Under the pieces are notes generated by a model. The model saw nothing but the letters and a program-made list of their open reading frames with translations. It was not told where the DNA came from and made no database searches. Source: Verrucomicrobiia bacterium (GTDB taxonomy: Bacteria; Verrucomicrobiota; Verrucomicrobiia; Limisphaerales; JADLHS01). Taken from it: a stretch of 64,000 nt of DNA. Both the position numbers and the translations under genes were made by a program. This document shows, in pieces, positions 1-64,000 of the stretch (positions within the stretch are counted from its first letter, which is position 1; each line of letters opens with the position of its first letter). The stretch spans positions 228,661 to 292,660 of the forward strand of contig JAHCLO010000003.1 of NCBI GenBank assembly GCA_026125285.1. Direction: 5' to 3'.

Positions 1-222
1 CAGTGTTGAACCGCAGAAAGGGGCTTGCTGCAAGCGGGACAGTTCATGCCAAACGACCGTTGGAATCTCGCATCTACGTCACTTTCGATGAGTGCCCACA
101 CTCATCTGGATGGCGGGGTTATCCTTTCAACCCTTCCAGCGCAATGCAAAAAACTGGTCACCATTGTCTGCGCGCCACCGTCAATGTCACTGTGATTCGC
201 CGGCCAGACCTCACAATCAGGC

Positions 223-1542
223 TCAAATCGCGAAATCGTTGTATTCCGGTTTCACGGCCTCGGTTGGCGGAAGCAGCATACCGGCGGCGACGGTGGCATT
301 CGTGCCCTGCTCGATGATTACGAACGCGCCAGTCAGTCGGTTGGTGCTGTAACCGTCAAACACCAGCGGGCGCGCGGTCTTGAGGCGAATCTCCCCAATG
401 TCGTTGAGCGCGAGTTCCGGGGGCTCTGGTTCGGCGTCGAAGGTTGAAATGTTGATCCGGTTTTCAATGGTGGTAACGACGGCTTGCGTGGTTTGCGTGG
501 TGTGTTTGAGAAAGTACTTCTTCCCGCGCTGCAAGGGCCGCGGGTGCATCCAACCCACCCGGGCGCGCAGTTCGGTACTCGCCCCGGGCAGCAGGTCCAT
601 GCCCACGATCATGTCGCCGCGGCTGACATCGAGGTCGTGCTCCAGGCAGAGGGTGACGGATTGGGGGCAGAAGGCCTCTGGCAGCGGGCCGTCGTGGGTC
701 CAGAGTTCCTTCACCGTGCTCCGAAAACCACCGGGCAGCACCAAGACCTTCTGCCCCACCCTGACGATGCCGCCGGCAATCTGTCCGCTTAAGCCTCTGA
801 AGTCATGCAACCGCGGATCGCGTGGATTATTCGGACGATTCACCCACTGAACCGGCAGGCGGAAGGCGCTAAGATTCCAGTCGCTGGCAATATGCACGGT
901 TTCCAAATGCCCCAACAACGTCGGGCCTTCAAACCAGGGCGTGTGGTTGGATTTCTCCACGACGTTATCGCCGTTGAGCGCGCTCAAGGGGATGAATTTC
1001 ACGTCCTTGAACACGTCGAGCCGGGGCAAAAACGCCTCGAACTGGTCGCGGATTTCGCGGAACCGATCCTCACTCCAATCCACCAGATCCATTTTGTTGA
1101 CCGCAATGACCAGGTGCGGAATGCCGAGCAACGCGGCGATGTAAGTGTGCCGGCGGCTTTGTTCGATCACGCCCTGCCGCGCGTCCACGAGCACGATGGA
1201 CAGATTGGCGGTGGACGCGCCGGTGATCATGTTGCGCGTGTACTGCACATGGCCCGGCGTGTCCGCGACGATGAATTTGCGGCGCGGCGTGGCAAAGTAG
1301 CGATACGCGACATCAATCGTAATTCCCTGTTCCCGTTCGGCGCGCAAGCCGTCGGTGAGGTTGGCCAGATTGATCTGGCCACCGCCGGTGATGTCGGCGG
1401 AACGCGCCAGCGCTTCAAGCTGATCCTCCATCAGCGATTTCGAATCGTAGAGCAATCGGCCAATCAATGTGGACTTGCCGTCGTCCACGCTGCCGCAGGT
1501 GTTGAAGCGGAGGATGTCAATGGGATGTGGTTGGGTGGACAT
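223..1542 (-). CDS. cysN: Sulfate adenylyltransferase subunit 1 (CysN)
   Basis: GTPase subunit of ATP sulfurylase, which with CysD makes adenosine-5'-phosphosulfate (APS) from ATP and sulfate. The 439-aa product has the translation-GTPase motifs in order: GSVDDGKSTLIGRLL (G1) near the N-terminus, DTPGHVQY (G3), NKMD (G4) and SAL (G5), followed by EF-Tu-like beta-barrel domains. The length suits a stand-alone CysN; there is no fused CysC kinase domain. I start it at the ATG giving MSTQPHPIDILRF, because the open frame further upstream only mirrors cysD in another frame. It is the last gene of the sulfur operon, 14 bp after cysD. Confidence 0.95.
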   Translation of the reverse strand: MSTQPHPIDILRFNTCGSVDDGKSTLIGRLLYDSKSLMEDQLEALARSADITGGGQINLANLTDGLRAEREQGITIDVAYRYFATPRRKFIVADTPGHVQYTRNMITGASTANLSIVLVDARQGVIEQSRRHTYIAALLGIPHLVIAVNKMDLVDWSEDRFREIRDQFEAFLPRLDVFKDVKFIPLSALNGDNVVEKSNHTPWFEGPTLLGHLETVHIASDWNLSAFRLPVQWVNRPNNPRDPRLHDFRGLSGQIAGGIVRVGQKVLVLPGGFRSTVKELWTHDGPLPEAFCPQSVTLCLEHDLDVSRGDMIVGMDLLPGASTELRARVGWMHPRPLQRGKKYFLKHTTQTTQAVVTTIENRINISTFDAEPEPPELALNDIGEIRLKTARPLVFDGYSTNRLTGAFVIIEQGTNATVAAGMLLPPTEAVKPEYNDFAI

Positions 1543-1556
1543 GAGGAGAGTTGGCT

Positions 1557-2459
1557 TCAGAAATATCCCTGCTTCTTCCGGTCTTCCATCGCCGCCTCGG
1601 ACGATTTGTCGTCGGCTCGCGAACCCCGTTCCGTTACCCGCGCGGCGGCAATCTCCGTGATGATGTCGTCCACCGAATCCGCCGGCGATTCCACCATGCC
1701 GGTGCTGATGATGTCGCCGATGGTGCGCACCCGGACGACCAACTCGCGAGTCTCCTCGGTAGGCTTGGGTGGCAACAGATCGGTGACTGGCAGCCACTGG
1801 CCACCCCGCCGCACCACTTTCCGCGGGTGGCTGAAATAAATCGTGGGCACGGCGAGTTGCTCCCGTTTGATGTATTCCCACACGTCCATCTCCGTCCAGT
1901 TGCTGAGTGGAAACGCCCGCATGTGTTCGCCGGGATTCACTCTGGCGTTGTAGAGGTTCCACAACTCGGGCCGCTGGTTCTTGGGGTCCCACTGGCCGAA
2001 ACCGTCGCGAAAGCTGAAGAAGCGTTCCTTGGCGCGGGCCTTTTCCTCGTCGCGCCGCGCACCGCCGATCAGGCAATCGAAGCGGAATTCCTCAACCGCC
2101 GCCAGCAGCGCGGGGATTTGCAGACGATTGCGGCTGATTTCACCGGGAGACGGTACGGCGATGCCGGCCTTGATCGCGTCTTCGACTTTGCGCACGATCA
2201 ATTTGCCGCCCAATTCCGCGGCGCGCCGGTCGCGGAATTCGTTCAACTCGGGAAAATGATGGCCGGTATCAATGTTCAGCAGCGGCATCGGGATGTCCGA
2301 GGGCCGGAACGCTTTCTCGGCGAGCCGCAGCAGGCAGATGGAATCTTTGCCGCCGGAAAAAAGAATGGCCGGCCGCTCGAACTCCGCCGCCACTTCCCGC
2401 ATCACGTGAATGGCCTCGGTTTCGAGATACTGAAGATGGTCGAGATGATAGGAGCTCAT
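1557..2459 (-). CDS. cysD: Sulfate adenylyltransferase subunit 2 (CysD)
   Basis: Catalytic N-type ATP pyrophosphatase subunit of ATP sulfurylase, the partner of CysN. The 300-aa protein starts MSSYHLDHLQYLE and carries the PP-loop FSGGKDSICLL near residue 40, plus the family's RRDEEKARAKERFFSFRD segment and a C-terminal region rich in basic and acidic residues. Length agrees with the roughly 302 aa of known CysD. The ATG shares one base with the TGA stop of cysH, so the two are probably translationally coupled. A longer start is possible but would run into cysH and has no homologous sequence. Confidence 0.96.
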   Translation of the reverse strand: MSSYHLDHLQYLETEAIHVMREVAAEFERPAILFSGGKDSICLLRLAEKAFRPSDIPMPLLNIDTGHHFPELNEFRDRRAAELGGKLIVRKVEDAIKAGIAVPSPGEISRNRLQIPALLAAVEEFRFDCLIGGARRDEEKARAKERFFSFRDGFGQWDPKNQRPELWNLYNARVNPGEHMRAFPLSNWTEMDVWEYIKREQLAVPTIYFSHPRKVVRRGGQWLPVTDLLPPKPTEETRELVVRVRTIGDIISTGMVESPADSVDDIITEIAAARVTERGSRADDKSSEAAMEDRKKQGYF

Positions 2460-3148
2460 CAGATCAAACCCCTTTCCAGCCGCTCGGTGTTGGCCACGGC
2501 CAGGCCGCCCCAGGCCGCGTGCAATCCGCACTCGCGTTTTTCGTCGGCCTTGGCCGGATCGAAGTAATCCCATTCATTCGGCAGGCTGTGTTCCTTGAGA
2601 TACTCCTCCATTTGCGCGTCGGTCCAGTGAAACACCGGGCTGACCTTGAGCGCGCCAAAGTTTTTATCCTCGCTGACGATGTCGAGTCCGGCACGGTTTG
2701 GGTTCTGCACCTTGCGGAGGGCCGTGATCCAGACGGTGGGCGCGAGTTCCTTCATGCCGCGTTGAAAAGGCTCGAGCTTCATCACGGCGCTGAATTGCTT
2801 CAGTCGCTCCTCGTTTTCTGGTGTGGGTTCGGGCGCGCCGCCGTGAATCGCGTCATAGTGCATGGTGGTCATTTTCGGCAGGAAAGCTCTCACGTTGAGT
2901 TTGAGTTGCTGCTTCAATTGCTCGGCGTGCCGGTAGGTGGCCGGGCGATTGTAGCCGTGGTCCACCCACAGCACGGGGATGTCCGGCTGGACTCGGGTGC
3001 AGAGGTGCAAGACGACTGCTTCGTAAGGGCGAAAATTCGTGGACACGATGGCGCGGCCATTGGCGTTCGCGACGGCCCACTTGACGATGTCGAGCGGGTG
3101 TTTCGCGAGCAATTCGGCGTTCGCTTGGGCAATTTGCTCAGGGGTCAT
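2459..3148 (-). CDS. cysH: Phosphoadenylyl-sulfate reductase (CysH)
   Basis: Thioredoxin-dependent reductase that forms sulfite from PAPS or APS. The 229-aa protein has the PAPS-reductase fold signatures VSTNFRPYEAVVLHL, the WVDHGYNRPATYRHAEQL segment and the C-terminal ECGLH catalytic cysteine motif. The paired-cysteine motifs that bind the 4Fe-4S cluster in APS reductases are not visible; the only cysteines are in LHLCTR and ECGLH. That favours the cluster-free PAPS type (EC 1.8.4.8). The ATG overlaps the stop of the upstream small gene in an ATGA arrangement. Confidence 0.93.
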   Translation of the reverse strand: MTPEQIAQANAELLAKHPLDIVKWAVANANGRAIVSTNFRPYEAVVLHLCTRVQPDIPVLWVDHGYNRPATYRHAEQLKQQLKLNVRAFLPKMTTMHYDAIHGGAPEPTPENEERLKQFSAVMKLEPFQRGMKELAPTVWITALRKVQNPNRAGLDIVSEDKNFGALKVSPVFHWTDAQMEEYLKEHSLPNEWDYFDPAKADEKRECGLHAAWGGLAVANTERLERGLI

Positions 3149-3327
3149 GGCAATTGGGGAAGCTGTTCCAAGTCGGCAATGTCCTGCAAACGACCGGAAG
3201 CCTTCTTGTTCGTGAGAAAATCTTCGGAGCTTAGGAGATTCACAATCTGGCCATCAATAGTGCCCTCGATGCGGCGGGCGTAGGTCCAGGCAAATTCGAT
3301 TCCGGAGACATAGGGTGGGATTTCCAT
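3145..3327 (-). CDS. Small nucleotidyltransferase-like C-terminal fragment
   Basis: Encodes about 60 aa starting MEIPPYVSG. The C-terminal segment FLTNKKASGRLQDIADLEQL resembles the tail of minimal nucleotidyltransferases of toxin-antitoxin type, where a phrase like NKRAxGRPKDLxDxExL is common. The catalytic part (GGxxxxxxG...DxD) is absent, so this is either a relic or a small stand-alone protein. It sits 25 bp after cysI and overlaps cysH by 4 bp (ATGA), which places it inside the sulfate reduction operon and may couple cysH translation to it. The similarity is from memory of the motif only. Confidence 0.55.
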   Translation of the reverse strand: MEIPPYVSGIEFAWTYARRIEGTIDGQIVNLLSSEDFLTNKKASGRLQDIADLEQLPQLP

Positions 3328-3352
3328 GAGATTGGGCACTGCACCAGATCGG

Positions 3353-5029
3353 TCAGGTAGCCTTGAGCGCAACTTCAGGAAACAACACCCGCTCACACCA
3401 GTCGCCCAAGCGCTCGTTTACCCGCCGCTCTTTCGCATAACGCGCCAGCACCGGCCGCAGTTCAGTTTCCACCTCGGCTTCCTTCACCACGTCCCTCCAC
3501 ACGCGATTCAGCCGCGTGCCGGAAGCATTGCCGCCGAGCCAGACTTGATAACGGCCCGGCGCCTTGCCGACGAATGCAATCTCCGCCATGTAAGGCCGCG
3601 CGCACCCGTTCGGGCAACCCGTCGAGCGGATGATGATTTCTTCGCCGGCCAAGCCGACCTCCGCGCAGAGTTTCTCGATCCGATCCACCAGGCCCGGCAA
3701 CATGCGCTCCGACTCCGCCAGCGCCAGGCCGCAAGTCGGCAGGGCGGGACACGCCATTGCGGCGGCATGCAGGACGCTGGCTTGATGTTCGGTTTTGACA
3801 CCGTGCTCCAGGAGCAGCGCATTGACGCCGGCCTTTTCGGCTTCGGCCACGTTGGCGAGGATCACGTTTTGATTGGTGGTCAGGCGGAATTCCAAGTTGG
3901 CAAATCCCTCGGCCACCGCCCGCAGGGCGTTCTTCTGTGCTCCCTGGATGCGGCCGGTCTCGACAAACAATCCGAGAAACCAAGTGCCATCCACCGCGCG
4001 ATGCCAACCGTAAAGATCGCCCATCGTCGTGAATTGATATGGCCGGGCGGGCGCGATTTGGATGCCCGCACGCTGGTTTACTTCCGCGCGCATGAAATCC
4101 ACCCCGCGCTCGGCCACGACGTATTTGAGCCGGGCATGTTTGCGATCTGTGCGATCACCAAAGTCGCGGTGAATCGTCAACACCGCCTTGGCCACGTCCA
4201 CCACCTTGTCCAGCGTGAAGAAGCCAATCACATCCGCGAGACGGGGATAGGTTACCTCGTTGCCGTGGCTGCGCCCCATGCCACCGCCCACTGCGAGGTT
4301 GTAGCCGGTCAGGCGATCGTTTTCGACGATGGCGATGAAGCCCAGACAGTTGGTGAGCACGTCCACGTCATTAACCGGCGGGATGGCGAACGCGATTTTG
4401 AATTTTCGTGGCAGATAAGTTTTGCCATAGAGCGGATCAACGAAATCCCTGTTTGATTCGTCCGCCAGATTCAACTCCTGGCCATCAATCCAGATGGAAT
4501 GATACGCCCTGGTCTTCGGGGCCAGTGCCATGGCCACTCTGTGGCAATCCTGAAAAACCCGCTCGCGCGCGTTTGTGAAGGCGGGCATGGGCGGCGCCAG
4601 GACATTGCGGTTCACATCGCCGCACGCCGCGAGAGTTGAGAGCAACGACTCATTGATGCCCTTGATGACCGGGCGCAACCCGGATTTGACGATCCCGTGA
4701 AATTGGATGCTCTGGCGCGTGGTGATGCGCAGCGTGTGGTTACCATAACGGTCGGCAAGATCATCGAACACACACCATTGCTTCGGCGTCATGACGCCGC
4801 CGGGGATGCGGCCCCGCACCATCATGATGTACTTCTTACCGGTCTTGCGCAGATCGCGGTCATCTTGCTGATACGAACCGTGAAACTTGAGAAACTGGTT
4901 GTCATCCTCGGAGAAATGATCCGAAGAAGCATCCGCCAGCGTTTGTGCAATCGTACCCGCCAAGGTTGGATTGGCCGCCTTCAACAGTTCGTTGCGCGAC
5001 AGTTCGGATTTGACTTCGGTGCTGCTCAT
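3353..5029 (-). CDS. cysI: Assimilatory sulfite reductase hemoprotein (CysI family)
   Basis: Siroheme and 4Fe-4S enzyme that reduces sulfite to sulfide with six electrons. The 558-aa protein follows the CysI pattern: two nitrite/sulfite reductase ferredoxin-like repeats (RITTRQSIQFHGI near residue 100) and the cluster/siroheme cysteines in ACPALPTCGLALAE (C-x5-C) and STGCPNGCARPY (C-x3-C). E. coli CysI is about 570 aa, so it is full length. No CysJ flavoprotein gene lies nearby, so the electron donor is encoded elsewhere or is ferredoxin. It is the first gene of the operon and a promoter-like sequence lies just upstream. Confidence 0.95.
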   Translation of the reverse strand: MSSTEVKSELSRNELLKAANPTLAGTIAQTLADASSDHFSEDDNQFLKFHGSYQQDDRDLRKTGKKYIMMVRGRIPGGVMTPKQWCVFDDLADRYGNHTLRITTRQSIQFHGIVKSGLRPVIKGINESLLSTLAACGDVNRNVLAPPMPAFTNARERVFQDCHRVAMALAPKTRAYHSIWIDGQELNLADESNRDFVDPLYGKTYLPRKFKIAFAIPPVNDVDVLTNCLGFIAIVENDRLTGYNLAVGGGMGRSHGNEVTYPRLADVIGFFTLDKVVDVAKAVLTIHRDFGDRTDRKHARLKYVVAERGVDFMRAEVNQRAGIQIAPARPYQFTTMGDLYGWHRAVDGTWFLGLFVETGRIQGAQKNALRAVAEGFANLEFRLTTNQNVILANVAEAEKAGVNALLLEHGVKTEHQASVLHAAAMACPALPTCGLALAESERMLPGLVDRIEKLCAEVGLAGEEIIIRSTGCPNGCARPYMAEIAFVGKAPGRYQVWLGGNASGTRLNRVWRDVVKEAEVETELRPVLARYAKERRVNERLGDWCERVLFPEVALKAT

Positions 5030-5056
5030 GGTTTCAACATCTACTAGATAGATAGA

Positions 5057-5085
5057 TTTTTAATAATACAAAAAGCCATTGTCAA
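5057..5085 (-). promoter_or_regulatory. Possible sigma-70-like promoter upstream of cysI
   Basis: On the minus strand a perfect TTGACA (5085-5080) is followed after 16-17 bases by an AT-rich TTAAAAA segment, about 30 bp before the cysI ATG. The -10 match to TATAAT is poor, so this is only a candidate. A short tandem GATA/TCTA run lies between it and the start codon. Confidence 0.35.
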
Positions 5086-5191
5086 ACTGCTTTTACATGG
5101 CTTTCATGGATGGCTTGGTTTGAATGTCTATTGAAAGAATAGAGTATAACTTCTTGCTGGCCGGTTTTGGTGGCAAGAGAGAAGTGAGATT

Positions 5192-6046
5192 TCAAGATGC
5201 TGGAGCCAGGCGTTGAGTGAGCAAGGCGGCGAGAAACAGCAGCAGGAAGCCAACACTTGAGGTCCTCGAAATCTCCGGCGCTACCGCCAGCCAATCCACG
5301 AAAACAATGCCCGCCAGCAATCCCGACACGGTGCGCCCCACGTTGACGTCAGTTGTCCAGAAGGCCGTCCGCAGGCAGCGCACCACCCAGAGCGCCAAAA
5401 CGAGCGACACCAGCAGCGCTGGTTCGCGATAGTCAGCTGGGTTCATGAGCAGCGCCAGAAGGATCGGTGCGCTCAACAGCACCACCGGCCAGCGTGGCGT
5501 TGGGCCGCGCGAGCTTTCCTTGCGCGCGAGTCCGCTTAAGCCGACGACGTACACGCCCAGCGCGACTCCGCTCCATAGCGCGCGGCCCGTGATGCCGAAC
5601 ACGCCGGTTGAGGCGGCCAGCACATAGACCAGAAATCGGCAGGCGCCCATCAACACCGGCGACAACGTGAAAAGCTTGTGAACGGCGTTGTAAACCAGAA
5701 TGCAGAGCGCCAGCGCGACGCCCGTGGCCGCACTCACCGGGCCGAGCCACAAGAGAGATAATTCGCCCAGCCCCAGCCAGACAAAGCCGAGCTTCCACAC
5801 GGTGTTCCGTTCGATGGCGCCCGAGGGAATGGGCCGTTCCCGACGATGCTGTTGGTCGAACGTGGCGTCAAAGGCATCGTTCAAGAACATGCCGCCGATG
5901 TAGAGCAGCGTGGTGCCGATGAAGAGGAACGGGAACTTCTCCAAATTACCACCGCCGCCGAGCCACCATCCCGCCAGGCAATTTGACCACACGGTGGGCA
6001 GATTGGAAACACGACCGAGAATCAGGAGCGAACGAAGCCAGGACAT
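5192..6046 (-). CDS. eboC: UbiA-family prenyltransferase, EboC-like
   Basis: Integral membrane protein of 284 aa with about eight hydrophobic segments. The first aspartate-rich motif is present as NDAFDATFD (NDxxDxxxD), which binds the Mg-diphosphate of the prenyl donor. The second motif of ordinary UbiA (YDxxED) is replaced by a GLSGLARKE segment, which I associate with the EboC group. The opening RVSNLPTVWSNCLAGWWLGGG also fits EboC. I start at the ATG giving MSWLRSL; in-frame TTG and GTG codons lie five and one codons upstream. It is about 100 bp downstream of the eboE-like gene on the same strand, which supports the assignment. Confidence 0.8.
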   Translation of the reverse strand: MSWLRSLLILGRVSNLPTVWSNCLAGWWLGGGGNLEKFPFLFIGTTLLYIGGMFLNDAFDATFDQQHRRERPIPSGAIERNTVWKLGFVWLGLGELSLLWLGPVSAATGVALALCILVYNAVHKLFTLSPVLMGACRFLVYVLAASTGVFGITGRALWSGVALGVYVVGLSGLARKESSRGPTPRWPVVLLSAPILLALLMNPADYREPALLVSLVLALWVVRCLRTAFWTTDVNVGRTVSGLLAGIVFVDWLAVAPEISRTSSVGFLLLFLAALLTQRLAPAS

Positions 6047-6142
6047 CACGTTAGGTATCAAGTTTGAGGCATGGTCCTTTTCTCAGGGAAATGATCAGCC
6101 CGCATTTGTGCGGCAGCGGCTGGCGTCCATGGCGATTGCAGT

Positions 6143-7315
6143 TCAAGCCGCATTCGCCAGCCCTCTCTCAACGAGTGATCGCAGCGTCCACTCGTATTCC
6201 GCCACCAGTTGTTCCACGACATCGCGGTTTTTCATTTCAGGCGGGAGCACTTCCCACGTGTAAGTTTCCATTTCGAGATGCGAGCACAACGCTGGATCTC
6301 CCGCCAGCAGATCGAGCACGCCCAGCAAATGATCCGCCGTGTTGCCAAACAACGCCGTCGGCGGGCTGTGCAGCGGGATATGAAAATGAATCCGCCATTC
6401 CAAGGCAGCGGTGGCTGCTGCTTCACCGGTCAGCGCGTCACGCAAATCCCGGTAAATGGACCGCTGGCCGTCCGCCTGTTGCACTACGACCTGGTGCAAA
6501 TAAACGTCATCGGCAAAGGCGCTCAAGGCCGTGCGGGCTTCCGCGGTGGGCTTGACGCGCAACGCGTTGCTCAGATGAATCTTGCTGAGTTTGATGCCGT
6601 GCTGCTGCAAACAGCCGATGGCCTCCTGCGGATTCTCAAACTCCACCGCGTAGTGGCACGTGTCGTAGTTCACGCCTAAATGTTCGTTGAGGCGCGGGTC
6701 ATTGGGATGTTCAACACGCAGCCGGTCAAAAAAATGGAGCACTTCGGCGCTACCTTCCAGCACACACATCGGCTCGGGTTCCAGACCCAGATGCAGCTTG
6801 CGTCCAGTTTGCTCACTCACACGCGCGACGTGCTCGACACAACGCCAGAGGTTGGCACGGATCAAAGCGTGTTCCTCGGGTGTGGTCACGAGCCCTTTGA
6901 AACCGCAAGGCAGGGTGCTCACGCTGCCTTCTACGTGGTCCGGCAGCAATTGTGCGAGCAGATCGAACAACCGGTTCGTATAAGCCAGCCGTTCCGGCGT
7001 GGTCCAATCCGGCACGTAAACCCCGGTCTTCACGCGCGTCCCGTGAAACTGGCCATAGGGGAAACCATTGATCGTAAAAACATAGCACTGGTTGGCCGCG
7101 AGCCAGCGTTGGAAGGCCAGCAAAGTCTCCGCATCACCCAACTCTTGCGCCGCGCGGTTGCTCAAGCGCAGTCCGATGGCATACGGCTGGTCGGGACACA
7201 CGCGCTGCCGCACTGCGAGCGTGTAATTCTTCAACGCCGCGAACGTTTCGGCCCACGTTTCGCCCCGATGGATATTGGTGCAGTAGGCGAGGTGCAGGTT
7301 GTGGTTGAGCTTCAT
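6143..7315 (-). CDS. eboE: TIM-barrel metabolite traffic protein, EboE-like
   Basis: A 390-aa protein of the sugar-phosphate isomerase/AP endonuclease-2 TIM-barrel superfamily. The opening MKLNHNLHLAYCTNIHRGETW, the IGLRLSNRAAQEL segment, FTINGFPYGQFH and GVNYDTCHYAVEFE match what I recall of EboE. In the six-gene ebo cluster EboE is thought to take part in moving a prenylated or indole-alkaloid-type metabolite to the periplasm; its reaction is not known. Start chosen at the ATG of MKLNHN, since residues further upstream are not family-like. It precedes the eboC-like gene. No eboA, B, D or F is present next to it. Confidence 0.8.
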   Translation of the reverse strand: MKLNHNLHLAYCTNIHRGETWAETFAALKNYTLAVRQRVCPDQPYAIGLRLSNRAAQELGDAETLLAFQRWLAANQCYVFTINGFPYGQFHGTRVKTGVYVPDWTTPERLAYTNRLFDLLAQLLPDHVEGSVSTLPCGFKGLVTTPEEHALIRANLWRCVEHVARVSEQTGRKLHLGLEPEPMCVLEGSAEVLHFFDRLRVEHPNDPRLNEHLGVNYDTCHYAVEFENPQEAIGCLQQHGIKLSKIHLSNALRVKPTAEARTALSAFADDVYLHQVVVQQADGQRSIYRDLRDALTGEAAATAALEWRIHFHIPLHSPPTALFGNTADHLLGVLDLLAGDPALCSHLEMETYTWEVLPPEMKNRDVVEQLVAEYEWTLRSLVERGLANAA

Positions 7316-7527
7316 GCGCGAGGCAATTCTAGCGCGCCTTGCACGGGACAGGAAAGCGGGAATGCAGTGCGCGCACCCATCCAAACACCCAAAGGCTCGC
7401 CTCGCGACCTCCCATTTGGGTCCTTGGGTACTTGGATGCTTCCTGATGTTCCAAAGACTCCAGCTTCTTCCTCAGTGCCGGTGAAGGAAGCCAATCCAGT
7501 CTCCCTCCGTCCGGCGGCTGACGCGGG

Positions 7528-8718
7528 TTACAGTTCCCGCAGGGCGGCGGCAATGGGCACGCGCACCGCGCGAATTGCCGGGAAGAGTCCGCCAATCAGA
7601 CCGATGACCACCGCCCAAATTATCGCGCTCCCCAAGAGTTGGGGTGTCACGGCGAACGCGAAGGCAATCTGGCTAAAGCTCTGCCAATTGATGGTGGCCG
7701 CCTGATAGCCGTCAAATGCGAAATACGCTGCAGCGGCGCCCACCACGCCACCGAGCAACGCCAGTGCCAGGGACTCGAACATCACGGAAAGCACCACGGG
7801 GCCGGCCCCGAAACCCAGTGCCCGCAACGTGGCAATCTCGCGGGTGCGCGCGGCCACGGCGCTGTACATGGTGTTCAACGCGCCGAATAAAGCGCCCAGC
7901 GCCATCATCACGGCGATGAACACGCCGAAGTTTTGAATGAACGCGGTCAGCATCGAAGATTGGTCGGCCAGATACTCGGCCTGGCTCAACACCTTCACCT
8001 TGAGCCGCGGATTCGTTGTCAGCGAGTCCTTGAACTCCTGGAACGCTGCGGGCGACGAGAGTTTGGCGTACACCGACTGGAAGGAATCCCCGCGTTGATA
8101 AGCCGGTTGGAGCACGGCGGCATCCGTCCACATTTCCGATTCGGCGGAACCACCGCCACCGGTGAAGATGCCCACAATCTCCCAATCGTTCTGGCCGAGC
8201 CGCAGTTTGCTGCCGACTTCCAGACCGGCGAACGCCCGGGCGGCGCCGGCCCCCGCGATCACTTCGTTGCGGCCCGATTCAAACATGCGGCCTTCGATGA
8301 TTTTGAAATCATCCCTTACGCTCGACGCGGCCTGCTCGACGCCGCGGAAAGGCACGTTGGCGTCCGTGCCCGTGGAGCGTTTCGGCAGGTTGATGATGAC
8401 AAACAATTCTGCCGAAGCCAGCGGGCCGTCCGCGTTGCGTGCCAGGCCCGGCGCATCCGCGATCAGGCGGGTTTCCTCGCGCGAAAGCCCGCTGGTCATT
8501 TCCGCGTCCGCCCCGCTGCGCAGCACGATGGCCACATCATCCGCGCCCGGCACCGACATCGCGGCGCGGAAACCCGCGGCAATGGACAACACGCCCACAA
8601 AGACCGTTACCACGCCGGCAATGCCAACCCCGGCGGCAATGGCTGCGCCTTTGCGCTCGGGGATGGTGCGCAGATTAAACAGCGTGACGGAGACGACTTG
8701 GGAAAACCAATTGAGCAT
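7528..8718 (-). CDS. ABC transporter permease, MacB/FtsX type (second)
   Basis: A 396-aa permease with an N-terminal transmembrane helix (about residues 27-48), a large extracytoplasmic MacB_PCD-like domain and three C-terminal helices of the FtsX fold containing the conserved RTREIATLRALGFG loop. Such proteins pair with an ATPase of LolD/MacB type to drive mechanotransmission across the envelope. It is the last gene of the four-gene exporter operon and is separated from the other permease by 144 bp filled with repeats. Confidence 0.9.
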   Translation of the reverse strand: MLNWFSQVVSVTLFNLRTIPERKGAAIAAGVGIAGVVTVFVGVLSIAAGFRAAMSVPGADDVAIVLRSGADAEMTSGLSREETRLIADAPGLARNADGPLASAELFVIINLPKRSTGTDANVPFRGVEQAASSVRDDFKIIEGRMFESGRNEVIAGAGAARAFAGLEVGSKLRLGQNDWEIVGIFTGGGGSAESEMWTDAAVLQPAYQRGDSFQSVYAKLSSPAAFQEFKDSLTTNPRLKVKVLSQAEYLADQSSMLTAFIQNFGVFIAVMMALGALFGALNTMYSAVAARTREIATLRALGFGAGPVVLSVMFESLALALLGGVVGAAAAYFAFDGYQAATINWQSFSQIAFAFAVTPQLLGSAIIWAVVIGLIGGLFPAIRAVRVPIAAALREL

Positions 8719-8862
8719 AGGTCAAAATTCCAAACCGCAAACGCCAAACATCAAACAAGCGCCAAAGCCCAGACTCCAAACCACGCCCACAGCCAGGCGG
8801 GAATCCAAGGTTTCGCATCCTCTTTGGTGTTTGGTGTTTGGTGTTTGGTGTTTGGTGTTTCA
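8719..8862. repeat. Repeat-filled spacer with TTTGGTG tandem array
   Basis: Between the two permease genes lies a run of the 7-mer TTTGGTG repeated about five times (8825-8862), preceded by more diverged GTTTGG-type words. Similar TTTGGGTGTTTGG words occur near 7380-7440 and inside mutL near 62051-62078. This is a dispersed simple-sequence family, not a CRISPR array: there are no unique spacers. Confidence 0.75.
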
Positions 8863-10026
8863 TCATCCCTGCCTCCGTAACGCGTCGGCGATGCGCAGCC
8901 GCATGGCGTTCAGCGCCGGCAGGATTCCCGCGATGACGCCCAACGCGAAGACCAGCCCCGCTCCGATTCCCACGTAACGCACGGGCAGGTAAAACACCGG
9001 CAGCATGGAGGGCACCGGGCTGCCGCCCGCCGCGATCAACCAGGCCACCCCCAGACCGGCCAGCCCGCCGATCCCGGTCAACAGGCACGACTCAAACAAC
9101 ACCAGCGCCAGCGCCAGTTCATTGGTGAAGCCCATCGCCTTCAACACGCCGATCTCCTCGGTGCGTTCGCGCACGGATTGCGCCATGGTGTTGCCGGCCA
9201 CGAGCAGGATCGTGAAGAACACCGCGCTCAAAATGCCAATGAGAATCGCACCGATGTCCCCCACCTGTTGCACGAAACCTTGTGCAAACGCGCCTTCCGG
9301 TTCGGACTTCGTCTCGTGGGGAGAATTGGCGAATTCCTCATCAATCGCCTTCGCCACTTCCGCCGCGCGCTCCGGATCGTTCACGCGCACCGTGTACCAC
9401 CCCACCACTCCTTCGCCGAACGCGCGGCCTTCGTCGAAGTAGTCGTAGCGGAAAAAGAAGCCGGAGGTGTCGGTACCCTTGTTGGCGCCGTCGTAAATGC
9501 CGACCACTTCAAACTCCCAAGGCTGATCGCCTTTGCGCGGCCAGATCGGCGAGATCAGTTGGATGCGGTCGCCGATCTTCCATTGGAATTCCTTCCGCTC
9601 CGTGAGCGTGCGGCCCACGACCGCTCCCGTCCGCGTCTTCAGCCAGGCTTGTTTCTGGTCTTCGGGCAGCACGTACTCCGTGTGCATCGCGAGGAACGCC
9701 TCCGGCTCGACCGGGAACGTGCCGAAGAAGTTCTTGGGCTCGTTCTTGTAGATGCCGTTGAACCACGTCCAATGACTCGCGGCAACCACCCCGGGAATGC
9801 GTTCCATCCGGGCGCGATGCGATTCCGGCAGGGTCATTATGAGGGAAACCTTGTGGCGCACGATGAGCCGGTCCGCCCCGGCCATCGTCACGCCGGCCGT
9901 GAACGCCTCCTTGATCGTGCAGAGCAGGCCGAACAGCAGAAACGCCACGAAGATGGAAAGCAACGTCAGCAGCGTGCGCAGTTTGCGCCGCTTCAGGTTG
10001 CTCCAGACCAGGTGCAGGAATTTCAT
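8863..10026 (-). CDS. ABC transporter permease, MacB/FtsX type (first)
   Basis: A 387-aa FtsX-fold permease: helix at about residues 15-35 ([19 protein letters not shown]), long extracytoplasmic domain, then three C-terminal helices with the coupling sequence [15 protein letters not shown]. It differs enough from the neighbouring permease that the two probably form a heterodimer. Its ATG overlaps the stop of the ATPase gene by 4 bp, so it should be translated with it. Confidence 0.9.
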
Positions 10027-10730
10027 TTCACCGGTTCATTGCTGAGTTGCCCCTTGTTCAAATAAACCGTCCGGGAGGCGCGGGCCGAGGCGTGCGGATC
10101 GTGCGTGACCATGATGATCGTCTTGCCGTGCTCGCGGTTGAGCGCCTGCAGCAGGTCCAGAATTTCATCGCCGGACTTGCGGTCCAGATCCCCCGTCGGC
10201 TCGTCGCAGAGCAACAGGGTGGGGTCCGTGGCAATGGCCCGCGCAATGCCCACGCGTTGCTGTTCACCACCGGAAAGCTGTCGCGGATAATGTTTGGTGC
10301 GGTGCGCCAGGCCGACGACCGCCAGCGCCGTGGCCGCGTGCTGCCGCCGTTCCGCTTTCGAGAGATGCGTCAGCAACAGCGGCAACTCCACGTTGCGCTC
10401 GGCGGTCAGCACCGGCAGCAGGTTGTAGAGCTGGAAGACGAAACCGATGTGCCGCGCCCGCCATGCCGCGAGTTGGCGATCGGAGAGTTCGCTGACGTGC
10501 TCACCCGCGATGCTCACCGTGCCCTTGGTCGGCCGGTCTAGGCCGCCGATCAGGTTGAGGAGCGTGCTCTTGCCGGACCCGGACGGCCCCATGAGCGCGA
10601 GGAACTCGCCCTTCGGCACTTTCAAATGCAGATCCGACAGCACGTGAATGTCTTCCGAGCCGCGGTGAAAGATTTTCTCGATGCCGTCCAAATCCACCAG
10701 CGCGCCATCGGCCTGGGTTGGTTCATTCAT
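10023..10730 (-). CDS. ABC transporter ATPase, LolD/MacB type
   Basis: A 235-aa nucleotide-binding protein with Walker [11 protein letters not shown]-loop FQLYNLLP, signature LSGGEQQRV, Walker [13 protein letters not shown] and H-loop VTHDP. This combination is typical for the ATPases that drive MacB/FtsX-like permeases. It overlaps the adaptor gene by 4 bp at its start and the permease gene by 4 bp at its end, which shows a tightly coupled adaptor-ATPase-permease operon. Confidence 0.95.
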
Positions 10731-11947
10731 GGTTTGATTTCCTTCAATTTCGTTCCGCCTGTCAAGCCAGCCGGCACCCTGGCCACGACTCTTTCGCCCG
10801 CCGCCACGCCCGCGCTAAGTTGCGTGTCGCCGCCCACCGTGAGGCTGACCGTAACCGCGCGGCGTTCAGCACGTCCGTTTTGCACCACCCACACGATGTC
10901 CCGTCCGTCCTGTTGCTGAATCGCCGACTTCGGCACAATCACGGCCGGGCTGGTTGCGGTGCCGGTTTCGCCCGCTTCCCGAAACGCGACTTTTACACTC
11001 ATCTCCGGCAAGATCCGCGGGTCAAGTTGGTCAAAGCCGACGCGCACTCTGACTGTGGATTTCTGCCGGTCAGCGGTGGGAATGATGGCGATGACCTTGC
11101 AGGGAATTTTCCAGGCGGGATACGCGTCCAGCGTCGCCTCGACCGCTTGGCCCGATTGAACGCGATTGATGTAGCTCTCGTTCACGTCAATTTCGATTTC
11201 GAGCGAATCCATGTCCACAATCGTGCAGATGCCGGTGCGCGTGAAGCCGCCCCCCGCGGAAATGGGCGAAATCATCTCGCCCGGTTGCGCGTTCTTGGAG
11301 GTAACGATGCCCGGGAAGGGCGCGCGAATGATGGTGTCCTCCAGTTGCTGCTGCCACAAGGCGAGTTCCCTTTCGGCCACGGTCACGCCGGCTTGCTGTT
11401 GTTCCAACCGCGCCTGGAGTGCTTTCGCCTCGGCCTCGGCCCGGTCCAGGTCAGCTTGCGGTGCGATGCGGCTGTTCAGGAGCTCCGTGACCCGGCGAAA
11501 CTCCAGTTCCGCCTGCGTGAGCCGCGCGCGCGTTTCCGCCAGGGCGCTGCGTGCTGATTGCACCTGCGCATCGGCCAAATTGAGATTGGCCTTCACGTTC
11601 ACATCGTCGAGCCGCGCGAGAATCTGGCCTTCCTTGACCCGCAGGCCCTCCTCGACGAGCACTTCGACGACTTTGCCGGTGACCTTGGAGGAGACGGTCG
11701 CTTCGCGTCGCGCGGTGACGTAGCCGGAAGCGTTCAACACCGTTCGCTCGCCGCTGTCATTCGCGGCCGCGCGCGCCGCCACGGTCTGCACCTCGAGCGT
11801 TCTGGATCGCGTGAACCACCATGCCACCGCCCCGCCGAGCAACAGCACAATGACCACCACCGCAATGAGCCACCCGCCGGCACTGGGTTTGGCGTCGGGG
11901 CGGCGCTTGATTCGCAGATCATCCAAGGTGGGCTTGGCGGAACTCAT
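10727..11947 (-). CDS. Periplasmic adaptor of an efflux pump (HlyD/MacA family)
   Basis: A 406-aa membrane fusion protein. One N-terminal helix (about residues 26-44) anchors it; then come a lipoyl half-domain ([20 protein letters not shown]), a long alpha-helical hairpin rich in Glu, Ala and Arg, the second lipoyl half ([19 protein letters not shown]) and beta-barrel domains. It should link the MacB-type permeases to an outer membrane exit channel; no TolC-like gene is in the window. It is first in the operon. The substrate is not known, but a metal-sensing type sigma locus lies upstream on the same strand. Confidence 0.92.
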
Positions 11948-12380
11948 AGTATGGAGGCACAGGAAATCGAATCTTCACCTTCGGGTCAAATGGGATGTGA
12001 GCCGGTGAGTCGGGGCGCTTTCACTTCATCCCTTGCCTTCGATGTGCTGCACGTGATACTTGCCAGTGGTGGGCCAGTCAATCCCCGTGATGATTGGCGG
12101 TTGCCTGTTTTGCCGAGCTCGTGCCGTGACAAACCTATTTCGAGACAAGGTAGGGCGCGTCACTCCGTGCGCGCCGTTGGGAAAGCCATGCGCCGGTTGC
12201 GGCATGCACGGCGTGATGCGCCCCACCGACTCTGAGCGCATGTTTCCAAACTTCTGAGTTCCCGCATCAGGCATGGGCACGCCGAACCGCTGCGCAGCAG
12301 CCAAAACGCGGATTAAATGTGAACGAAAGCGGGGGCGGTGGAGGACCGCGCAAACCGGAATGGGCGGGGAGGCGACAACC
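11948..12380. other. Intergenic region between sigma locus and exporter operon
   Basis: A 433-bp stretch without a supportable gene. It holds the palindromic element at 12151-12226 and probably the promoter of the exporter operon, but no convincing -35/-10 pair was found. Confidence 0.5.
12151..12226. repeat. Palindromic repeat, family C (GGGCGCGTCACTCCGTGC)
   Basis: Two arms in inverted orientation: TAGGGCGCGTCACTCCGTGC at the left and the imperfect complement GCACGGCGTGATGCGCCCC at the right. The same arm sequence occurs in inverted pairs inside the mutY coding region at 48939-49012, so this is a dispersed family. Confidence 0.8.
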
Positions 12381-12965
12381 TCACAACCAGGGCTTGAGCC
12401 GTTCGCGCAACAAACCGCGCGCACGATACAACCGCGATTCCACCGCCTTGGGGGTTGCGCCCAGGATGGCCGCCGCCTCCGCCACGCTGCACTCCTGCCA
12501 TTCGCACAGAATGATCGCCTCGCGCAAGTCTTCCGGCAGACGGCTCACCGCCGCCCCCACTGCGGCCCGACGTTCTTCCTCCAGCGCCGCGTGGCTGGGT
12601 AAGGGCAAATTTGCCGGCAGCGTACTGGCCAGACTTTGGCCCGCAACATCCCTTTCGGCCTCCAACGAAACTCCCGGATGCCGGGTCCGCCAGCGGAAAT
12701 GATTTCGCGCGAGGTTCGCGGCGATGGTGTAGAGCCAGGTCGTGAATTTCTCACCCGTCCGAAAGCTGGCGCGGGCGCGATAAACCCGAAGGAAAGTCTC
12801 CTGCGCCAGATCATCGGCGTCGTTTTCGTTGTTCAGCATCCGGCAAAGGAATTGAAACACCGGCCTCGCATGGCGTGCCATGAGGTCATCGAGCGCTGCG
12901 TCGTCTCCGGCGCTCAATCGCTGCATATCGGCGCGGTCGCGGTCGGCGGCCTCAGTGGTGTCCAT
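12381..12965 (-). CDS. ECF RNA polymerase sigma factor, CnrH-like
   Basis: A 194-aa sigma factor with region 2 (NENDADDLAQETFLRVYRA, then FTTWLYTIAANLARNHFR) and region 4 (LPEDLREAIILCEWQECSVAEAAAILG...VESRLYRARGLLRERL). Gene order is the key evidence: a small one-helix protein, a periplasmic CnrX-like sensor, then this sigma factor, all on one strand. That is the order cnrY-cnrX-cnrH of Cupriavidus metallidurans. It overlaps the sensor gene by 14 bp. It would be released from the membrane anti-sigma factor when the sensor detects its ligand. The identity of the inducer is inference. Confidence 0.92.
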   Translation of the reverse strand: MDTTEAADRDRADMQRLSAGDDAALDDLMARHARPVFQFLCRMLNNENDADDLAQETFLRVYRARASFRTGEKFTTWLYTIAANLARNHFRWRTRHPGVSLEAERDVAGQSLASTLPANLPLPSHAALEEERRAAVGAAVSRLPEDLREAIILCEWQECSVAEAAAILGATPKAVESRLYRARGLLRERLKPWL

Positions 12966-13443
12966 GGGCGGGTGGGGGCTCCGACATGGATTGTTCGATC
13001 TGCTCGTGAAACCCGAGCGTCAGTCGCTGCATGTGCGTGAGGTAGCGACGGCCCTGCTCCGGCGGCATGGCGCGGCTGACTTCGAGGAAATGTTCCAGCA
13101 TCCTTGCCTGGCAATGGGCGCGCAGTTCGCCCAGTTCCATCAGTTTGCTCTCCACAGCGGCAACGAGATTGGGTGTTTGTTCCAGCACCGTTTCCAGTTC
13201 GCGTTTCTTGACCGCAATCTTCCGGCACATCTCGGCGCACAGCGGCAGGTAGCCTTCGTGAAGTTCGCGGATGCGCGCCAGTTCCGTCTCACTCAACCGG
13301 AACTCCTGGCGCAGCCAGTCCAGGTCGTCCGCTGGATTGTTGATCTGCCGGGCGCAAATCTGGTGGGCGAGGAAATACGCCGCCGCGAACAGGGCCCCGC
13401 CGGCGGCAAGCAATCCCAGCAGAATCGCAGGTGAGCGGCGCAT
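12952..13443 (-). CDS. Periplasmic sensor, CnrX/CzcE-ZraP-like
   Basis: A 163-aa protein with an N-terminal signal anchor (MRRSPAILLGLLAAGGALF) and a mainly helical periplasmic part. The sequence ADDLDWLRQEFRLSETELARI followed by CAEMCRKIAVKKRELE and a C-terminal LTHMQRLTLGFHEQIEQS region fits the hooked helical hairpin of CnrX-type heavy-metal sensors. Several His, Met and Cys residues, including a C-terminal HGHH, could bind metal. Start placed at the ATG of MRRSPAIL, 5 bp after the upstream gene; longer reading is out-of-frame sequence of that gene. Confidence 0.8.
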   Translation of the reverse strand: MRRSPAILLGLLAAGGALFAAAYFLAHQICARQINNPADDLDWLRQEFRLSETELARIRELHEGYLPLCAEMCRKIAVKKRELETVLEQTPNLVAAVESKLMELGELRAHCQARMLEHFLEVSRAMPPEQGRRYLTHMQRLTLGFHEQIEQSMSEPPPAHGHH

Positions 13444-13448
13444 GGCGG

Positions 13449-13772
13449 TCAGCGTAGAAGACTGGGCGCGACGGTGGCCAGGTAACGCGCCTGCGCGTCG
13501 TGCCGCGCGGTGTTCACGCCCTCGCGAACACCCAGCATCGCGCCGGCCAGAACCAGTGCGGCCACAGCCGAAAACGCGAGCCGGGGGCGAAACACCTTTA
13601 GGATTAGTGCGTCCAGCCAACTGTTGCCGTTGGCGGAGGATTGGGCTTCGGCGCGTTCGATTCGGCACCAGACGCCTTCTTGGAAGCGCGGGGGCAACGC
13701 TGGCGCCAGGCGCGACTCACGAAGCAACGCGTTTAACCGGGCGTCCTCGGGATGGAGATCGGTCTTGTTCAT
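13449..13772 (-). CDS. One-helix membrane protein, probable CnrY-like anti-sigma factor
   Basis: A 107-aa protein starting MNKTDLHPED. The first 70 residues are soluble and charged (ARLNALLRESRLAPALPPRF), then comes one hydrophobic helix (LAFSAVAALVLAGAMLGV) and a short outside tail. This topology, its size and its position before the CnrX-like and sigma genes match the anti-sigma factor CnrY, which holds CnrH at the membrane. Sequence similarity alone would not identify it. The start is the ATG at 13772; upstream codons do not look coding. Confidence 0.65.
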   Translation of the reverse strand: MNKTDLHPEDARLNALLRESRLAPALPPRFQEGVWCRIERAEAQSSANGNSWLDALILKVFRPRLAFSAVAALVLAGAMLGVREGVNTARHDAQARYLATVAPSLLR

Positions 13773-13851
13773 CGAATCAGGGGCGGAGGAGGTTTTTGTC
13801 CGCCGCCCATAGTTTACGGCTTTGGTCACGCCGGGACAACACGGCGGATGG

Positions 13852-14223
13852 TTAGTTTGTGGCGCAGCAGGCACGTGCGGTCGAGCAGCGGGTAGCCACC
13901 ACTTTGCAGCAGAAGGCGGTCGCGGATTTCGCGTCGGCAGTGAGGTGCTTCGGACTGGCGATCACATTGCACTTGGTCGTGGCAAGATTGGGCGAATACG
14001 CCGTGCCTTGGACGGTCTTGCTCTTATGGTCAAGCGCCCGGGGTGAAGCCACGAGGTGCCGGCTCTCCGTGGCGAGGTTGCGCTCCACCGCCACGGTTGA
14101 GCCAGCCTTGACTTGACTGTCTTTGGCCCGCGGCGAGACGAGGTTTGGCGCGGCGTTGAGGTTGGAGACGCGGGTGACCAGCGCGGCCAACCCGACGATT
14201 TTCATGACGATTCCACTTTTCAT
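13852..14223 (-). CDS. Small secreted protein with three degenerate ~29-aa repeats
   Basis: A 123-aa protein starting MKSGIVMKIVGLAALVTRVS, a likely signal peptide ending at NAA. The mature part is three repeats of about 29 residues: PNLVSPRAKDSQVKAG..., HLVASPRALDHKSKTV... and NVIASPKHLTADAKSA..., each ending near NLAT or VVAT. The last repeat gains cysteines (FCCKVV, RCSTARACCATN). I do not recognise the family. It lies 79 bp upstream of the CnrYXH-like genes on the same strand, so metal binding is a reasonable but untested idea. Confidence 0.7.
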   Translation of the reverse strand: MKSGIVMKIVGLAALVTRVSNLNAAPNLVSPRAKDSQVKAGSTVAVERNLATESRHLVASPRALDHKSKTVQGTAYSPNLATTKCNVIASPKHLTADAKSATAFCCKVVATRCSTARACCATN

Positions 14224-14458
14224 TTTTTTCCGTTTCCCTTTTCCAGTTTTTGGCGATGCTCCATTGCACCAACGATTCACTTAGCTGTCATTACCCCGGC
14301 CCGCAGGAAATCCCGCAGGTTGTTTTTGCGCCGGTCTTGCTGCGCGGATTGGACTCTGCCCCGGGCCCGGCCATGCCCGTGGACTGCCCTGGACGGCGAA
14401 GTCGTGGGACGCGTTTCTTCCGTGCGATTTCACCCGCAGGATGGTCAAATGACTTCTG

Positions 14459-16288
14459 GTGAAGATTCAGGGTCTCATCACGAAGCGTTCCGCTTGGTTG
14501 CTGGCTGTCGGCCTGCTTGCAGGCTCAATTGCCGCGTGGTGCTGGTTGGTGTTTGGGAGTGGCGTAGAATCGAGCGATTTCAAAGCGGTCAGTGTCCTGC
14601 AAAGGGTTTTGATCTACTCAAGCATTTCCTTCGCCGCCATTCTCCTGCTGGGCCCCGTCTCGAAAGTACTACGCCGCCTGCTGCGCTGGCTGTTCAGTTG
14701 GCGGACCATCCAGCGCGGACTCATCGGCTTGGCGGGGCTTTTCGTCTTCGTCGTTCTGTTCTATGTCGAGGAAAACTGGCGCGGCAGGCACGATTGGGAA
14801 AAATTCAGACGGGAATGGGAAGCCAAAGGCGAACGGTTTGATTTTGCCAGCTTTGTCCCGCCGCCGGTCCCTGATGATCAAAACTTTGCACTGACGCCGA
14901 TCGTCGCGAGTTGTTACAGCCACGTCTTGGATCGCCAAGGTCATCGCATCAAACCGGAGCACACAAACGTGGTGAATCGGCTGGAACTGGCCATATATCG
15001 CGAGGGAATACAGGCCACTACCAATATGCCGTTGGACCTATGGTATCAGTCCCGTTTCACCGATTTGAAAGCATGGCAGGATCACTACCGCACGATGTCG
15101 CTTACCAATGAGGCGATCGTTGAGGCTGCTGCCGAGGAGATGTACGCCCAGAGGTATGGGGTCAAGCCGGTGGCGACGAATGAATTTCCTCTTGCCACAC
15201 AGCCGCAGTCGCCCGCCGCGGATGTGTTGCTGGCTTTGAGCAAATATGATTCTGCCATCGAGGAATTGCGCCAAGCCAGCCGTTTGCCGTTTGCCCGGTT
15301 TCCGCTGGAATACTCGGCGAACAACCCGGGAGAGATGATCTTTCCGCATTACGAGTCGCTCAAGGCCACCGCGTCGGTTTTGCGGTTGCGCGCGATCGCG
15401 GAACTGAACAATAAACAGTCCCAAAGTGCTTTGGCGGATGTCCGGCTCATCTTGTATCTGGCCGATTCCATCCGCCACGAGCCAGTGAGACGGTCGTTGC
15501 GGTCGCGACTGGAGATCGTTAATTACGCGATCCAACCGATTTGGGAAGGATTAGCGCGACGGCAATGGTCGGACGACCAATTGGTGGCGATGGAACGCGA
15601 GCTTGCAGGGTTTGATGCGATGAGCGATTACAGCTTCGTTCTGCGATCGGAGTTGGCGTGGCAACTGAAAGTAATTGACTACCTGCGGGTTGAGCGCATG
15701 GCGAATTCCTTCACCTGCATATGCGGTGACACCATGTTCTGGCCAACACTTGCATACCGCCTGTCGCCAAGCGGCTGGTTTTATATGAATAAAGTGGCTA
15801 TCGCGCGGTGCTATCAAGCGGCGCTCCCGACCAGCGCGGAATTGAATCAGAGAGTATTGTCGCCGGGCATTTCCGGCCGTTTTGAAGAAACCGCGGGACA
15901 GGTGCGAAGCCAATATTGGTTAGTGGGTAATTGGTTTGTCGGCTTCCTCCTGCCCTCGCTTGAGCGCGAGGCGAGCAATTGCGCGCGCACCCAAACCTCG
16001 GTTGATCTGGCGCGGGTGGCATGTGCTTTGGAGCGCTTTCGGCAGGCGAACGGTGGTTTTCCTGAATCACTCAACGCGCTTGTTCCGAGATACCTCCCAG
16101 AAACTCCACACGATGTCGTCAATGGCCAGCCCTTGCGTTATCGCCGAACGGAGAATGACAATTTCCTGCTCTATTCGGTCGGCTGGAATGAGGCGGACGA
16201 TGGGGGAGAGCCTGAGCCACCGAGGTATTTCTATTTCGGCATTTCCAAACCCACCGGTGATTGGGTGTGGAGTTATCCGGCCCATTGA
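14459..16288 (+). CDS. Large membrane protein with pseudopilin-like C-terminal domain
   Basis: A 609-aa protein of unknown function, starting at a GTG. Three hydrophobic segments lie near residues 12-34, 50-70 and 88-106; the rest is a mostly helical soluble domain. The last 95 residues read ALERFRQANGGFPESLNALV, then a PRYLPETPHD segment, then PLRYRR, LLYSVGWNEADDGG and GDWVW. That pattern resembles the C-terminal part of type II secretion pseudopilins (GspG type). The protein at 22326-23339 ends the same way, so the two form a family with different middle parts. It faces away from the sigma locus. Confidence 0.75.
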   Translation: MKIQGLITKRSAWLLAVGLLAGSIAAWCWLVFGSGVESSDFKAVSVLQRVLIYSSISFAAILLLGPVSKVLRRLLRWLFSWRTIQRGLIGLAGLFVFVVLFYVEENWRGRHDWEKFRREWEAKGERFDFASFVPPPVPDDQNFALTPIVASCYSHVLDRQGHRIKPEHTNVVNRLELAIYREGIQATTNMPLDLWYQSRFTDLKAWQDHYRTMSLTNEAIVEAAAEEMYAQRYGVKPVATNEFPLATQPQSPAADVLLALSKYDSAIEELRQASRLPFARFPLEYSANNPGEMIFPHYESLKATASVLRLRAIAELNNKQSQSALADVRLILYLADSIRHEPVRRSLRSRLEIVNYAIQPIWEGLARRQWSDDQLVAMERELAGFDAMSDYSFVLRSELAWQLKVIDYLRVERMANSFTCICGDTMFWPTLAYRLSPSGWFYMNKVAIARCYQAALPTSAELNQRVLSPGISGRFEETAGQVRSQYWLVGNWFVGFLLPSLEREASNCARTQTSVDLARVACALERFRQANGGFPESLNALVPRYLPETPHDVVNGQPLRYRRTENDNFLLYSVGWNEADDGGEPEPPRYFYFGISKPTGDWVWSYPAH

Positions 16289-16467
16289 CTCTGCCGACCT
16301 GCCCGATGGTTGCCGACAAAAATCCCTGGTCCCTACGCACGGTCCAGGTGGCGGGGTTATGCCCCAATCAGATGCAATCTGTCGCTTGCGTGGCCCGGCG
16401 GTTACGGTATCGTGGTCGTCCGGGCTGTGGCGGAAAACCAGCCTGACGTAGCAAAAACAAAAACCGC

Positions 16468-17661
16468 ATGACCTCCGAGCTTTCTAACATCGCCGCGCGC
16501 GTGCGCGAGTTCATTTCCTCCTGCATCCCGGAAGCTGCCAACAACTTCAGCCTCCCCGCGGCGGATGGTTCAATCATCAAGGCCGGCCATGCCGAAAAAG
16601 CTCATGCCGGCGAGGAAGCGTCGTTCCAATCTCTCGCCCTTGAGTTGTTTGCGCTACAATTTACGCACAACGCGGCCTATCGCCGGATTTGTGAGGCGCG
16701 CAGCATCGCCCCGGCTGCTGTCATGCACTGGTCGCAAATTCCCGCAGTGCCGACGGCGGCGTTCAAGGAGTTGGAGCTTTCCTGCCTGCCAGCAACGGAG
16801 CGCACGGCCGTGTTTCATTCCAGCGGCACGACGGCGCAGCGTCCAAGCCGGCATTTTCACAGTGCCGAGTCGCTGGCGGTTTATGAGGCTTCGCTGTGGC
16901 CTTGGTTTGTGCGGCACGCCATGGCGGATTTCAAATCTCAGAATGTAGATTTCAACCTGGCAATCCTGACTCCGCCGCCGCGTCAAGCCCCCCATTCTTC
17001 GCTGGCTTACATGTTTGCGGTCGTGCGCCGACGATTAAACACGCCAGCCACCGTTTTTCTGGGAGCAACTGCAAACGATGGAACGTGGAGCGTGGATGGT
17101 GAGTCCGTAGCGCGAACTTTGCGCCGGGCAAGCGAGGCCGCCCGGCCGCTGGTGTTGCTTGGCACGGCGTTCGCGTTCGTGCATCTGCTGGATTATCTGG
17201 CGCAGTCCGAGATGCGATTCCGACTCCCGGTGTGTTCGCGCGTGCTGGAAACCGGCGGGTACAAAGGCCGTTCGCGCGCGTTGCCGAAGCGTGAGTTGCA
17301 CGCGCTAATGACCCAGCGTCTCGGCGTGCCGGCTTCGCACATCGTTTGTGAATACGGCATGAGCGAACTCAGTTCGCAGGCGTATGACGGCAGTTGCGGT
17401 GACGATTCACGCATTGCGCATCCCGCATCACGCGTCTTCCATTTTCCGCCGTGGGTGCGGATACAGATCATCTCACCCGAAACCGGCCGTGAAGTCGGCG
17501 AGGGCGAAACCGGTTTGCTTCGCGTGTTTGATTTGGCCAACGTGTTTTCCGTGATGGCAATTCAGACGGAAGACCTGGGCGTCCGCCATGGAGACGGCTT
17601 TGAATTGATTGGCCGCGCTGAACTGGCGGAGCCGCGCGGATGCTCGCTGCTAACGGCCTGA
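16468..17661 (+). CDS. luxE: LuxE-like acyl-protein synthetase
   Basis: A 397-aa adenylate-forming enzyme of the LuxE/PaaK family. It activates a fatty acid with ATP and loads it on a cysteine for reduction by LuxC. Visible motifs are FHSSGTTAQRPSRHF (phosphate-binding loop), VLETGGYKGRSRALPKREL, EYGMSELSSQAYDG and FPPWVRIQIISPETG. It is followed after 4 bp by an MFS transporter and then by luxC, so the fatty-acid reductase pair is split by a transporter. No luxA, luxB or luxD is nearby, so light production is not implied. Confidence 0.88.
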   Translation: MTSELSNIAARVREFISSCIPEAANNFSLPAADGSIIKAGHAEKAHAGEEASFQSLALELFALQFTHNAAYRRICEARSIAPAAVMHWSQIPAVPTAAFKELELSCLPATERTAVFHSSGTTAQRPSRHFHSAESLAVYEASLWPWFVRHAMADFKSQNVDFNLAILTPPPRQAPHSSLAYMFAVVRRRLNTPATVFLGATANDGTWSVDGESVARTLRRASEAARPLVLLGTAFAFVHLLDYLAQSEMRFRLPVCSRVLETGGYKGRSRALPKRELHALMTQRLGVPASHIVCEYGMSELSSQAYDGSCGDDSRIAHPASRVFHFPPWVRIQIISPETGREVGEGETGLLRVFDLANVFSVMAIQTEDLGVRHGDGFELIGRAELAEPRGCSLLTA

Positions 17662-17665
17662 GAGC

Positions 17666-18916
17666 ATGAGCAACGACGCCCTCCACAAGACCCGCACCCT
17701 TTGGCTGGTGGGTGCGCTGCACGCCTTCACGCACTTGTATTATGTGGCGCTGATTCCATTGTATCTGCTGATACAGCGGGATTTTCAGTTCGCCAGTGTG
17801 GGTCAGGCCACGTCGCTGGTGACGGTGCAGATGGTCGCCTATTTCTTGCCGAGTTACGCGTTGGGCGTGCTGGCGGATCGCGTGAGCCGCAAGAAACTTC
17901 TGGGCTACGGACTGGCCATCAATGGCCTGGGTTACGTGGCCCTGGCGCTGTCGCCGAATTACGCCTGCGCCGTGGTGGCCGTGATCCTCGCCGGCCTCGG
18001 CGGCAGCTTCTATCATCCCGCGGCGACGGCCATGATTGCGCGACTTTACCCGGTGAACACCGGACGCGCGCTGGGATTGATCGGTGCCGGTGCCAGCGTG
18101 GGTTTCTTTGTCGGGCCGCTGTACAGCGGTTGGCGCGCGGCGGCGTTGGAATCCGTGCGCGGTGCCGCGGCGTGGCGCACGCCGATTCTCGAACTCGGCC
18201 TCTTGGGCATCGTGGCGGCCGGAGTGTTTGCCTGGCTGGCACGCGAGGAGCAACCGGCGCCACCGGTGAACATTCGCGACGCCGCGCGCACTCCCATCTT
18301 TCCCACGACGGTGCTGTGGGTTTGGTTCTTCGCCGCCGCTTGCGCGTTCAGCTTGCGCGATTTTGCCGGTGCTGGCATGGGCACGATGAGTTCGTTGTTT
18401 CTGCAAAAGGCACATGGTTACGACGCCCGACTCGCGGGGCTGGCGTTGAGCGTCCTTTTCATCGTCAGCGCGATCAGCAATCCGCTCTTCGGTCATCTCA
18501 GCGACCGGGGTCGCAAGCGCTGGACGGCGTCCGTGACTCTCGTCGGCGCATCGCTGATGCTGGTGTTCCCTTTGGTGCCCGGCGCGTGGCTCATTCCCTG
18601 CCTGGCGGCCTACGGCTTTTTCTTTATGTCGGCTTACCCAATGGTCGAGGCGGAACTCATGCAATCCGTGCCGGATGCGGTGCGCGGACGGGTGTTCGGG
18701 CTGTTCATCACGGTGGGCGGCCTGGTGGGCAATTTATCTCATTGGATCGTCGGTACGCACGTCAAGCGGATGGGCGAAGCGGCGCAATCCGTGGCTGCGT
18801 ATCAACCGCTGTATGCCGGCATCGCGGCACTGACCGTGCTGTCGCTGCTGGGGCTGCCGTGCTTGCACGCGATTCGCAAACGCGAACACCTCCAACCGCC
18901 TTCTCCCTCCACTTGA
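17666..18916 (+). CDS. MFS transporter, fosmidomycin-resistance (Fsr) type
   Basis: A 416-aa permease with 12 predicted hydrophobic helices. The loop after helix 2 reads LGVLADRVSRKKLLG and the second half has LFGHLSDRGRKRWTA, the two MFS signature loops. GLGGSFYHPAATAMI in the fourth helix is typical of the Fsr subgroup. The gene lies between luxE and luxC with 4-6 bp gaps, so it is part of that operon and may export the aldehyde- or alcohol-derived product. Substrate unknown. Confidence 0.9.
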   Translation: MSNDALHKTRTLWLVGALHAFTHLYYVALIPLYLLIQRDFQFASVGQATSLVTVQMVAYFLPSYALGVLADRVSRKKLLGYGLAINGLGYVALALSPNYACAVVAVILAGLGGSFYHPAATAMIARLYPVNTGRALGLIGAGASVGFFVGPLYSGWRAAALESVRGAAAWRTPILELGLLGIVAAGVFAWLAREEQPAPPVNIRDAARTPIFPTTVLWVWFFAAACAFSLRDFAGAGMGTMSSLFLQKAHGYDARLAGLALSVLFIVSAISNPLFGHLSDRGRKRWTASVTLVGASLMLVFPLVPGAWLIPCLAAYGFFFMSAYPMVEAELMQSVPDAVRGRVFGLFITVGGLVGNLSHWIVGTHVKRMGEAAQSVAAYQPLYAGIAALTVLSLLGLPCLHAIRKREHLQPPSPST

Positions 18917-18922
18917 GGCCAA

Positions 18923-20326
18923 TTGCTCATCATCAATCATCCCTCGCAAATCAAGAATCCCGTGACGCTGCCCAATTACTTTCTCGCCGACCTGCCGTCC
19001 ACCGCCACGCTCTCGCCCGCGCTGCTCGAGGAAGCGTGCTTGACGCTCAAACGCAACCGCGCCCAATACCTCGTCACGCGTTCGACGGAGCAGCTCGTGC
19101 GCGTGTTGGTGGGCGTCGCTGAAGGTTGGCGGCAGGCGGACAATCCGTTCCGCAAACTGGCGCTGGCGGAAGGCCCGGGGCAGATGGGTTTCCCCCGTGC
19201 TACCCTGGAGAAAGGACTGGACCAGCTCTTCCAGCAATTCACCCCGGAGAACTTCGACGCGCTGCTGAGGCAGGAACTCGGCGATGCGCGGGCGCTCGAC
19301 CAGTTCTGCCCATCGCCTCCGAGCGGCGGAGTCCCACGGCACGCACGGGCGGTGGGGCCGGAATTTCTGGTGCAGTTCACAGCGGGAAACATCCCAAACC
19401 CTGCCGTGATGAGCGTGACGCTTGGGCTGCTGACCCGGTCGGCGCAGTTTGTGAAGTGTGCCAGTGGCGCCGCGTTCCTGCCGCGGTTGTTCGCTCATTC
19501 CATTTATGAGGCGGACCGCAAGCTCGGTGCGTGCCTGGAAGTGGCTGAGTGGCCTGGCGGCAGCACGGAACTGGAGCGGGTTCTCTTTGCGCATGCTGAT
19601 TGTGTGACGGCCACGGGCAATGACGAGACACTGGCGGCCATTCGCACCCGAGTGCCGCTCAAGACACGGTTTGTGGGCTACGGGCATCGGGTGAGTTTCA
19701 GTTTTCTAGCGGGTGAAGCGCTCGCGGGTTTCGGGGCCAACGAAGTTGCGGGCCGGGTGGCTGACGACGTTATCGCCTGGAATCAACTGGGCTGCCTTTC
19801 GCCGCATGTCATTTACGTTCAGACTGGCGCCGCAAGATCAGCCGAATGGTTAGCGGAACGACTCGCGGACGAGCTGGCGCGGCGCGAAACCGCCGCCCCG
19901 CGCGGGGAACTGCCCGCGACGCTCGCAGCCACCATTGCCTCGCGGCGCGCGATTTACGAAGTGCGCGCCGCTCATTCGCCGGAAACGCGGATGTGGCACA
20001 GTCGCGACTCCACGGCCTGGACGGTGGTTTATGAAGCCGACCCGCGCTTTCAAACTTCGTGCCTGCATCGCTTCGTGTACTTGAAGCCGGTAAAGGACTT
20101 GGGCGAAGCATTGCGCAGTGCGGACGCGGTGCAGGGTCAGGTTTCCACCGTTGGCCTTGCGGCCCCCGATCACCAGGTGAAGGAACTGGCCGGGCAACTC
20201 GCGCGCTGGGGCGTAACGCGCGTGTGTCCGGTGGGCCGGATGCAGCATCCGCCGCTGGCCTGGCGACACGACGGCCGGCCCGCGCTGGGAGATTTGATTA
20301 CGTGGACGGACCTGGAAATGCGATGA
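18923..20326 (+). CDS. luxC: LuxC-like fatty acyl reductase
   Basis: A 467-aa NADPH-dependent acyl-CoA/acyl-protein reductase of the aldehyde dehydrogenase superfamily. FTAGNIPNPAVMSV and VKCASGAAFLPRLF form the nucleotide-binding region, and NQLGCLSPHVIYVQ carries the catalytic cysteine. Together with LuxE it should convert fatty acids to aldehydes. The TTG start at 18923 has a GAGG 4 bases before it; a GTG at 18962 (giving MTLPNYFLADLP) is an alternative that better fits the family's N-terminus. A strong palindromic element follows the gene. Confidence 0.9.
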   Translation: MLIINHPSQIKNPVTLPNYFLADLPSTATLSPALLEEACLTLKRNRAQYLVTRSTEQLVRVLVGVAEGWRQADNPFRKLALAEGPGQMGFPRATLEKGLDQLFQQFTPENFDALLRQELGDARALDQFCPSPPSGGVPRHARAVGPEFLVQFTAGNIPNPAVMSVTLGLLTRSAQFVKCASGAAFLPRLFAHSIYEADRKLGACLEVAEWPGGSTELERVLFAHADCVTATGNDETLAAIRTRVPLKTRFVGYGHRVSFSFLAGEALAGFGANEVAGRVADDVIAWNQLGCLSPHVIYVQTGAARSAEWLAERLADELARRETAAPRGELPATLAATIASRRAIYEVRAAHSPETRMWHSRDSTAWTVVYEADPRFQTSCLHRFVYLKPVKDLGEALRSADAVQGQVSTVGLAAPDHQVKELAGQLARWGVTRVCPVGRMQHPPLAWRHDGRPALGDLITWTDLEMR

Positions 20327-20366
20327 GAATTCTCCCAACCCAAGTTCGCGCTTTGACCCCCCGAAC

Positions 20367-20439
20367 CGTAGCCGCCGACGTAAGGAGGCGGATAGCGTTG
20401 CAACGCATGGGAATCCGCCTCCTCACGTCGGCGGCTACG
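20367..20439. repeat. Nested palindromic element, family D
   Basis: Inverted arms of 27 bases (20367-20393 and 20413-20439) differ at only one position; the core is GTAGCCGCCGACGTNAGGAG. The loop contains a perfect 12-base palindrome GCGTTGCAACGC (20395-20406). It lies between luxC and queD and could act as a terminator, but its structure suits a REP/MITE-like dispersed element. Confidence 0.85.
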
Positions 20440-20534
20440 ACCAAAGGGATCGGGGGGAGGGAAGGTTGGAGTCTGGCAGCGATATGGCGGAACCAACATT
20501 GCATTACTCCATTCCTCCAAGCTCAGAGCACTTT

Positions 20535-20918
20535 ATGAAAATGGAATTACGCAAAACATTTCAGTTTGAAGCCGCGCACCTGTTGCCGCGCTTGCCCAAA
20601 TCGCACAAGTGCCGCCGCTTGCATGGCCACAGTTTCCAGGTGGAAATCGTTGTCGCCGGTGAGTGCGATCCGAACCTCGGTTGGCTGATGGATTACGCCG
20701 ACATCTCGGCAACGTTCAAACCGATCTGGGAAAAGCTGGACCACCGTTATCTGAACGAGATTCCTGGTCTGGAGAATCCAACCAGCGAAGAAATTGCAGT
20801 CTGGATTTGGCGCAAGCTGAAACCCCGGTTGCCGCTGCTGACGGAAGTGGTGGTGGCGGAAACCTGCACCGCGCGGGCGGTGTACCGGGGGGATGAAACC
20901 TACCACAGGCCCCAGTAG
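20535..20918 (+). CDS. queD: 6-carboxy-tetrahydropterin synthase (QueD)
   Basis: A 127-aa member of the 6-pyruvoyl-tetrahydropterin synthase family that acts in queuosine (preQ0) synthesis. The catalytic and zinc residues are visible: [23 protein letters not shown], with the CxxxHGH motif, then LMDYADI and LDHRYLNEI, and [12 protein letters not shown] start at the ATG giving MKMELRKTF. Its 3' end overlaps the convergent prepilin-like gene by 19 bp. Confidence 0.93.
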
Positions 20919-21655
20919 AAGACGTAAGACGAAGCCTGATTGGTCGCCATTTGTCGCACGGATTTCCAAACCACCGAACCATCCAGTGCGCCAATGTTGC
21001 CGCCTTGGGCACCCCAGGCCGTCGCGGTCCGGCCTGCCGGTCCATAGAAGTACGAATGTTGGTTCTGGTAAATCCCGCCGCCGCGGGTATGAGGCACGGC
21101 GATCAACCCGTCGTTGCCCCAGTGGTTCGCGTCCGCGAGGATCGTGTTGGTGGTACCGGACTGGCTGAGTTTCGTGGGTGAAATCCAACGGTATTGCGGA
21201 GCGCCGGTCGGCACGGCGTCGCCAAGATACTGGTAGCCGATCAGAAATCCCCAGCTGGGATTGTAACGTCGCGGTGTGGCGTCGGGATTCCACCGGAAGT
21301 TGGGGCAGTCGAGGATGCGCTGATTGCCGGAGTACTGGACCAGATTCGTCCAACCGACGTTGGAGATGCGGATGGCATGCCACTGGCCGGCGTTCTCGCG
21401 ACCGGAGGGCACGCGGTCTTGGAAATCGCCGCCATACATGTGAATGGCGAAGAGACACTGGCGCATGTTGTTCTTGCACGCGGTGCGTTGCGCCTTCTCC
21501 TTCGCATTGGCCAACGCGGGCAGCAACATCGCGGCCAGAATTGCGATGATCGCGATGACCACCAGCAATTCAATCAGGGTGAACGCAAAGCAGTCTTTCC
21601 GCGACTTGGACGCGGGATCAACTTTGGGCACAGGCATCACCGTTATTTGGTTCAT
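20900..21655 (-). CDS. Prepilin-type protein (N-terminal methylation/cleavage motif)
   Basis: A 251-aa secreted or envelope protein. After a short basic leader comes the type IV prepilin signal [20 protein letters not shown] followed by [20 protein letters not shown], the form that is greatly expanded in Verrucomicrobia and Planctomycetes. The C-terminal part contains the common ILADANHW and ALDGSVVW segments of these proteins. It is probably processed by a PilD-type peptidase. Its exact role is not known. Confidence 0.88.
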
Positions 21656-21745
21656 TGCCAAACCACTATCCTTGCCGGACGCCCGCTCGGCAACGCAAAA
21701 CAACGTGCTGCGGTAATGCCCCAGTCTTGCCCGGCAGGCACGCTC

Positions 21746-21878
21746 GTAGCGCAGGATTTTATCCTGCCGTATCGCGGATTTCCAATCCGCAGGTCTTCGC
21801 CAAGGCCAGTGTTTCCGGGCGTTCGGTCGGTTTGCCGAATGGAATTCGGCGATACGGCAGACTGCAAGTCTGCGCTAC
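21746..21878. repeat. Palindromic repeat, family A (GTAGCGCAG...GCCGTATCGC)
   Basis: Inverted arms: the left begins GTAGCGCAGG and ends CTGCCGTATCGC; the right is the complement with a different inner hairpin. Each arm itself folds (AGGATTTTATCCT; AGACTTGCAGTCT). The same arm design occurs at 48591-48708. It fills most of the gap between the prepilin-like gene and the cupin gene. Confidence 0.82.
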
Positions 21879-21927
21879 GCCGGACAAGACCGAGGCCTTA
21901 CGTGTTGCGGCAGCCGGGGTCGCCTTT

Positions 21928-22269
21928 TCAATCAAACCACTCGTCCGCCTCGTCAAACGCGGGGATGGGCACATTGATGATCTTGAGCTGGCCGATGGCG
22001 CGATGACGGCAGCCGGGTTTGATGAACACGGCGGTCATTGGCTTGAGCGGGAATAGCTCGCCGTCGAGTTCCATCTGCCCTTCGCCTTCGAGCACGAAGT
22101 AAATCTCCGTCATGCGCTTGTGGTAATGCGTGCGCGCGTCCGCCTGGATGTCCACGACGTGCAAGGTGGCCGTCGGATTATTCGGGACGGCGAAGGCGCG
22201 TTTGGCGAATCCGCACGGACAGGGCACCGGCGGAATCGCGGCCAGATCGGCAATCATGTAGTTGGGCAT
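21928..22269 (-). CDS. Small cupin-domain protein
   Basis: A 113-aa single cupin. Metal-binding motif 1 is seen as THYHKRMTEIYFVLEGEGQMELDGE (H-x-H...E) and motif 2 as PMTAVFIKPGCRHRAIG. The N-terminal PCPCGFAKRAF segment is unusual for the family and could bind a metal. Function unknown; single cupins often bind sugars or act in tolerance of small molecules. It stands alone between repeats and the next pseudopilin-tail gene. Confidence 0.85.
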   Translation of the reverse strand: MPNYMIADLAAIPPVPCPCGFAKRAFAVPNNPTATLHVVDIQADARTHYHKRMTEIYFVLEGEGQMELDGELFPLKPMTAVFIKPGCRHRAIGQLKIINVPIPAFDEADEWFD

Positions 22270-22325
22270 AAATTGTGGATTTGAACTCCTCGAAGTGGCA
22301 GATCGCAGGCGGCCGAAGGCGTGGT

Positions 22326-23339
22326 TTACCGCGAATCAAAAAACAAATCCCCTTGGCGCCCACTTCCGGAAACCGACGGCCCATACGGTTTTCCGCCCTC
22401 GTCCAGACGGTTTGGACCAACGCTGTAGAGCAGCCAGTTGGTGCCTTGCGGGCGGTAAATCAATGGCCGCTCCGTGAACGGATCTACCGGTACCGCGCGC
22501 AGATAATTGGGAAGCAGTTCGTCCAGCGCGGCAGGTGGCCGGCCGGTTTCCGTGGTGAAACCGCGCAACGCCAGTTCCGTCGCCAGAAGCCGGAGACGGG
22601 CAGCCGATTCCTCATGCTTGTCTTGCCCTTTCCGGATTGAAGCACGGAATCCTCTCCATTCGGTGAGCCAGGCCAGCGAAAACGGTTGTTTCCGCACTTC
22701 GTGCCGCATAAAAGCCTTCTCTGCGGCCCAAACCTCCTCCCAGGTGACGCCCGCCCGATCAATGGTCTCAAGTTCAGCCACGATGGGTTTCAATTGCTCA
22801 CCCTCGAGGTTCGGAGCAAGTTTGCCAAGCGGGGCCATCCCGATCGCCGAACACGCGATTCCCACCAGGCGGTTGATGAGAAATCCGCCCCGGCTGATTT
22901 CTTGACCCAGCCGGACGGCATCCAGATGACTGCGAACGGCATCGGCGGGCCGATCCTCCAACTCCGCCAGTTGGCCCTCGGCGACCAGCAATTGGGCCAG
23001 CCGCTTCTGCCCCATCAGCACGTCGGACATTGCCTGATAATCTTCCAGGAAGGTCTTGATGGGCACGGCACAGGTGCGCGCAAGGCCGGTTCGCGCGAGG
23101 GCAAGAGCGTCGCTGTGTGCCGCCACAAAAACCCGCAATTCCTCCTGGGAAAAGCGCTGATACTCGCCCACGCCGTTGGCCACTGCCGCCCCCGCCTTCG
23201 CCAAATCGTCGAAACCATTTGGATTCGGCAGCGCATACGGGACCTCCGGTTTGGCCGTGATGAACGCAACGAATACGATCAGCACCAGCGCAATGATGGC
23301 GACCAGCGCCAGCAGGATGATTTGGAGTCGGCGTCGCAT
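22326..23339 (-). CDS. Membrane-anchored protein with pseudopilin-like C-terminal domain
   Basis: A 337-aa protein starting MRRRLQIILLALVAIIALVL, one N-terminal helix then a helical extracytoplasmic domain. The C-terminal 85 residues read TTETGRPPAALDELLPNYLR, VPVDPFTERPLIYR, NWLLYSVGPNRLDEGG, the same arrangement as the end of the 609-aa protein at 14459-16288. I do not recognise the middle part. Start chosen at the ATG before the hydrophobic segment; 13 upstream codons are likely not translated. Confidence 0.78.
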   Translation of the reverse strand: MRRRLQIILLALVAIIALVLIVFVAFITAKPEVPYALPNPNGFDDLAKAGAAVANGVGEYQRFSQEELRVFVAAHSDALALARTGLARTCAVPIKTFLEDYQAMSDVLMGQKRLAQLLVAEGQLAELEDRPADAVRSHLDAVRLGQEISRGGFLINRLVGIACSAIGMAPLGKLAPNLEGEQLKPIVAELETIDRAGVTWEEVWAAEKAFMRHEVRKQPFSLAWLTEWRGFRASIRKGQDKHEESAARLRLLATELALRGFTTETGRPPAALDELLPNYLRAVPVDPFTERPLIYRPQGTNWLLYSVGPNRLDEGGKPYGPSVSGSGRQGDLFFDSR

Positions 23340-23460
23340 TGGTGGCGGCCAGCTTCGCAAAATTCCGCCACCCGTCAACCTTCAGCCTCGCCTTGGAAAA
23401 GCATCGCGATCAGACTGCTTCCTGAAATGCGTTCAACCCGGATACTTCACACGCCTTCAG

Positions 23461-23530
23461 TCGGATCGCCGGTCTGTGACCGGCTTATCGCTGGGCGATT
23501 GCCCAAGCCGGATGCAAACCGGCGCTCCGA
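23461..23530. repeat. Palindromic repeat, family B (CGGAGCGCCGGTCT)
   Basis: Left arm TCGGATCGCCGGTCTGTGAC and right arm complementary to TCGGAGCGCCGGTTTGCATC, about 70 bp in all. A second member lies at 45783-45857. Confidence 0.75.
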
Positions 23531-23600
23531 GCCGATCCAGATCCCTTGGGCCGACGAAGTAAGTTGGCTCACCGCGTGTCTCAGGAAATCCTGCTTTGCC

Positions 23601-24854
23601 ATGCTCGCCGCCATGGCATTGATCGGATTGGCAATGCTGACGGGTTGTTGTTCAAGACGAATGGCAGAGGCCCGCCCTCACCCCGGCCCTCTCCCCCAGG
23701 AGAGGGAGAATCATCCGCAGTCTCTCAAAGGAAGTGAAATCGCTGATGATCTTCCGGCTGCTGCTCCCATTCAGAACAACGCGGCGATGACAGGCAAAGC
23801 GTCCGAACCCAAAGGGCGCGGCGACGCGCACTCCCTCTCCCCGGGGGAGAGGGCCGGGGTGAGGGCGGGCGTCAACACCGAACTAAATTTGACACCCACC
23901 CACGCCGGATTGCACCGCTTCGAGTTCCAGCAACCCCACATGGGCACGCTATTCGCCATCACCCTTTATGCGCCGGAGGCCAACCGCGCCCGCGAGGCTG
24001 CCGAAGCTGCGTTTGCCCGCATCGCTGCCTTGGAGCAGATGATGACGGACTACGATCCGGAGAGCGAATTGATGCAGCTTTGCCAACAGCCCGTTGGTCA
24101 GCCCGTGCGCGTGAGTGACGAACTGTTTGCGCTGCTGCAGAAGGGCCAGCGCTTGGCGGCGCTGACCGACGGCGCGTTTGATGTGACGATTGGACCGGTG
24201 GTGCGCCATTGGCGCCGGGCGCGCCGCACGGACACCCTCCCTTCGCCGGAAGCGCTCGCGCGTGCGCAAGCACCCGTGGGCTGGCGCAAATTGAAGCTCA
24301 ATGCGCGGCACCAGACCGTCACCCTCACCGTGCCCAACATGCAACTGGACCTGGGCGGCATCGCCAAGGGTTACGCGGCGGATCAGGCATTGGCGGTCCT
24401 GCGAAGTCACGGCCTGAAGCGTGGGTTGGTGGCGGCCAGCGGCGACATTGCAGTGGGTGACCCGCCGCCCGGACAACGCGGTTGGCGCGTGGGGGTGGGC
24501 GCGTTGGATCGCGGAGAAGACGCGCTGGCGCGGAATCTACTGTTGCGCAACGCGGCGGTCTCCACGTCCGGTGACACGGAACAATTCGTTGAGATCGGCG
24601 GCAAACGCTATTCACACATCGTTGATCCGCGCACGGGCCTGGGGCTGACGGAACGATTGCAGGTATCCATTGTCGCGAAACACGCGACTGACACGGACAG
24701 CTTTGCCACGGCGGTGAGCGTGTTGGGTGTGGAACGCGGACTCAAGTTGGTGGAATCGCGGCGCGGCATGGCGGCGTTCATTCTGCGGAAAAGTGGCGAA
24801 CAGACCGAGGTGTACGAATCGCGGACTTTCAAGCGCATCCCGCGCGCGGAGTGA
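23601..24854 (+). CDS. apbE: FAD:protein FMN transferase lipoprotein (ApbE)
   Basis: A 417-aa lipoprotein that covalently attaches FMN to Thr residues of partner proteins. MLAAMALIGLAMLTGCCSRR is a lipoprotein signal with lipobox LTGC. The enzyme domain begins near FEFQQPHMGTLFAITLYAPE and shows FARIAALEQMMTDYDPESEL, ALTDGAFDVTIGPVV, LDLGGIAKGYAADQAL, VAASGDIAVG and YSHIVDPRTG, then ATDTDSFATAVSVLG. Between signal and enzyme lies a linker of about 65 residues encoded by a pair of inverted repeats (23674-23866), read in frame. No clear partner gene is adjacent. Confidence 0.93.
   Translation: MLAAMALIGLAMLTGCCSRRMAEARPHPGPLPQERENHPQSLKGSEIADDLPAAAPIQNNAAMTGKASEPKGRGDAHSLSPGERAGVRAGVNTELNLTPTHAGLHRFEFQQPHMGTLFAITLYAPEANRAREAAEAAFARIAALEQMMTDYDPESELMQLCQQPVGQPVRVSDELFALLQKGQRLAALTDGAFDVTIGPVVRHWRRARRTDTLPSPEALARAQAPVGWRKLKLNARHQTVTLTVPNMQLDLGGIAKGYAADQALAVLRSHGLKRGLVAASGDIAVGDPPPGQRGWRVGVGALDRGEDALARNLLLRNAAVSTSGDTEQFVEIGGKRYSHIVDPRTGLGLTERLQVSIVAKHATDTDSFATAVSVLGVERGLKLVESRRGMAAFILRKSGEQTEVYESRTFKRIPRAE
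23674..23866. repeat. Inverted pair of family E repeats inside apbE
   Basis: Left arm 23674-23706 begins GCCCTCACCCCGGCCCTCTC; right arm 23833-23866 is its inverse with one substitution and one extra base. The whole unit is open in the apbE frame and encodes Pro/Glu/Arg-rich linker sequence such as RPHPGPLPQEREN and SLSPGERAGVRAG. Further family E copies are at 25033-25188 and 32962-33013. Confidence 0.85.
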
Positions 24855-25622
24855 CGCGCCAAAGGCTTATCGTTCGGTAGTCACGAACCACCGCCCGGCG
24901 CGCGGCATTCATGCAGCTTCACCGCCCGCATCGTCACGCGCTCGGGGATTCTCCTGCGACTCACTCTCGCATGTCGAAGCGAGCTAGAGGTCGTGCTCCA
25001 ATTGAATCTCGAAAATGTTTGTGTGGACGACCTCCCTCACCCTTACCCTCCCCCCAAGGAGAGGGAATTGCTGTGGCCCTTCTTACGTTGCTCAACGCGC
25101 GTCCGCCAATCACCGACTCATGACGTTTCAAGAAGCCGGCGAACGTTTCTCCTTCTCCTGGGGGAGAAGGCCGGGATGAGGGTGAGCGTCAAAACCAGTT
25201 TTGCCCGGCGCATCGCCTCAACCCCTTCAAGGTAGATTTCAATTTGTGATTCGCCACGCAGTGTAGCCGCTCCGTTGTCGTGTCAACGCCGGGCTGAATT
25301 ACGTAATCCCCTCGAGCTGGCAGCACTATTGTGTCGAAGACCACCGGCAGTACATCCGCACTCAGCAGAACAACCTGACAAGTCCGTGGGGCGAACGTCC
25401 TCGCGAGCCGGCTCGTCAGTAGCCTCGCCCCACCTGTTGCGCTGGTCCTGCGGACACAGTTGCGCTCCGCTGGCGCACGGCGGTCACCCCGCTTCACCGT
25501 CATCGAAGAAAATCCACTCGGGCAGGAAACCGGCGCACGATTTGTCCGGGTTGAGGGTACACGTCAATCCGTCGTTCCGAACAATCTTGCCCACCACGGG
25601 CGGCCCGCCATACTGCCGCCCG
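24855..25622. other. Intergenic region with family E repeat pair
   Basis: A 768-bp stretch with no supportable gene. Arms of family E lie at 25033-25067 and 25146-25188 in inverted orientation, more diverged than the pair in apbE. The part from 25270 to 25622 contains open frames on both strands, but none has coding character that I can recognise. Confidence 0.5.
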
Positions 25623-26324
25623 ATGAAAATTGCAGTCTGCGGCATTCCGGGCATCGCCCTGGGCAAACACAACCTCAAAGACCCGCGTCTGGACCAGGCG
25701 GATAGACTGGTCGAGGCCAAAAAGAAAACCTACGCGCAGGTGGACGTACTGGCCGAAGAAGCCACCCTGGATGCCGACGCCATTCTCGTGTCGCGCGAGC
25801 GATTGCCGGATTTGATCTTGCTGGACATGGAATTTGTCGAGACCCGGCTCGGACGCGAACCCGCGCCAGCGGAGAAGGCCGCGTTGGTGAAGATTCAGGC
25901 CGCGCTGGAAGCCGAACGCACGGTGTCGCAGGCTGGCTTGACGCTGGAAGAATTGGCAGCCGTTACCGCGCACAATTTCCACACGAACAAGCCGGTCACT
26001 GTTGCCGAGGCCGGCGAACTGGAAAACCCGGAGGCGTTGATGCTGCGCGCGTTCGCCGAGGGCGGCTACATCAGTTTCCTCACCGTCGGCGGCAAGGAAA
26101 ACCGCGCCTGGCCGATTCGCAAGGGCACGACGGCGTGGGAAGCGGGCGGCGCGATTCACACAGACATCCAGAAGGGGTTCATCCGCGCCGAGATCATCAG
26201 CTTTGCAGATTTTGTCGCCGCGGGCGGTGAAAGCGAGGCGAAACGAGCGGGCAAGCAGCGCCTCGAACAGAAGCAATACGTGATGCAGGATTATGACCTG
26301 ACGAATTTCCGCTTCAACAAGTGA
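25623..26324 (+). CDS. DUF933/TGS-domain protein, YchF-like without a G domain
   Basis: A 233-aa protein whose last 85 residues match the C-terminal TGS-type domain of the ATPase YchF/Ola1: GGYISFLTVGGKENRAWPIRKGTTAWEAGGAIHTDIQKGFIRAEII and QYVMQDYDLTNFRFNK. The N-terminus keeps only traces of the GTPase: MKIAVCGIPGIALGKH where G1 should be, and DPRLDQADRLVEAKKKTYAQ, which resembles the switch I region. G3 (DxxG) and NxxE motifs are missing, so nucleotide binding is doubtful. It may bind the ribosome or another partner through the TGS domain. Confidence 0.82.
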   Translation: MKIAVCGIPGIALGKHNLKDPRLDQADRLVEAKKKTYAQVDVLAEEATLDADAILVSRERLPDLILLDMEFVETRLGREPAPAEKAALVKIQAALEAERTVSQAGLTLEELAAVTAHNFHTNKPVTVAEAGELENPEALMLRAFAEGGYISFLTVGGKENRAWPIRKGTTAWEAGGAIHTDIQKGFIRAEIISFADFVAAGGESEAKRAGKQRLEQKQYVMQDYDLTNFRFNK

Positions 26325-26361
26325 GCTGGCTCGTCGAGCCGGGCGGTCAGCGTTCCCACCT

Positions 26362-26982
26362 TTACTCGCTCAACTCCAGGATGCGGAAATCGTCAAAACG
26401 CATCCAATGCTCTGACTCCGGCGGACCGTGATAGCATTGGAGGCTGATCTGTTCGTCGGTGCCGGGCGGCAGTTCGCCCGTGGCTGCCGTTTGGAACTCT
26501 CCTTTCCCATCAGGTCGAAAACGCGCTTCGTATTTGCCTGACGACAACACCAGTTGCAATTGGACCGTTCGCGTGTTCGTCGGGACTTTGCCGGGGAAAA
26601 CGTAAGTCGCACCGTCCACCAATTCATGCACCAGCTTGAACACCGGCTTGCCCTGCTGATACCACGTCAGTCCCGCTTGCTCATATTGGTTGGTGGGTGG
26701 CGTGGTGAAAGTGACGGTGATTTCAATCGCGATCTTGCGTTGATTCCGGTCGGGGGCGGGGCGCAGCAACGCGTTCTTGACGTTGTGGGCGAATCCGGGT
26801 TCAGCGCGGATTTCCAGAGCGTCATCCTTGAAACGCCAGGTCCGCCCATCCTCCCGCAGCCAGCTCCAACCTTTGTCCATGCGCCCGTCGAAGGACTCGT
26901 GAAACAGCACTTTCGGTTCGGCGGCCGGCAGCAACACGAGGGTGTTAGCCAGGACGATGAATGACAGCATCAGTTGTTTCAT
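26362..26982 (-). CDS. Secreted protein with concanavalin-like (DUF1349-type) domain
   Basis: A 206-aa protein with a signal peptide (MKQLMLSFIVLANTLVLLPA, cleavage after AAE region) and one beta-sandwich-like domain: LFHESFDGRMDKGWSWLRED, LLRPAPDRNQRKIAIEITVT, YEQAGLTWYQQGKPVFKLVHE, YEARFRPDGKGEF and EHWMRFDDFRILEL. This is the layout of DUF1349 or LamG-like laminarin/xylan-binding folds. Function unknown. It begins 5 bp after the preceding gene and is likely co-transcribed with it. Confidence 0.8.
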   Translation of the reverse strand: MKQLMLSFIVLANTLVLLPAAEPKVLFHESFDGRMDKGWSWLREDGRTWRFKDDALEIRAEPGFAHNVKNALLRPAPDRNQRKIAIEITVTFTTPPTNQYEQAGLTWYQQGKPVFKLVHELVDGATYVFPGKVPTNTRTVQLQLVLSSGKYEARFRPDGKGEFQTAATGELPPGTDEQISLQCYHGPPESEHWMRFDDFRILELSE

Positions 26983-26987
26983 AGACT

Positions 26988-28109
26988 TTACGCGTTGGAG
27001 AGTTGAGACAGTTCCGCCAACAAATGCCGCAGGAACACCACGTTGTCGCACTGGAGGTATTTCATTTCGCCGCCCATACGGGCGAAGCTTTTGCAGAAGC
27101 GCAGGTAGTAGGCCGGATTGTCCTTGGGCGGTTCGCCGTGCGACCAATCCCAGTTGCCGCCGTCCTGAATGTCCACCACGCAAATCGTGTGACCGCTCAC
27201 GATCGGTCGCCCGGCTTGCAGCCGGAGGTTGTTCACGCAACTCAGGCTCTTCTCAAAGACCTGCGGCGCCATGATGGCTGAACCCACGGACAAGACCACA
27301 CCGCCGTCCAGGCCATCCACCGCGCGTCCGAACTGGGCGAAGTCAAGCTGCGCCGCGCGTCCGATGGCCGCGCCGCTGAAGATCGGATGATTGGATATGA
27401 TGTCGTAACCGATGCCGGGATGAACGGTAAACGGAACGCAATGACGAAAAGCTTGCGCAACAATGGAACTCGCCTTGTGCGGATGCTTCACTTCGATGCG
27501 CCCGCCGGCCAATCTTTGCGCGAGCATGGCTTGCAGCAACTCGGCGCGCGCGGGCGACAGCGGATGGGCCGGCTCGGCGCGCAGCCAGTCTCCCAGTTCG
27601 GTGGTCGTGGGCAGCGTGACGCCGTCCTCCTCGAGGAAACGTCCGAGGCTGCGCCCATAACCTTCGCGGCGGAGCGCGCCGGCGAGTAACGCCAGGTGGA
27701 TGTTGCGCCCGGTCTCGTCCCAGGTGCCGAATGTGCCGGTGGCAACATTCGCGCGCACGCTTTCCTCGGTGCGACCCTGGAAGGCGAGTTCCCAGTCGTG
27801 AATCGTGCCCGCACCATTGGTGGCCAGATGTGTCAACCAGCCTTGTTCGATGAAGCGGTTCACCACCGCGAGCAATCCGTTTTTCACCAGGTGTGCGCCA
27901 TATAACAGCATGACGCTGGCGCCGCGCTCGCGGGCGGATTGCATCCGCCGCGCACATTCTTGAATTTGCGCCATTATTCCGGCCGGACAGGGCGGTGGCG
28001 GAGTGCTCGGATCGCCCAGGATTTTTTCAAGGGTGCTGAGGCTGCGCCGCTGGCCCAGGGGCAGTACCTTTATCTTGGTCAAATCAAGCGGGGCGGGAAA
28101 GTCGTTCAT
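26988..28109 (-). CDS. Conserved hypothetical protein, possibly deoxyhypusine-synthase-like fold
   Basis: A 373-aa soluble protein. Notable segments are VMLLYGAHLVKNGLLAVVNR, LTHLATNGAGTIHDWELAFQG, VPFTVHPGIGYDIISNHP, GGVVLSVGSAIMAPQVFEKS and GHTICVVDIQDGGNWDWSHGE. TNGAG followed by HDWE, and several Gly-rich turns after beta-like stretches, suggest a Rossmann-type NAD site as in deoxyhypusine synthase relatives; this is a weak guess. Start set at the ATG of MNDFPAPLDL. It is divergent from the secreted hydrolase at 28238 and leads the two-gene unit. Confidence 0.8.
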   Translation of the reverse strand: MNDFPAPLDLTKIKVLPLGQRRSLSTLEKILGDPSTPPPPCPAGIMAQIQECARRMQSARERGASVMLLYGAHLVKNGLLAVVNRFIEQGWLTHLATNGAGTIHDWELAFQGRTEESVRANVATGTFGTWDETGRNIHLALLAGALRREGYGRSLGRFLEEDGVTLPTTTELGDWLRAEPAHPLSPARAELLQAMLAQRLAGGRIEVKHPHKASSIVAQAFRHCVPFTVHPGIGYDIISNHPIFSGAAIGRAAQLDFAQFGRAVDGLDGGVVLSVGSAIMAPQVFEKSLSCVNNLRLQAGRPIVSGHTICVVDIQDGGNWDWSHGEPPKDNPAYYLRFCKSFARMGGEMKYLQCDNVVFLRHLLAELSQLSNA

Positions 28110-28237
28110 TTGAGTCAGCTTGCGAACCGTGATGTGTTGGTGTTGCGTCTGGCGCGAATTATGAATCGGGCGGTGCAAATCGCAAGCTCCGAAGGGCAAC
28201 GGCTTGACTTGCGAGAGCGGCAATTCAACATGGGCGG

Positions 28238-29101
28238 ATGAGACTGCGCGGCATGTTCTGGCTGGCGTTCTGGCTGGCCGCGGCGCCTGGGTTCGCTGAA
28301 GCGTTGGTGCTTCAGCCGGGCGAAGGCAGCTTTGTGTTCGCCGACCAAAAGAGCAATCCCGACAAGCCGGTGACCGTCTGGTATTTCCGGCCCGATGCGT
28401 GGGACGTTTCGCGGCCCGTGCTCTTCGTCATGCACGGCATGTTGCGCAATGGCGAGACGTATCGCCGGGCCTGGATGGAGCCGGCCCGCAAGCACAACGC
28501 GCTGTTGCTGGTGCCCGAATTTGCCAATCAGCATTACTCCGGCGCCGGCTACAATCGCGGCGGCGTGAGCCTGAATGTGGACGAGTCGAAGTGGACATTT
28601 GCGGTGATTGAGAATCTGTTCGATCACGTCCGCACCGCGACGGGTTTGACCCGCACGAACTACCTGCTTTACGGTCACTCGGCGGGCGGACAGTTCGTCC
28701 ACCGTTTCGTCGAGTTCATGCCGCACGCGCGCTTTGAACGCGCGGTGGCAGCGAATCCGGGTTATTACACGATGCCGCGTTTTGATCGCGATTACCCGTA
28801 TGGCTTCGGCAAATCGCCGATGGACGATGAACGTTTGCGCCGGGTGTTCGGGCGGCCGCTGACCATTTTGGTGGGCGAAAACGACAATGATCCCAATGCC
28901 AAGGACCTCCACCGCTCGGCTCTCGCCATGGAACAGGGCCGGCATCGCTTCGAGCGGGGACACAATTTCATTGCGCTGGCCGGGGCGCTGGCGGCGCAGC
29001 GGAATCTGCCGCTCAATTGGAACCTGCAAGTTGTTCCGGGTGTCGGCCACAGCAACGCCGGGATGATGCCCGTCGCCGCAAGAATTCTGTTTGAGCCATA
29101 A
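28238..29101 (+). CDS. Secreted alpha/beta hydrolase
   Basis: A 287-aa protein with a signal peptide (MRLRGMFWLAFWLAAAPGFA). The nucleophile elbow is YGHSAGGQFVHRF; the oxyanion region is LFVMHGMLRNGETYR; VGENDND and GVGHSNAG near the C-terminus give the probable acid and histidine. The overall pattern resembles polyhydroxybutyrate-depolymerase-like or esterase-type hydrolases. Substrate unknown. Confidence 0.88.
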   Translation: MRLRGMFWLAFWLAAAPGFAEALVLQPGEGSFVFADQKSNPDKPVTVWYFRPDAWDVSRPVLFVMHGMLRNGETYRRAWMEPARKHNALLLVPEFANQHYSGAGYNRGGVSLNVDESKWTFAVIENLFDHVRTATGLTRTNYLLYGHSAGGQFVHRFVEFMPHARFERAVAANPGYYTMPRFDRDYPYGFGKSPMDDERLRRVFGRPLTILVGENDNDPNAKDLHRSALAMEQGRHRFERGHNFIALAGALAAQRNLPLNWNLQVVPGVGHSNAGMMPVAARILFEP

Positions 29102-29150
29102 ACCATCTGATCACCTGCCTCACCGTGAATCCCAACCTTAATTGAATCCC

Positions 29151-30245
29151 ATGAACTCCTCCTCATTGACCACTGATCGCCGGCAATTTCTCAAGACCAT
29201 GACTGTGGCGGGTGCCGGACTGGCACTGGGCGCCCCGGGCCTGGTGTCAACGGCCGCCGCGGCCACGAGCCACAAGCTCAAACTCGGCCTCGATAATTTC
29301 GCCGTACGGGCGATGAACTGGAAGGCGCACGCGCTGCTGGATTACTCCGCGTCGCTCAAGCTCGATGCGCTGTTCATCACCGACCTCGACGCGTTTGAAA
29401 ACCACGAGCCGGTCTATTTGAGGGAAGTGAAGGCCAAGGCTGATGATCTCGGGATCAGTCTTTACCTCGGCACCTGGAGCATTTGTCCCACGTCGAAATC
29501 TTTCCGGAACAAGTGGGGCACGGCGGAGGAACATCTGGCTTTGGGCATCCGCATGGCCAAGGCGCTGGGCTCGCCCGTGATTCGCGTGGTGCTCGGCGCG
29601 GGGGAAGATCGGAGAACCGAAGGCGGCATCGAGGCGCGCATCGCGGACACGGTGAAGGTGTGCCAGGCCTGCCGCAGCCAAGCGGTGGATGCCGGAGTGA
29701 AGATCGCCGTGGAAAACCACGCGGGCGATATGCAGGCGTGGGAACTGGTCACACTGATCGAAGCGGCCGGCAAAGATTACGTCGGCGCCAACATGGATTC
29801 GGGCAACGCCTGTTGGGCGTTGGAGGACCCGATGCAGAATCTGCTGACGCTCGCGCCTTTTGTGCTGACCACCAGCCTGCGCGATTCGATGGTGTGGGAA
29901 TCCGAAAACGGCGCGAAGGTGCAATGGACGGCCATGGGCGAAGGTTGCGTGGATATGAAAGCTTACTTCGCGAAATTCGCTGAACTGTGTCCGCACGCGC
30001 CGGTGATCATTGAGACGATTTCGGGCTTTGCGCGTGAGTTTCCGTACCTCAAATCGGAATTCTGGCAGGCCTGGCCCAAGGCGCGCGCCAGTGAGTTTGC
30101 GCAGTTCCTTGCGCTGGCCAAGCGCGGCAAGGCAATTCCCTCGCACCGATCCGCCAATGCGCAGGAGGAACAGGAATACCAGAAAGGCGAGTTCGAGCGG
30201 AGCATCACATACTGCAAAGAGGTTCTGGGCTTGGGGGCGCGTTGA
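29151..30245 (+). CDS. Tat-exported sugar phosphate isomerase/epimerase (TIM barrel)
   Basis: A 364-aa protein with twin-arginine signal DRRQFLKTMTVAGAG followed by an AP-endonuclease-2-type TIM barrel: LKLDALFITDLDAFE, SPVIRVVLGAG, GVKIAVENHAGDMQAWEL, YVGANMDSGNACWALEDP. The ENH, D-S-G-N and later E residues are the usual metal-binding places of xylose-isomerase-like proteins. Start placed at the ATG after an in-frame TTG. The next gene begins within 21 bp. Confidence 0.88.
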   Translation: MNSSSLTTDRRQFLKTMTVAGAGLALGAPGLVSTAAAATSHKLKLGLDNFAVRAMNWKAHALLDYSASLKLDALFITDLDAFENHEPVYLREVKAKADDLGISLYLGTWSICPTSKSFRNKWGTAEEHLALGIRMAKALGSPVIRVVLGAGEDRRTEGGIEARIADTVKVCQACRSQAVDAGVKIAVENHAGDMQAWELVTLIEAAGKDYVGANMDSGNACWALEDPMQNLLTLAPFVLTTSLRDSMVWESENGAKVQWTAMGEGCVDMKAYFAKFAELCPHAPVIIETISGFAREFPYLKSEFWQAWPKARASEFAQFLALAKRGKAIPSHRSANAQEEQEYQKGEFERSITYCKEVLGLGAR

Positions 30246-30265
30246 TCGCGAACCCAGGACCAGTC

Positions 30266-31687
30266 ATGCGCGCGGTTCGGGCCAGTTTGCTGGTGCTGGG
30301 GGTTGTCATCGTGGTGGGCGGAGTCGCCGGGCTGATCTGGCGCCAGCCCCAACCGCAATCCGTTACGCTCCCCGACGGTTCGCAGTTCACGTTGCTGAAA
30401 GTCACCCAAGGCACGAATCACATCCTGCGCTTTGGCCGGCGCTGGCAGGATTTTCTTTACCCCGTGTTGCCACCGAAGCTTCGGCTGAAGTATCCGCCAC
30501 GGGTGATGGAGTTTGCCGGCAACCGCCCCGACAGTGTGATGGTCTGGTTTCAGCGCGAAGGGTTCGCCCCAGCGGACGGCGAGTGGCCGCGCGTTTATCT
30601 CGCTGTATTGGATGATTACGGGCTTGAGTCACCGCTGCTGCTGACGCCGCAGGTCGCGCGCACGTTGGGAGCGTCAAACGCTGCCATGACTGGACCGGGA
30701 GGCGGATCTGTGGGCATTGCCAGGCAACTTGCCGGTTGGGAGGTGCTGGACTATCCGAAGCGATCAGGCGGGTTCAGGTTGCGAATCTACGGCAATGGGG
30801 CCGACCAGCAGTTGACGCCCGCTGGTGATGTGAGGATTCCCAAATTGGCGCGAAACTCCTTTCCGGTTTGGCAGGCGGAATCACTGCCAGCGGTGCGGTT
30901 GACCAATGTTCTTGAGATTACCCTGACCCAACTCGAAACCGGCGCGGTGTCCCCGGAGGACGGCTTCACTCCGGTGGGCATGGTGGCGCGGGTTTATTCG
31001 CGGGCCACGTTTCGGTTGCAGGAGAACAATCTGCCCGCCGAAAACTGGAGCGTCCATCGCCTGCGTTTGGCGAGCGCCACCGGGATCACGCGCCACGGCG
31101 ACGGAAAATCCGCCCGTTGGCAGGCAGGCCAACACACGGCGGATGCCTGGGGCGGACTCTGGCTCGAAGAACCGGCGTGGAAGGTCCAGGCCGAGTTCGC
31201 CCGCACTGCTGATTTCCCTGCCGAGGACTTGTGGCACATCAAGGCTGTGGCCGTGCCGCAGCCTGGCAGGACGACCGAGCACCGCGTCGTCACCAACCTG
31301 CATGGCGAGGAATTGGAGTTCCTCGGCGTGAGCGGTTTCAAGCAGCGCCCGGGCCCGGTTGGCAAAACCTACGCAAGTCTCCAAGTTCGCACGCCACATC
31401 CACTGGACGCCCTCAGTGTGGTGCTCGTCGAGGTGCGTGATGAACAGGGGCGCAGGGCTGAACCGCGCGGTGTGACCGTTCAAACCGGCACGGGCGGCCG
31501 CGGTATCACGCCGAAGGAAACGGTGATCAACTTTCGCATCGAGATTCCCGAGGGAGCGCGCTTGCTCGACATCGCCTTGGCCGCTACGCCGGTGCAGCAG
31601 GTGGAGTTTCTGGCCAAGCCTGAGCTGTTTGCCGCGAGCGTCAAATTAAACCATGCCAGCCGCGTTCCGGTTTCAGGCGGGGATTGA
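30266..31687 (+). CDS. Membrane-anchored hypothetical protein
   Basis: A 473-aa protein with one N-terminal helix (RASLLVLGVVIVVGGVAGLIW) and a large beta-rich extracytoplasmic part. I do not recognise the family. DGSQFTLLKVTQGTNHIL at the start and KETVINFRIEIPEGARLLDIALA near the end look like structural beta domains. A TTG at 30242 overlapping the stop of the previous gene is an alternative start. Same strand and close spacing suggest an operon with the TIM-barrel gene. Confidence 0.75.
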   Translation: MRAVRASLLVLGVVIVVGGVAGLIWRQPQPQSVTLPDGSQFTLLKVTQGTNHILRFGRRWQDFLYPVLPPKLRLKYPPRVMEFAGNRPDSVMVWFQREGFAPADGEWPRVYLAVLDDYGLESPLLLTPQVARTLGASNAAMTGPGGGSVGIARQLAGWEVLDYPKRSGGFRLRIYGNGADQQLTPAGDVRIPKLARNSFPVWQAESLPAVRLTNVLEITLTQLETGAVSPEDGFTPVGMVARVYSRATFRLQENNLPAENWSVHRLRLASATGITRHGDGKSARWQAGQHTADAWGGLWLEEPAWKVQAEFARTADFPAEDLWHIKAVAVPQPGRTTEHRVVTNLHGEELEFLGVSGFKQRPGPVGKTYASLQVRTPHPLDALSVVLVEVRDEQGRRAEPRGVTVQTGTGGRGITPKETVINFRIEIPEGARLLDIALAATPVQQVEFLAKPELFAASVKLNHASRVPVSGGD

Positions 31688-31703
31688 GACTGCCCGACAC
31701 CGG

Positions 31704-32603
31704 CTACACATCGCAAATCTGCACGCCCTGCTTGAGCGATGCGAGTTTGTCGCGGCGACGGGGGACAAATTCCTGGGCGAGATACCCCTTGAAGCCAGTG
31801 TCCACGATCGCCTGTATGATGCGCGGGTAGTACAGCTCCTGCGTTTCGTCAATTTCCGCGCGGCCCGGCACGCCGCCGGTGTGGTAGTGGTCGAAGTACT
31901 GGTGGTTCTCCTTGATCGTGTCACAGACGTCGCCTTCCATGATTTGCATGTGGAAGATGTCGTAGAGCAGTTTGAAGCGTTCCGAACCGAGACGTTTGCA
32001 TAGCTCGATGCCCCACTTCGAGTAGTCGCACTGGTAATCCTTGTGGCTGCGCTTGCTGTTGAGCAGTTCCATGCAGATGGTGACCTTGTGCTTCTCGGCG
32101 AACGGCAGGATGCGTTTCAAACCGATGGCACAGTTCTCCAGCCCCTTTTCGTCGTCCAGCCCCGCGCGGTTGCCGGAAAAACAGATCAGACGCTCGAAGC
32201 CGGCCTCCGCTGTTTCTTTGATGCGCTGTTCGTAGGCGGTTACCAACTTGTCGTGATGCTCAACGCGGTTGAAGGCCCGATCAATGCCGCCCAGACCGTC
32301 AACGCTCGGATTGCTGACCATGGAGCAGACAAGGCCGTGCTTCTTGACCGTCGCAAATTCGTTCGGGTTGAGCAGGTCAATCGCGACCAGACCCATCTCC
32401 TTGCCAGCCTGGCAGAGGTCGTCGAGGGAAATGCCCCCGTAACACCATTTGCAGACGGAATGGTTGACCCGACCTTTGAGCTTCGCGCCGCCAGCCGTTT
32501 CCGCGGCGGACAGACGATGTGAGAGGCTGGCGGCGGCGATGGCGGTGGCGGTGGCGCCGGTGATTGTGCGGAGAGCAGAACGACGTGAAAGTTTCGTTTT
32601 CAT
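31704..32603 (-). CDS. Tat-exported hydroxypyruvate isomerase-like TIM barrel
   Basis: A 299-aa protein with Tat signal LSRRSALRTITGA followed by a xylose-isomerase-like barrel. Segments typical of hydroxypyruvate isomerases are VNHSVCKWCYGGISLDDLC, FERLICFSGNR, VTICMELLNSKRSHKDYQCD, KLLYDIFHMQIMEGD and YYPRIIQAIVDTGFKGYLAQEF. The E, D, H/Q and E metal ligands are in place. Verrucomicrobia and Planctomycetes have many exported copies of this family; the physiological substrate is unknown. Confidence 0.9.
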   Translation of the reverse strand: MKTKLSRRSALRTITGATATAIAAASLSHRLSAAETAGGAKLKGRVNHSVCKWCYGGISLDDLCQAGKEMGLVAIDLLNPNEFATVKKHGLVCSMVSNPSVDGLGGIDRAFNRVEHHDKLVTAYEQRIKETAEAGFERLICFSGNRAGLDDEKGLENCAIGLKRILPFAEKHKVTICMELLNSKRSHKDYQCDYSKWGIELCKRLGSERFKLLYDIFHMQIMEGDVCDTIKENHQYFDHYHTGGVPGRAEIDETQELYYPRIIQAIVDTGFKGYLAQEFVPRRRDKLASLKQGVQICDV

Positions 32604-32647
32604 AGCTGGCTTTTACCATGAATGGACGCGCGGGGGCACGGATTTTT

Positions 32648-34030
32648 TCAATTCGAGCCGGTTCGGATACTGAAGCTGGTGCTGTCGCTTGACCGAGTCT
32701 CGGATGCTGCGGCGAGAGCAGAGCGTTCATTCGGCACGAGTCCGGTCATGAGATTGTGAATTGCATCGGCCCCAATGGCCACGCTATGCATGATGATACC
32801 CGCCTCATCAATAAGATAGGCGATGGGGGTGGCGAACATGGCGTAAGGGCGAGAGATCTCCCATTGCTGCTGCAACAGCACTGGGAAGGTTAGTCCGTGT
32901 TCCTTGACTTTCGCGCGGTTCTCCTTTGGCTCGCCTTTGCTGATCATCACAACGACGACCTTCCCCTCACCCGGCCTGTCGGCCACCCTCTCCCCATCGG
33001 ACGGGGAGAGGGACTGATCAGTGGCGAGTTGCTGCCGATGAAACTTTTCCAACTCCGGCGCCAGTGTATTGCACGGACCACAACCCGGACTGGAGAACAC
33101 CAGCAACACGCGTTTGCCGCGCATCTCGCTTAACGTCAAGTCACCGCGTCCGTCCAATCGCGGCAGACGGAAATCCGGCGCGGGTGTGCCGGCTTTCAAA
33201 CCGTCGCGCCTGAGCTTGCTGCGCGCGAGTGAGCGATCACCAAAGCGGCTCGCGTGGCCGTTTCCCTCGGTAGCAGCCGACGTGAGCCGGCTCTGATCTT
33301 CCTCGTTCTTCGGACCTCGGACTTTGCCCTTTGCTTCAGCCAGCGCCAGCAATGCCTCCGCGCCCAGTGCCAGCGCGCTGACAATCTTACCTTCGGCGCT
33401 GATCAAATAACCCGATGGCGTGCCGGTTGCCTGATAAGCGGCGGCAACCTCGCCATCGTTTTGCAACAGGACGGGACAACTGATTTTGTGCTCGGCAAAC
33501 AACTGGCGGTTCTTCTCCGCGTCGCCGGTGGTGATGATGAGCAGGCGTGGCGGCAGGCATCCCTGCCTGCCGTTGAGCCGGGCTTCCAGCCCGGCGGAAT
33601 TGGCCTCCGCTCGCGCAGGAGAGCTGAAACTTTCCTGGTACTCAACCGAAGCGGGGAGCGTTCCGGGCGGCAGGATGCCGCCCTCTACGGCAGGCTGGAA
33701 GCCCACCGCCACAAGCTTTGGCAGCATCTCTCGACAAAAGCCGCAGTCGGGATTGAAGAAGATCAACAGCACCGACTTCCCGCGGAAACCCGCCAGCGAC
33801 TTGCGCCCGCCCGCCAGGTCCGCCAACTCGAACGCTGGCGCCTCACTGCCGACCGGCAATCCCTCCGGCTCATCGGCACCGCCGAATTCAAGATCGTTAA
33901 GACGATTTTCCAGTTCATCCAGCCGCAGCAGGATGCGCCCGTTCTCCCGGAGCAGTTGCCAGACGAGGCCGATGCCCGTGAAGGTGAGCAACCCGACTAA
34001 AGCTGTCGCTGCAATTTCACTAATTGTCAT
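32648..34030 (-). CDS. Membrane-anchored double thioredoxin protein, MauD-like
   Basis: A 460-aa protein: one helix (ALVGLLTFTGIGLVWQLL), a short coiled segment ENGRILLRLDELENRLNDL, then two redoxin (AhpC/TSA-type) domains. Each has a CxxC site: FFNPDCGFCREMLP near residue 97 and FSSPGCGPCNTLAP in the second. The anchor plus first domain resemble MauD, which makes disulfides in methylamine dehydrogenase small subunits. Two repeat units (33549-33712 and 32962-33013) are read in frame within the two domains. It closes the run of Tat-leader cysteine-rich genes, so it is a good candidate for their oxidase or isomerase. Start chosen at the ATG with a GGGA before it; a GTG lies six codons upstream. 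Confidence 0.88.
   Translation of the reverse strand: MTISEIAATALVGLLTFTGIGLVWQLLRENGRILLRLDELENRLNDLEFGGADEPEGLPVGSEAPAFELADLAGGRKSLAGFRGKSVLLIFFNPDCGFCREMLPKLVAVGFQPAVEGGILPPGTLPASVEYQESFSSPARAEANSAGLEARLNGRQGCLPPRLLIITTGDAEKNRQLFAEHKISCPVLLQNDGEVAAAYQATGTPSGYLISAEGKIVSALALGAEALLALAEAKGKVRGPKNEEDQSRLTSAATEGNGHASRFGDRSLARSKLRRDGLKAGTPAPDFRLPRLDGRGDLTLSEMRGKRVLLVFSSPGCGPCNTLAPELEKFHRQQLATDQSLSPSDGERVADRPGEGKVVVVMISKGEPKENRAKVKEHGLTFPVLLQQQWEISRPYAMFATPIAYLIDEAGIIMHSVAIGADAIHNLMTGLVPNERSALAAASETRSSDSTSFSIRTGSN
32962..33013. repeat. Family E repeat inside the double thioredoxin gene
   Basis: The stretch resembles the apbE linker repeat (TCCCCTCACCCGGCC..., CTCTCCCCATCGGACGGGGA) and is translated on the minus strand as SLSPSDGERVADRPGEGK in the second redoxin domain, between a helix and the next strand (VVVVMIS). 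Confidence 0.75.
33549..33712. repeat. Palindrome cluster inside the double thioredoxin gene
   Basis: Contains four short palindromes (GGCAGGCATCCCTGCCTGCC, GCCGGGCTTCCAGCCCGGC, GGGCGGCAGGATGCCGCCC and a GGCTGGAAGCCC arm) arranged as an inverted pair. It is read in frame and adds about 50 residues to the first redoxin domain, between LPKLVAVG and LLIITTGD. Confidence 0.78.
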
Positions 34031-34174
34031 ACTATCCCAATTGTTCACAGCGTTTGTCGCACGCCTGTTTGGAAATTTCGGTACTGGTCATGCAAACGGC
34101 AACCCTGCCCTGACAGCCAAGATCACAAACCTGACCAACGTTTGCCTGGTTCGCCACCAGCCTGGGACAAGGCG

Positions 34175-35257
34175 TCATTCCGGAGTCTTTGCGATGAGAT
34201 TGAGCAACAGTTGCCAATTGTCGCAATCGCCATATTTAACGTCTCCGAGCCAGTTCCACCAAAGTGACTGCCCCAGCGCGACGACTTGCCCCTTGCCGTG
34301 TCGGCCGGCTGCTACGAATCCCTCGCCGGGATATTGCGGCGCCTTAACCAGGATTCGGCCCTTCGACTTGTCGGTAACGGCGATAGGCGATGGACGAAAA
34401 CATTTGACCCTGCGCACCGACTTCGTGAGCGGATCCTTGAGGATAACACTTCCTGTTAGCTCGATCGGTTTGGGGTCATTGGGCTCGGAGTCGGTCATCC
34501 GTAGTCCGGCTGGAACCAGGAGTTGATTAGCCCTGTCCACCGTGCCTTGAAAGAAGGAGTTCGCACAAACCAGCAGCCTTCCGCCGTCATTTACGAATTG
34601 CTTCAGCTTCGCGATGTCCGCGTCTTGAAGGCGCAATAGGCCATACTCACCGAGGAGAACTACGCCGTAATCCGACAAGTCGAGATCACGCAACACGGGT
34701 TGATCTCGAACAACATTGAGGTAATCAGGGTTGAGTTTGGCTGATTCAACCAAACGCAGCCAGGGATCGAAAACCGTGGCGTCGCCAGTTGAGGAGGAGC
34801 TAAAGGGAGTCGAGACAATCAGGATGCGCGTGGCCGAGGCGTCAGGGGTCCGTACGTTTACCTTGACCGGGATCGTTGTCTTTTGGAGACCAACGGCCAC
34901 CGCAAGCGTCCCCGCGTGCTCGCCCATTTCCTCCGAGCTAACCGCCACGTTAATACAGAAGTCACTTTTGGTAATGCCGCTGCGGTCAGTGGCTGTCCCA
35001 CGTCGAATGCTGGTGACCTTTAGGAACGGCGGTGGCTCCACGTCGCATGACAGATCTGCGCTCTCTTCGGCATCCGTGAAGACCAGGATGCTCCCCTCGA
35101 CCGTGGCCCCCATTCGAACTGAACCAAAGTCGAGTCGGTCCGGCTGCGATTTGCCATCCGCGGACTCACCAAAAAGCAAGGCCGACGACATGGTAAGGGA
35201 AAAGGCGAGATACGCGGCGCACATCAGCCTACGGCCACAATTGGGTTCAACAATCAT
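34175..35257 (-). CDS. Secreted protein: ASH-like domain plus GATase-like domain
   Basis: A 360-aa protein with a signal peptide (LMCAAYLAFSLTMSSALLFG). Residues about 40-140 form an immunoglobulin-like ASH/DUF1573-type domain (RLDFGSVRMGATVEGSILVF...GTLAVAVGLQKTTIPVKVNV). The second half resembles the class I glutamine-amidotransferase-like fold of ThuA/DUF4350 proteins: RILIVSTPFSSS, YGVVLLGEYGLLRLQDADIAKLKQFVNDGGRLLVCAN, GRHGKGQVVALGQSLWW. No catalytic Cys-His-Glu triad is evident. It starts 12 bp after the 64-aa stub gene, so it is in the cysteine-rich peptide run. Confidence 0.78.
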   Translation of the reverse strand: MIVEPNCGRRLMCAAYLAFSLTMSSALLFGESADGKSQPDRLDFGSVRMGATVEGSILVFTDAEESADLSCDVEPPPFLKVTSIRRGTATDRSGITKSDFCINVAVSSEEMGEHAGTLAVAVGLQKTTIPVKVNVRTPDASATRILIVSTPFSSSSTGDATVFDPWLRLVESAKLNPDYLNVVRDQPVLRDLDLSDYGVVLLGEYGLLRLQDADIAKLKQFVNDGGRLLVCANSFFQGTVDRANQLLVPAGLRMTDSEPNDPKPIELTGSVILKDPLTKSVRRVKCFRPSPIAVTDKSKGRILVKAPQYPGEGFVAAGRHGKGQVVALGQSLWWNWLGDVKYGDCDNWQLLLNLIAKTPE

Positions 35258-35269
35258 GCCATGTTACTT

Positions 35270-35464
35270 TCATGAGCAAGCGTGGAATCGGGTTCTGGTG
35301 GCAAACTCGTCCAGTCTCTCGCCTTCGCCGAACTCAAAGTGGTCCAACCGCTTTTCCAGTTCATCCAACCGCAACAGAATGCGGCCGTTCTGGCGGAGCA
35401 GTTGCCAGCTGAACCAGCAAAGCGCCAAGAGGACCGCCCCAGTCGCTGTGAGCAGCAGGGTCAT
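35270..35464 (-). CDS. 64-aa membrane stub homologous to the MauD-like anchor
   Basis: Encodes MTLLLTATGAVLLALCWFSW followed by QLLRQNGRILLRLDELEKRL and a short tail ending in FHACS. The helix plus coiled segment are nearly the same as the N-terminus of the double thioredoxin protein at 32648-34030 (QLLRENGRILLRLDELENRL), but no thioredoxin domain follows. The ATG overlaps the TGA of the cysteine-rich gene upstream as ATGA, so translation is coupled. It is either a truncated paralogue or a small membrane partner of the thioredoxin protein. Confidence 0.68.
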   Translation of the reverse strand: MTLLLTATGAVLLALCWFSWQLLRQNGRILLRLDELEKRLDHFEFGEGERLDEFATRTRFHACS

Positions 35465-35805
35465 AATGTGAACGAACAAGGCGAATTCCTTTTGTAGCAT
35501 CCGCATGGCGCATCCGTGACTCCGCCATTGACCGCCTTGCCCCTTGGAGAATCCGGAGAGGCCGTTGCAATGCAGCCATTGGTGTCTAGGCAAAAACCAT
35601 CGTAAGCCCATTTGTAATGGAATTTCTGCGTGGACACCGCTCGGACACTGCAATAACCGGTGTGTGTTGCAGCTTTTGCCTGGTTCGCCGGCTCGAAGCA
35701 GGCCAGCGCCATGCCCGCGAGACCGACACCAAATTTCTTCAACGCTGCACGGCGGGTTAGCGATTGGACCAGGCTCTTGGCGAGTTCATCGAACGCGTTG
35801 CTCAT
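35461..35805 (-). CDS. Tat-leader cysteine-rich secreted protein (69-aa cargo, 6 Cys)
   Basis: A 114-aa precursor. The first 45 residues are the shared leader, with SLTRRAALKKFGVGLAGMAL and a cleavage-like site after NQAKA. The cargo of 69 residues has six cysteines (GYC, FC, GC, PCGC, PC), an even number that suits three disulfides, and aromatic stretches (KFHYKWAYDGF). I do not recognise the cargo family. A start nine codons upstream is possible, but the chosen ATG gives a leader of the same length as its neighbours. It overlaps the stub gene that follows. Confidence 0.75.
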   Translation of the reverse strand: MSNAFDELAKSLVQSLTRRAALKKFGVGLAGMALACFEPANQAKAATHTGYCSVRAVSTQKFHYKWAYDGFCLDTNGCIATASPDSPRGKAVNGGVTDAPCGCYKRNSPCSFTL

Positions 35806-35980
35806 ACGGTTCAGTTTATTTGTTGCCATGTTGGCCTCCCAGTTGCCGGCGGGCAGCAGCAGTCAGGAAATCCTCATGAATCTGTAGATTCGTCCAGACG
35901 CAACCTGATACGCACCCACGAAATCCCCCGCGTTGAGCCGGCCCCAACTCCCAACATGGCGAAGCCGTCAGCGTGTCGAC

Positions 35981-36223
35981 TCAGCGGCACGCTACAAGGC
36001 AATAATTCCGACATTCGTACTCTGACCAGGTAGGATATTTGCGAAGGCACTGCCTGATGCAGATCTCGCATTTGGGCTCCTTCTTTGCCGCCTCTGCCCG
36101 GTTCGCCAGTCCAAAGCAAGCCAGCGCCATGCCAGCCAGGCCGAAGCCGAATTTCTTCAGCGCCGCCCGCCGCGTGACCGATTGGGCCAGGCTTTTGGTG
36201 AGTTCGTCGAATTGGTGATTCAT
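35981..36223 (-). CDS. Tat-leader cysteine-rich peptide, helical-hairpin-like (6 Cys)
   Basis: An 80-aa precursor with the 45-residue leader (MNHQFDELTKSLAQ, SVTRRAALKKFGFGLAGMAL, ending NRAEA). The 35-residue cargo has the spacing C-x2-C-x3-C-x11-C-x3-C-x3-C. The two C-x3-C units joined by 11 residues are the arrangement seen in alpha-hairpinin peptides, with one extra outer cysteine pair here. Charged residues are frequent (KKEPK, IRQ, LRK). Function unknown; a secreted antimicrobial, inhibitor or signalling peptide is possible. Confidence 0.72.
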   Translation of the reverse strand: MNHQFDELTKSLAQSVTRRAALKKFGFGLAGMALACFGLANRAEAAKKEPKCEICIRQCLRKYPTWSEYECRNYCLVACR

Positions 36224-36281
36224 ACTGTTGCTTCCGTTTTGGTTGTTTGTTGTTCGTTGGGAAAGTGGGATTAACGTGCGG

Positions 36282-37253
36282 CTAGATTTCACCAGCTTCA
36301 ACCCGCGCAATCACATCGTTGATGAAGTCGAGGACCAAGGCCGTGTCCACCCGGCAATTGTGGCCGTTGGTCAGGGTGCCGCGACAAACGACGGCCACAA
36401 AGGTTTCCTGGCTTGTAACTGGGTCCACAAAAAACAATGGTCCTCCCGAATCGCCTCTGCTGCTCGCCCCGTTATCACGCTCCTCGGTATACAACCATTG
36501 ATCGTGGAGATTCCGAAATTCGATTTGCGCCGATCGGCGGTGTCCATCCGGAGGAAACGGTTGGTGCCCATAATTGTTATCACCCGCATCAACCCCATAA
36601 CCAACGACCGTGAACCCGGTTCGATCTGAAGTCGTCTTCAGTTTGCCGGCGTCCTTCAGGGCATCCAAAACATTCAAGGTCGGCAATGGAAGCGGAGTGA
36701 TTCCCGCGACCGGTTCATCGAAGATCAAGACCCCCACGTCGGCTCCGCCGCTGGCCCCGTTGCTGGGATTGTTGACGAAATCCGGGTGAGTCAACATGCC
36801 GGAAACGGGTCGCCACGTGCCGGGGTCGGTCGCGTCGGCGGCGAAACTAACGAGGAGGTCGTCGAGGGTCATGGCGCCTTGTGCCATGAGGCTTTCGACG
36901 AGCAGCGTTCCATGTCCGGCGGTGAGGTACACGCGGGGATGAATCAGCGTTCCGGATCCGCCAAACATCGGCGCTGGTATTCCCGGGATTGGGCTTACCA
37001 ACCACACCACGCCTCCGACATTGGGATGCGCATCGCCATCGAGTTGCCCGTTGGTGATAGCATGGGCTTCGCGCAGTCCGAGCCGCATCAGCGCCATGCC
37101 CGCAAGGCCGACGCCGAATTGCTTCAGCGCCGCGCGGCGCGTGACCGATTGCGCCAGGTTCTTGGTGAGTTCACCCCGTGAGAGAGCGGCCGGCGGTCGC
37201 CGAAAGCTCAGTGAGCAGTTTCTCTCACGGGGTGAATCGAATTGGTGGTACAT
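36282..37253 (-). CDS. Tat-leader trypsin-like serine protease
   Basis: A 323-aa precursor of the S1 (trypsin) family. The catalytic triad is visible: LTAGHG (His about 114), GGADVGVLIFD (Asp about 172) and RGDSGGPLFF (Ser about 269). The chain after the leader begins ITNGQ, similar to the IxNG/IVGG end of mature trypsins. The leader ELTKNLAQSVTRRAALKQFG matches the neighbouring cysteine-rich precursors but is interrupted after MYHQFD by 21 residues encoded by a palindromic repeat. It may process or accompany the cysteine-rich peptides. Confidence 0.88.
   Translation of the reverse strand: MYHQFDSPRERNCSLSFRRPPAALSRGELTKNLAQSVTRRAALKQFGVGLAGMALMRLGLREAHAITNGQLDGDAHPNVGGVVWLVSPIPGIPAPMFGGSGTLIHPRVYLTAGHGTLLVESLMAQGAMTLDDLLVSFAADATDPGTWRPVSGMLTHPDFVNNPSNGASGGADVGVLIFDEPVAGITPLPLPTLNVLDALKDAGKLKTTSDRTGFTVVGYGVDAGDNNYGHQPFPPDGHRRSAQIEFRNLHDQWLYTEERDNGASSRGDSGGPLFFVDPVTSQETFVAVVCRGTLTNGHNCRVDTALVLDFINDVIARVEAGEI
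37170..37236. repeat. Palindromic repeat inserted in the protease leader
   Basis: Perfect 16-base inverted ends TTCACCCCGTGAGAGA (37170-37185) and TCTCTCACGGGGTGAA (37221-37236). Compared with the uninterrupted leader genes, the net insertion is 63 bp, a multiple of three, so the reading frame is kept. Confidence 0.88.
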
Positions 37254-37346
37254 ACTTATTCACTTTTCGACCTATGCCCTCATTAGCGACCCGCGACCTC
37301 TCAACTGCAAGCCCGCGCGCAGGCCGCGTGAGTTTTCGCGTGGCAT

Positions 37347-37604
37347 TCAGGTGCAGTAGCCGTGTTTACTTATGCCGAGCGCGATGGGGGATCTGTTACA
37401 GAAGCCACTACAGCATTGATTCCCGTTCGAACACTGGCTACCACTGGGCCCGCAGTTGCCTTTCCCGCCCGCTTCAGTTTTGTTCGCCAGCCCGAAGCAG
37501 GCCAGCGCCATGCCCGCGAGGCCGAGGCTAAATTTCTTCAGCGCCGCGCGGCGCGTGACCAATTGGGCCAAACCCTTGGTGAGTTCATCGAATTGGTTGT
37601 TCAT
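37347..37604 (-). CDS. Tat-leader cysteine-rich peptide, knottin-like (6 Cys)
   Basis: An 85-aa precursor with the 45-residue leader (MNNQFDELTKGLAQ, LVTRRAALKKFSLGLAGMAL, ending NKTEA). The 40-residue cargo has C-x6-C-x5-CC-x3-C-x14-C, which is the cysteine framework of inhibitor cystine knots (knottins), with a slightly long last loop; segments are NCGPSGSQCSNGNQCCSGFC and HGYC. It is Gly/Ser/Asn rich as many knottins are. It is the first gene of the run on this strand. Function unknown. Confidence 0.75.
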   Translation of the reverse strand: MNNQFDELTKGLAQLVTRRAALKKFSLGLAGMALACFGLANKTEAGGKGNCGPSGSQCSNGNQCCSGFCNRSPIALGISKHGYCT

Positions 37605-37969
37605 ACTTGGTCGTTCCATTTGTGCGACCCCTCGCGAGGTCACGGTTGTTCGTGTATTGCTTCAGCATGGGCTGTTACCCCTTACAACAGGAAAGCCGGA
37701 AGAACCTTACAGAGAATTTTCAAGCCTCCGAGATTCAGCGCGGCAAGGGGAATTTGGCGGTTCCGGTGGCTGGTCTCAATTCAGGGAGCTTGGGTTACCG
37801 GGTGAACTTTCCCTGAACAAATTGGCCCATCGAACCGCTCGACGGAAGCTGGCGTTGTAGCGCGGGCGTCCTCGCCGGCGGGTTCGGGCGGCGTCCCGCC
37901 GCCAGTGGAAGGGACGCGCACCGGGACGGTGCTGGAACCCGCAGCCGGGGGACGACTGCTCTACGGGGT

Positions 37970-40900
37970 TTATGGCGAGGCGGAGAGTCTTGCCGGATAG
38001 GGCGGCTGATTCCAATCGAGGTTCATTTCGGCCAGTTGCCGCCGAATCAGGCGCAAATCCCACACGCGCAAGGCGTCGGCCGATTCGCTGGCGAACAGTT
38101 GGCAACCGTCTGCGCTGAAAACCAGCCCGGTGATCGTTCTTGAGTCTGGCGCTTCGAGGTTCGCCAACACTTCGCCCGTGGCCGCATCGTGCAATCGGAT
38201 TTTGTTCCCTGCATAAGAACCGGCGAAAAGTTTCCCTTCGCGCGAGAAGGCCATCCGTGAAAGAAACTTCCCATCAGGCTGAGGCGGAATGTGGAGGAAC
38301 AGCGACCAGGAACCGACTTGCCAGAAGAAGTAGCCTGACGGAGTCGCCGTCACAACTTGCCGGTCATCCGGGCTGAACGCCACGGTGGTGGCGGTATTCT
38401 CGCCCTCCTCCTCGACCAGCAGCTTCATGTTCAATCCTCCGGTATAAGCATCCCAAACTCGCACACCTCCATAGTGCCAGGCCCCGCTGGCGATCACCGA
38501 ACCGTTCGCATTGATGGCGCCGAACCGCATGCCGGGCTGAACCTCCGTCTCCGCTTGCTTCGCGAAGGTGTCCGTGCGGAAAATCTGGCAGCGGTCGTTG
38601 CCAACGATGGCGCAGACCCGACCGTCAGCGGACATCCAGCCCATGCGGGGGCCTGATGGATCGGCACACTCGGCGTTTACGAGCATCGGTTTTTCAAGAT
38701 TCCGCACCGCGCCCGCCTCGGATTTGGTGATCTGGCTGCGAAACAGACCTTCCGGTCCCGTGAGAATCAGATGCTCCGAGCGTTCGTCGAACCCGATCAC
38801 GGCTTTGCCATTGTGCAACTGGTCGGAACCGAGCGGACGCGCAGTCGGCACATCCCAAAGCTTAATGCCTTCCTGAGTTCTGAACGCCAGGAGCTTTCCG
38901 CTCGCGTCCATGACCGGTTCGCCGCCACCGCTGCCGCGGGCATCCGGCGCTTCGTGCAGGGTTCTCAAACATTGCCCACGCGCCACTTCGAGAAACTCCA
39001 GGACCACGCCATCCCAGCCGCCGTGGGCCAGACGCAGGCCTTCCGGGTCAAATCCCCAGAGGTGACCCGAAGTAAGGATCGCGGAAAGTTGGCGGCCACG
39101 ATCAAAGTCCCACAACCGCGTGTAACCGTCCCAGCCCGAGGAGGCCAGCATTTCGCCTGCGGGATCGAAACGCACGCGGATGCAGGATTCGGTTGGCCAC
39201 GTGCGAAGCCGTGCGCCACTGAGCGCATCCCAAAGGTGAATCGTCTTGTCCCCGCAGCCAATGGCCAGGCGACGGCCGTCTGGATGCCAGGCCACGTGCC
39301 ACGCAAAGCTGGCGTGTTGAAGGGTGGCCAGCGTCTGGCCGGTTCGGAGGTCCAGGATCAAAACGTTGGTCCCCGCCTCGGTGTTAAACAGGGCGAGCCG
39401 TTGCCCGGAAGGATCAATCTCGAGCGCGCCGGGCGCGCGGGACGAACCCAGCCCGTTCAGGGAGAACTGGCGAAGGCGCTCCCCGCTCGCCAGGTCGTGC
39501 AACACAATGCTGGTGCCATCCGAGACCCCCACCGTCTTGCTGTCCGAAGTGAAATCAACGTGCCACACACTAACAAGCGTGACTGCGCTCGCTGCCGCCG
39601 CCCAATCCCAGATTCGCCAACGGCCATCGGCATAACCCACCGAGAGGAACTTGCCGTTCGGGCTGAAGGCGGTCAAGGCGACCGCCGCGCTTCCCGTATC
39701 CGGCAACCGCCCCACCACAGTGTCGTCCGCCACCCGCCGGATGCTGACGCCGCCGGTCGGTTCGCTGAGGGCATATCGCTGAAAGCTGGGATCGACTGAA
39801 ATCTTCTGGCGGGTCTTGGTATAGTCTTTGCCTCCAACCCGTCGGAGATCGCGCAATACCATGGCGGCGATGGCTTCATTCCGGAGTGCTAACGAGGGGC
39901 GAATCGCGGCGGCGTTACTGAGTACCGCCAGACTGTCGAAATGCCGGCCGGATAGGCCGCTGAACCGGAGCGCACGCCCTTCCGAGAGATAGGCCGACCG
40001 CAAGTTGTCCTGGGCTTCCTGGTGCAACCGGCTTTGCACCCGCTCAGCTTTCGTGGCACGAACCGCCTGCCAAGTGCTCACGGTGACACCCGCCGTAAGA
40101 AGGACGATGATCGCCGCGGTAGCACCGAAACCGAATTTATGACGCCGGACGGTTTTTTGAAATTCGTAGAGCTTGCTGGGTGGACGAGCCAGCACCGGCT
40201 CGTTGTTCAGGTGGCGTTGGATGTCGCTGGCCAGGCCATTGGCGGTTTCGTAGCGCCGCGCGCGGTCTTTCTCCATGCACTTCATCACGATCCAGTCCAA
40301 GTCGCCGCGAAGTGAGTGAATGAGTTCCTGAATCTGCCCGTAGCGGCGTCTCGGTAGAGCGCCGCCATTTTCGCTGGTGGAGTCAGCGGCACTCTTCCGA
40401 GGTGCCGCTACGAGTTCCTGAGTCAGCCGTGTGCTGGGTTTGACCGGTTCGACTTCGCGGATCGTGCGGCGCATTTCATCCAAACCGGCGGCGACCAATT
40501 CCTTTGTGTCAAACGGAGTCGTGCCGGTAAGCAGTTCGTAAAGCAGCACGCCCAGGCTGTAGATGTCGCTGCGGGTGTCCACGTCCAGCGAACCCAATTG
40601 CGCCTGTTCCGGACTCATGTAGGCCGGCGTGCCGAGAAATTGCTCGAACGCGGTGAACAGCGTTTCATCCGTGAGCCGGCCTTGCGTGGCTTTGGCGATG
40701 CCGAAATCAATCACCTTGGGAACCGGCACGCCGTCCTGCGTCGCCACCAGAACGTTTGAGGGCTTGATGTCGCGATGGATGATGCCTTTTTGATGCGCGT
40801 GTTGGATGGCACGACAGACCTGGATGAACAGGTCCAGTCGTTGGCGTGTCGTGAGTTGGTTCTGATTACAGTAGTCGGTAATCTTGATGCCGCCCACCAG

Positions 40901-41335
40901 TTCCATCACGAAGTAAGGTCGGCCGGTTTCCGTGGCGCCAGCATCGAGCACCCGCGCAATGTTGGGGTGATCCATCAAAGCCAGTGCCTGACGTTCGGCC
41001 TCGAACCGGGCCACCACTTGCCGGGTGTCCATCCCGAGCTTGATGACCTTGAGCGCAACCTTACGGCGAACCGGCTCTTCCTGCTTCGCCATGTAAACCA
41101 CGCCACACCCGCCGTGGCCAATTTCTTGCAGCAACCGGTAGCGGCCAATGCGGTCGCCGGCTTTCTCGGTCGTAATTTGAGATGCCGGAGGAGGGGCTGC
41201 TGATTCTGCCTCCGAAGGTGGTTCGGTTTTCGCAAGACCCAGATTGAGCAGGCATTGAGGGCAGAATCCGCCCGGGCTGTCAGTGGGGATCTTCGCGCCG
41301 CACTCGCGGCATTGGTTCTCTGCAGTCATGGCCAT
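37970..41335 (-). CDS. Ser/Thr protein kinase with WD40 repeats
   Basis: A 1121-aa protein. Order: a zinc ribbon (CRECGAKIP...FCPQC), a kinase domain from about residue 60 ([48 protein letters not shown]), one membrane helix near residue 405 ([19 protein letters not shown]), then WD40-type repeats to the end (for example [21 protein letters not shown]). Such kinases are common in Verrucomicrobia and Planctomycetes. A palindromic repeat (40340-40411) is read in frame between the kinase C-lobe subdomains. The ECF sigma gene lies just upstream in transcription order, a known pairing. Confidence 0.93.
40340..40411. repeat. Palindromic repeat, family F, inside the kinase gene
   Basis: Left arm GTAGCGGCGTCTCGGTAGAG and right arm complementary to GTAGCGGCACCTCGGAAGAG. 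The unit is flanked by a direct repeat GAGTTCCTGA (40322-40331 and 40412-40421). It is translated as a [17 protein letters not shown]-type segment before the conserved [14 protein letters not shown]. Confidence 0.78.
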
Positions 41336-41379
41336 TCCTTACAAACGGAATTGCGGGCAAACCTTACGGGTGACGCCCT

Positions 41380-42132
41380 TCATCCACTGAGCAGCGAGAT
41401 CAGGTAGCGAAGCTCTTCGTCCACCTCGGCTTCGGACGAAACCGTCTGCGCGACCTGCTCGCGCAACAGCACGCCGAAGCGTTGTTTCAGCCGGTGAACT
41501 GCCACGTCAATCGCGCCGACGCTGACGCCGCGCTTCGCGGCCAGTTCGGCCCGGGACACATTGCCTTGGCCTCCGGGAAGGAAGCCCTGCAAGTCGTCAA
41601 ACAGCTCCCTTTTTTCGTTTCGGTAATATTCACGGCGCAAGGCCTGCAGGGTCCGCTCCAGGAGCGCAAAGGCCCAGCGGCGTTCAAAGAGCGCCTCGGG
41701 AGTCCGCTGGTCGGCGGGCTCCAACGCATAACGCGCCTGCGCGTCGGCCGCATCCAAAGGAATGAGCGACCGGCCGCCGCCCCGGCGTTGGGCTTGAGCG
41801 CGTTCCCGTTCGTTGGCCAGGAAGTTCTTCAAGCAGACCAAAAGAAAGGAGCGGAACTTTCCCGCCGCCGGCCGCACACCGCTCAACGAGTCTCGCTCCA
41901 GGAAGCGAAAGAAAAATTCCTGCGTCAGGTCTTCAGCTTCGTGCGAAGCAATCCCGTTGCGCCGGATGTAGGCATAGAGCGGATACCAATACGTGGAGCA
42001 CAGACTGGCGAGGGCTTCCTGTGCGAGTGCGCCGTCTTTGTCGCGGGCTGCCAGCACCATGGTCCAGTGGGTCGTGTGAAAGCCCATTGCTGTCGCGGGC
42101 ACGTCAGCGCGCATCGGGGACTCCGGGGTCAT
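41380..42132 (-). CDS. ECF-type RNA polymerase sigma factor
   Basis: A 250-aa sigma factor: region 2 is EAEDLTQEFFFRFLERDSLS with KFRSFLLVCLKNFLANERERA; region 4 is NVSRAELAAKRGVSVGAIDVAVHRLKQRF, plus a C-terminal extension (EAEVDEELRYLISLLSG). This subgroup, with HTTHWTMVLAA near its start, typically stands beside Ser/Thr kinases, as here (45 bp gap to the kinase gene). The kinase could phosphorylate it or its partner. Start set at the ATG of MTPESPMRAD. Confidence 0.88.
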   Translation of the reverse strand: MTPESPMRADVPATAMGFHTTHWTMVLAARDKDGALAQEALASLCSTYWYPLYAYIRRNGIASHEAEDLTQEFFFRFLERDSLSGVRPAAGKFRSFLLVCLKNFLANERERAQAQRRGGGRSLIPLDAADAQARYALEPADQRTPEALFERRWAFALLERTLQALRREYYRNEKRELFDDLQGFLPGGQGNVSRAELAAKRGVSVGAIDVAVHRLKQRFGVLLREQVAQTVSSEAEVDEELRYLISLLSG

Positions 42133-42317
42133 GAAGGAGTCCTTACCAAAGGGAGCAACTTCAGTCAACAACGAGGCCTGTGAGGGAGGATTCGCCTTGA
42201 CAGATTCCGGGACGCTGGAATGAATGCCACGCAGCACAGAGGCTTCCCGATGTCAACGCTTTGAATTGGTCACGAGTTGCCTCGCCGGCAAAAGCCAGAC
42301 GCAGCAAACCGCGGAAT

Positions 42318-43736
42318 TCATCCCAATACCAGCGCCGCGTTGCTGTCACCGAACTTCTCCACCGGCGTGCCCATCTGCTCGAGCATCGAAACGTAGAGAT
42401 TGCAGAGCGGCGTGCCTTTCGGGCTGGCGATGTGGCGGCCGGTCTTGATTTTACCGCCACCGCGTCCGGCGAGGATGATGGGCAGGTTGGCGGGGTCATG
42501 GCGGTTGCCATCGGACATGCTCGAACCGAACAGCACCATGCTGTTGTCGAGCAACGTGCGTTCGCCTTCCTTGATCGCGGCCAGTTTGTCCATGAGATAG
42601 GCAAGCTGTTCGTTGTGCCAGCGATTGATTTTTGTGTAAGGCTCGTATTTTTCCGCCTTGTCCTGATGATGGCTGAATTCGTGGTGTCCGCCGCCCGCGC
42701 CGGGAATGAGCTTGCCGAAATTCTTTCCGGAAACGTCGTTCGCGAACATGAAGCTGCTGATACGCGTGCTGTCGGTCCAGAACGCGAGCACGATCAAATC
42801 CAGCATTAGGCGGACGTGCTCTTGATGGTCGCCGGGTTCGCCTTTCGGTGCGGCGATGTCTTCGCCCGGTTGCGTCTCTGGTTTCCAGGTGCGCGGGTCG
42901 GGCTTGGAGAAAAACTCCAGCCGCTTCTCCACGTCGCGCACGGCGTCGAGGTACTCGTCGAGTTTGTATTGATCGTCGCGGCCAAGACGGCTGCGAAGTC
43001 GGTTGGCATCGTTCAAGACGAGATCGAGCAGCGCTTTGCGGTCCTCTTGTTTGCGCTGGTCAGCGGCGGAAATGCGGTCGGCTTTCATCACGCTGAACAG
43101 CCGTTCGTACGCGAGACGCGGATTGATTTCCTTGGCGAGCGGCATGTTGGGTGAGCGCCATGAGATGTAACATCCGTAAAGGCGCGTGTAGCCGACGTTG
43201 GTGTCAATGCCCGAGATGACGGGATCAATGCCGAGTTCCAGGGAGGGCAGGGGAGTGAGAGGGCCAATTTGCTGCGCGCAAAGCTGGTCAATGGAAAGGC
43301 CGCCCACGCTGATGTCCTTGCCGGCGGTTTTGCGCACGGGCAGGCCGGTGAGAAAATTCGCCGTCTTCGCGTAATGCCCATCGCCCTGGTGGCTGTGTTG
43401 TTTGTCGAGGCCGGAGAAGACGAGAAGGTTTTCGCGATGTTTCGCCAGCGGTTCGAGGGCGAAGGGTAATTCAAAATCCGCGCCGTCGGTTTTGGGAAAC
43501 CAGTTTCGCTCCAGCACGCCGTTCGGGAAATAGATGCAGGCCATGCGAACCGGCGCTTGAACGTTGGCCGCCACCTTGGTCGAGGCGAGCGCGTCCGGCG
43601 CGGCGATGGCGGCAACCTTGCCCATCGCGTCGAGCAGCGGCAGGCCGAGCATGGCGCCGGCGCCTTTCAGGAAAGAACGGCGCGGCATGCGCCAGTTGCG
43701 TTCGAGGATTACGGGCGCCTTTTCGATTGTTTTCAT
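42318..43736 (-). CDS. DUF1552 secreted protein
   Basis: A 472-aa protein with a Tat-like signal MPRRSFLKGAGAMLGLPLLD. IYFPNGVLERNWFPK, LVFSGLDKQHSHQGDGHYAK, TNVGYTRLYGCYISWRSP, DSTRISSFMFANDVSGKNF and NSMVLFGSSMSDGNRHDPANLPIILAG identify DUF1552. These proteins pair with DUF1592 planctomycete cytochromes; the pair is thought to act in degradation of polysaccharides or related substrates, but this is not established. It begins 22 bp after the cytochrome gene. Confidence 0.93.
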   Translation of the reverse strand: MKTIEKAPVILERNWRMPRRSFLKGAGAMLGLPLLDAMGKVAAIAAPDALASTKVAANVQAPVRMACIYFPNGVLERNWFPKTDGADFELPFALEPLAKHRENLLVFSGLDKQHSHQGDGHYAKTANFLTGLPVRKTAGKDISVGGLSIDQLCAQQIGPLTPLPSLELGIDPVISGIDTNVGYTRLYGCYISWRSPNMPLAKEINPRLAYERLFSVMKADRISAADQRKQEDRKALLDLVLNDANRLRSRLGRDDQYKLDEYLDAVRDVEKRLEFFSKPDPRTWKPETQPGEDIAAPKGEPGDHQEHVRLMLDLIVLAFWTDSTRISSFMFANDVSGKNFGKLIPGAGGGHHEFSHHQDKAEKYEPYTKINRWHNEQLAYLMDKLAAIKEGERTLLDNSMVLFGSSMSDGNRHDPANLPIILAGRGGGKIKTGRHIASPKGTPLCNLYVSMLEQMGTPVEKFGDSNAALVLG

Positions 43737-43758
43737 GGGAATTGCTGGGTGCGGCGGT

Positions 43759-45723
43759 TCAACTCTCCGGCTGGTCGTGTTTCGGATAAAAGCGGTGACG
43801 GAACGGGTAGCTCATCGCGATGGTCTCGATGAGTACAGTCGCGCGCCAATCGTTGGTCGCCAGGGCCGTCATGGCATCATCAATAACGCAGTTGTCGAAC
43901 TTGTTCAACTCCCGACCGAAGGCGAAGCCGGTCATTTTTCGGGCCAGATGCCGCATGATTCGCTCTTTGCGGGCCATGAGCACCTGCTTCAAACCATCCG
44001 GTCCTTCATAGACTTCGCCGGACGGCAACGTGCCTTTGGCCTCGACGGGTTCGCCGTGCAATTCCTCACGCCAGCGGCCCAATGAGTCGAAATTCTCCAA
44101 ACCGAAACCGAGCGGGTCCATCTTGTCGTGGCAGGCGGCGCACTCGGCTTTGACGCGATGGAGCTCGAGTTGTTTGCGCAGAGAGAGTCCACCCGGCTTC
44201 TCAGCGGCTTTTTCGTCCAACGCAGGTACGTCGGGCGGTGGCGGCGGAATTTTGTCACCCAACAATGATTCAAGGAGCCAGCGACCGCGCAAGACCGGAC
44301 TGGTGCGCACTGGGTAGGACGTGAGCGCGTGAACGCCGGCCATCCCGATCAAACCGCCGCGCCGCGCATCGGCCAGTTGAACGTACTGTAGCTCGTCGCC
44401 CTGCACGCCGGGCAGTCCGTAAAGCTGCGCGAGCCGCGCGTTCGCGAAGGTGTATCGGCTGTCAATCAACTCCAGCAACGACCGATCTTCGCGAACCAGA
44501 TGATTGAAGAAGGTGGCGACTTCGCCCTTCATCGCGCGAGCCAGGGCAGCATCGAACTCGGGGAACTTTGTGGGGTCGGGTTTCACCTCGCCGCCGAGTT
44601 GGTCGAGATTGAGCCATTGCAGCGCGAAGCGTTCGCCCAGCGCCGCCGCCTTGGGGTCCTTCAACATTCGATCCAGTTGAGCGCGATAGATGTTGGTGTC
44701 GGAAAGCTTGCCCAACTCGGCCAGTGTCAGCAGTTCCACATCGGGCATGGAGGACCAGAGGAAATAGGAAAGCTTGCTGGCGAGCGGGACATCAGCCAAC
44801 GGTTGGACGCCGGTAACAGACGGCTCTGGTTCAGCCAGGAAGAGGAAGTGCGGTGATATGAGCGCGCCCTGCACGGCGAGCCGGATCGAGGCAGCGAAAC
44901 TGTCGCCGCGCGCGTCGGCGCGCATGAACAACTTCATCAACTCATCCACCTCCGGTTCTGTGACCGGCCGGCGCCAGGCCCGCCGGGTGAAGGCCGCGAT
45001 GACTTCGCGCGCGGCCGGCTCGACTTTCCCGAACCAGCCCGGCTGACGAAACAGCAGTCGCTCCCGGGCGGCGCGCAATTCGCGGGTCTGTCCGCGCGGA
45101 GAATCGGGCAGCACCTGCTGCGTCACCTGTTCGGCCGCGGCGAGATACTTCTCGATGTGAATCGAAGAAGTGAAGAGCGTGTCGCCCGTGGTGTCGAAAC
45201 CCTCGCCGCCGCCGCCGTCGGCAGGCAGCAGTTGTTCCAGTTTGAAATCGTGCTCGACGCCGAAAAGGTCGCGGATGGTGTTGATATATTCGGCGCGATT
45301 GAGCCGGCGGCTCATCACGTAACCGCGGTAGTAACTGGCCGTGCGGTCGGAGGCGATTTGATTGCAATCGGGTTGCTCGACCTTGGGCAGTTTGCGGAGG
45401 AAACCCATCATCTTTTCGAACTGGCCGTAGTTCAGTTCGCCGGCTTTCTTGGGTGGCATTTCGTAAGCCTGAACCCGTTGCAGGACATTTTGCCAGAGTT
45501 CGGGTTCAGCCTTGATGTCATCGAACGATTTGAACCGCTCGAGATTGAGATCGCCTTTGAGAGCGTCCGCATCGTGGCAATCATAACATTTCCGCTCCAT
45601 CAATGGGCGGATGTCTTTGAGGTAATCCTCGGCGAGATCGGCGTGAGCCATCGGGTTAAAAGCCGTCAGCGTGGCGAAAATGGCCACGGTCAAGCTGCGG
45701 ACTAATCGGGCATGCTGGATCAC
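43759..45723 (-). CDS. DUF1587/1592/1588/1585 cytochrome-like protein
   Basis: A 654-aa secreted protein. A signal (GTG start, SLTVAIFATLTAFNPMAHA) is followed by a PSCyt heme site KCYDCHDADALKG (CxxCH), DUF1587 (YRGYVMSRRLNRAEYINTIRDLFG), DUF1592 and DUF1588 (EKPGGLSLRKQLELHR) and a second CxxCH (ECAACHDKMDPLGFGLENFD) before DUF1585 (MTGFAFGREL). It should bind two hemes c and forms a functional pair with the downstream DUF1552 gene. Confidence 0.93.
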   Translation of the reverse strand: MIQHARLVRSLTVAIFATLTAFNPMAHADLAEDYLKDIRPLMERKCYDCHDADALKGDLNLERFKSFDDIKAEPELWQNVLQRVQAYEMPPKKAGELNYGQFEKMMGFLRKLPKVEQPDCNQIASDRTASYYRGYVMSRRLNRAEYINTIRDLFGVEHDFKLEQLLPADGGGGEGFDTTGDTLFTSSIHIEKYLAAAEQVTQQVLPDSPRGQTRELRAARERLLFRQPGWFGKVEPAAREVIAAFTRRAWRRPVTEPEVDELMKLFMRADARGDSFAASIRLAVQGALISPHFLFLAEPEPSVTGVQPLADVPLASKLSYFLWSSMPDVELLTLAELGKLSDTNIYRAQLDRMLKDPKAAALGERFALQWLNLDQLGGEVKPDPTKFPEFDAALARAMKGEVATFFNHLVREDRSLLELIDSRYTFANARLAQLYGLPGVQGDELQYVQLADARRGGLIGMAGVHALTSYPVRTSPVLRGRWLLESLLGDKIPPPPPDVPALDEKAAEKPGGLSLRKQLELHRVKAECAACHDKMDPLGFGLENFDSLGRWREELHGEPVEAKGTLPSGEVYEGPDGLKQVLMARKERIMRHLARKMTGFAFGRELNKFDNCVIDDAMTALATNDWRATVLIETIAMSYPFRHRFYPKHDQPES

Positions 45724-45782
45724 GCGACCATTATATGCCGCAGACCAGGCGGGATGTCCATTGCCGGAATTGGCAAACGCAG

Positions 45783-45857
45783 TGGAGCGCCGATCTCCGA
45801 ACCGGCGCGTTGATGATCTCGACCGAATTGAGCCGGGTCGGAGACCGGCGCTCCGAC
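45783..45857. repeat. Palindromic repeat, family B
   Basis: Left arm GGAGCGCCGATCTCCGAACC and right arm complementary to GTCGGAGCGCCGGTCTCCGA. It lies between the cytochrome gene and the superoxide dismutase gene and shares arms with 23461-23530. Confidence 0.75.
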
Positions 45858-45882
45858 CACGGTGCGGAACTCGTTGGTGAAA

Positions 45883-46647
45883 TTACTTCACCAGCTTCGC
45901 GTAACGCTCGGCCACAAAATCCCAGTTCACCACGTTCCACCACGCGGTGATGTAATCAGCACGCTTGTTCTGGTATTTGAGATAGTAGGCGTGTTCCCAG
46001 ACATCAACGCCCAGCAGCGGTTGCGCGCCCTGGGTGATGGGATTGTCCTGATTGGCGGTGGCTTGAATCGCGAGTTTGCCCTGCTGGACGACCAGCCAGG
46101 CCCAACCGCTGCCGAATTGTCCCAAGCCTGCTTTGGCAAACTCGTCCTTGAAAGCGGCAAAGTTTCCAAAGCTCATTTCAATGGCTTTGGCGAGTTCACC
46201 CTTGGGTTCACCACCGCCGCCTTCCTTCATCATCTTCCAGAACAGCGCGTGATTGTAATGTCCGCCGCCGTTGTTACGGACGGCCGTGCGGATTTTTTCG
46301 GGAACGGAATTCAATCGGGTGGAATTGAGATTCCCAAGTAGTGCGTCGAGAAGAACGTCGTAGCTGGGGACGGAGAACAGATTCTTGATGTCGGGAAAAT
46401 CAGCGAAGGCTCTGTTCAGGTTATCCACGTAAGCCTTGTGGTGGCGACCGTGGTGAATCTCCATCGTCTGCGCGTCAATGTGCGGTTCGAGCGCGTCCGA
46501 GGCATAAGGCAGCGGCGGCAACGTGAATGGATCAGTCTGGCGGTTTCCGCCTGAACTGATTCTTCCTTGTGCGATTGCGCCGGGAACAACGGCAGCGGCC
46601 GTGGCAACCAGCGCGGTCGTCTTGATAGCTTGGCGTCGAGTCATCAT
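45883..46647 (-). CDS. Exported Fe/Mn superoxide dismutase
   Basis: A 254-aa enzyme with a twin-arginine signal ([20 protein letters not shown]). The metal ligands appear in [29 protein letters not shown] and [17 protein letters not shown] (DxWEH). GSGWAWLVV is a further signature. Export suggests it detoxifies superoxide outside the cytoplasm. Its start overlaps the stop of the nucleotidyltransferase gene by 4 bp, so the two may be translated together. Confidence 0.93.
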
Positions 46648-47147
46648 GGTATGAGTCCTTTCTTTTTTAGCAGTTCGGCGAGAAAGATGCGATCCAGCGC
46701 GTCCTTCTCACGGTGGGTTTGTTTGGTTTTCCACAGCAGTTCAGGATTGGCAAAGGGAACGTTGACGCCGGCGATTTCCGTGAATGTGATGTCGCGGCTG
46801 GCTTCCTCGTAACCGATGCCGCAGGCCTGCCCCATCAAGTCCACGACAAATTCGTCACCGACGCGAACGACGAGACATTCCTTGAAGTCCTCGGCCGTGA
46901 CTTCCCGCACGGCGCCGTCCGGCAGTTGCAGCATGGCGGCTTTGACTCGCGCAAAGTTCTCGGGCGAGGTGTCAATCAAGAGATCAATGTCAGAAGTCGC
47001 CCGCGCGAATCCGCTCTGGATGATGGCGAACCCGCCGAGCACGATATATTTTGCGCCCGCCTCATTGAGAAAGCGACACAGGGAAACGAGGTCATCGGTG
47101 TTGGCGAGCCGAGGTTCTAACGGCGGGTGATCATCTGGAGTTTCCAC
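46644..47147 (-). CDS. Nucleotidyltransferase (AbiEii/DUF6036-like)
   Basis: A 167-aa protein with GTG start. [24 protein letters not shown] is the Gly-rich loop plus DID of the pol-beta-type nucleotidyltransferases, and FVVDLMGQ holds the third acidic residue. [21 protein letters not shown] is the conserved tail. Such genes are often the toxin or modifying half of toxin-antitoxin modules. It overlaps the upstream 65-aa gene by 31 bp. Confidence 0.85.
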
Positions 47148-47314
47148 GCATCGGCCTCCTCGAAGGTTTTGAATCGCCAGACGCCCTTGGGCATGTAGGG
47201 ACGAGTGCCACGCACCGCAGCGACCAGCTTAAGAAATCCGTTGGCCGTCTCGACATTGACCTTGGGCTGGCCCTTCCGGCCCACGACTTTCATCGGAAAT
47301 TCGTCTGGCTGCAT
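47117..47314 (-). CDS. Small hypothetical partner of the nucleotidyltransferase
   Basis: Encodes about 65 aa: MQPDEFPMKVVGRKGQPKVN, then FLKLVAAVRGTRPYMPKGVW and [19 protein letters not shown]. The RFKTFEEAxxW phrase is typical of short proteins before nucleotidyltransferase genes. It overlaps that gene by 31 bp. An ATG seven codons downstream (MKVVGRK) is an alternative start. It may be the antitoxin; not proven. Confidence 0.65.
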   Translation of the reverse strand: MQPDEFPMKVVGRKGQPKVNVETANGFLKLVAAVRGTRPYMPKGVWRFKTFEEADAWKLQMITRR

Positions 47315-47379
47315 GACTTCAATTAACCCCAAACGGGACGGTTATCGAGTTCTTTTATTCGGTCCGGCGAGCTTGAAGT

Positions 47380-48510
47380 CTATTCTCCATGAACCTCCGC
47401 ATACACTTTCACCAAACCTTTCTCCAGCGCCTCCCAATCCGCCGCCGTGGTTTCCCAGCCACTGCTGAAACGCAGTACCTGCGTTACTTGTCCAGCCTTG
47501 TAGCCCATCGCGCTCAGGACGTGCGATGGTTCTTCCTTGCCCGTCGTGCAGGCGGAACCGGTGCTGACAGCGAAGCCGGCTTTGTCGAGGCGCGTGACCC
47601 AGCGTTGCTGCCCGCCCTCGGGCATTAGCGCGGAGGTGGTGTTCCACAAGCGCGGCGAATTCGCACCGACGACGGTTGAGCCCGGCACCTGGCGCAACAG
47701 AAGTTTCTCGAACTTCTCCTTCCACACCGCGCGATGTTCGTGGTTGCCCTCGGCGATTTGCTTTTCACGCACTTCCAACGCGGCAAGCAAGGCGAGAATG
47801 ATCGGGACATTTTCCGTTCCGGCGCGCTGGCCGCGTTCCTGTTTGCCGCCGAACAGGAGCGAGGCGATTTTGCCGCGATGCGGGGCTTTGAGGAAACCCA
47901 CACCGCGCGGGCCGCCAAATTTGTGCGCCGCGCCACTGACGTAATCGCAATCGCCGAGGCCCGCGGCGGGCATTTTGCCGAGCCATTGGACGGCGTCGGT
48001 GAAGAACGGGACTTCGTAGGTCTGGCAGATGGCGTGGAGTTCGCGCCAGGGTTGGATGACGCCGGTCTCGTTGTTCGCCGCCATCACGCCGACCAGGCCG
48101 GGGCGCGTGTCGGCCATTTCATTGGCGAACCATTCCATGTCCACCACGCCATCGTGCGTGACGGGAATCAGCCGCGCGCGCTTGCCGAAATAATGCTTCG
48201 TGGAATCGTGAACGCACGGATGCTCGATGGCGCTGATCCAAATCTCAGACTTCGCGTCGAGAGTTTGCGCGAAGTGGTGCGTGAGCATGTTATTCGCCTC
48301 AGTCGCGCCGCTGGTCCAGATGATGTCGGCGGGATGGCAGCCGAGAAAATGCGCGAGTTTTTCCCGCGCCGCGCTCATGGCTTTATTCGCCGCCAACCCG
48401 AATGTGTGCGGACTGGACGGATTGCCGTGGATTTTCTCCGTGGCTTCCAACCAGGCTTCGCGGGCCTCGCGCATCACCGGCGCAGTGGCGTTGTGATCAA
48501 AGTAAAGCAT
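47380..48510 (-). CDS. Cysteine desulfurase (NifS/IscS family)
   Basis: A 376-aa PLP enzyme that takes sulfur from cysteine. YFDHNATAPVM at the start, IWTSGATEANNM, AANNETGVIQPW, FFTDAVQWLGK, the PLP lysine in SGAAHKFGGPRGVG and the active-site cysteine in STGSACTTGKEEPSHVL are all present. Length is usual for class I or II NifS-like enzymes. No isc or suf scaffold gene is near; it is followed by a repeat and then mutY on the same strand in the other order. Confidence 0.93.
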   Translation of the reverse strand: MLYFDHNATAPVMREAREAWLEATEKIHGNPSSPHTFGLAANKAMSAAREKLAHFLGCHPADIIWTSGATEANNMLTHHFAQTLDAKSEIWISAIEHPCVHDSTKHYFGKRARLIPVTHDGVVDMEWFANEMADTRPGLVGVMAANNETGVIQPWRELHAICQTYEVPFFTDAVQWLGKMPAAGLGDCDYVSGAAHKFGGPRGVGFLKAPHRGKIASLLFGGKQERGQRAGTENVPIILALLAALEVREKQIAEGNHEHRAVWKEKFEKLLLRQVPGSTVVGANSPRLWNTTSALMPEGGQQRWVTRLDKAGFAVSTGSACTTGKEEPSHVLSAMGYKAGQVTQVLRFSSGWETTAADWEALEKGLVKVYAEVHGE

Positions 48511-48590
48511 CCGGGTTCAGGATAGGAAAAGCAGAGTGGTGGGACAAATCCGAATTCCGAAGTCCGAAACCAAAGGCGGACGGTCGTGCC

Positions 48591-48708
48591 GTAGTGCTGA
48601 TTTCCAAATCGGCTCTGTCGCGGGTTTCCAAACCCGCAGACTGCACGACTTCGCACGCTCTGCTGATTTGGAAATCGGCGATACTGCAGGTTTGGAAACC
48701 TGCGCTAC
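48591..48708. repeat. Palindromic repeat, family A
   Basis: Begins GTAGTGCTGATTTCCAAATC and ends with the inverse of GTAGCGCAGGTTTCCAAACC; each arm has inner hairpins of GGTTTCCAAACC type. It shares the family A design with 21746-21878. Its end overlaps the mutY stop codon, so the repeat supplies the last residues and the TAG of mutY. Confidence 0.82.
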
Positions 48709-49883
48709 GATCTTTTGCGCAGACTGGCGTTCGCGGATACGGCGTCGAGAATTCTTTTATGGGCACTGGTGAAGGCGAGGCGGTGAAGTTGGTTGGGGGT
48801 GAGCCAGTGGCCGGTAATGCCGGTGGAGGAATCCGCGAGTTGCGCGCGCCAGGCTTCGAGCGTAATGCGGTAGCGCGTGATTGAGTGTTTGATGACGCAG
48901 ACAGGTCTGGTGGCGGAGAGGAGGAAATCGCTTTGCTGGTAGGGCGCGTCAGTCCGCCGGGCGCCGTTCGTTGATTGCGGGGCGGCGGCGCGCACGGAGT
49001 GACGCGCCCTACCGGTGGCTGCTCCGACTTCGACGTTCGGGAATTCCCACAGATGCGCGTTCACCACTCCAGCGGGTCGTTGGCGGACGAGCAATTTGCC
49101 ATTGCGCTCAACGATGAAGGCGAGGAAGCGGCGGCTCGTAGGTTTGATTGGCTTGGCGAGCTTCGGGAGCTGCTCCTGCAAACCCTGTCTCCGCGCGATG
49201 CAGAGTCTGTTGACGGAGCAGGCGGCGCAGTTCGGCGAGCGCGGCGTGCAGATGAGTGCGCCGAGTTCCATGAGGGATTGATTGAGATGGGAGCAGGGTG
49301 ATGCGTGATGCGTGATGTGTGATGCGTGGAGGATCAGGCCTTCCGCGAGTTGCCAGAGCCGCGTGTTGGTTTTCTTTTCGCGCGGGTCGGCGGTGATGCC
49401 AAAGACGCGGGTGAGGACGCGGATGACGTTGCCATCGAGGATTGGCTTGGGTTGGTTGAAGGCGATGCTGCAAATCGCACCGGCGGTGTAGCGGCCAATG
49501 CCGGGCAGGGCGAGGATGGCGTCGAAGTCTTCGGGGAATCGGCCGTCGTGCTGCACGACGACTTGTTGCGCGGCGCGTTGGAGGTTGCGGACGCGGGTGT
49601 AGTAGCCGAGTCCTTCCCAGAGTTTGTGCAGCTTGGCGGGCGAGGCTTGAGCGGCGGCGGCCAGCGTGGGCAGTTCGCGCATCCAACGTTCCCAATAGGG
49701 AATGACGGTCTTTACCTGCGTCTGCTGGAGCATGATCTCCGAAACCCAAACCGCGTAGGGATCGCGGGTGCGACGCCAGGGAAGGTCGCGGGCGTTGGTG
49801 GCAAACCAGTCGAGCAGAGCGGCGACGAGTCGCTCCAGTTTTGAATTCTGAGTTTTGAATCTTGAGTTCAGAAAATTGTGAAC
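48705..49883 (-). CDS. mutY: A/G-specific adenine glycosylase (MutY), 5' end unresolved
   Basis: Removes adenine mispaired with 8-oxoguanine. Seen: DLPWRRTRDPYAVWVSEIMLQQTQV, WEGLGYYTRVRNLQRAA, the helix-hairpin-helix LPGIGRYTAGAICSIAF with the catalytic D in ILDGNVIRVLTRVFG, the 4Fe-4S cysteines (CTPRSPNCAACSVNRLC) and a C-terminal NUDIX-like domain. No ATG, GTG or TTG lies in frame between the group II intron end (about 49886) and LERLVAALLDWF, so the start is lost, inside the intron or made by splicing. Repeat-encoded insertions lie near 49298-49330 and at 48939-49012. Confidence 0.88.
   Translation of the reverse strand, partial: VHNFLNSRFKTQNSKLERLVAALLDWFATNARDLPWRRTRDPYAVWVSEIMLQQTQVKTVIPYWERWMRELPTLAAAAQASPAKLHKLWEGLGYYTRVRNLQRAAQQVVVQHDGRFPEDFDAILALPGIGRYTAGAICSIAFNQPKPILDGNVIRVLTRVFGITADPREKKTNTRLWQLAEGLILHASHITHHASPCSHLNQSLMELGALICTPRSPNCAACSVNRLCIARRQGLQEQLPKLAKPIKPTSRRFLAFIVERNGKLLVRQRPAGVVNAHLWEFPNVEVGAATGRARHSVRAAAPQSTNGARRTDAPYQQSDFLLSATRPVCVIKHSITRYRITLEAWRAQLADSSTGITGHWLTPNQLHRLAFTSAHKRILDAVSANASLRKRS
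48939..49012. repeat. Palindromic repeat, family C, inside mutY
   Basis: Inverted arms GTAGGGCGCGTCAGTCCGCC and GTAGGGCGCGTCACTCCGTG (the second on the other strand). Read in the mutY frame it gives a GRARHSVRAAAPQSTNGARR-type segment within the NUDIX-like domain. Same family as 12151-12226. Confidence 0.82.
49298..49330. repeat. TGATGCGTGA tandem words inside mutY
   Basis: Tandem TGATGCGTGATGCG-type words, translated on the minus strand as LHASHITHHAS between the HhH domain and the cluster cysteines. Related words occur in mutL near 62080-62104 (HASRITHH) and near 63485. Confidence 0.65.
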
Positions 49884-49963
49884 CAGTAGAGTAGAGAGGC
49901 GCGCGGAAATGGAATTGAACCGACCGCAGTTGTCAGTATCCGCGCGCGCGCCTCTCCCTCGTC

Positions 49964-49996
49964 GAACCGGACATGGAGATTTCCCCCATCCGGCTC
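49964..49996 (-). ncRNA. Group II intron domain V
   Basis: Minus-strand hairpin GAGCCGGATGGGGGAAATCT followed by a loop and the closing CATGTCCGGTTC; 33 nt, close to the usual 34-nt domain V, the catalytic core of the ribozyme. Confidence 0.8.
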
Positions 49997-50025
49997 TCGC
50001 CAGAGACGTCTCTGCCAGAAAGCAT

Positions 50026-51372
50026 TCACAAGGCAATCAAGCCCAGGTGTTGCAGATGAGCATACAAGCTGACGCCTTCTCGGGCTCGCCACCCGCGCTG
50101 ACTGCGCCGTTTCAGGTGCTTGCCCAAGCGGCAGCGCACAAAATGGTTGAGGTCACGAAACGTCGCCCGCGGATATCCCAGACCAAAGTAATTGGCCCAG
50201 CCTCGCAGGTTTCGATTCAGTCGCCCAATCAACTCCGGCATCGGTGTATAGCACTGTTTGGCATTGATGAGCGCCCGCACCGCTTCCCGTTCCCGCTGCC
50301 TCGCCTTGCGGGAGGGTTGCAGGTTCCAATAGCGTTGCCGCCGCCCATACTGGTCCCGGTCATACCGAAAGGTGTAACCCAGAAAGTCCAGGCTCTGGCC
50401 GTGGCGCCGCAGGTCCAACACGCGAGTCTTCTCCCGGTTGATTTGCAATCCCAGCCAGCCTTCCAGTTTACCTTCAATCCAGCCCCGCAGTTGTGGACTG
50501 ATATAGCGGGCCATCACCACAAAGTCGTCCGCATAGCGAACCAGCTTCGCGTTGGCCCAGTGCGCTGGTCCGTCCCCACGCTCAAAGAGGTGGTCGAACC
50601 AGTGCAGATACACATTGGCCAGCAACGGACTCAAGACTCCCCCTTGCGGTGTGCCTTTGTCGTTGCGCCGCACCGTCGGCGGTTTGCCCTCTTTGCCCTC
50701 TTCCACCACCGGTGCTCTCAGCCACTGTTTGATCAGTCCCAGAACCGAGCCGTCCACCACGCGCATCCTCACACAGGCAATTAGTTTGTCGTGCGGTATG
50801 CTGTCGAAGTAGCCGGCAAGGTCCGCGTCGTATACTGCCGTTCGGCCCGTCTTGAGGTGCTCGCGGATGGTGCGCAGTGCGTCGTGTGCCGACCTGCCGG
50901 GTCGAAACCCGTAGGAACTCTCCTCGAAATCCGCTTCGAAGATCGGTTCCAGTATCAGCTTCACCGCCGCCTGCACCACCCGGTCTCGCACCGTCGGAAT
51001 GCCCAACGGCCGTTGTTTTCCATTGGGCTTGGGGATATAGACTCTGAGCACTGCTTTGGCCCGATACGTCCGTTCCTGCAAGCTCCGTTGGATCTCTTCC
51101 ACATACGCTGCCTCCCTTTCGGGCGTGGCCACGATTTGTTCGATGCTCACCCCATCTACTCCCGGTGCGCCCTCGTTGCGCCGAACCGCGGCCCATGCCG
51201 CTTCCAGCACGTCCCGCCGACACACCAGTCCGTAGAGGCTGTAGAAGCGAAACCGCTTCTGTTGTTTGGCTTTCTGTCCCAGCTTCTGTCTCAGTTCACG
51301 GACGCTCGGCGGCAGGATCGCTTCTCGAAACGAGATCTCGTCCACCGCTTGTTCTGTCGTAGAAGTCTTCAC
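50026..51372 (-). CDS. ltrA: Group II intron reverse transcriptase/maturase
   Basis: A 448-aa protein starting at GTG. Reverse transcriptase motifs: [86 protein letters not shown] and the catalytic YADD ([13 protein letters not shown]). The maturase (X) domain follows with [19 protein letters not shown]. No HNH endonuclease domain is present, so target choice may depend on replication forks or single-stranded DNA. The protein should help the intron splice and move. Confidence 0.95.
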
Positions 51373-51955
51373 CTCAATCAGCTCCGTTCACCTCTAACTC
51401 GGCATGTCCCTGGCCAGGGCTCCTTGGCTCCATCCCGACTTGATCGGAACTTCTCAGCTACTATGAGCCCATCCGACACCGCGATTCGGCCCTGCAGACG
51501 GTTATGGCTTCCCGTCCAAGGTTGTCCTCCGAGAACACCGAACCGGGTCTCCCAAGTTCCTGCTGGTTCTTTCCGCGCGCGCTGTCTCCTCTCACCCCGG
51601 GGAGTTCGATCGGTGCGTCGGGTCGTTGCTTCCCGACCGATGCTGGCTTCACCATTTCCGGCAGGCTGGCCACTCCCACTTTTGTGTAACGAGGCCGAAC
51701 CGAGTTCGCGGGACGCTACGGCTCGCGCGTTTGCCTTCCCCAGCCTCAACGGGCGGGATCGCTCCCATCCGCTTCGGAGTCGGCTACATGACTTTCGACC
51801 AATTATCATGATTAACTCTTCTCAGTTAACTAGAACCAGCCAAGCTTGCTTGGCGCTTTCCGAAATACACCAAACACACGAAAGTTGAACGGAGAAAATG
51901 GCGTGCGTGGCTGGCAAGCGTTGACGTACCGGAACCCTTGAGGCACGATACAGAC

Positions 51956-52201
51956 ATGACAAAAGAGACGTTGCTGAACATTGACAACCGCCGCCCGTTT
52001 CAACCCTATGCGCTGCGGCTCAACAACGGTGACGTAGTTCGGATCGAACGCCCGGAGCACTGCCTGATTACAGAGGATGAAGAAACCCTCGTGTACAACG
52101 AACGGGGTGGTCGTCTCAAATTCATTGCCATCGCCAACATTACGATGATTGAGGAAAACGGGCGACGGGCACGTGGAACTCGGACGCGCCGAGGGGCTTG
52201 A
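51956..52201 (+). CDS. Small conserved hypothetical protein
   Basis: An 81-aa protein, MTKETLLNIDNRRPFQPYAL then RLNNGDVVRIERPEHCLITE and LKFIAIANITMIEENG. The RPFQPYxLxLxxGxxxxxxxPEH pattern matches a short family common in Planctomycetes and Verrucomicrobia. Function unknown. It overlaps the degenerate ParE-like reading on the opposite strand by a few bases. Confidence 0.65.
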   Translation: MTKETLLNIDNRRPFQPYALRLNNGDVVRIERPEHCLITEDEETLVYNERGGRLKFIAIANITMIEENGRRARGTRTRRGA

Positions 52202-52351
52202 CAAGCTTATGTGGCCGAGTTCGGGCTGGCTGGCCAGCTCTGAGACGGCTTCTTTGATCTCCTGCTCAACGCGATCCGTCGCATCAAGTTTGTCGCGGGC
52301 GATGTATTCCCAAGTCTCCAGCAGATCGGGTCGGGCCTCTGGCGATAAATG
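52199..52351 (-). pseudogene. ParE/RelE toxin remnant
   Basis: The minus strand after the ParD-like gene reads HLSPEARPDLLETWEYIARD, then KLDATDRVEQEIKEAVSELA and SQPELGH, clearly the N-terminal half of a ParE/RelE toxin. There is no usable start in frame; a GTG just after the antitoxin gene is one base out of frame, as if a base was lost from an F-H codon pair. After GH the similarity stops where the opposite-strand gene begins. So the toxin is frameshifted and truncated. Confidence 0.7.
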
Positions 52352-52354
52352 AAC

Positions 52355-52591
52355 TCACCGATTTAGCCCCGCGCGTCGCTGGCGGCTGTGCTCGCGGATT
52401 TCCGCGTGAACCTGCACGCTGGGAATCTTCTCGCCCCACTTCAATTGCGTCTGGCCCACTTCGATTTCAGCGTTCAGCTTTCGGCGCAGCGCCTCACGAT
52501 TCTCGCGCAGTTCGAGCCATTCCAAAAGCGCTTCCGCCTGGGTTTCATTCAGGTGTGTCACTCTCTTGACGGCAAATTCGACGCGGCTCAT
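52355..52591 (-). CDS. ParD-like antitoxin
   Basis: A 78-aa protein starting MSRVEFAVKRVTHLNETQAE followed by ALLEWLELRENREALRRKLN and AEIEVGQTQLKWGEKIPSVQ. The LNAEIEVGxxQLxxGExIP segment is typical of ParD-type antitoxins that neutralise ParE toxins. It precedes the toxin remnant on the same strand. The module is probably inactive because the toxin is broken. Confidence 0.75.
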   Translation of the reverse strand: MSRVEFAVKRVTHLNETQAEALLEWLELRENREALRRKLNAEIEVGQTQLKWGEKIPSVQVHAEIREHSRQRRAGLNR

Positions 52592-52722
52592 GCGGCAGAA
52601 GCTACCTTGCTTTCGGGGTAACAACAAGCCTGCAAACAAAGCACGATTCCGAATTTTCGAACCACGAAATACACGAAGCACACGAAAATTGAACGGAGAA
52701 AATGTCCCGCGGTGGCCCGCGA

Positions 52723-53148
52723 TCAATCCTCATCGAGCGCCGGTTCAAACTTCGCGAGAACAGGCAATTCACTGGCAGAATAATCGGCTTTGTTGCGCGT
52801 GATGATGGCGCTGATACCGCCCTCTGCCTTCGTGTTGAAATGCTGAATGGCATCCTCGAAATCTTTGAAGCTCGACGACAGCGCGGACTGGATTTCCGCC
52901 TCGCTCCTGGTGGAGACGCGAACCATCAGCTTCAACTTGCCGAGCAACGTCAGCACATCCGCGTGCCCCTTTGGTTTTCTCAGAATGTAGTAAAGGTTGC
53001 TGAACGAGAATGACGAAACGCAGACGGTGAGTTCGCCGAGTTCAGCCAGCGCAAGAATCCGATGGGCGTATTCGGCGAAGGGTTGCCGGTCGGCCAGATG
53101 ATCCAACGCGACATCGGTGTCCAGGAGGATTTTATCCCTGGACGCCAT
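52723..53148 (-). CDS. vapC: PIN-domain toxin (VapC)
   Basis: A 141-aa PIN-domain ribonuclease. The acidic residues appear in ILLDTDVALDHL, in SFSFSNLYYILRK (substituted region) and in FKDFEDAIQHF, IITRNKADY near the end, as in VapC-like toxins that cut RNA. It overlaps the vapB-like gene by 17 bp. Because the antitoxin gene is interrupted by an insertion sequence, its expression or control may be changed. Confidence 0.85.
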   Translation of the reverse strand: MASRDKILLDTDVALDHLADRQPFAEYAHRILALAELGELTVCVSSFSFSNLYYILRKPKGHADVLTLLGKLKLMVRVSTRSEAEIQSALSSSFKDFEDAIQHFNTKAEGGISAIITRNKADYSASELPVLAKFEPALDED

Positions 53149-53370
53149 GCTTCTTCAGCAATTCCTCGGTCAGAGCGGCGCGCTCGTCGAAATCCTGCGG
53201 CAGCTTGACCGCACCGCGCAACGCGTCCGGGACCGGCGTCTCGCCCGTGCGGCTGGCCTGCCAGTTCCGGGCCATGACGCGTAACTGGTGCGCGACGACT
53301 TCGGGCAGCGTCGTGTGCCGCGCTTTGGCCTCCTGCTCGGCGGATTGGAGAACGTCGGAATCCAATTGAA

Positions 53371-55100
53371 CCTAAAAACGGCGGTTGAAGAAGCTGGTCA
53401 AGCGCGGGGAAGGCTGATTTTGTTGGAGCATGTTACTGCCACCGACTTCCATGCCGTCTCACCCTGCGGGTGAGCCATCACCAGACCCCCTTTCCACGTT
53501 ACTACCCAGCTCTGGCGCGTTGCTGCCGGCGCGCGTTCCGTTGGACCTGCATGGCCAGCGGATTTACGTGGAATGGGATCCCCACGCTCCGGTGACGCCG
53601 CTGGGACAGTTGGTCTATTTCAGCCAGTTCCTGGCCACCGCCGGACTGTTTGGAGAGTGGGTGGCCGACTGTCCGCTCCACTACACCAGCCCCAACGCCC
53701 CGGAGCGGGCTGATGTGCTGGGCACGATTCTGCTCTCCATTCTGGCGGGCAACCGGCGTTATGCCCACGTGACGGCGCTGCGGGGCGACACCGTCAATCC
53801 CCAGGGCTTGGGCATGAGCCGGGTGATGAGCGAGGACGCGGTGCGGCGGGCCTTCCAGGACGAGCCGTCCGCACCCTTGGAACAATGGCAGCAACAACAT
53901 CTGTTGCGCAGTGTCGAACCGGTGCTCCGGGAAGAATGGATTTGCGATCTGGATGTGACCATCAAGACCGTGTACGGCCGGCAGGAAGGCGGCCAGGTGG
54001 GTTACAATCCTCACAAACCCGGACGAGCGGCGCACGCCTATCACACGTTTTTCATCTCCCGGCTGCGGTTGGCGTTGGATGTGGTGGTGGCCCCGGGCAA
54101 GGAATTTCACAGCCGGGCGGTGAGCCAAACCTTCTGGCCCTGGTGGGACAAACTGCCGGCCTCCTGCCGGCCCAAGCTGGTGCGGGCCGATTGCGGCTTT
54201 GGCAACGAGCATTTCATGCTCGACTGTGAAAGCCACGGCCAGCCGTATCTGTTTCGCCTGCGCCAAAGCCGGGGCGGGCAGCGCCTGATTGAGCGATTGA
54301 GCCGCCAGGGGCCGTGGAACGAGTGCGGCCAGGGATGGCAAGGCCGGGAAGATTCCTTGCGCTTGCAGGGCTGGAGCCGATCCCGGCGGGTGATCGTGTT
54401 GCGGCGGCGGGTGTCGTCCCCGGCGGTCCCGGAACTGACCGATGGTTTGCAGCAGCCGCAGTTGATGAATGTGGAGGCCGTCGAGCCGTATGAATACACG
54501 CTTCTGGGGACCAACACCGATTGGGAGTTGGCGGGCTTGGCGCGGCTGTATCGTGAGCGGGCCGACAGCGAGAACACGATTGACGAACTCAAGCGGCAAT
54601 GGGGCTGGGGCGGATTTGTGACGAAGGATTTGCTGCGCTGCCAGGTGGCGGCGCGCAACGTGGCGTTGATTTACAACTGGTGGAGTCTGTTTGTGAGGTG
54701 CGTGGAGCCGCAGCGTCCGCGGGAAGCGGTGACCAGCCGTCCGTTGATGCTCAGTGCGATCGGGCGGGAGGTGCGCCACGCGGGCCAAACGACGGTGGTG
54801 CTGACCAGCACGCATGCGGAAGCCAGCCGGGTGCAGCGACTCTTGACCGAGGTGAGTTTGTTTTTGAGCGGGCTGAGGAATACTGCGGAGCAGTTGAGTC
54901 CAGCGCGGTGCTGGGAGCGGATTTGGGAACGGATTTTGACACCCTTCCGCATCCTGGAAGCGGCCAGCCGCACGTGGTTCGGACAATTGGCCCGGTTGCC
55001 GGCCTGACCGGGGCCGGATTTCGACCAAAAGTTCCGCCGATCCGGGTCGCAAGTCGCCCCGGACCGCTCCCGTTCTGTCACTTCAACCGCCGTTTTTAGG
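53371..55100. mobile_element. IS1380-family insertion sequence
   Basis: Element of 1730 bp with perfect 20-base terminal inverted repeats, CCTAAAAACGGCGGTTGAAG at the left (53371-53390) and its complement at the right (55081-55100). It is flanked by a 5-bp direct repeat TTGAA (53366-53370 and 55101-55105), the target duplication. Complete transposase gene inside. It inserted into vapB. Confidence 0.93.
53430..55007 (+). CDS. IS1380-type DDE transposase
   Basis: A 525-aa transposase. The DDE residues lie in WICDLDVTIKTVYGRQEGGQ, LVRADCGFGNEHFM and YRERADSENTIDELK; the last shows the Y-(2)-R-(3)-E-(6)-K signature of the IS4/IS1380 group. Segments such as EDAVRRAF and VGYNPHKPGRAAHAYH are typical. 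The gene looks intact, so the element may still move. Confidence 0.93.
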   Translation: MLLPPTSMPSHPAGEPSPDPLSTLLPSSGALLPARVPLDLHGQRIYVEWDPHAPVTPLGQLVYFSQFLATAGLFGEWVADCPLHYTSPNAPERADVLGTILLSILAGNRRYAHVTALRGDTVNPQGLGMSRVMSEDAVRRAFQDEPSAPLEQWQQQHLLRSVEPVLREEWICDLDVTIKTVYGRQEGGQVGYNPHKPGRAAHAYHTFFISRLRLALDVVVAPGKEFHSRAVSQTFWPWWDKLPASCRPKLVRADCGFGNEHFMLDCESHGQPYLFRLRQSRGGQRLIERLSRQGPWNECGQGWQGREDSLRLQGWSRSRRVIVLRRRVSSPAVPELTDGLQQPQLMNVEAVEPYEYTLLGTNTDWELAGLARLYRERADSENTIDELKRQWGWGGFVTKDLLRCQVAARNVALIYNWWSLFVRCVEPQRPREAVTSRPLMLSAIGREVRHAGQTTVVLTSTHAEASRVQRLLTEVSLFLSGLRNTAEQLSPARCWERIWERILTPFRILEAASRTWFGQLARLPA

Positions 55101-55182
55101 TTGAATCGTCAATGTCGTGCTCATGCCGGCGAAGCTACCGCGCTTTGTGCTGAACGACAAGCGTGCAAAGAAGGAAAGGGCT

Positions 55183-56091
55183 TCACTGTTCAGTGAAATA
55201 GTCCGAGTCCACTCTCTTAATCTCGTAATTGGCAACGGGCGCAACGCCGATGTTATGGTCAATCAACATCTGGGCGAGTTGGTCCCCGTCAATCAGCACG
55301 ATCTTGCTTTCAATGCGCGATGCGTATTCGTGTGCGTCCCGTGAGAATTCCGAAGTGGTGATAAAGATTCCCTTCCGCGCGCGCTGGCCCTGAAGAGCTC
55401 CCGCAAACTTCTGAATCTCGGGCCTGCCGACCGTGTTATCCCACCGCTTTGCCTGGATGTAGATGATGTCCAAACCCAGCCTGTCTTCTTTGATGATGCC
55501 GTCTATCCCCTCATCACCGCTCTTTCCGATGGCGCGTCCCGCGTCCTTCCGGCTGCCGCCGTATCCCATCTTGACGAGAAGTTCCACAACCAGACGTTCG
55601 AAAAGTGCCGGAGGACTCTGCTTGATTTGGGTGAGGAGGTCAGCCGCCAGGTCGGCGCGCAAATTCTGGTAGGCGCGCTCCAATGCTTCCTCTGGCGTTC
55701 GCGTCTGCTCTTCCTCTTCGGGTTCGCCGTTCGTGGTCGGCTGCTTCCGCAGCGCCTTGAACTCTCGAAACTCCTGATACTGGTCGAGAAACTTGCCGTC
55801 TATTCGGGCCGGCTTCTTGGCGAGGACGCTCTGTCCCCGGTCGGTAATCTGGAAAAAGCCCCTCCGCGTCGTGCGCAGAAGTCCGGCCTTCTTCAGGTAG
55901 GTCCGCGCCCAACCCACGCGATTGGCAAACACCTCTTGCTGGCCGCTTGGAAGCAGTTCGCGGCGCTCTTCGCTCGACAGCTTGAACTCGCCGACCAGCG
56001 CCTCGATAGCATCGCGCAGAGAGTGCTCCGTGCCATCACCGGCGAAACTGAGCAATGGAAGCATGGTAGCCTGATAATCTGGAATCGGCAC
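55183..56091 (-). CDS. Mrr-like type IV restriction endonuclease
   Basis: A 302-aa protein (GTG start, MPIPDYQATMLPLL). The N-terminal winged-helix part (LSSEERRELLPSGQQEVFANRVGWARTYLKKAGLL) precedes an Mrr_cat nuclease domain with SGDEGIDGIIKEDRLGLDIIYIQAKRW, which holds the D...(Q)AK catalytic residues. E. coli Mrr is 304 aa. It should cut methylated foreign DNA. It lies between two insertion sequences, in a zone rich in toxin-antitoxin remnants. Confidence 0.9.
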   Translation of the reverse strand: MPIPDYQATMLPLLSFAGDGTEHSLRDAIEALVGEFKLSSEERRELLPSGQQEVFANRVGWARTYLKKAGLLRTTRRGFFQITDRGQSVLAKKPARIDGKFLDQYQEFREFKALRKQPTTNGEPEEEEQTRTPEEALERAYQNLRADLAADLLTQIKQSPPALFERLVVELLVKMGYGGSRKDAGRAIGKSGDEGIDGIIKEDRLGLDIIYIQAKRWDNTVGRPEIQKFAGALQGQRARKGIFITTSEFSRDAHEYASRIESKIVLIDGDQLAQMLIDHNIGVAPVANYEIKRVDSDYFTEQ

Positions 56092-56241
56092 GAAGGGAAA
56101 ACTGAGGCTGGCGAAATTTGTTGTCCAGAGAATTACTTCGGCAACTTTGTGGCCTCCCAGGGCGGTAGCCAAGGAGAGGTGGACGGGATTTGGGGTTAGT
56201 GGGTTAGGTGGAATTTGCTGGCGCAGTGGTTCCGGGTTTGC

Positions 56242-58144
56242 ATGAGTCGGGGCAGGTCTATTCAGCTTGCCGAGGTCGTGGTGGCCGGCCTGCCACAGGA
56301 AACGCTGCTGCTGCGGGAGGTCCGCGTGCGTTTGAGCGAGTCTTCGGAGCAAGCCCGCTTCGATGAACTGCTGGCCGAAAAACATTATCTCAAGAACCCA
56401 ACCGTCGTCGGGCAGGTGTTGCGTTACGTAGCCGATTATCAAGGCCAATGGCTGGCGTTGCTGGTGTTCAGTTCGGCGGCCTTTCATATCAAGCCGCGCG
56501 ATCGGTGGTTGCATTGGTCGGCTCGCCAGGTGGCGCAACGGCGTCATCTGCTCGCGCAGAACCAACGCTTCCTGGTGCTGACGGCCCCGGGAAGGTGGCC
56601 CAATCTGGCCTCCCGCGTTTTGAAACTGGCCTGCGATCGTCTGGCCCAGGATTGGCAGCGGCAGTTTGGCCATCCGGTCCTGGCGGTCGAGACGTTCATC
56701 GATCCACAACAGTTTCGGGGCACCTCTTACAAGGCGGCCGGGTGGGAGCGCTTGGGTCGCACGCAAGGCTGTCAGCGGGACTGGCAGGATTTTTACACCG
56801 ACACCGAGCATCCCAAGGAAATCTGGGTGCGCGCCTTGAGTGCCGCGGCCTTGGAGCAACTGCGCGCGGCCGAACTGCCTGCTCATTTGGCGGAGCATCA
56901 GCGAGCCTTGCCACCACCCTGTCCGGTGGCCACGGATCGCTTGCTTTCACTGTGGGAATATTTTCGGACCGTGCTCACCGACCCGCGCAAGTCCAAAGGC
57001 AAGCGCCATCAACTGGCCACCGTCCTGTGCTTGATCGCTCTGGCCGTGGCGGCCGGCTGCAAAGGGCCGCACGCCATTGCCGACTTTGCCGCCAGTCTCA
57101 ATCACGGGCAACGCCGTGGCCTGCGCTGCCGTCCACGGCCGGGCACGCGCCGTCAGTGCGAGGTGCCGGGCGAACGCACGTTTCGGCGAATGCTCCAAGC
57201 CGTGGATGCCGAGCAACTCAAAGACGCGTTGGTCCAATGGATGGCGCAGCAAGACCCGCAGGCCGTGGCGGTGTTGCACTTGGATGGCAAGGTCGTCAAA
57301 AACGCGCAGCCCGCGCCGGCGTGCGTTCGAGCCGAATCGACGCCCAATGAGATTCCGGTTGAACGGCAAAAGCCCAAAGCCGACCAGGCCCTGACGCTGG
57401 TCAACCTCATCACGGACCAACAGCGCCTGGTGGACCAGGTGGCCGTGCCGCAAAACACCAACGAGGAGGCGGCCGTGGCCACGCACCTGCCGAACATGGA
57501 TTTGACCGGCGTGTGCCTGACCTTCGACGCGGCGCATACCGTCAAAGCCAACGCGCGGCAACTGACGCAGGCCAACGGCGCCGATTACGTGGCGATCCTC
57601 AAAGCCAATCAACCCCACGCCCTGGCCCAAGCGCAACAGCTCCTCGCGGGCGCTTTTCCCCCCGGCGGCCCAGACGATCGACAAAGGGCACGGACGGATG
57701 GAAGACCGGGCGTTGTGGCGTGGTGAAACCGATCCGCAAACGATGGGACTGGCCGGTGCGGCGCAAGTATTGCGGATTGAGCGCAAGGTCGATGAAGTCC
57801 GCCAAGGCCGGGTGACCCAACATACTGAGGGAACCGTCTTCGCAGTGACGAGTTTGCTGTCCGAAGAAGCCGGACCGGAGCAATTGTTGGAGATCGTGCG
57901 CGGCCACTGGCAGATCGAAAACGGCCAGCACGATCGTCGGGATCGCACTCAGGACGAGGACCGATGCACCGTGCGGGAGACCAACTCGGCGCGGGTGCTG
58001 TCGCTATTTCGCTCCCTGGCCATCTTCCTCCATGAACAACAGCGTGGGCGCCGCGGCGGCAGGAAGTCCTTGCCCGATTTTGAGCGGCACGTGTGCCGTC
58101 AGCCCGCTGGCTTGATCTGGCGCTTCATGACCGCCGGGCCATAA
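56242..58144 (+). pseudogene. DUF4338-ISAs1-type transposase with a frameshift
   Basis: The N-terminal half is a DUF4338 (DruA-like) domain: RFDELLAEKHYLKNPTVVGQ, LALLVFSSAAFHIKPRDRWL, SRVLKLACDRLAQDWQRQFG, GTSYKAAGWERLG. Then comes an ISAs1 transposase with DDE_Tnp_1-associated region (GKRHQLATVLCLIALAVAAG) and catalytic part (VAVLHLDGKVVKNA; HWQIENGQHDRRDRTQDEDR). The frame shifts by one at a run of six C (57658-57663): before it the reading ends at 57726, after it the frame continues as QTIDKGHGRMEDRALWRGET to 58144. Sequencing error, inactivation or programmed frameshifting are all possible. Confidence 0.82.
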
Positions 58145-58462
58145 GCGACGTGGGGAGATTGCGAATCGCCCTCCAGCCTTGGCTGGGAGGATGGAATCGC
58201 TCTGTCTGCGCAGGTCCGCATGGACATGAAAATCCCCCGTTCGTCGCCAGAGCCCGGCATTTGAGATCGTTCCGCACAAGTGGTCGCACGCCACCGCCCG
58301 CCTCCACGCGACTTTGTCAATGGCCGTGCCACACGCCCAGCAGCGCCAGCAGGGATTCCGCGAAGTTTGACTAACGCTGCGACAGGGCTTGAGGTTTGAG
58401 CAGATTCGGCTTCCGGGGCGATTCCTTTTCGCTGTCGTGGTGCGATCAAAGTTAGAGAGGTC
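58145..58462. other. Intergenic stretch between two insertion sequences
   Basis: 318 bp. It must contain the right end of the DUF4338-ISAs1 element, but I could not define inverted repeats. No gene seen. Confidence 0.4.
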
Positions 58463-59905
58463 TGTGCGAACAAAGTTGGAATCGTGCGGTGTGCCTATTG
58501 CCGTTGGGATTTTGTTCTGTAATCTCCGCGGTTGCTTCAGCGGAGGATAGGGCTCTGCGGGGACGCAACCTGAGCGCCGCCTGAAGCCTGACAGACGGCA
58601 GGCTCGCCGCGCGTTTTGCGTGGCGGGCCGGCCCTCCTGCCGGAGTCAGTTTCAACGCGTTAAATCCACCTTCCTGTTATCTTGCGCGCCATGAAGAACC
58701 CCAAAGCCCACTGCAACTCGCCCGCCGCCTTCCCGCCCCCTTTATCCGCCATCTCTTCGCTCAAGCCCGTTCTGGCCTGATCGCGCCCGAAGGGGGCGCC
58801 TTGGAACTGGGCATCAGCCTGAGCCGCTTCTACCAACTGCGCACCGATTACCTGCTCGCCGGCGCTCAAGGCCGATCCGAAATCTGGTCGCCCGGTTTAT
58901 CCGGTGGCGATCATCACCCCGGATGGTCCGCCGAAGCCAGCGCCCTGGCCCCAAACTCCTCTCCGCCAAACCGCCCAACTCCTACAGTGCCGTCGCCAGC
59001 GAACTCCACCGCCGCCTCAACTTCAAGACCGACCGCGCCAGCGTCCGCCGCTGGGCACTCGAAAACAAACTCGCCCCCGACACCCGCTACAAAACCCCGC
59101 CCAAACCCGTCAAACGCTGGCAGGCCCGCGACTACGGCGCACTCTGGCAATACGACGCCACGCCTCATGCCTGACTGCCGGACAACTCCGACAAACAAGT
59201 CCTCCTGGAAATCCTCGACGACGCCACCCGCCTCAATACCGGCGCACGCCTCTACCCCGCCCAAACCCTCCTCGCCCACTGGGACTTCCTCTCCCGCGTC
59301 TTTCAAACCCACGGCCTCCCGCTGGCCCTCTACGTGGACTTCCATTCCTTCTTCTACACCCACAACCCCGACGCCTTCACCCAACTCGGCCAGTCCCTCC
59401 ACTGCTACGGCGTCAAACTCCTTTACGCCCCCACGCCCCAGGCCAAAGGCAAAATCGAACGCCGCCACGATTACTGGCAGAAACGCCTCGTCCCACTCCT
59501 GGCCGCAGAGAACATCCGCGAACTCACCGCCGCCAACCGGCTGCTCGACCCACTCCTGACCCACGCCAATCAACACGAAACCGACCGCGAACTGGGCCGC
59601 ACCTCGCACCAAGCCCACCAACAAGCACTGGAACAAAAACGATCCGTCAACCGCCCGGCACCCCAATGCCCATGGTGGCCCTACGTCTGGAGTCAACAAA
59701 CCCGCGTCCGCGTCGGCGACGACGGCAAAGTCCCCGCCGGCACACAGCGTCACCCCATTGACGCCCCACCCCGATCCACCGTCATCCGCGGCCTCCGCCC
59801 AGACGGCGACCTCTTCTACCTTCGCCACGCTCCCGACCCCAAAGCCAAACCCCGCGTCCTCCTCCACGTCCCTGTCTTCTGACCCATTCCAACTTGGTTC
59901 GCACA
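58463..59905. mobile_element. Degenerate IS481-like element
   Basis: Ends carry a 20-base inverted repeat with one mismatch: TGTGCGAACAAAGTTGGAAT (58463-58482) and the inverse of TGTGCGAACCAAGTTGGAAT (59886-59905). TGT...ACA ends suit IS481. The transposase inside is broken. Confidence 0.75.
58691..59882 (+). pseudogene. Broken integrase-core transposase (IS481-like)
   Basis: Remnant of a protein starting MKNPKA. It changes frame at least twice: the segment LARRLPAPFIRHLFAQARSG is in one frame, NSYSAVASELHRRLNFKTDR in another. It has an in-frame TGA at about 59172. The catalytic D, D and E are still readable (WQYDAT, LALYVDFHSFF, KGKIERRHDYW). So it was an integrase-core transposase and is now inactive. 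Confidence 0.82.
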
Positions 59906-60055
59906 CTCTTTTCCAACTTTGATTGCTACACGACACAGCGCCAGACGCAGGCTTGACGGTGCCCGCCGCGTTACTTAGGCTCGCTGTCCCGCTGATTCGG
60001 GAAATCCAGTGTCATCCGGCTTTCCGTGTTCTCAGCGTCAACACGAAAGGTTTTT

Positions 60056-61393
60056 GTGAACGTTACCGTCGAGAATTTGGCACCCTGCAAGAAATTGATG
60101 CGGGTGGAGTTGGACGTGCAGGCCGTGGACGATGCTTTTGCGTCCATGACGAAACAGTTTCAGAAGGAAGCGCATTTGCCGGGCTTTCGTCCCGGCAAGG
60201 CTCCCAGGGAATTGGTCCTGAAAAAATACGAGAAAGACATCCAGGACGAGGTCAAGCGCAAGCTCATCGGCGATTCCTACCGCAAGGCGATCGAGGAAAA
60301 AAAACTCGACGTGCTCGGCTACCCGGACATCGAGGAAATTCAATTTGGCCGCGGCCAGGCGCTCCAATTCGCCGCCACCATTGAAACCGAGCCGGAGTTT
60401 CAATTGCCCGAATACAAGGGCCTGCCGGTGAAGCGCGAGGCCAAGTCGGTCACCGATGAGGATGTGGAACGCGCGCTCGACGTACTGCGCGAACAACAGG
60501 TCAAGTTCGAGAAGGCGGAACACGAACTCCGCGCCGGCGACATCGCGGTGGTGAGTTATCAGGGAACGTGCGACGGCAAGCCCATCACGGAAACCGCCCC
60601 CACCGCCAAAGGACTGACCGAGCAGAAACAATTCTGGGTGGAGATGAAGCCCGACTCATTCATCCCGGGATTTGCCGACCAACTCGCCGGCGCCAAGGCC
60701 GGCGACAAACGCACGGTCAACGTGGATTTCCCGCCCGACTTCGTGACCAAGGAGCTGGCCGGGAAGAAGGGCGTGTTCGCGGTGGAGATCGTCGAGGTAA
60801 AGGAAAAAGTCCTGCCCACGCTCGACGACGCCTTTGCCAGGGCCTATGACGCCGAGAGTCTGGAAAAACTTCGCGAAGGCGTGCGCCGTGATTTGGAGAA
60901 CGAACTGAAGTACAAACAAAGCCGGGACACGCGCGGGCAAATCATCCGGGCGTTGCTCGGGAGCGTGAATTTTGACCTGCCCGATACCGAAGTGGCGCAG
61001 GAGACCCGCAACGTGGTGTACGACATCGTACGGGAAAACGCCAAACGCGGCATCGGACGCGACGTCATCGAGAAGGAGAAGGAACACATCTATTCCGCCG
61101 CCGCCCAAGGGGCCAAGGAGCGGGTGAAGTTGAAGTTCCTGGTCCAGCGCATTGCCGAGAAGGAGGACCTCAAGGTGGCGCAGGAGGAAATCCTCCAGCG
61201 CGTGCAAACACTGGCCGCGATGTACCAGATCGCCCCGGACAAATTCCTAAAGGACCTCCAGAAGCGCAACGGCCTGATCGAAATCTACGACCAGATCGCG
61301 CATGAGAAGGTCATGGATTTCCTGGAAAACAACGCGAAGGTGGAAACCGGGCCCGCCACTGAGGCTGCAAATGCGGGTGCTAATCCCAGTTAA
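60056..61393 (+). CDS. tig: Trigger factor
   Basis: Ribosome-bound chaperone and peptidyl-prolyl isomerase, 445 aa. The GTG start gives MNVTVENLAPCKKLMRVELD, with AAAGG upstream. The ribosome-binding signature GFRPGKAPRELVLKKY is near residue 45; the FKBP-like domain includes GDIAVVSYQG, FIPGFADQLAGAKAGDKRTVNVDFPPDF and FAVEIVEVKEK; the helical C-terminal domain follows. The usual partner clpP is not in the window. It is convergent with mutL. Confidence 0.95.
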   Translation: MNVTVENLAPCKKLMRVELDVQAVDDAFASMTKQFQKEAHLPGFRPGKAPRELVLKKYEKDIQDEVKRKLIGDSYRKAIEEKKLDVLGYPDIEEIQFGRGQALQFAATIETEPEFQLPEYKGLPVKREAKSVTDEDVERALDVLREQQVKFEKAEHELRAGDIAVVSYQGTCDGKPITETAPTAKGLTEQKQFWVEMKPDSFIPGFADQLAGAKAGDKRTVNVDFPPDFVTKELAGKKGVFAVEIVEVKEKVLPTLDDAFARAYDAESLEKLREGVRRDLENELKYKQSRDTRGQIIRALLGSVNFDLPDTEVAQETRNVVYDIVRENAKRGIGRDVIEKEKEHIYSAAAQGAKERVKLKFLVQRIAEKEDLKVAQEEILQRVQTLAAMYQIAPDKFLKDLQKRNGLIEIYDQIAHEKVMDFLENNAKVETGPATEAANAGANPS

Positions 61394-61435
61394 GTCTTTT
61401 CGTTTCGACCCGAATGAAACCGGGTGCCAAGGCGA

Positions 61436-63424
61436 TTACTGCGTCCGGCCGAATTTCTTTTCCAGCTCCCGGTAGTTCATCTCGATGAGCGTTGGCCGGC
61501 CATGCGGACAGGTGTACGGCATGGCGCAGCGGCGCAGATCTTCGACCAGCTGCTCCAGTTCACGGCCCGCGAGTGGGTCGTTGGCTTTCACGGCGTGACG
61601 GCAAACGGTCTTGGCGACGGTATGCTCGCCCAGGCGCACGGTGTTGACCTCTCGGCCCGCCGCCTTGAGTTCGTCCACGAGATCGAGCACGAACCGCCGG
61701 GAATCTGACACCTTCACAAACGGCGGCAGTCCATCGAGCAGAAAGGTGCGTTCACCGAATTCGCTCAATCCCACCCCCAACCGCGTGAGCACGGTCAGTT
61801 GTTCGCGCAAGAACTGTGCGTCGCGCGGCGAAAGTTCAATCGTTTCCGGCAACAACAGTTTCTGCGAAGGCGACCGGGCGCTGCGCTCCAGGCGTTCCAG
61901 CATCTGCTCAAACAGAATCCGCTCGTGGGCCGCGTGCTGGTCCAGCAACACCAGTCCGCGATCCGATTCCAGCACCACGTAAAGCTTGCCGATAACTCCG
62001 ACGAGGCGGAGCGGCACGTTGAGGAGTGGGACAGGAGCCGCGGAAGGCGATTGGGGGGTTGGGTCTTTGGGTGTTTGGCCGTGATGCGTGATACGTGATG
62101 CGTGCGGTTCGGCGGGCGGCGCAGGAGCCGTCGCCGCAAAACCCATCTTGAGCGGCGATTGTTCCGGCTTCGTCGGAAACATCGCCGGGCGCGGTGGCAA
62201 CGGCGGCGTGAAGTATGGTAACTCGGCTGGTTCAGGAGTCTTCTCCGTGCCTGGCATGGTGATGACCGGCGACGTTGGAAACGCTGGATGGCGGAGGTTC
62301 TGTGTCGGGTGTTGGACGCCCGGCTCGCTTGGCGGACCCGCATGAAACTCTAGCAACGCCTCCCGCACGGCCTGCGCCACAAAGCGTCGCACGTCGGCTT
62401 CGCGATGGAACTTCACCTCGCGTTTGGCGGGATGGATGTTCACATCCACGGCCGCCGGATCAATCTCCAGAAACAGACAGCCCACCGGATAGCGCCCCTT
62501 CATCAGCGCGGTGTGGTAGCCTTCGAGCAGGGCGAAGTTGATCCCGCGATTCTCCACCGGGCGCCGGTTCACAAAGACATGCTGATCCTCGCGCGTGGCG
62601 CGCGACACCCCGGGCGCACCGATGAGTCCCCAAAGCCGGACGGAGGATGGTGAATGGTGGATGGAGGATTGCTCGAAGGTGGCATCCGGTTCAGCAGCCT
62701 CCATCGCGAAAGGTGCCGAGGCCTCCACTTCAACCAGCTTGACCTCGCCCAGCAACGCCCGGAAACGTTCGCGCAAAGCGGTCAGCCGCGCGGCAGACTC
62801 CGGGCCGCTTTTCACCGCTGGCAACTGCCAGACCACGCGCCCGTCCTTTTGATACGTGAACGCCACCTCGGGAAACGCCAGGGCCGCCAGCGTGAGATAA
62901 TGCTGGATGTGCGCCGCCTCGGTTTCTTCGGTGCGCAGAAACTTCCGGCGCGCGGGCAGGTTGAAGAAAAGCTGCCGCACCTCCACGCTCGTGCCCGGCG
63001 CGCTGCCCGCGGCTTTAACCTCCATGATCTTTCCGCCGTTGATGATGATTTGCGTGCCCTCGGGCGACGGTTCGTCGCGCTCGCGCGTGGTGAGCGTGAA
63101 ACGACTCACGCTGGCAATGCTGGGCAGGGCCTCGCCGCGGAAGCCCATCGTGGCGATGGCCGCAAGGTCCTCGGCGCGCTGGATTTTGCTCGTGGCGTGG
63201 CGCTCCAGGCACAGCAACGCATCGTCGCGGCTCATGCCGACGCCATCATCGGTCACGCGCACCAGACTGCGTCCGCCGGCTTGAATCTCCACCGTGATCC
63301 GCGCCGCTTGGGCATCCAGCGCGTTCTCGACCAGTTCCTTCACGACGCTGGCGGGCCGCTCCACCACCTCGCCGGCGGCGATCTGGTTGGCGACCTGTTC
63401 GGGCAGGAGGCGGATGCGGTTCAT
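61436..63424 (-). CDS. mutL: DNA mismatch repair protein MutL, endonuclease type
   Basis: A 662-aa GHKL ATPase. N-terminal motifs: QIAAGEVVERPASVVKELVENALDA, VTDDGVGM, TSKI and GFRGEALPSIASV, VFVNRRPVENR, NIHPAKREVKF. The C-terminal domain has the endonuclease motif DQHAAHERILFE, matching DQHA(X)2E(X)4E, plus VCRHAVKAND and CPHGRPTLIEM. So it nicks DNA itself, as expected where MutH is lacking. Repeat-like words encode HASRITHHGQTPKDPTPQ in the linker and SSIHHSPSS in the N-terminal half. Start is the ATG just after an in-frame TTG. Confidence 0.95.
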   Translation of the reverse strand: MNRIRLLPEQVANQIAAGEVVERPASVVKELVENALDAQAARITVEIQAGGRSLVRVTDDGVGMSRDDALLCLERHATSKIQRAEDLAAIATMGFRGEALPSIASVSRFTLTTRERDEPSPEGTQIIINGGKIMEVKAAGSAPGTSVEVRQLFFNLPARRKFLRTEETEAAHIQHYLTLAALAFPEVAFTYQKDGRVVWQLPAVKSGPESAARLTALRERFRALLGEVKLVEVEASAPFAMEAAEPDATFEQSSIHHSPSSVRLWGLIGAPGVSRATREDQHVFVNRRPVENRGINFALLEGYHTALMKGRYPVGCLFLEIDPAAVDVNIHPAKREVKFHREADVRRFVAQAVREALLEFHAGPPSEPGVQHPTQNLRHPAFPTSPVITMPGTEKTPEPAELPYFTPPLPPRPAMFPTKPEQSPLKMGFAATAPAPPAEPHASRITHHGQTPKDPTPQSPSAAPVPLLNVPLRLVGVIGKLYVVLESDRGLVLLDQHAAHERILFEQMLERLERSARSPSQKLLLPETIELSPRDAQFLREQLTVLTRLGVGLSEFGERTFLLDGLPPFVKVSDSRRFVLDLVDELKAAGREVNTVRLGEHTVAKTVCRHAVKANDPLAGRELEQLVEDLRRCAMPYTCPHGRPTLIEMNYRELEKKFGRTQ

Positions 63425-63494
63425 CAAGCGTTAAGCGTGTGAAGGCAAAGGTGCGCCAGCGAGAGTATGAGCGGACTCGAGTTCATTTCACGCA

Positions 63495-64000
63495 TCACGC
63501 GTTACATTCTCGATTCACAACTGGCAGGGCGAAGGAAAAAACCGCGCCGCCTCCGGGTGCATTGCCGGCCCAAATCCGCCCCTGATGATCCTCAATGATC
63601 TTCTTGCAGATGGACAATCCCAGGCCCGTGCCGTGGGCCTTGCCGTGCGTGGCAAAAGCCTGAAAAAGCCTGTCCGCTATCTCCGGCGCAATGCCCGGTC
63701 CGGTGTCGGCGATCTCCGTAACGATCTCCCGGACTTCCAGCCTGAAGCGGACTGCAATGTGCCCGCCCGGGCTCATGGCATCGGCGGCATTATGCACCAG
63801 ATTGAAGAACACGCGGCGCAGGCGCTGGGGATTCAAGCGCACGCACACGGCGGGTGGCGGCTGCGGCAGCTCAAGCTTCGCCGATTTTGCCACAGCTTCC
63901 TCGGACAATTCCCCGGCCAATTGGCCGACATATTCTGCGTAGTCCGTCGGCGTCAAACTTGCCGTCGTGTCGGCGGATTGGGTGAAGTAAATGATCTCGC
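63495..64000 (-). CDS. Sensor histidine kinase, C-terminal part (runs off window)
   Basis: The open frame continues past base 64000 (EIIYFTQSADTTASLTPTDY). Visible ATPase boxes: N-box FNLVHNAADAMSPGG, G1 IADTGPGIAPEIADRLFQAF and G2 GTGLGLSICKKIIEDHQGRI, ending in FSFALPVV. The phosphorylated His and the sensor part lie outside the window, so the signal is unknown. Confidence 0.9.
   Translation of the reverse strand, partial: EIIYFTQSADTTASLTPTDYAEYVGQLAGELSEEAVAKSAKLELPQPPPAVCVRLNPQRLRRVFFNLVHNAADAMSPGGHIAVRFRLEVREIVTEIADTGPGIAPEIADRLFQAFATHGKAHGTGLGLSICKKIIEDHQGRIWAGNAPGGGAVFSFALPVVNRECNA

What the first reader, a model, noticed from the sequence alone, without database searches (positions are those of the whole stretch)
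32648..37604. Array of genes with one Tat leader and hypervariable cysteine-rich or protease cargos, next to MauD-like thioredoxins
Four genes (35461-35805, 35981-36223, 36282-37253, 37347-37604) share a 45-residue leader with the core TRRAALK, differing at only a few positions, but their cargos are unrelated: three different 6-Cys proteins and a trypsin-like protease. The same strand then carries a 64-aa MauD-anchor stub, a secreted ASH/GATase-like protein and a double thioredoxin membrane protein. Seen: sequence identity of leaders, Cys counts, CxxC sites. Known: Tat exports folded proteins; MauD makes disulfides in MauA, which also has a Tat-type leader. Inferred: the thioredoxin proteins form or proofread disulfides of the exported peptides, and the leader works as a common export and recognition tag for a fast-changing peptide set.
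Basis: partly seen in the sequence, partly recalled or inferred. Interest (0 to 1): 0.88.

Follow-up and report, generated by a model that had tools for sequence, protein, structure and literature searches.

The report
Mobile locus exporting shared-leader disulfide peptides
A verrucomicrobial genome carries a 9.7-kb transferable block with its own regulator, in which one shared export leader is attached to rapidly changing cysteine-rich peptides and enzymes beside a membrane thioredoxin; the leader-thioredoxin pairing recurs in a distant proteobacterium, suggesting an unrecognised way bacteria make and ship disulfide-rich proteins.

Summary
Four minus-strand genes share one 45-residue Tat leader (60-84% identical) in front of three 6-Cys peptides and a trypsin-like protease, followed by an anchor stub, an ASH/GATase-like gene and a double-thioredoxin membrane protein.

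The unit is larger than reported: a 9.7-kb island (about 32662-42328) that also holds an ECF sigma gene, a Ser/Thr kinase gene and a promoter-like repeat found nowhere else in the three carrier genomes. A same-genus relative has the empty site. Two other verrucomicrobial genomes carry the same order.

Leader and MauD-type anchor co-occur in exactly those 3 of about 313 order genomes. The pairing recurs in Caballeronia sp. NK8, where an intact double thioredoxin directly precedes a 14-Cys protein with a significantly similar leader.

Leaders are under purifying selection while cargos are saturated. One leader, marked by an insertion unique to the locus, carries a protease in one genome and a BNR propeller in another.

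Most likely: a regulated, horizontally moved secretion cassette in which the leader is the export/recognition tag and the thioredoxin handles cargo thiols. Direction of the redox chemistry and topology are unproven; MauA's leader is not measurably similar.

The parts
32662..42328 (.). Whole island: present/absent unit of about 9.7 kb
   Evidence: Empty site in same-genus G001 (L116): flanking genes adjacent with a 195-bp gap
32648..34048 (-). Double-thioredoxin membrane protein with MauD-type N-terminal anchor; CGFC and CGPC sites
   Evidence: Pfam AhpC-TSA/Redoxin; TIGR02661 MauD 59 bits, below cut-off; alignment with Caballeronia and MauD
34175..35257 (-). Secreted ASH-like/GATase-like protein, lying between anchor stub and thioredoxin gene
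   Evidence: DUF4350 E=7e-6, below cut-off
35270..35464 (-). 64-aa anchor stub, a partial duplicate of the thioredoxin N-terminus, at the place where the thioredoxin gene itself lies in AV5
   Evidence: 83-bp DNA repeat at 82%; L013 arrangement
35461..35805 (-). Tat-leader gene, 69-aa mature 6-Cys peptide ending CSFTL; its AV5 orthologue is also the last gene before the thioredoxin gene
35981..36223 (-). Tat-leader gene, 35-aa mature 6-Cys helical-hairpin peptide
   Evidence: AlphaFold2 pLDDT 88-94 over residues 51-80
36282..37253 (-). Tat-leader gene, trypsin-like protease with apparent triad (TAGH, DVGV, GDSGG)
   Evidence: Pfam Trypsin E=0.006, below cut-off; triad read from sequence
37170..37236 (-). 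Palindromic insertion inside the protease's leader, in frame; same element and codon in AV5 gene A2
37347..37604 (-). Tat-leader gene, about 40-aa mature knottin-like 6-Cys peptide (C-C-CC-C-C)
37680..37711 (-). Direct-repeat promoter-like motif TGTAAGGTT...TTGTAAGG upstream of the array
37970..41335 (-). Ser/Thr protein kinase with WD40 sensor-like C-terminus
41340..41367 (-). Same motif between the sigma-factor and kinase genes
41380..42129 (-). ECF-type sigma factor (start could extend to 42237)
   Evidence: Pfam Sigma70_r2 E=1.8e-5; relatives in L012 and L099 at 78% and 72% identity

Best explanation
A horizontally mobile, self-regulated secretion cassette. Shown: an ECF sigma factor, a Ser/Thr kinase, a locus-private promoter-like repeat, an array of genes with one conserved Tat leader and exchangeable Cys-containing cargos, and a MauD/TlpA-type membrane thioredoxin are conserved and present or absent together. 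Inferred: a signal sensed by the kinase activates the sigma factor, which transcribes the kinase and the array from the repeat; the leader sends each precursor to Tat and may also bring it to the thioredoxin; the thioredoxin domains control the redox state of cargo cysteines (oxidation or isomerisation after export, or keeping them reduced before it); SPase I cuts at the AxA site and releases small disulfide-locked peptides and enzymes. Cargos are replaced behind a fixed leader by recombination. The likeliest use is an inducible secreted arsenal against competitors or predators.
For: Same order ECF-kinase-motif-array-thioredoxin in the window, in AV5 (L012/L013; the contig ends inside the thioredoxin gene) and in G008 (contigs C188 and C93 share a 33-bp exact end overlap). 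Motif GTAAGGTTTN{7,11}TTCCNNTTGTA: 7 hits in three genomes (about 19 Mb), all in this locus. Empty site in the same genus. Leader and anchor found in the same 3 order genomes only. Caballeronia NK8: intact double thioredoxin followed 62 bp later by a 14-Cys Tat-leader protein; its leader N-region scores 17.1 bits against a generic Tat maximum of 6.9 (n=26), and 0 of 200,000 shuffles reach it. Small cargos have 6 or 12 Cys in 10 of 10. Leader dN about 0.05-0.11, dS about 0.35-0.6; in the CSFTL orthologues the cargo has saturated dS and dN 0.62. Same insertion-marked leader on different cargos. In the plasmid collection 31 records match P. denitrificans MauD: 30 also carry mauA/aauA, the other is Caballeronia.
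Against: No expression, proteomic or redox data. Thioredoxin topology unresolved; the positive-inside rule suggests the cytoplasmic side. No MauE/DsbB-like partner at the locus; MauE-like genes elsewhere in G000 have no such peptides nearby, and G069 has none detected. Two BNR cargos have an odd number of Cys. G008's thioredoxin protein has only one thioredoxin domain. The three verrucomicrobial loci are probably one inherited unit, so independent support for the leader-thioredoxin link is chiefly Caballeronia.
Confidence: 0.55

Rival explanations
1. The leader is an ordinary Tat signal that spread by tandem duplication; the thioredoxin is a general TlpA-like protein that sits nearby because the island was inherited whole.
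For: Tat leaders with a similar h-region are common (weak hits mostly on about 500-aa ORFs); leader copies are slightly more alike within than between genomes.
Against: The N-region FDELTK..AQSV is not found in the generic Tat set; the pairing recurs in another phylum with a matching N-region; the anchor is found only with the leader.
Confidence: 0.22
2. The thioredoxin domains face the cytoplasm and keep precursor cysteines reduced, or proofread them, before Tat export; oxidation happens later by other enzymes.
For: No positive charge before the transmembrane segment and three after it in the window, stub, AV5 and G008 anchors; MauD and Caballeronia anchors look the same by eye.
Against: The ResA/TlpA relatives are extracytoplasmic and MauD is thought to act in the periplasm (established knowledge, not tested here).
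Confidence: 0.2
3. RiPP-like system: leader and thioredoxin belong to a peptide natural-product pathway, with the large leader proteins as accessory factors.
For: decRiPPter found MauE/MauD genes next to precursors with at least 8 Cys in Streptomyces (PMC7794033); knottin-like cargo.
Against: No modifying enzyme other than the thioredoxin was seen; several leader genes encode proteins of 250-520 aa.
Confidence: 0.15
4. The leader is a Tat lipoprotein signal (ALAC), so cargos stay membrane-anchored.
For: Cys at position 36 in most leaders.
Against: Cys missing in the protease leader and in AV5 A4; an AxA site is present in most copies instead.
Confidence: 0.08

Closest known systems
mauE-mauD-mauA (methylamine dehydrogenase small-subunit maturation) and aau clusters
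   Same: Membrane-anchored CxxC thioredoxin next to a Tat-exported Cys-rich protein; similar anchor; MauD model E=4e-16 (window) and 2e-22 (Caballeronia)
   Different: Two thioredoxin domains, no MauE, no dehydrogenase; many unrelated cargos; MauA leader not significantly similar
decRiPPter MauE/MauD candidate RiPP families in Streptomyces (PMC7794033)
   Same: MauD/MauE-type genes with Cys-rich precursor genes and no methylamine metabolism
   Different: Actinobacterial bioinformatic candidates; the passages read describe no Tat leader shared across unrelated cargos and no ECF-kinase unit
ECF sigma / Ser-Thr kinase pairs (ECF43: EcfK-PknS, EcfP-PknT; PMC8999054)
   Same: Sigma factor gene beside a kinase gene; EcfK-PknS controls a secretion system used against amoebae
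   Different: Sigma region 2.2 here reads EAED, so the ECF43 phospho-switch is not indicated; the kinase C-terminus is WD40 in window and G008 but not in AV5
Conserved-leader/hypervariable-core peptide systems (RiPP precursors, conotoxins)
   Same: Constrained leader, fast-changing Cys-framework cargo
   Different: The leader is a Tat signal and is also carried by enzymes and propellers

Membership tests
MauD (TIGR02661) | Score at or above curated cut-off | tested here: not met
   59 bits (window) and 79.8 bits (Caballeronia) against 188.6
MauD (TIGR02661) | N-terminal membrane anchor plus CxxC thioredoxin domain | tested here: met
   alignment
Methylamine dehydrogenase gene cluster | mauA, mauB and mauE present at the locus | tested here: not met
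   no MauE hit at the locus; Pfam finds no light-chain domain in the window cargos; no dehydrogenase-like gene seen among the island ORFs
Tat signal peptide | Twin arginine, hydrophobic segment, AxA site | tested here: met
   TRR plus AxA in sequence; TIGR01409 hits reach 15.5 bits, just under the 16.7 cut-off
Tat signal peptide | Tat-dependent export | not testable with these tools
   needs experiment
RiPP | Leader-dependent post-translational modification of the core | not testable with these tools
   needs mass spectrometry
ECF43-type phospho-activated sigma factor | DAED motif missing in region 2.2 | tested here: not met
   window protein reads EAED there (sequence; rule from PMC8999054)
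Knottin (cargo 37347-37604) | C-C-CC-C-C framework | tested here: met
   C-6-C-5-CC-3-C-14-C read from sequence; weak PDB match to trypsin inhibitor 3, E=0.0096
Knottin (cargo 37347-37604) | Knotted disulfide topology | not testable with these tools
   needs structure

The most novel reading that the evidence does not exclude
A transferable peptide-arsenal module not described before, in which the N-region of a Tat leader (FDELTK ahead of RR) is a recognition code for a dedicated membrane double thioredoxin, so that any cargo gaining the leader is exported and disulfide-matured; cargos are swapped behind the leader and the set is switched on by its own ECF-kinase pair.
Probability: 0.3. Interest if true: 0.85.

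Novelty: new variant of a known kind. Interest (0 to 1): 0.72.

Why it matters
How bacteria oxidise small, Cys-dense secreted proteins, and what MauD does, are still open. This locus is a compact natural test system: one constant leader, many cargos, one thioredoxin, one private promoter-like element. If the leader does recruit the thioredoxin, it would give a portable tag for making disulfide-rich peptides in bacteria and a search handle for an overlooked set of secreted peptides.

Tried and rejected
Homology of the leader to MauA/AauA leaders: all begin with an FD motif, but N-region scores lie in the generic range and 5 of 27 generic Tat leaders also have FD, so it is not claimed. Other hits at E<=1e-3 in order and phylum: generic Tat signals, mostly on about 500-aa ORFs. 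Leader search in viral contigs and plasmids: none. MauE neighbourhoods elsewhere in G000: no leader peptides. Fold search with the hairpin model: no meaningful match. AlphaFold2 of the double thioredoxin: mean pLDDT 51, used only to note that the inserts are low-confidence. Thermomicrobium TlpA hit: no Cys-rich Tat gene annotated beside it. Wider genome search outside Verrucomicrobiota was not possible ('of' accepts only G handles; genome-contig scan used; metagenome cap 0).

Full report
What is there. The window lies in a verrucomicrobial genome of 7.16 Mb. On the minus strand, four genes share a 45-residue Tat leader. Their mature parts are a knottin-like 6-Cys peptide (37347-37604), a trypsin-like protease with 2 Cys (36282-37253), a 6-Cys helical hairpin (35981-36223; AlphaFold2 pLDDT 88-94 over the mature part) and a 6-Cys peptide ending CSFTL (35461-35805). 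Downstream lie a 64-aa anchor stub, an ASH/GATase-like gene and a double-thioredoxin membrane protein with CGFC and CGPC sites. Upstream, outside the reported range, lie a Ser/Thr kinase with WD40 repeats and an ECF-type sigma factor.

The unit. In a same-genus relative (G001) the genes on either side of the block are adjacent, 195 bp apart, with the surrounding synteny kept. Nucleotide alignment puts the breakpoints near 32661 and 42329. The block that is present or absent therefore runs from the sigma factor to the thioredoxin, which independently marks the functional unit. A repeat motif (GTAAGGTTTN{7,11}TTCCNNTTGTA) lies between the sigma and kinase genes and upstream of the array or of genes next to it; in three whole genomes its seven strict matches are all in this locus, with none for the reversed control pattern. 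The window's copy upstream of the array differs by one base.

Relatives. Profile search finds the leader at more than 60 bits in only three genomes of the order: this one, G008 (same family) and G069 (another family; taken to be the AV5 MAG, L012/L013, from matching positions). AV5 has at least nine leader genes: Cys-rich peptides, several BNR-propeller proteins and a 252-aa protein with 6 mature Cys, then the anchored thioredoxin. G008 has three Cys-rich peptides, a BNR protein with a decayed leader and a single-domain anchored thioredoxin protein; its contigs C93 and C188 overlap by 33 bp, which places ECF and kinase upstream. The MauD-type anchor is found only in the same three genomes among 313 of the order, and only in G000 in an even draw of 388 genomes of the phylum.

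Independent recurrence. tblastn in plasmids gave one full-length relative of the anchored domain: an unannotated 385-aa double thioredoxin on Caballeronia sp. NK8 pNK81, followed 62 bp later by a 278-aa, 14-Cys protein with leader ENQFDEWTKAVARRPSRRKTL. Anchored at RR, its N-region scores 17.1 bits on a matrix from the verrucomicrobial leaders; 26 generic Tat leaders reach at most 6.9 and none of 200,000 shuffles reaches 17.1. P. denitrificans MauD as query finds 31 plasmid records: by the organism and accession lists 30 also carry mauA/aauA, and the other is Caballeronia.

Evolution. Leader cores have dN 0.05-0.11 and dS 0.35-0.6, i.e. purifying selection. The one well-alignable orthologous cargo pair (CSFTL peptides) is 40% identical with saturated dS, while its leaders have dS 0.66; other cargo pairs align poorly and are not relied on. 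The window protease leader and the AV5 BNR gene A2 leader carry the same palindromic insertion at the same codon; in strict form the element occurs once per genome. Same leader, different cargo: the simplest reading is cargo exchange behind a fixed leader. Independent insertion at the same site is not excluded.

How it probably works. Shown: co-inheritance, conserved order, private motif, leader constraint, and Cys counts of 6 or 12 in all ten small cargos. Inferred: kinase-to-sigma signalling, Tat export, leader recognition by the thioredoxin, disulfide handling, release at AxA, antagonistic use. Other kinase-sigma pairs control defences, for example EcfK-PknS against amoebae (PMC8999054); that is analogy only. 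Membership of the MauD family is not claimed: the scores are far below the curated cut-off.

Doubts. Positive charges follow rather than precede the transmembrane segment, so the thioredoxin domains might face the cytoplasm. There is no MauE-like partner at the locus. The verrucomicrobial cases are one inherited unit, and Caballeronia is one case. The function of every cargo is unknown.

Background from memory: MauD and MauE are needed for stable MauA in Paracoccus (van der Palen et al. 1997, cited in PMC7794033).

Noticed in passing
window 32648-34048: Both thioredoxin domains carry long in-frame, low-confidence inserts (residues about 114-167 and 346-361) absent from the Caballeronia protein; they look like translated REP-type elements.
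   Followed up: partly
window 37170-37236: Palindromic element read in frame inside a signal peptide, reminiscent of Rickettsia palindromic elements.
   Followed up: yes
L012 762-3302 and window 37970-41335: The kinases share N-terminal parts but differ in their C-terminal sensor-like parts (WD40 in window and G008, not in AV5).
   Followed up: partly
L012 11394-12521: Endonuclease/phosphatase-like gene whose 5' end keeps only MNNKFDEL of the leader before another signal peptide: a leader remnant.
   Followed up: no
L011 2240-3730: BNR protein with a decayed leader that has lost the twin arginine.
   Followed up: no
L012 4473-5102, 12583-13131; L099 824-1423: Small secreted proteins of one family (GNCxxHAD-like motif), no Pfam match, recur inside the AV5 and G008 loci, two of the three directly behind the private motif.
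   Followed up: partly
window 49886-51372: Group II intron (Rfam) with an adjacent ORF, probably its reverse transcriptase.
   Followed up: no

Follow-up and report, generated by a model that had tools for sequence, protein, structure and literature searches.

The window considered here, the whole 64-kb stretch of DNA that was analysed, is G000:C23:228661-292660, part of a source genome (G000) of 7.16 Mb in 79 contigs. Positions 35461-37643 of its minus strand hold four adjacent ORFs that have a Tat-like leader in common and whose mature parts are unrelated and partly cysteine-rich. A Pfam Conotoxin match to one of the four falls below the cut-off and is probably an artefact of the cysteine pattern. 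The features to which we refer are as follows, with their basis in brackets.

36282 to 37253, minus strand: host gene, a trypsin-like serine protease (weak Pfam match) with a Tat-like leader and 21 inserted residues (ORF and Pfam)
37170 to 37236, no strand assigned: 67-bp palindromic element (repeat search, family scans and leader alignment)
37170 to 37185, plus strand: left 16-bp arm, TTCACCCCGTGAGAGA (repeat search)
37186 to 37220, no strand assigned: 35-bp spacer (folds and spacer comparison)
37221 to 37236, minus strand: right 16-bp arm, the same sequence as the left arm on this strand (repeat search)
37347 to 37604, minus strand: sister gene with the uninterrupted leader MNNQFDELTKGLAQLVTRRAALKKF (leader alignment; ORF listed from 37643)
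35981 to 36223, minus strand: sister gene with the uninterrupted leader MNHQFDELTKSLAQSVTRRAALKKF (leader alignment; ORF listed from 36310)
35461 to 35805, minus strand: sister gene with the uninterrupted leader MSNAFDELAKSLVQSLTRRAALKKF (leader alignment; ORF listed from 35829)

The palindrome consists of two arms of 16 nt each (37170-37185 and 37221-37236), 100% complementary and 35 nt apart, as a preliminary description had claimed in placing perfect 16-base inverted ends at 37170-37236. The arm 16-mer occurs exactly twice in the 64-kb window. The layout is TTCA plus the arm CCCCGTGAGAGA, the 35-bp spacer, and the complementary arm plus TGAA; the element measures 67 bp with both terminal tetranucleotides but adds only 63 bp net because one of the two is native. 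Read from the sequence, the left arm TTCACCCCGTGAGAGA is by itself a small imperfect hairpin (TTCAC-CCC-GTGAG), and folding allows two further small hairpins in the single-stranded spacer, which is unlike the spacers of other copies. The palindrome as a whole is strikingly stable, both as plus-strand DNA (z = -6.6) and as coding-strand RNA (z = -7.2), and in neither case was any of 200 shuffled sequences equally stable.

The host ORF, of 323 aa on the minus strand, reads open across the palindrome as MYHQFD-SPRERNCSLSFRRPPAALSRG-ELTK. Its Pfam Trypsin match (E 0.0057) lies under the Pfam cut-off, and the twin-arginine motif of its leader, TRRAALKQF, was judged Tat-like by eye; the 21 inserted residues precede this motif. 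The leader was aligned with those of the three sister genes in the window (starts at 37604, 36223 and 35805) and with three leaders from the related genome G008, which are grouped together there on contig C93. A 63-bp insert of 21 codons, located at TGAA, is absent from all six related leaders, and the site changes from ..TTCGA-TGAA-CTC.. to ..TTCGA-[TTCACCCC..GGGG]-TGAA-CTC... A search of 96 genomes for orthologues of the protease returned no full orthologue, only leaders and one 44% paralogue in its own genome, and the before-and-after comparison therefore rests on the leaders.

Much of this had been anticipated in the preliminary description, which held that the insert splits MYHQFD from ELTKNLAQ, that it adds 63 bp net, or 21 residues, without changing the frame, and that three sister leaders are uninterrupted. 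The ORF and the alignment agree on each count, and the alignment extends the last of them with the three leaders of G008. The connection with GIY-YIG nuclease elements, set out below, lay beyond that description. The same description inferred that a palindrome had moved into the gene and left it open, an inference that gains from the six empty leaders and from the dispersal of the family in the genome. It would have been overturned by the same 21 residues in orthologues from distant species, but these residues are missing from six related leaders and no orthologue was found in 96 genomes. From sequence comparison, then, it is well supported that a mobile palindrome was inserted in frame within what appears to be a Tat-like leader; there are no data on export function.

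The palindrome belongs to a family dispersed through the source genome. The arm 16-mer, with at most two mismatches, is found at 26 sites, compared with one for the reversed-pattern control, and the degenerate arm TTYRCCCCRTGAGAKA, with the same tolerance, at 97 sites, compared with 15 for its reversed pattern. Near these matches lie 38 arm pairs, of which 35 are non-redundant under later criteria, and the search for further genomic copies that had been proposed in advance was thus successful. Twelve copies are 103 bp long, five 67 bp and four 68 bp, with the remainder between 39 and 106 bp and one of 283 bp, giving main length classes of about 40, 67 and 103 bp. Two end types dominate, TTYA/TRAA and CTYG/CRAG. 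As read from the sequence, the GTGGG/CTYG arm type contains no stop codon in any frame, and the TTCA/GTGAG arm contains TGA in one frame. Copy length leaves a remainder of one on division by three in 23 of the 35 copies, many of them paralogous, and in 58 of 123 copies in other genomes, but this excess is weak evidence because the length classes themselves favour it.

Several copies sit within ORFs that remain open. An HpnJ-like radical SAM ORF of 453 aa on contig C12 (L034, 1104-2465) contains two in-frame palindromes; the NCBIfam HpnJ model matches it in three stretches, below cut-off, and finds no match for its own N-terminal part. The N-terminal part of this ORF, in turn, has no HpnJ match and includes a segment similar to another repeat of the source genome. 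Several 103-bp copies lie inside open ORFs that look YD-repeat-like by eye, for which Pfam gave only Glucodextran_B, below cut-off. A host is broken at locus L025, where a stop follows the left arm. For one 67-bp copy there is an independent empty/filled pair in ahcY (SAH hydrolase): the gene is intact on C40 (L055), where it is cut by the contig end, and a degenerate, 92%-identical copy on C47 (L037, 2600-3230) carries the insert together with a 39-bp palindrome. Genome G003 has a broken ahcY with the same 39-bp palindrome at the same site as C47. Codon-score calls on host genes in the source genome carried too much noise for most copies to be classified and served only as a guide. Separately, a Y1_Tnp match on contig C37 (L050, 20687-20911) lies in frame within an open DnaE (DNA polymerase III alpha) ORF, and this Y1 (IS200/REP-like) domain has the finger domain on one side and the helix-hairpin-helix motif on the other.

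The family extends well beyond this genome. The exact arm is present in 19 of 146 related genomes, the source genome included, compared with a single site for the reversed control. In a collection of genome contigs, the paired pattern CCCCGTGRGATA-N8..38-TATCYCACGGGG was found in at least 107 stretches, and among the matches listed the record names include Verrucomicrobia, Kaiserbacteria and other Patescibacteria, KSB1, Acidobacteria, Deltaproteobacteria, Bacteroidetes, Ignavibacteria, Planctomycetes, Omnitrophota, Elusimicrobia and others. Lengths in 80 of the at least 107 stretches peak at 66-69 and 40-47 bp. Over the loci pooled up to L173 the length classes are 38-58, 64-70, 100-109, about 130 and 280-289 bp, and no pair of CCCC arms was found between about 135 and 280 bp. 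We also observed a 186-bp element of intermediate length with CCCGTTAGAGATA arms (L176, 6647-6832), in which no nuclease ORF was recognised. Within one genome, the arms are near-identical across copies and the spacers differ; across 49 pairs of copies with related flanks, arm identity is 88-100% and spacer identity ranges from 10 to 100%. The 103-bp copies have flanks and spacers in common.

A rule for the ends of the element is shared by short and long copies alike. The tetranucleotide beside the element is TGAA/TTCA or CGAG/CTCG and is repeated at the far end, usually in inverted orientation. When the outer tetranucleotides of 123 elements from other genomes were compared, 26 elements had inverted ends, 22 had palindromic ends and 12 had direct ones, set against 6.8, 5.4 and 0.5 for randomly re-paired ends; complementarity beyond the outer four bases falls to 21-38%. 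The ends of the window copy, TTCA/TGAA, are of the inverted type. At the known empty sites (the six leaders and ahcY, with YhcG inferred from the reading frame), only one of the two tetranucleotides was there before, and its partner was added. The family is thus characterised by inverted arms of 12-16 bp, few length classes and an adjoining tetranucleotide repeated at the other end.

The same arms also bound longer elements, of about 280 bp, whose only gene encodes a GIY-YIG nuclease. Wider-spaced arm pairs yielded elements of 277-291 bp with a single ORF of ~86 residues, and the source genome itself carries an intact example of 283 bp with one GIY-YIG ORF (G000:C4:167990-168272) and, where contig C24 ends, a partial one. 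PF01541 (GIY-YIG) matches L009, a source-genome copy, with an E value of 2.6e-13. In most of the long elements the stop codon of the nuclease lies inside the right arm (..YLTG-stop); in L132 the ORF is broken by one TAG. An AlphaFold model from seven members of the nuclease family (pLDDT 89, pTM 0.79) has as its closest structural matches UPF0213 BH0048 (E 7.7e-4) and Slx1 (E 1.5e-3 and weaker), the latter a branched-DNA nuclease.

Four genomes have a long element inside a gene for a YhcG-type nuclease (L064, L065, L066 and L207), and in all four the Pfam YhcG_C model matches in two stretches, one on either side of the insert. The host ORFs measure 445 aa in L064, 491 aa in L065, 308 aa in L066, where the 5' end is open, and 506 aa in L207, and no stop interrupts the host frame as it crosses the nuclease gene in the +2 frame of the latter. 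The net inserts are multiples of three; that of L207 combines a nuclease element with a short palindrome in tandem, 336 bp net. When the seven arm-bounded nuclease genes are compared with synonymous shuffles, they contain fewer +2-frame stops (shuffles with equally few make up fractions of.045,.022,.086,.048,.785,.053 and.044; combined p = 0.0006, and 0.0016 for the YhcG cases alone), set against a mean fraction of 0.47 for 28 armless relatives. This openness is not universal: the +2 frame has three stops in L172 and one each in L009 and L132. Elements with a GIY-YIG gene and other inverted repeats were seen, by eye, apparently at the 5' ends of tRNA-like sequences (L274, L275 and L283), and others at or just before downstream start codons (L237, L240, L245, L247 and L252), that of L240 lying between ORFs that by eye are pheS- and pheT-like.

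The link between nuclease and arms was assessed in 50 nuclease loci inspected in element-bearing genomes (L236-L285), which are not all of the profile matches. The gene is bounded by inverted repeats scoring at least 11 in 22 of these, compared with 9 of 408 control ORFs (p 5e-17). A further locus, L250, would have made 23 but was set aside as a self-palindrome, and three of the 22 were already among the earlier loci. The bounding repeats are other than CCCCGTGAGATA in 17 of the 22, comprising six that are ATCCCGTTAGAGATA-like, two that are GACCCTGTTAAAT-like and nine others of mixed kinds. Mapped onto a tree of 66 nucleases, repeat type requires 11 changes, compared with 25.4 when shuffled, and none of 200 shuffles was as low; the tree was built from 84 columns and many of its forks are unresolved. 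Short relatives, of 58-66 bp, exist for the CCCGTTAGA and ACCCTGTTAAAT repeats too. The nuclease profile matches in 30 of the 38 other genomes with short elements, the remaining eight having no match at E 1e-10, and a nuclease with a matching CCCC arm was seen in only four of the 38 (G568, G565, G550 and G559), with not every match inspected. No nuclease match was found in collections of phages and plasmids, and viral contigs gave two matching loci. Spacers compared by eye, without a formal test, gave no match of a 35- or 71-bp spacer to the nuclease gene of which it might be a remnant. A general claim that GIY-YIG genes have arms was considered and rejected: a phylum-wide search of 387 genomes, 45 of them with a match, gave 30 loci, of which only two, in the source genome and in G379, have an exact 13-bp repeat.

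We regard it as probable, on balance, that the palindrome in the window is a short, non-autonomous, REPIN/RPE-like relative of a mobile element that encodes a GIY-YIG nuclease, mobilisation by that nuclease being inferred. That the nuclease serves as mobility enzyme for full-length elements and short arm-only copies alike is also an inference, drawn from linkage alone.

Ownership of the arms by a different enzyme has to be considered. The palindrome could be a REPIN, an inverted REP pair moved by a RAYT (Y1 tyrosine) transposase, with the GIY-YIG gene a mere passenger sheltered between the arms. The architecture of inverted ~16-mers, diverse spacer and hairpin is the same as far as REPINs are described in the available part of PMC3116915. 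The source genome has 11 Y1_Tnp matches, and Y1 (REP/IS200-like) transposases occur in 36 of the 38 other element-bearing genomes, that is, in more of them than the nuclease does, so that co-occurrence favours Y1 if anything and a RAYT as owner of the arms is not excluded. REP systems usually flank their RAYT, yet the 1.5 kb around each of the 11 Y1 loci in the source genome contain no convincing arm pair. With the type of inverted repeat tracking the clade of the nuclease, with many copies inside genes and with no Y1 match in G553 or G557 (both draft MAGs, the second also without a nuclease match), we think a RAYT origin unlikely. It could also be supposed that the nuclease is a homing endonuclease, whose spread by gene conversion is limited to matching alleles or paralogues, and that the short palindromes are immobile copies decayed by internal deletion. 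Such decay is hard to reconcile with short copies at many different sites with unrelated flanks and spacers, with narrow length classes that leave the range of about 135-280 bp empty among CCCC-arm pairs, with the short relatives (58-66 bp) of other arm types, or with an end rule that holds for short and long copies alike. We judge homing improbable, even though GIY-YIG is a classic family of homing nucleases (PMC1564403, in the part available), full-length copies are found repeatedly in YhcG, a single host family, and some copies, those of 103 bp with their common flanks and spacers, have spread with paralogues.

The remaining readings concern the product of the host gene. The 21 residues could be an old functional part of the protease leader and the palindrome a coincidence; in favour of this, the frame is open and the residues are placed before the twin-arginine motif, where length may be tolerated. 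This reading is already contradicted by the six related leaders that are without them, by the dispersal of the same arms across the genome and by a fold far more stable than that of shuffled sequences, and we give it almost no credence. An action of the hairpin in mRNA, for example in regulation or in translational bypassing of the insert, has in its favour the great stability of the RNA hairpin and the ahcY insert on C47, which, as read from the sequence, has TGA followed by a repeated ACC codon, an arrangement reminiscent of a bypass signal. The protease insert, however, is simply open and the spacers are not conserved, and the C47 ahcY is a pseudogene, with other lesions and without the N-terminal part, beside an intact ahcY on C40. 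Bypassing or splicing of the ahcY insert was rejected because of that intact gene and the degeneracy of the C47 copy, the 39-bp insert of G003 also lying in a broken ahcY, and a role in mRNA seems very improbable.

If the palindrome is indeed a satellite of the nuclease element, its movement might be envisaged as follows. The arm hairpin, whether formed in single-stranded DNA or as part of a cruciform, would be recognised by the Slx1-like nuclease and nicked at its base. Once freed, the hairpin would end in the four nucleotides TTCA, complementary to TGAA, and could pair with TGAA in an exposed target strand, which would set the 3' end of the hairpin against the target, leaving the host to seal the nicks by ligation. 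Pairing of TTCA with TGAA would give rise to the inverted, complementary ends, whereas direct ends would need a staggered double-strand cut instead. Copies that interrupt a needed gene would be expected to persist only if the host frame remained open, the outcome in the protease being, on this scheme, the addition of 21 residues before the twin-arginine motif. Against involvement of the nuclease as we propose it stand the mere four of 38 genomes seen with a matching CCCC arm on a nuclease, the eight without a profile match, the wide occurrence of Y1 transposases and the +2-frame stops of L172, L009 and L132. GIY-YIG enzymes are hydrolases, and the strand-joining step must therefore come from elsewhere; in addition, short copies also break genes, as with the stop in the L025 host and the ahcY on C47. 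No movement of the elements has been observed.

Mobile palindromes that keep the reading frame have been known since those of Rickettsia, and how they move has remained open, partly for want of a coding relative. The arms described here also bound one small nuclease gene, which therefore becomes a testable candidate enzyme for movement of the palindromes. If the nuclease does move them, the elements would be among the smallest self-mobilising DNA elements, with no need of a transposase, and if the overlapping frames of the YhcG insertions are what they seem, they would represent a rare case of a mobile gene shaped for read-through by its host. A more general proposal can be ventured, one that we hold only tentatively and would not be surprised to see fail: that elements of ~280-300 bp, with a single-domain GIY-YIG nuclease as sole gene and no transposase of their own, move themselves and arm-only satellites of ~40-103 bp in many bacterial phyla by way of hairpin or cruciform intermediates, and that one branch has evolved a second ORF through its own gene, allowing host translation across it.

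Several known systems resemble these elements in part. In the portions available of PMC2229807 and PMC3733652, in-frame palindromes are described from protein genes of Rickettsia, Wolbachia and Methanocaldococcus, and the present family shares with them an in-frame palindrome in a protein gene, hairpin potential and an open host frame; one property of an RPE, a palindrome in a protein gene with the frame kept open, is shown by the 63-bp insert in the 323-aa ORF. RPEs, however, are of 105-146 bp (PMC2229807), as opposed to main lengths of about 40, 67 and 103 bp here, where a 4-nt end recurs, and arms that also bound a nuclease gene are not reported for them in those portions of the two papers. 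REPINs, according to the accessible text of PMC3116915, have two inverted ~16-mers, a less conserved spacer of set length and a single-stranded hairpin. The requirement of two inverted REP-like ends with a spacer, forming a hairpin, is fulfilled here, but REPINs are extragenic according to the same text, whereas many of the present copies are inside genes (the protease ORF, the HpnJ-like ORF twice and the YD-repeat-like ORFs). As regards RAYTs, the source genome has no Y1 gene flanked by the arms but does have an arm-flanked GIY-YIG gene. Like MITEs, the family pairs short arm-only copies with a longer coding element that ends in the same repeats, here found in the same genome (G000:C4:167990-168272); it differs in that the coding element has no recognised transposase, a GIY-YIG nuclease being its sole ORF, and in that inverted 4-nt terminal repeats outnumber direct ones.

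The rRNA genes of CPR bacteria provide a further possible parallel: GIY-YIG genes occur there within insertions that fit neither the group I nor the group II intron type and were judged to lie outside homing, beside short insertions of less than 200 bp without an ORF (PMC11270868, in the part available). A term search of the available text of that paper found neither 'inverted repeat' nor 'palindrom'. To judge by titles and the beginnings of abstracts in the open-licence literature, we found no description of arm-bounded GIY-YIG elements with short satellites. The long relatives, though not the window copy, qualify as GIY-YIG proteins by their Pfam domain, which they share with the homing and UvrC/Slx1-type enzymes, and their predicted fold is closest to UPF0213 BH0048 and Slx1. 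They differ from these in consisting of a single domain of ~86 residues, in their bounding inverted repeats of 14-22 bp and in their many non-allelic sites; spread confined to cognate alleles without terminal repeats, as expected of homing, does not describe a family with repeats at 22 of 50 loci and many unrelated sites. Dunin-Horkawicz et al. (2006) ask, in the available part of PMC1564403, whether other members of the GIY-YIG superfamily are molecular parasites. A mobile palindrome lying in frame is, by itself, of an already known kind; what is new is that its arms are held in common with an element whose only gene is a nuclease.
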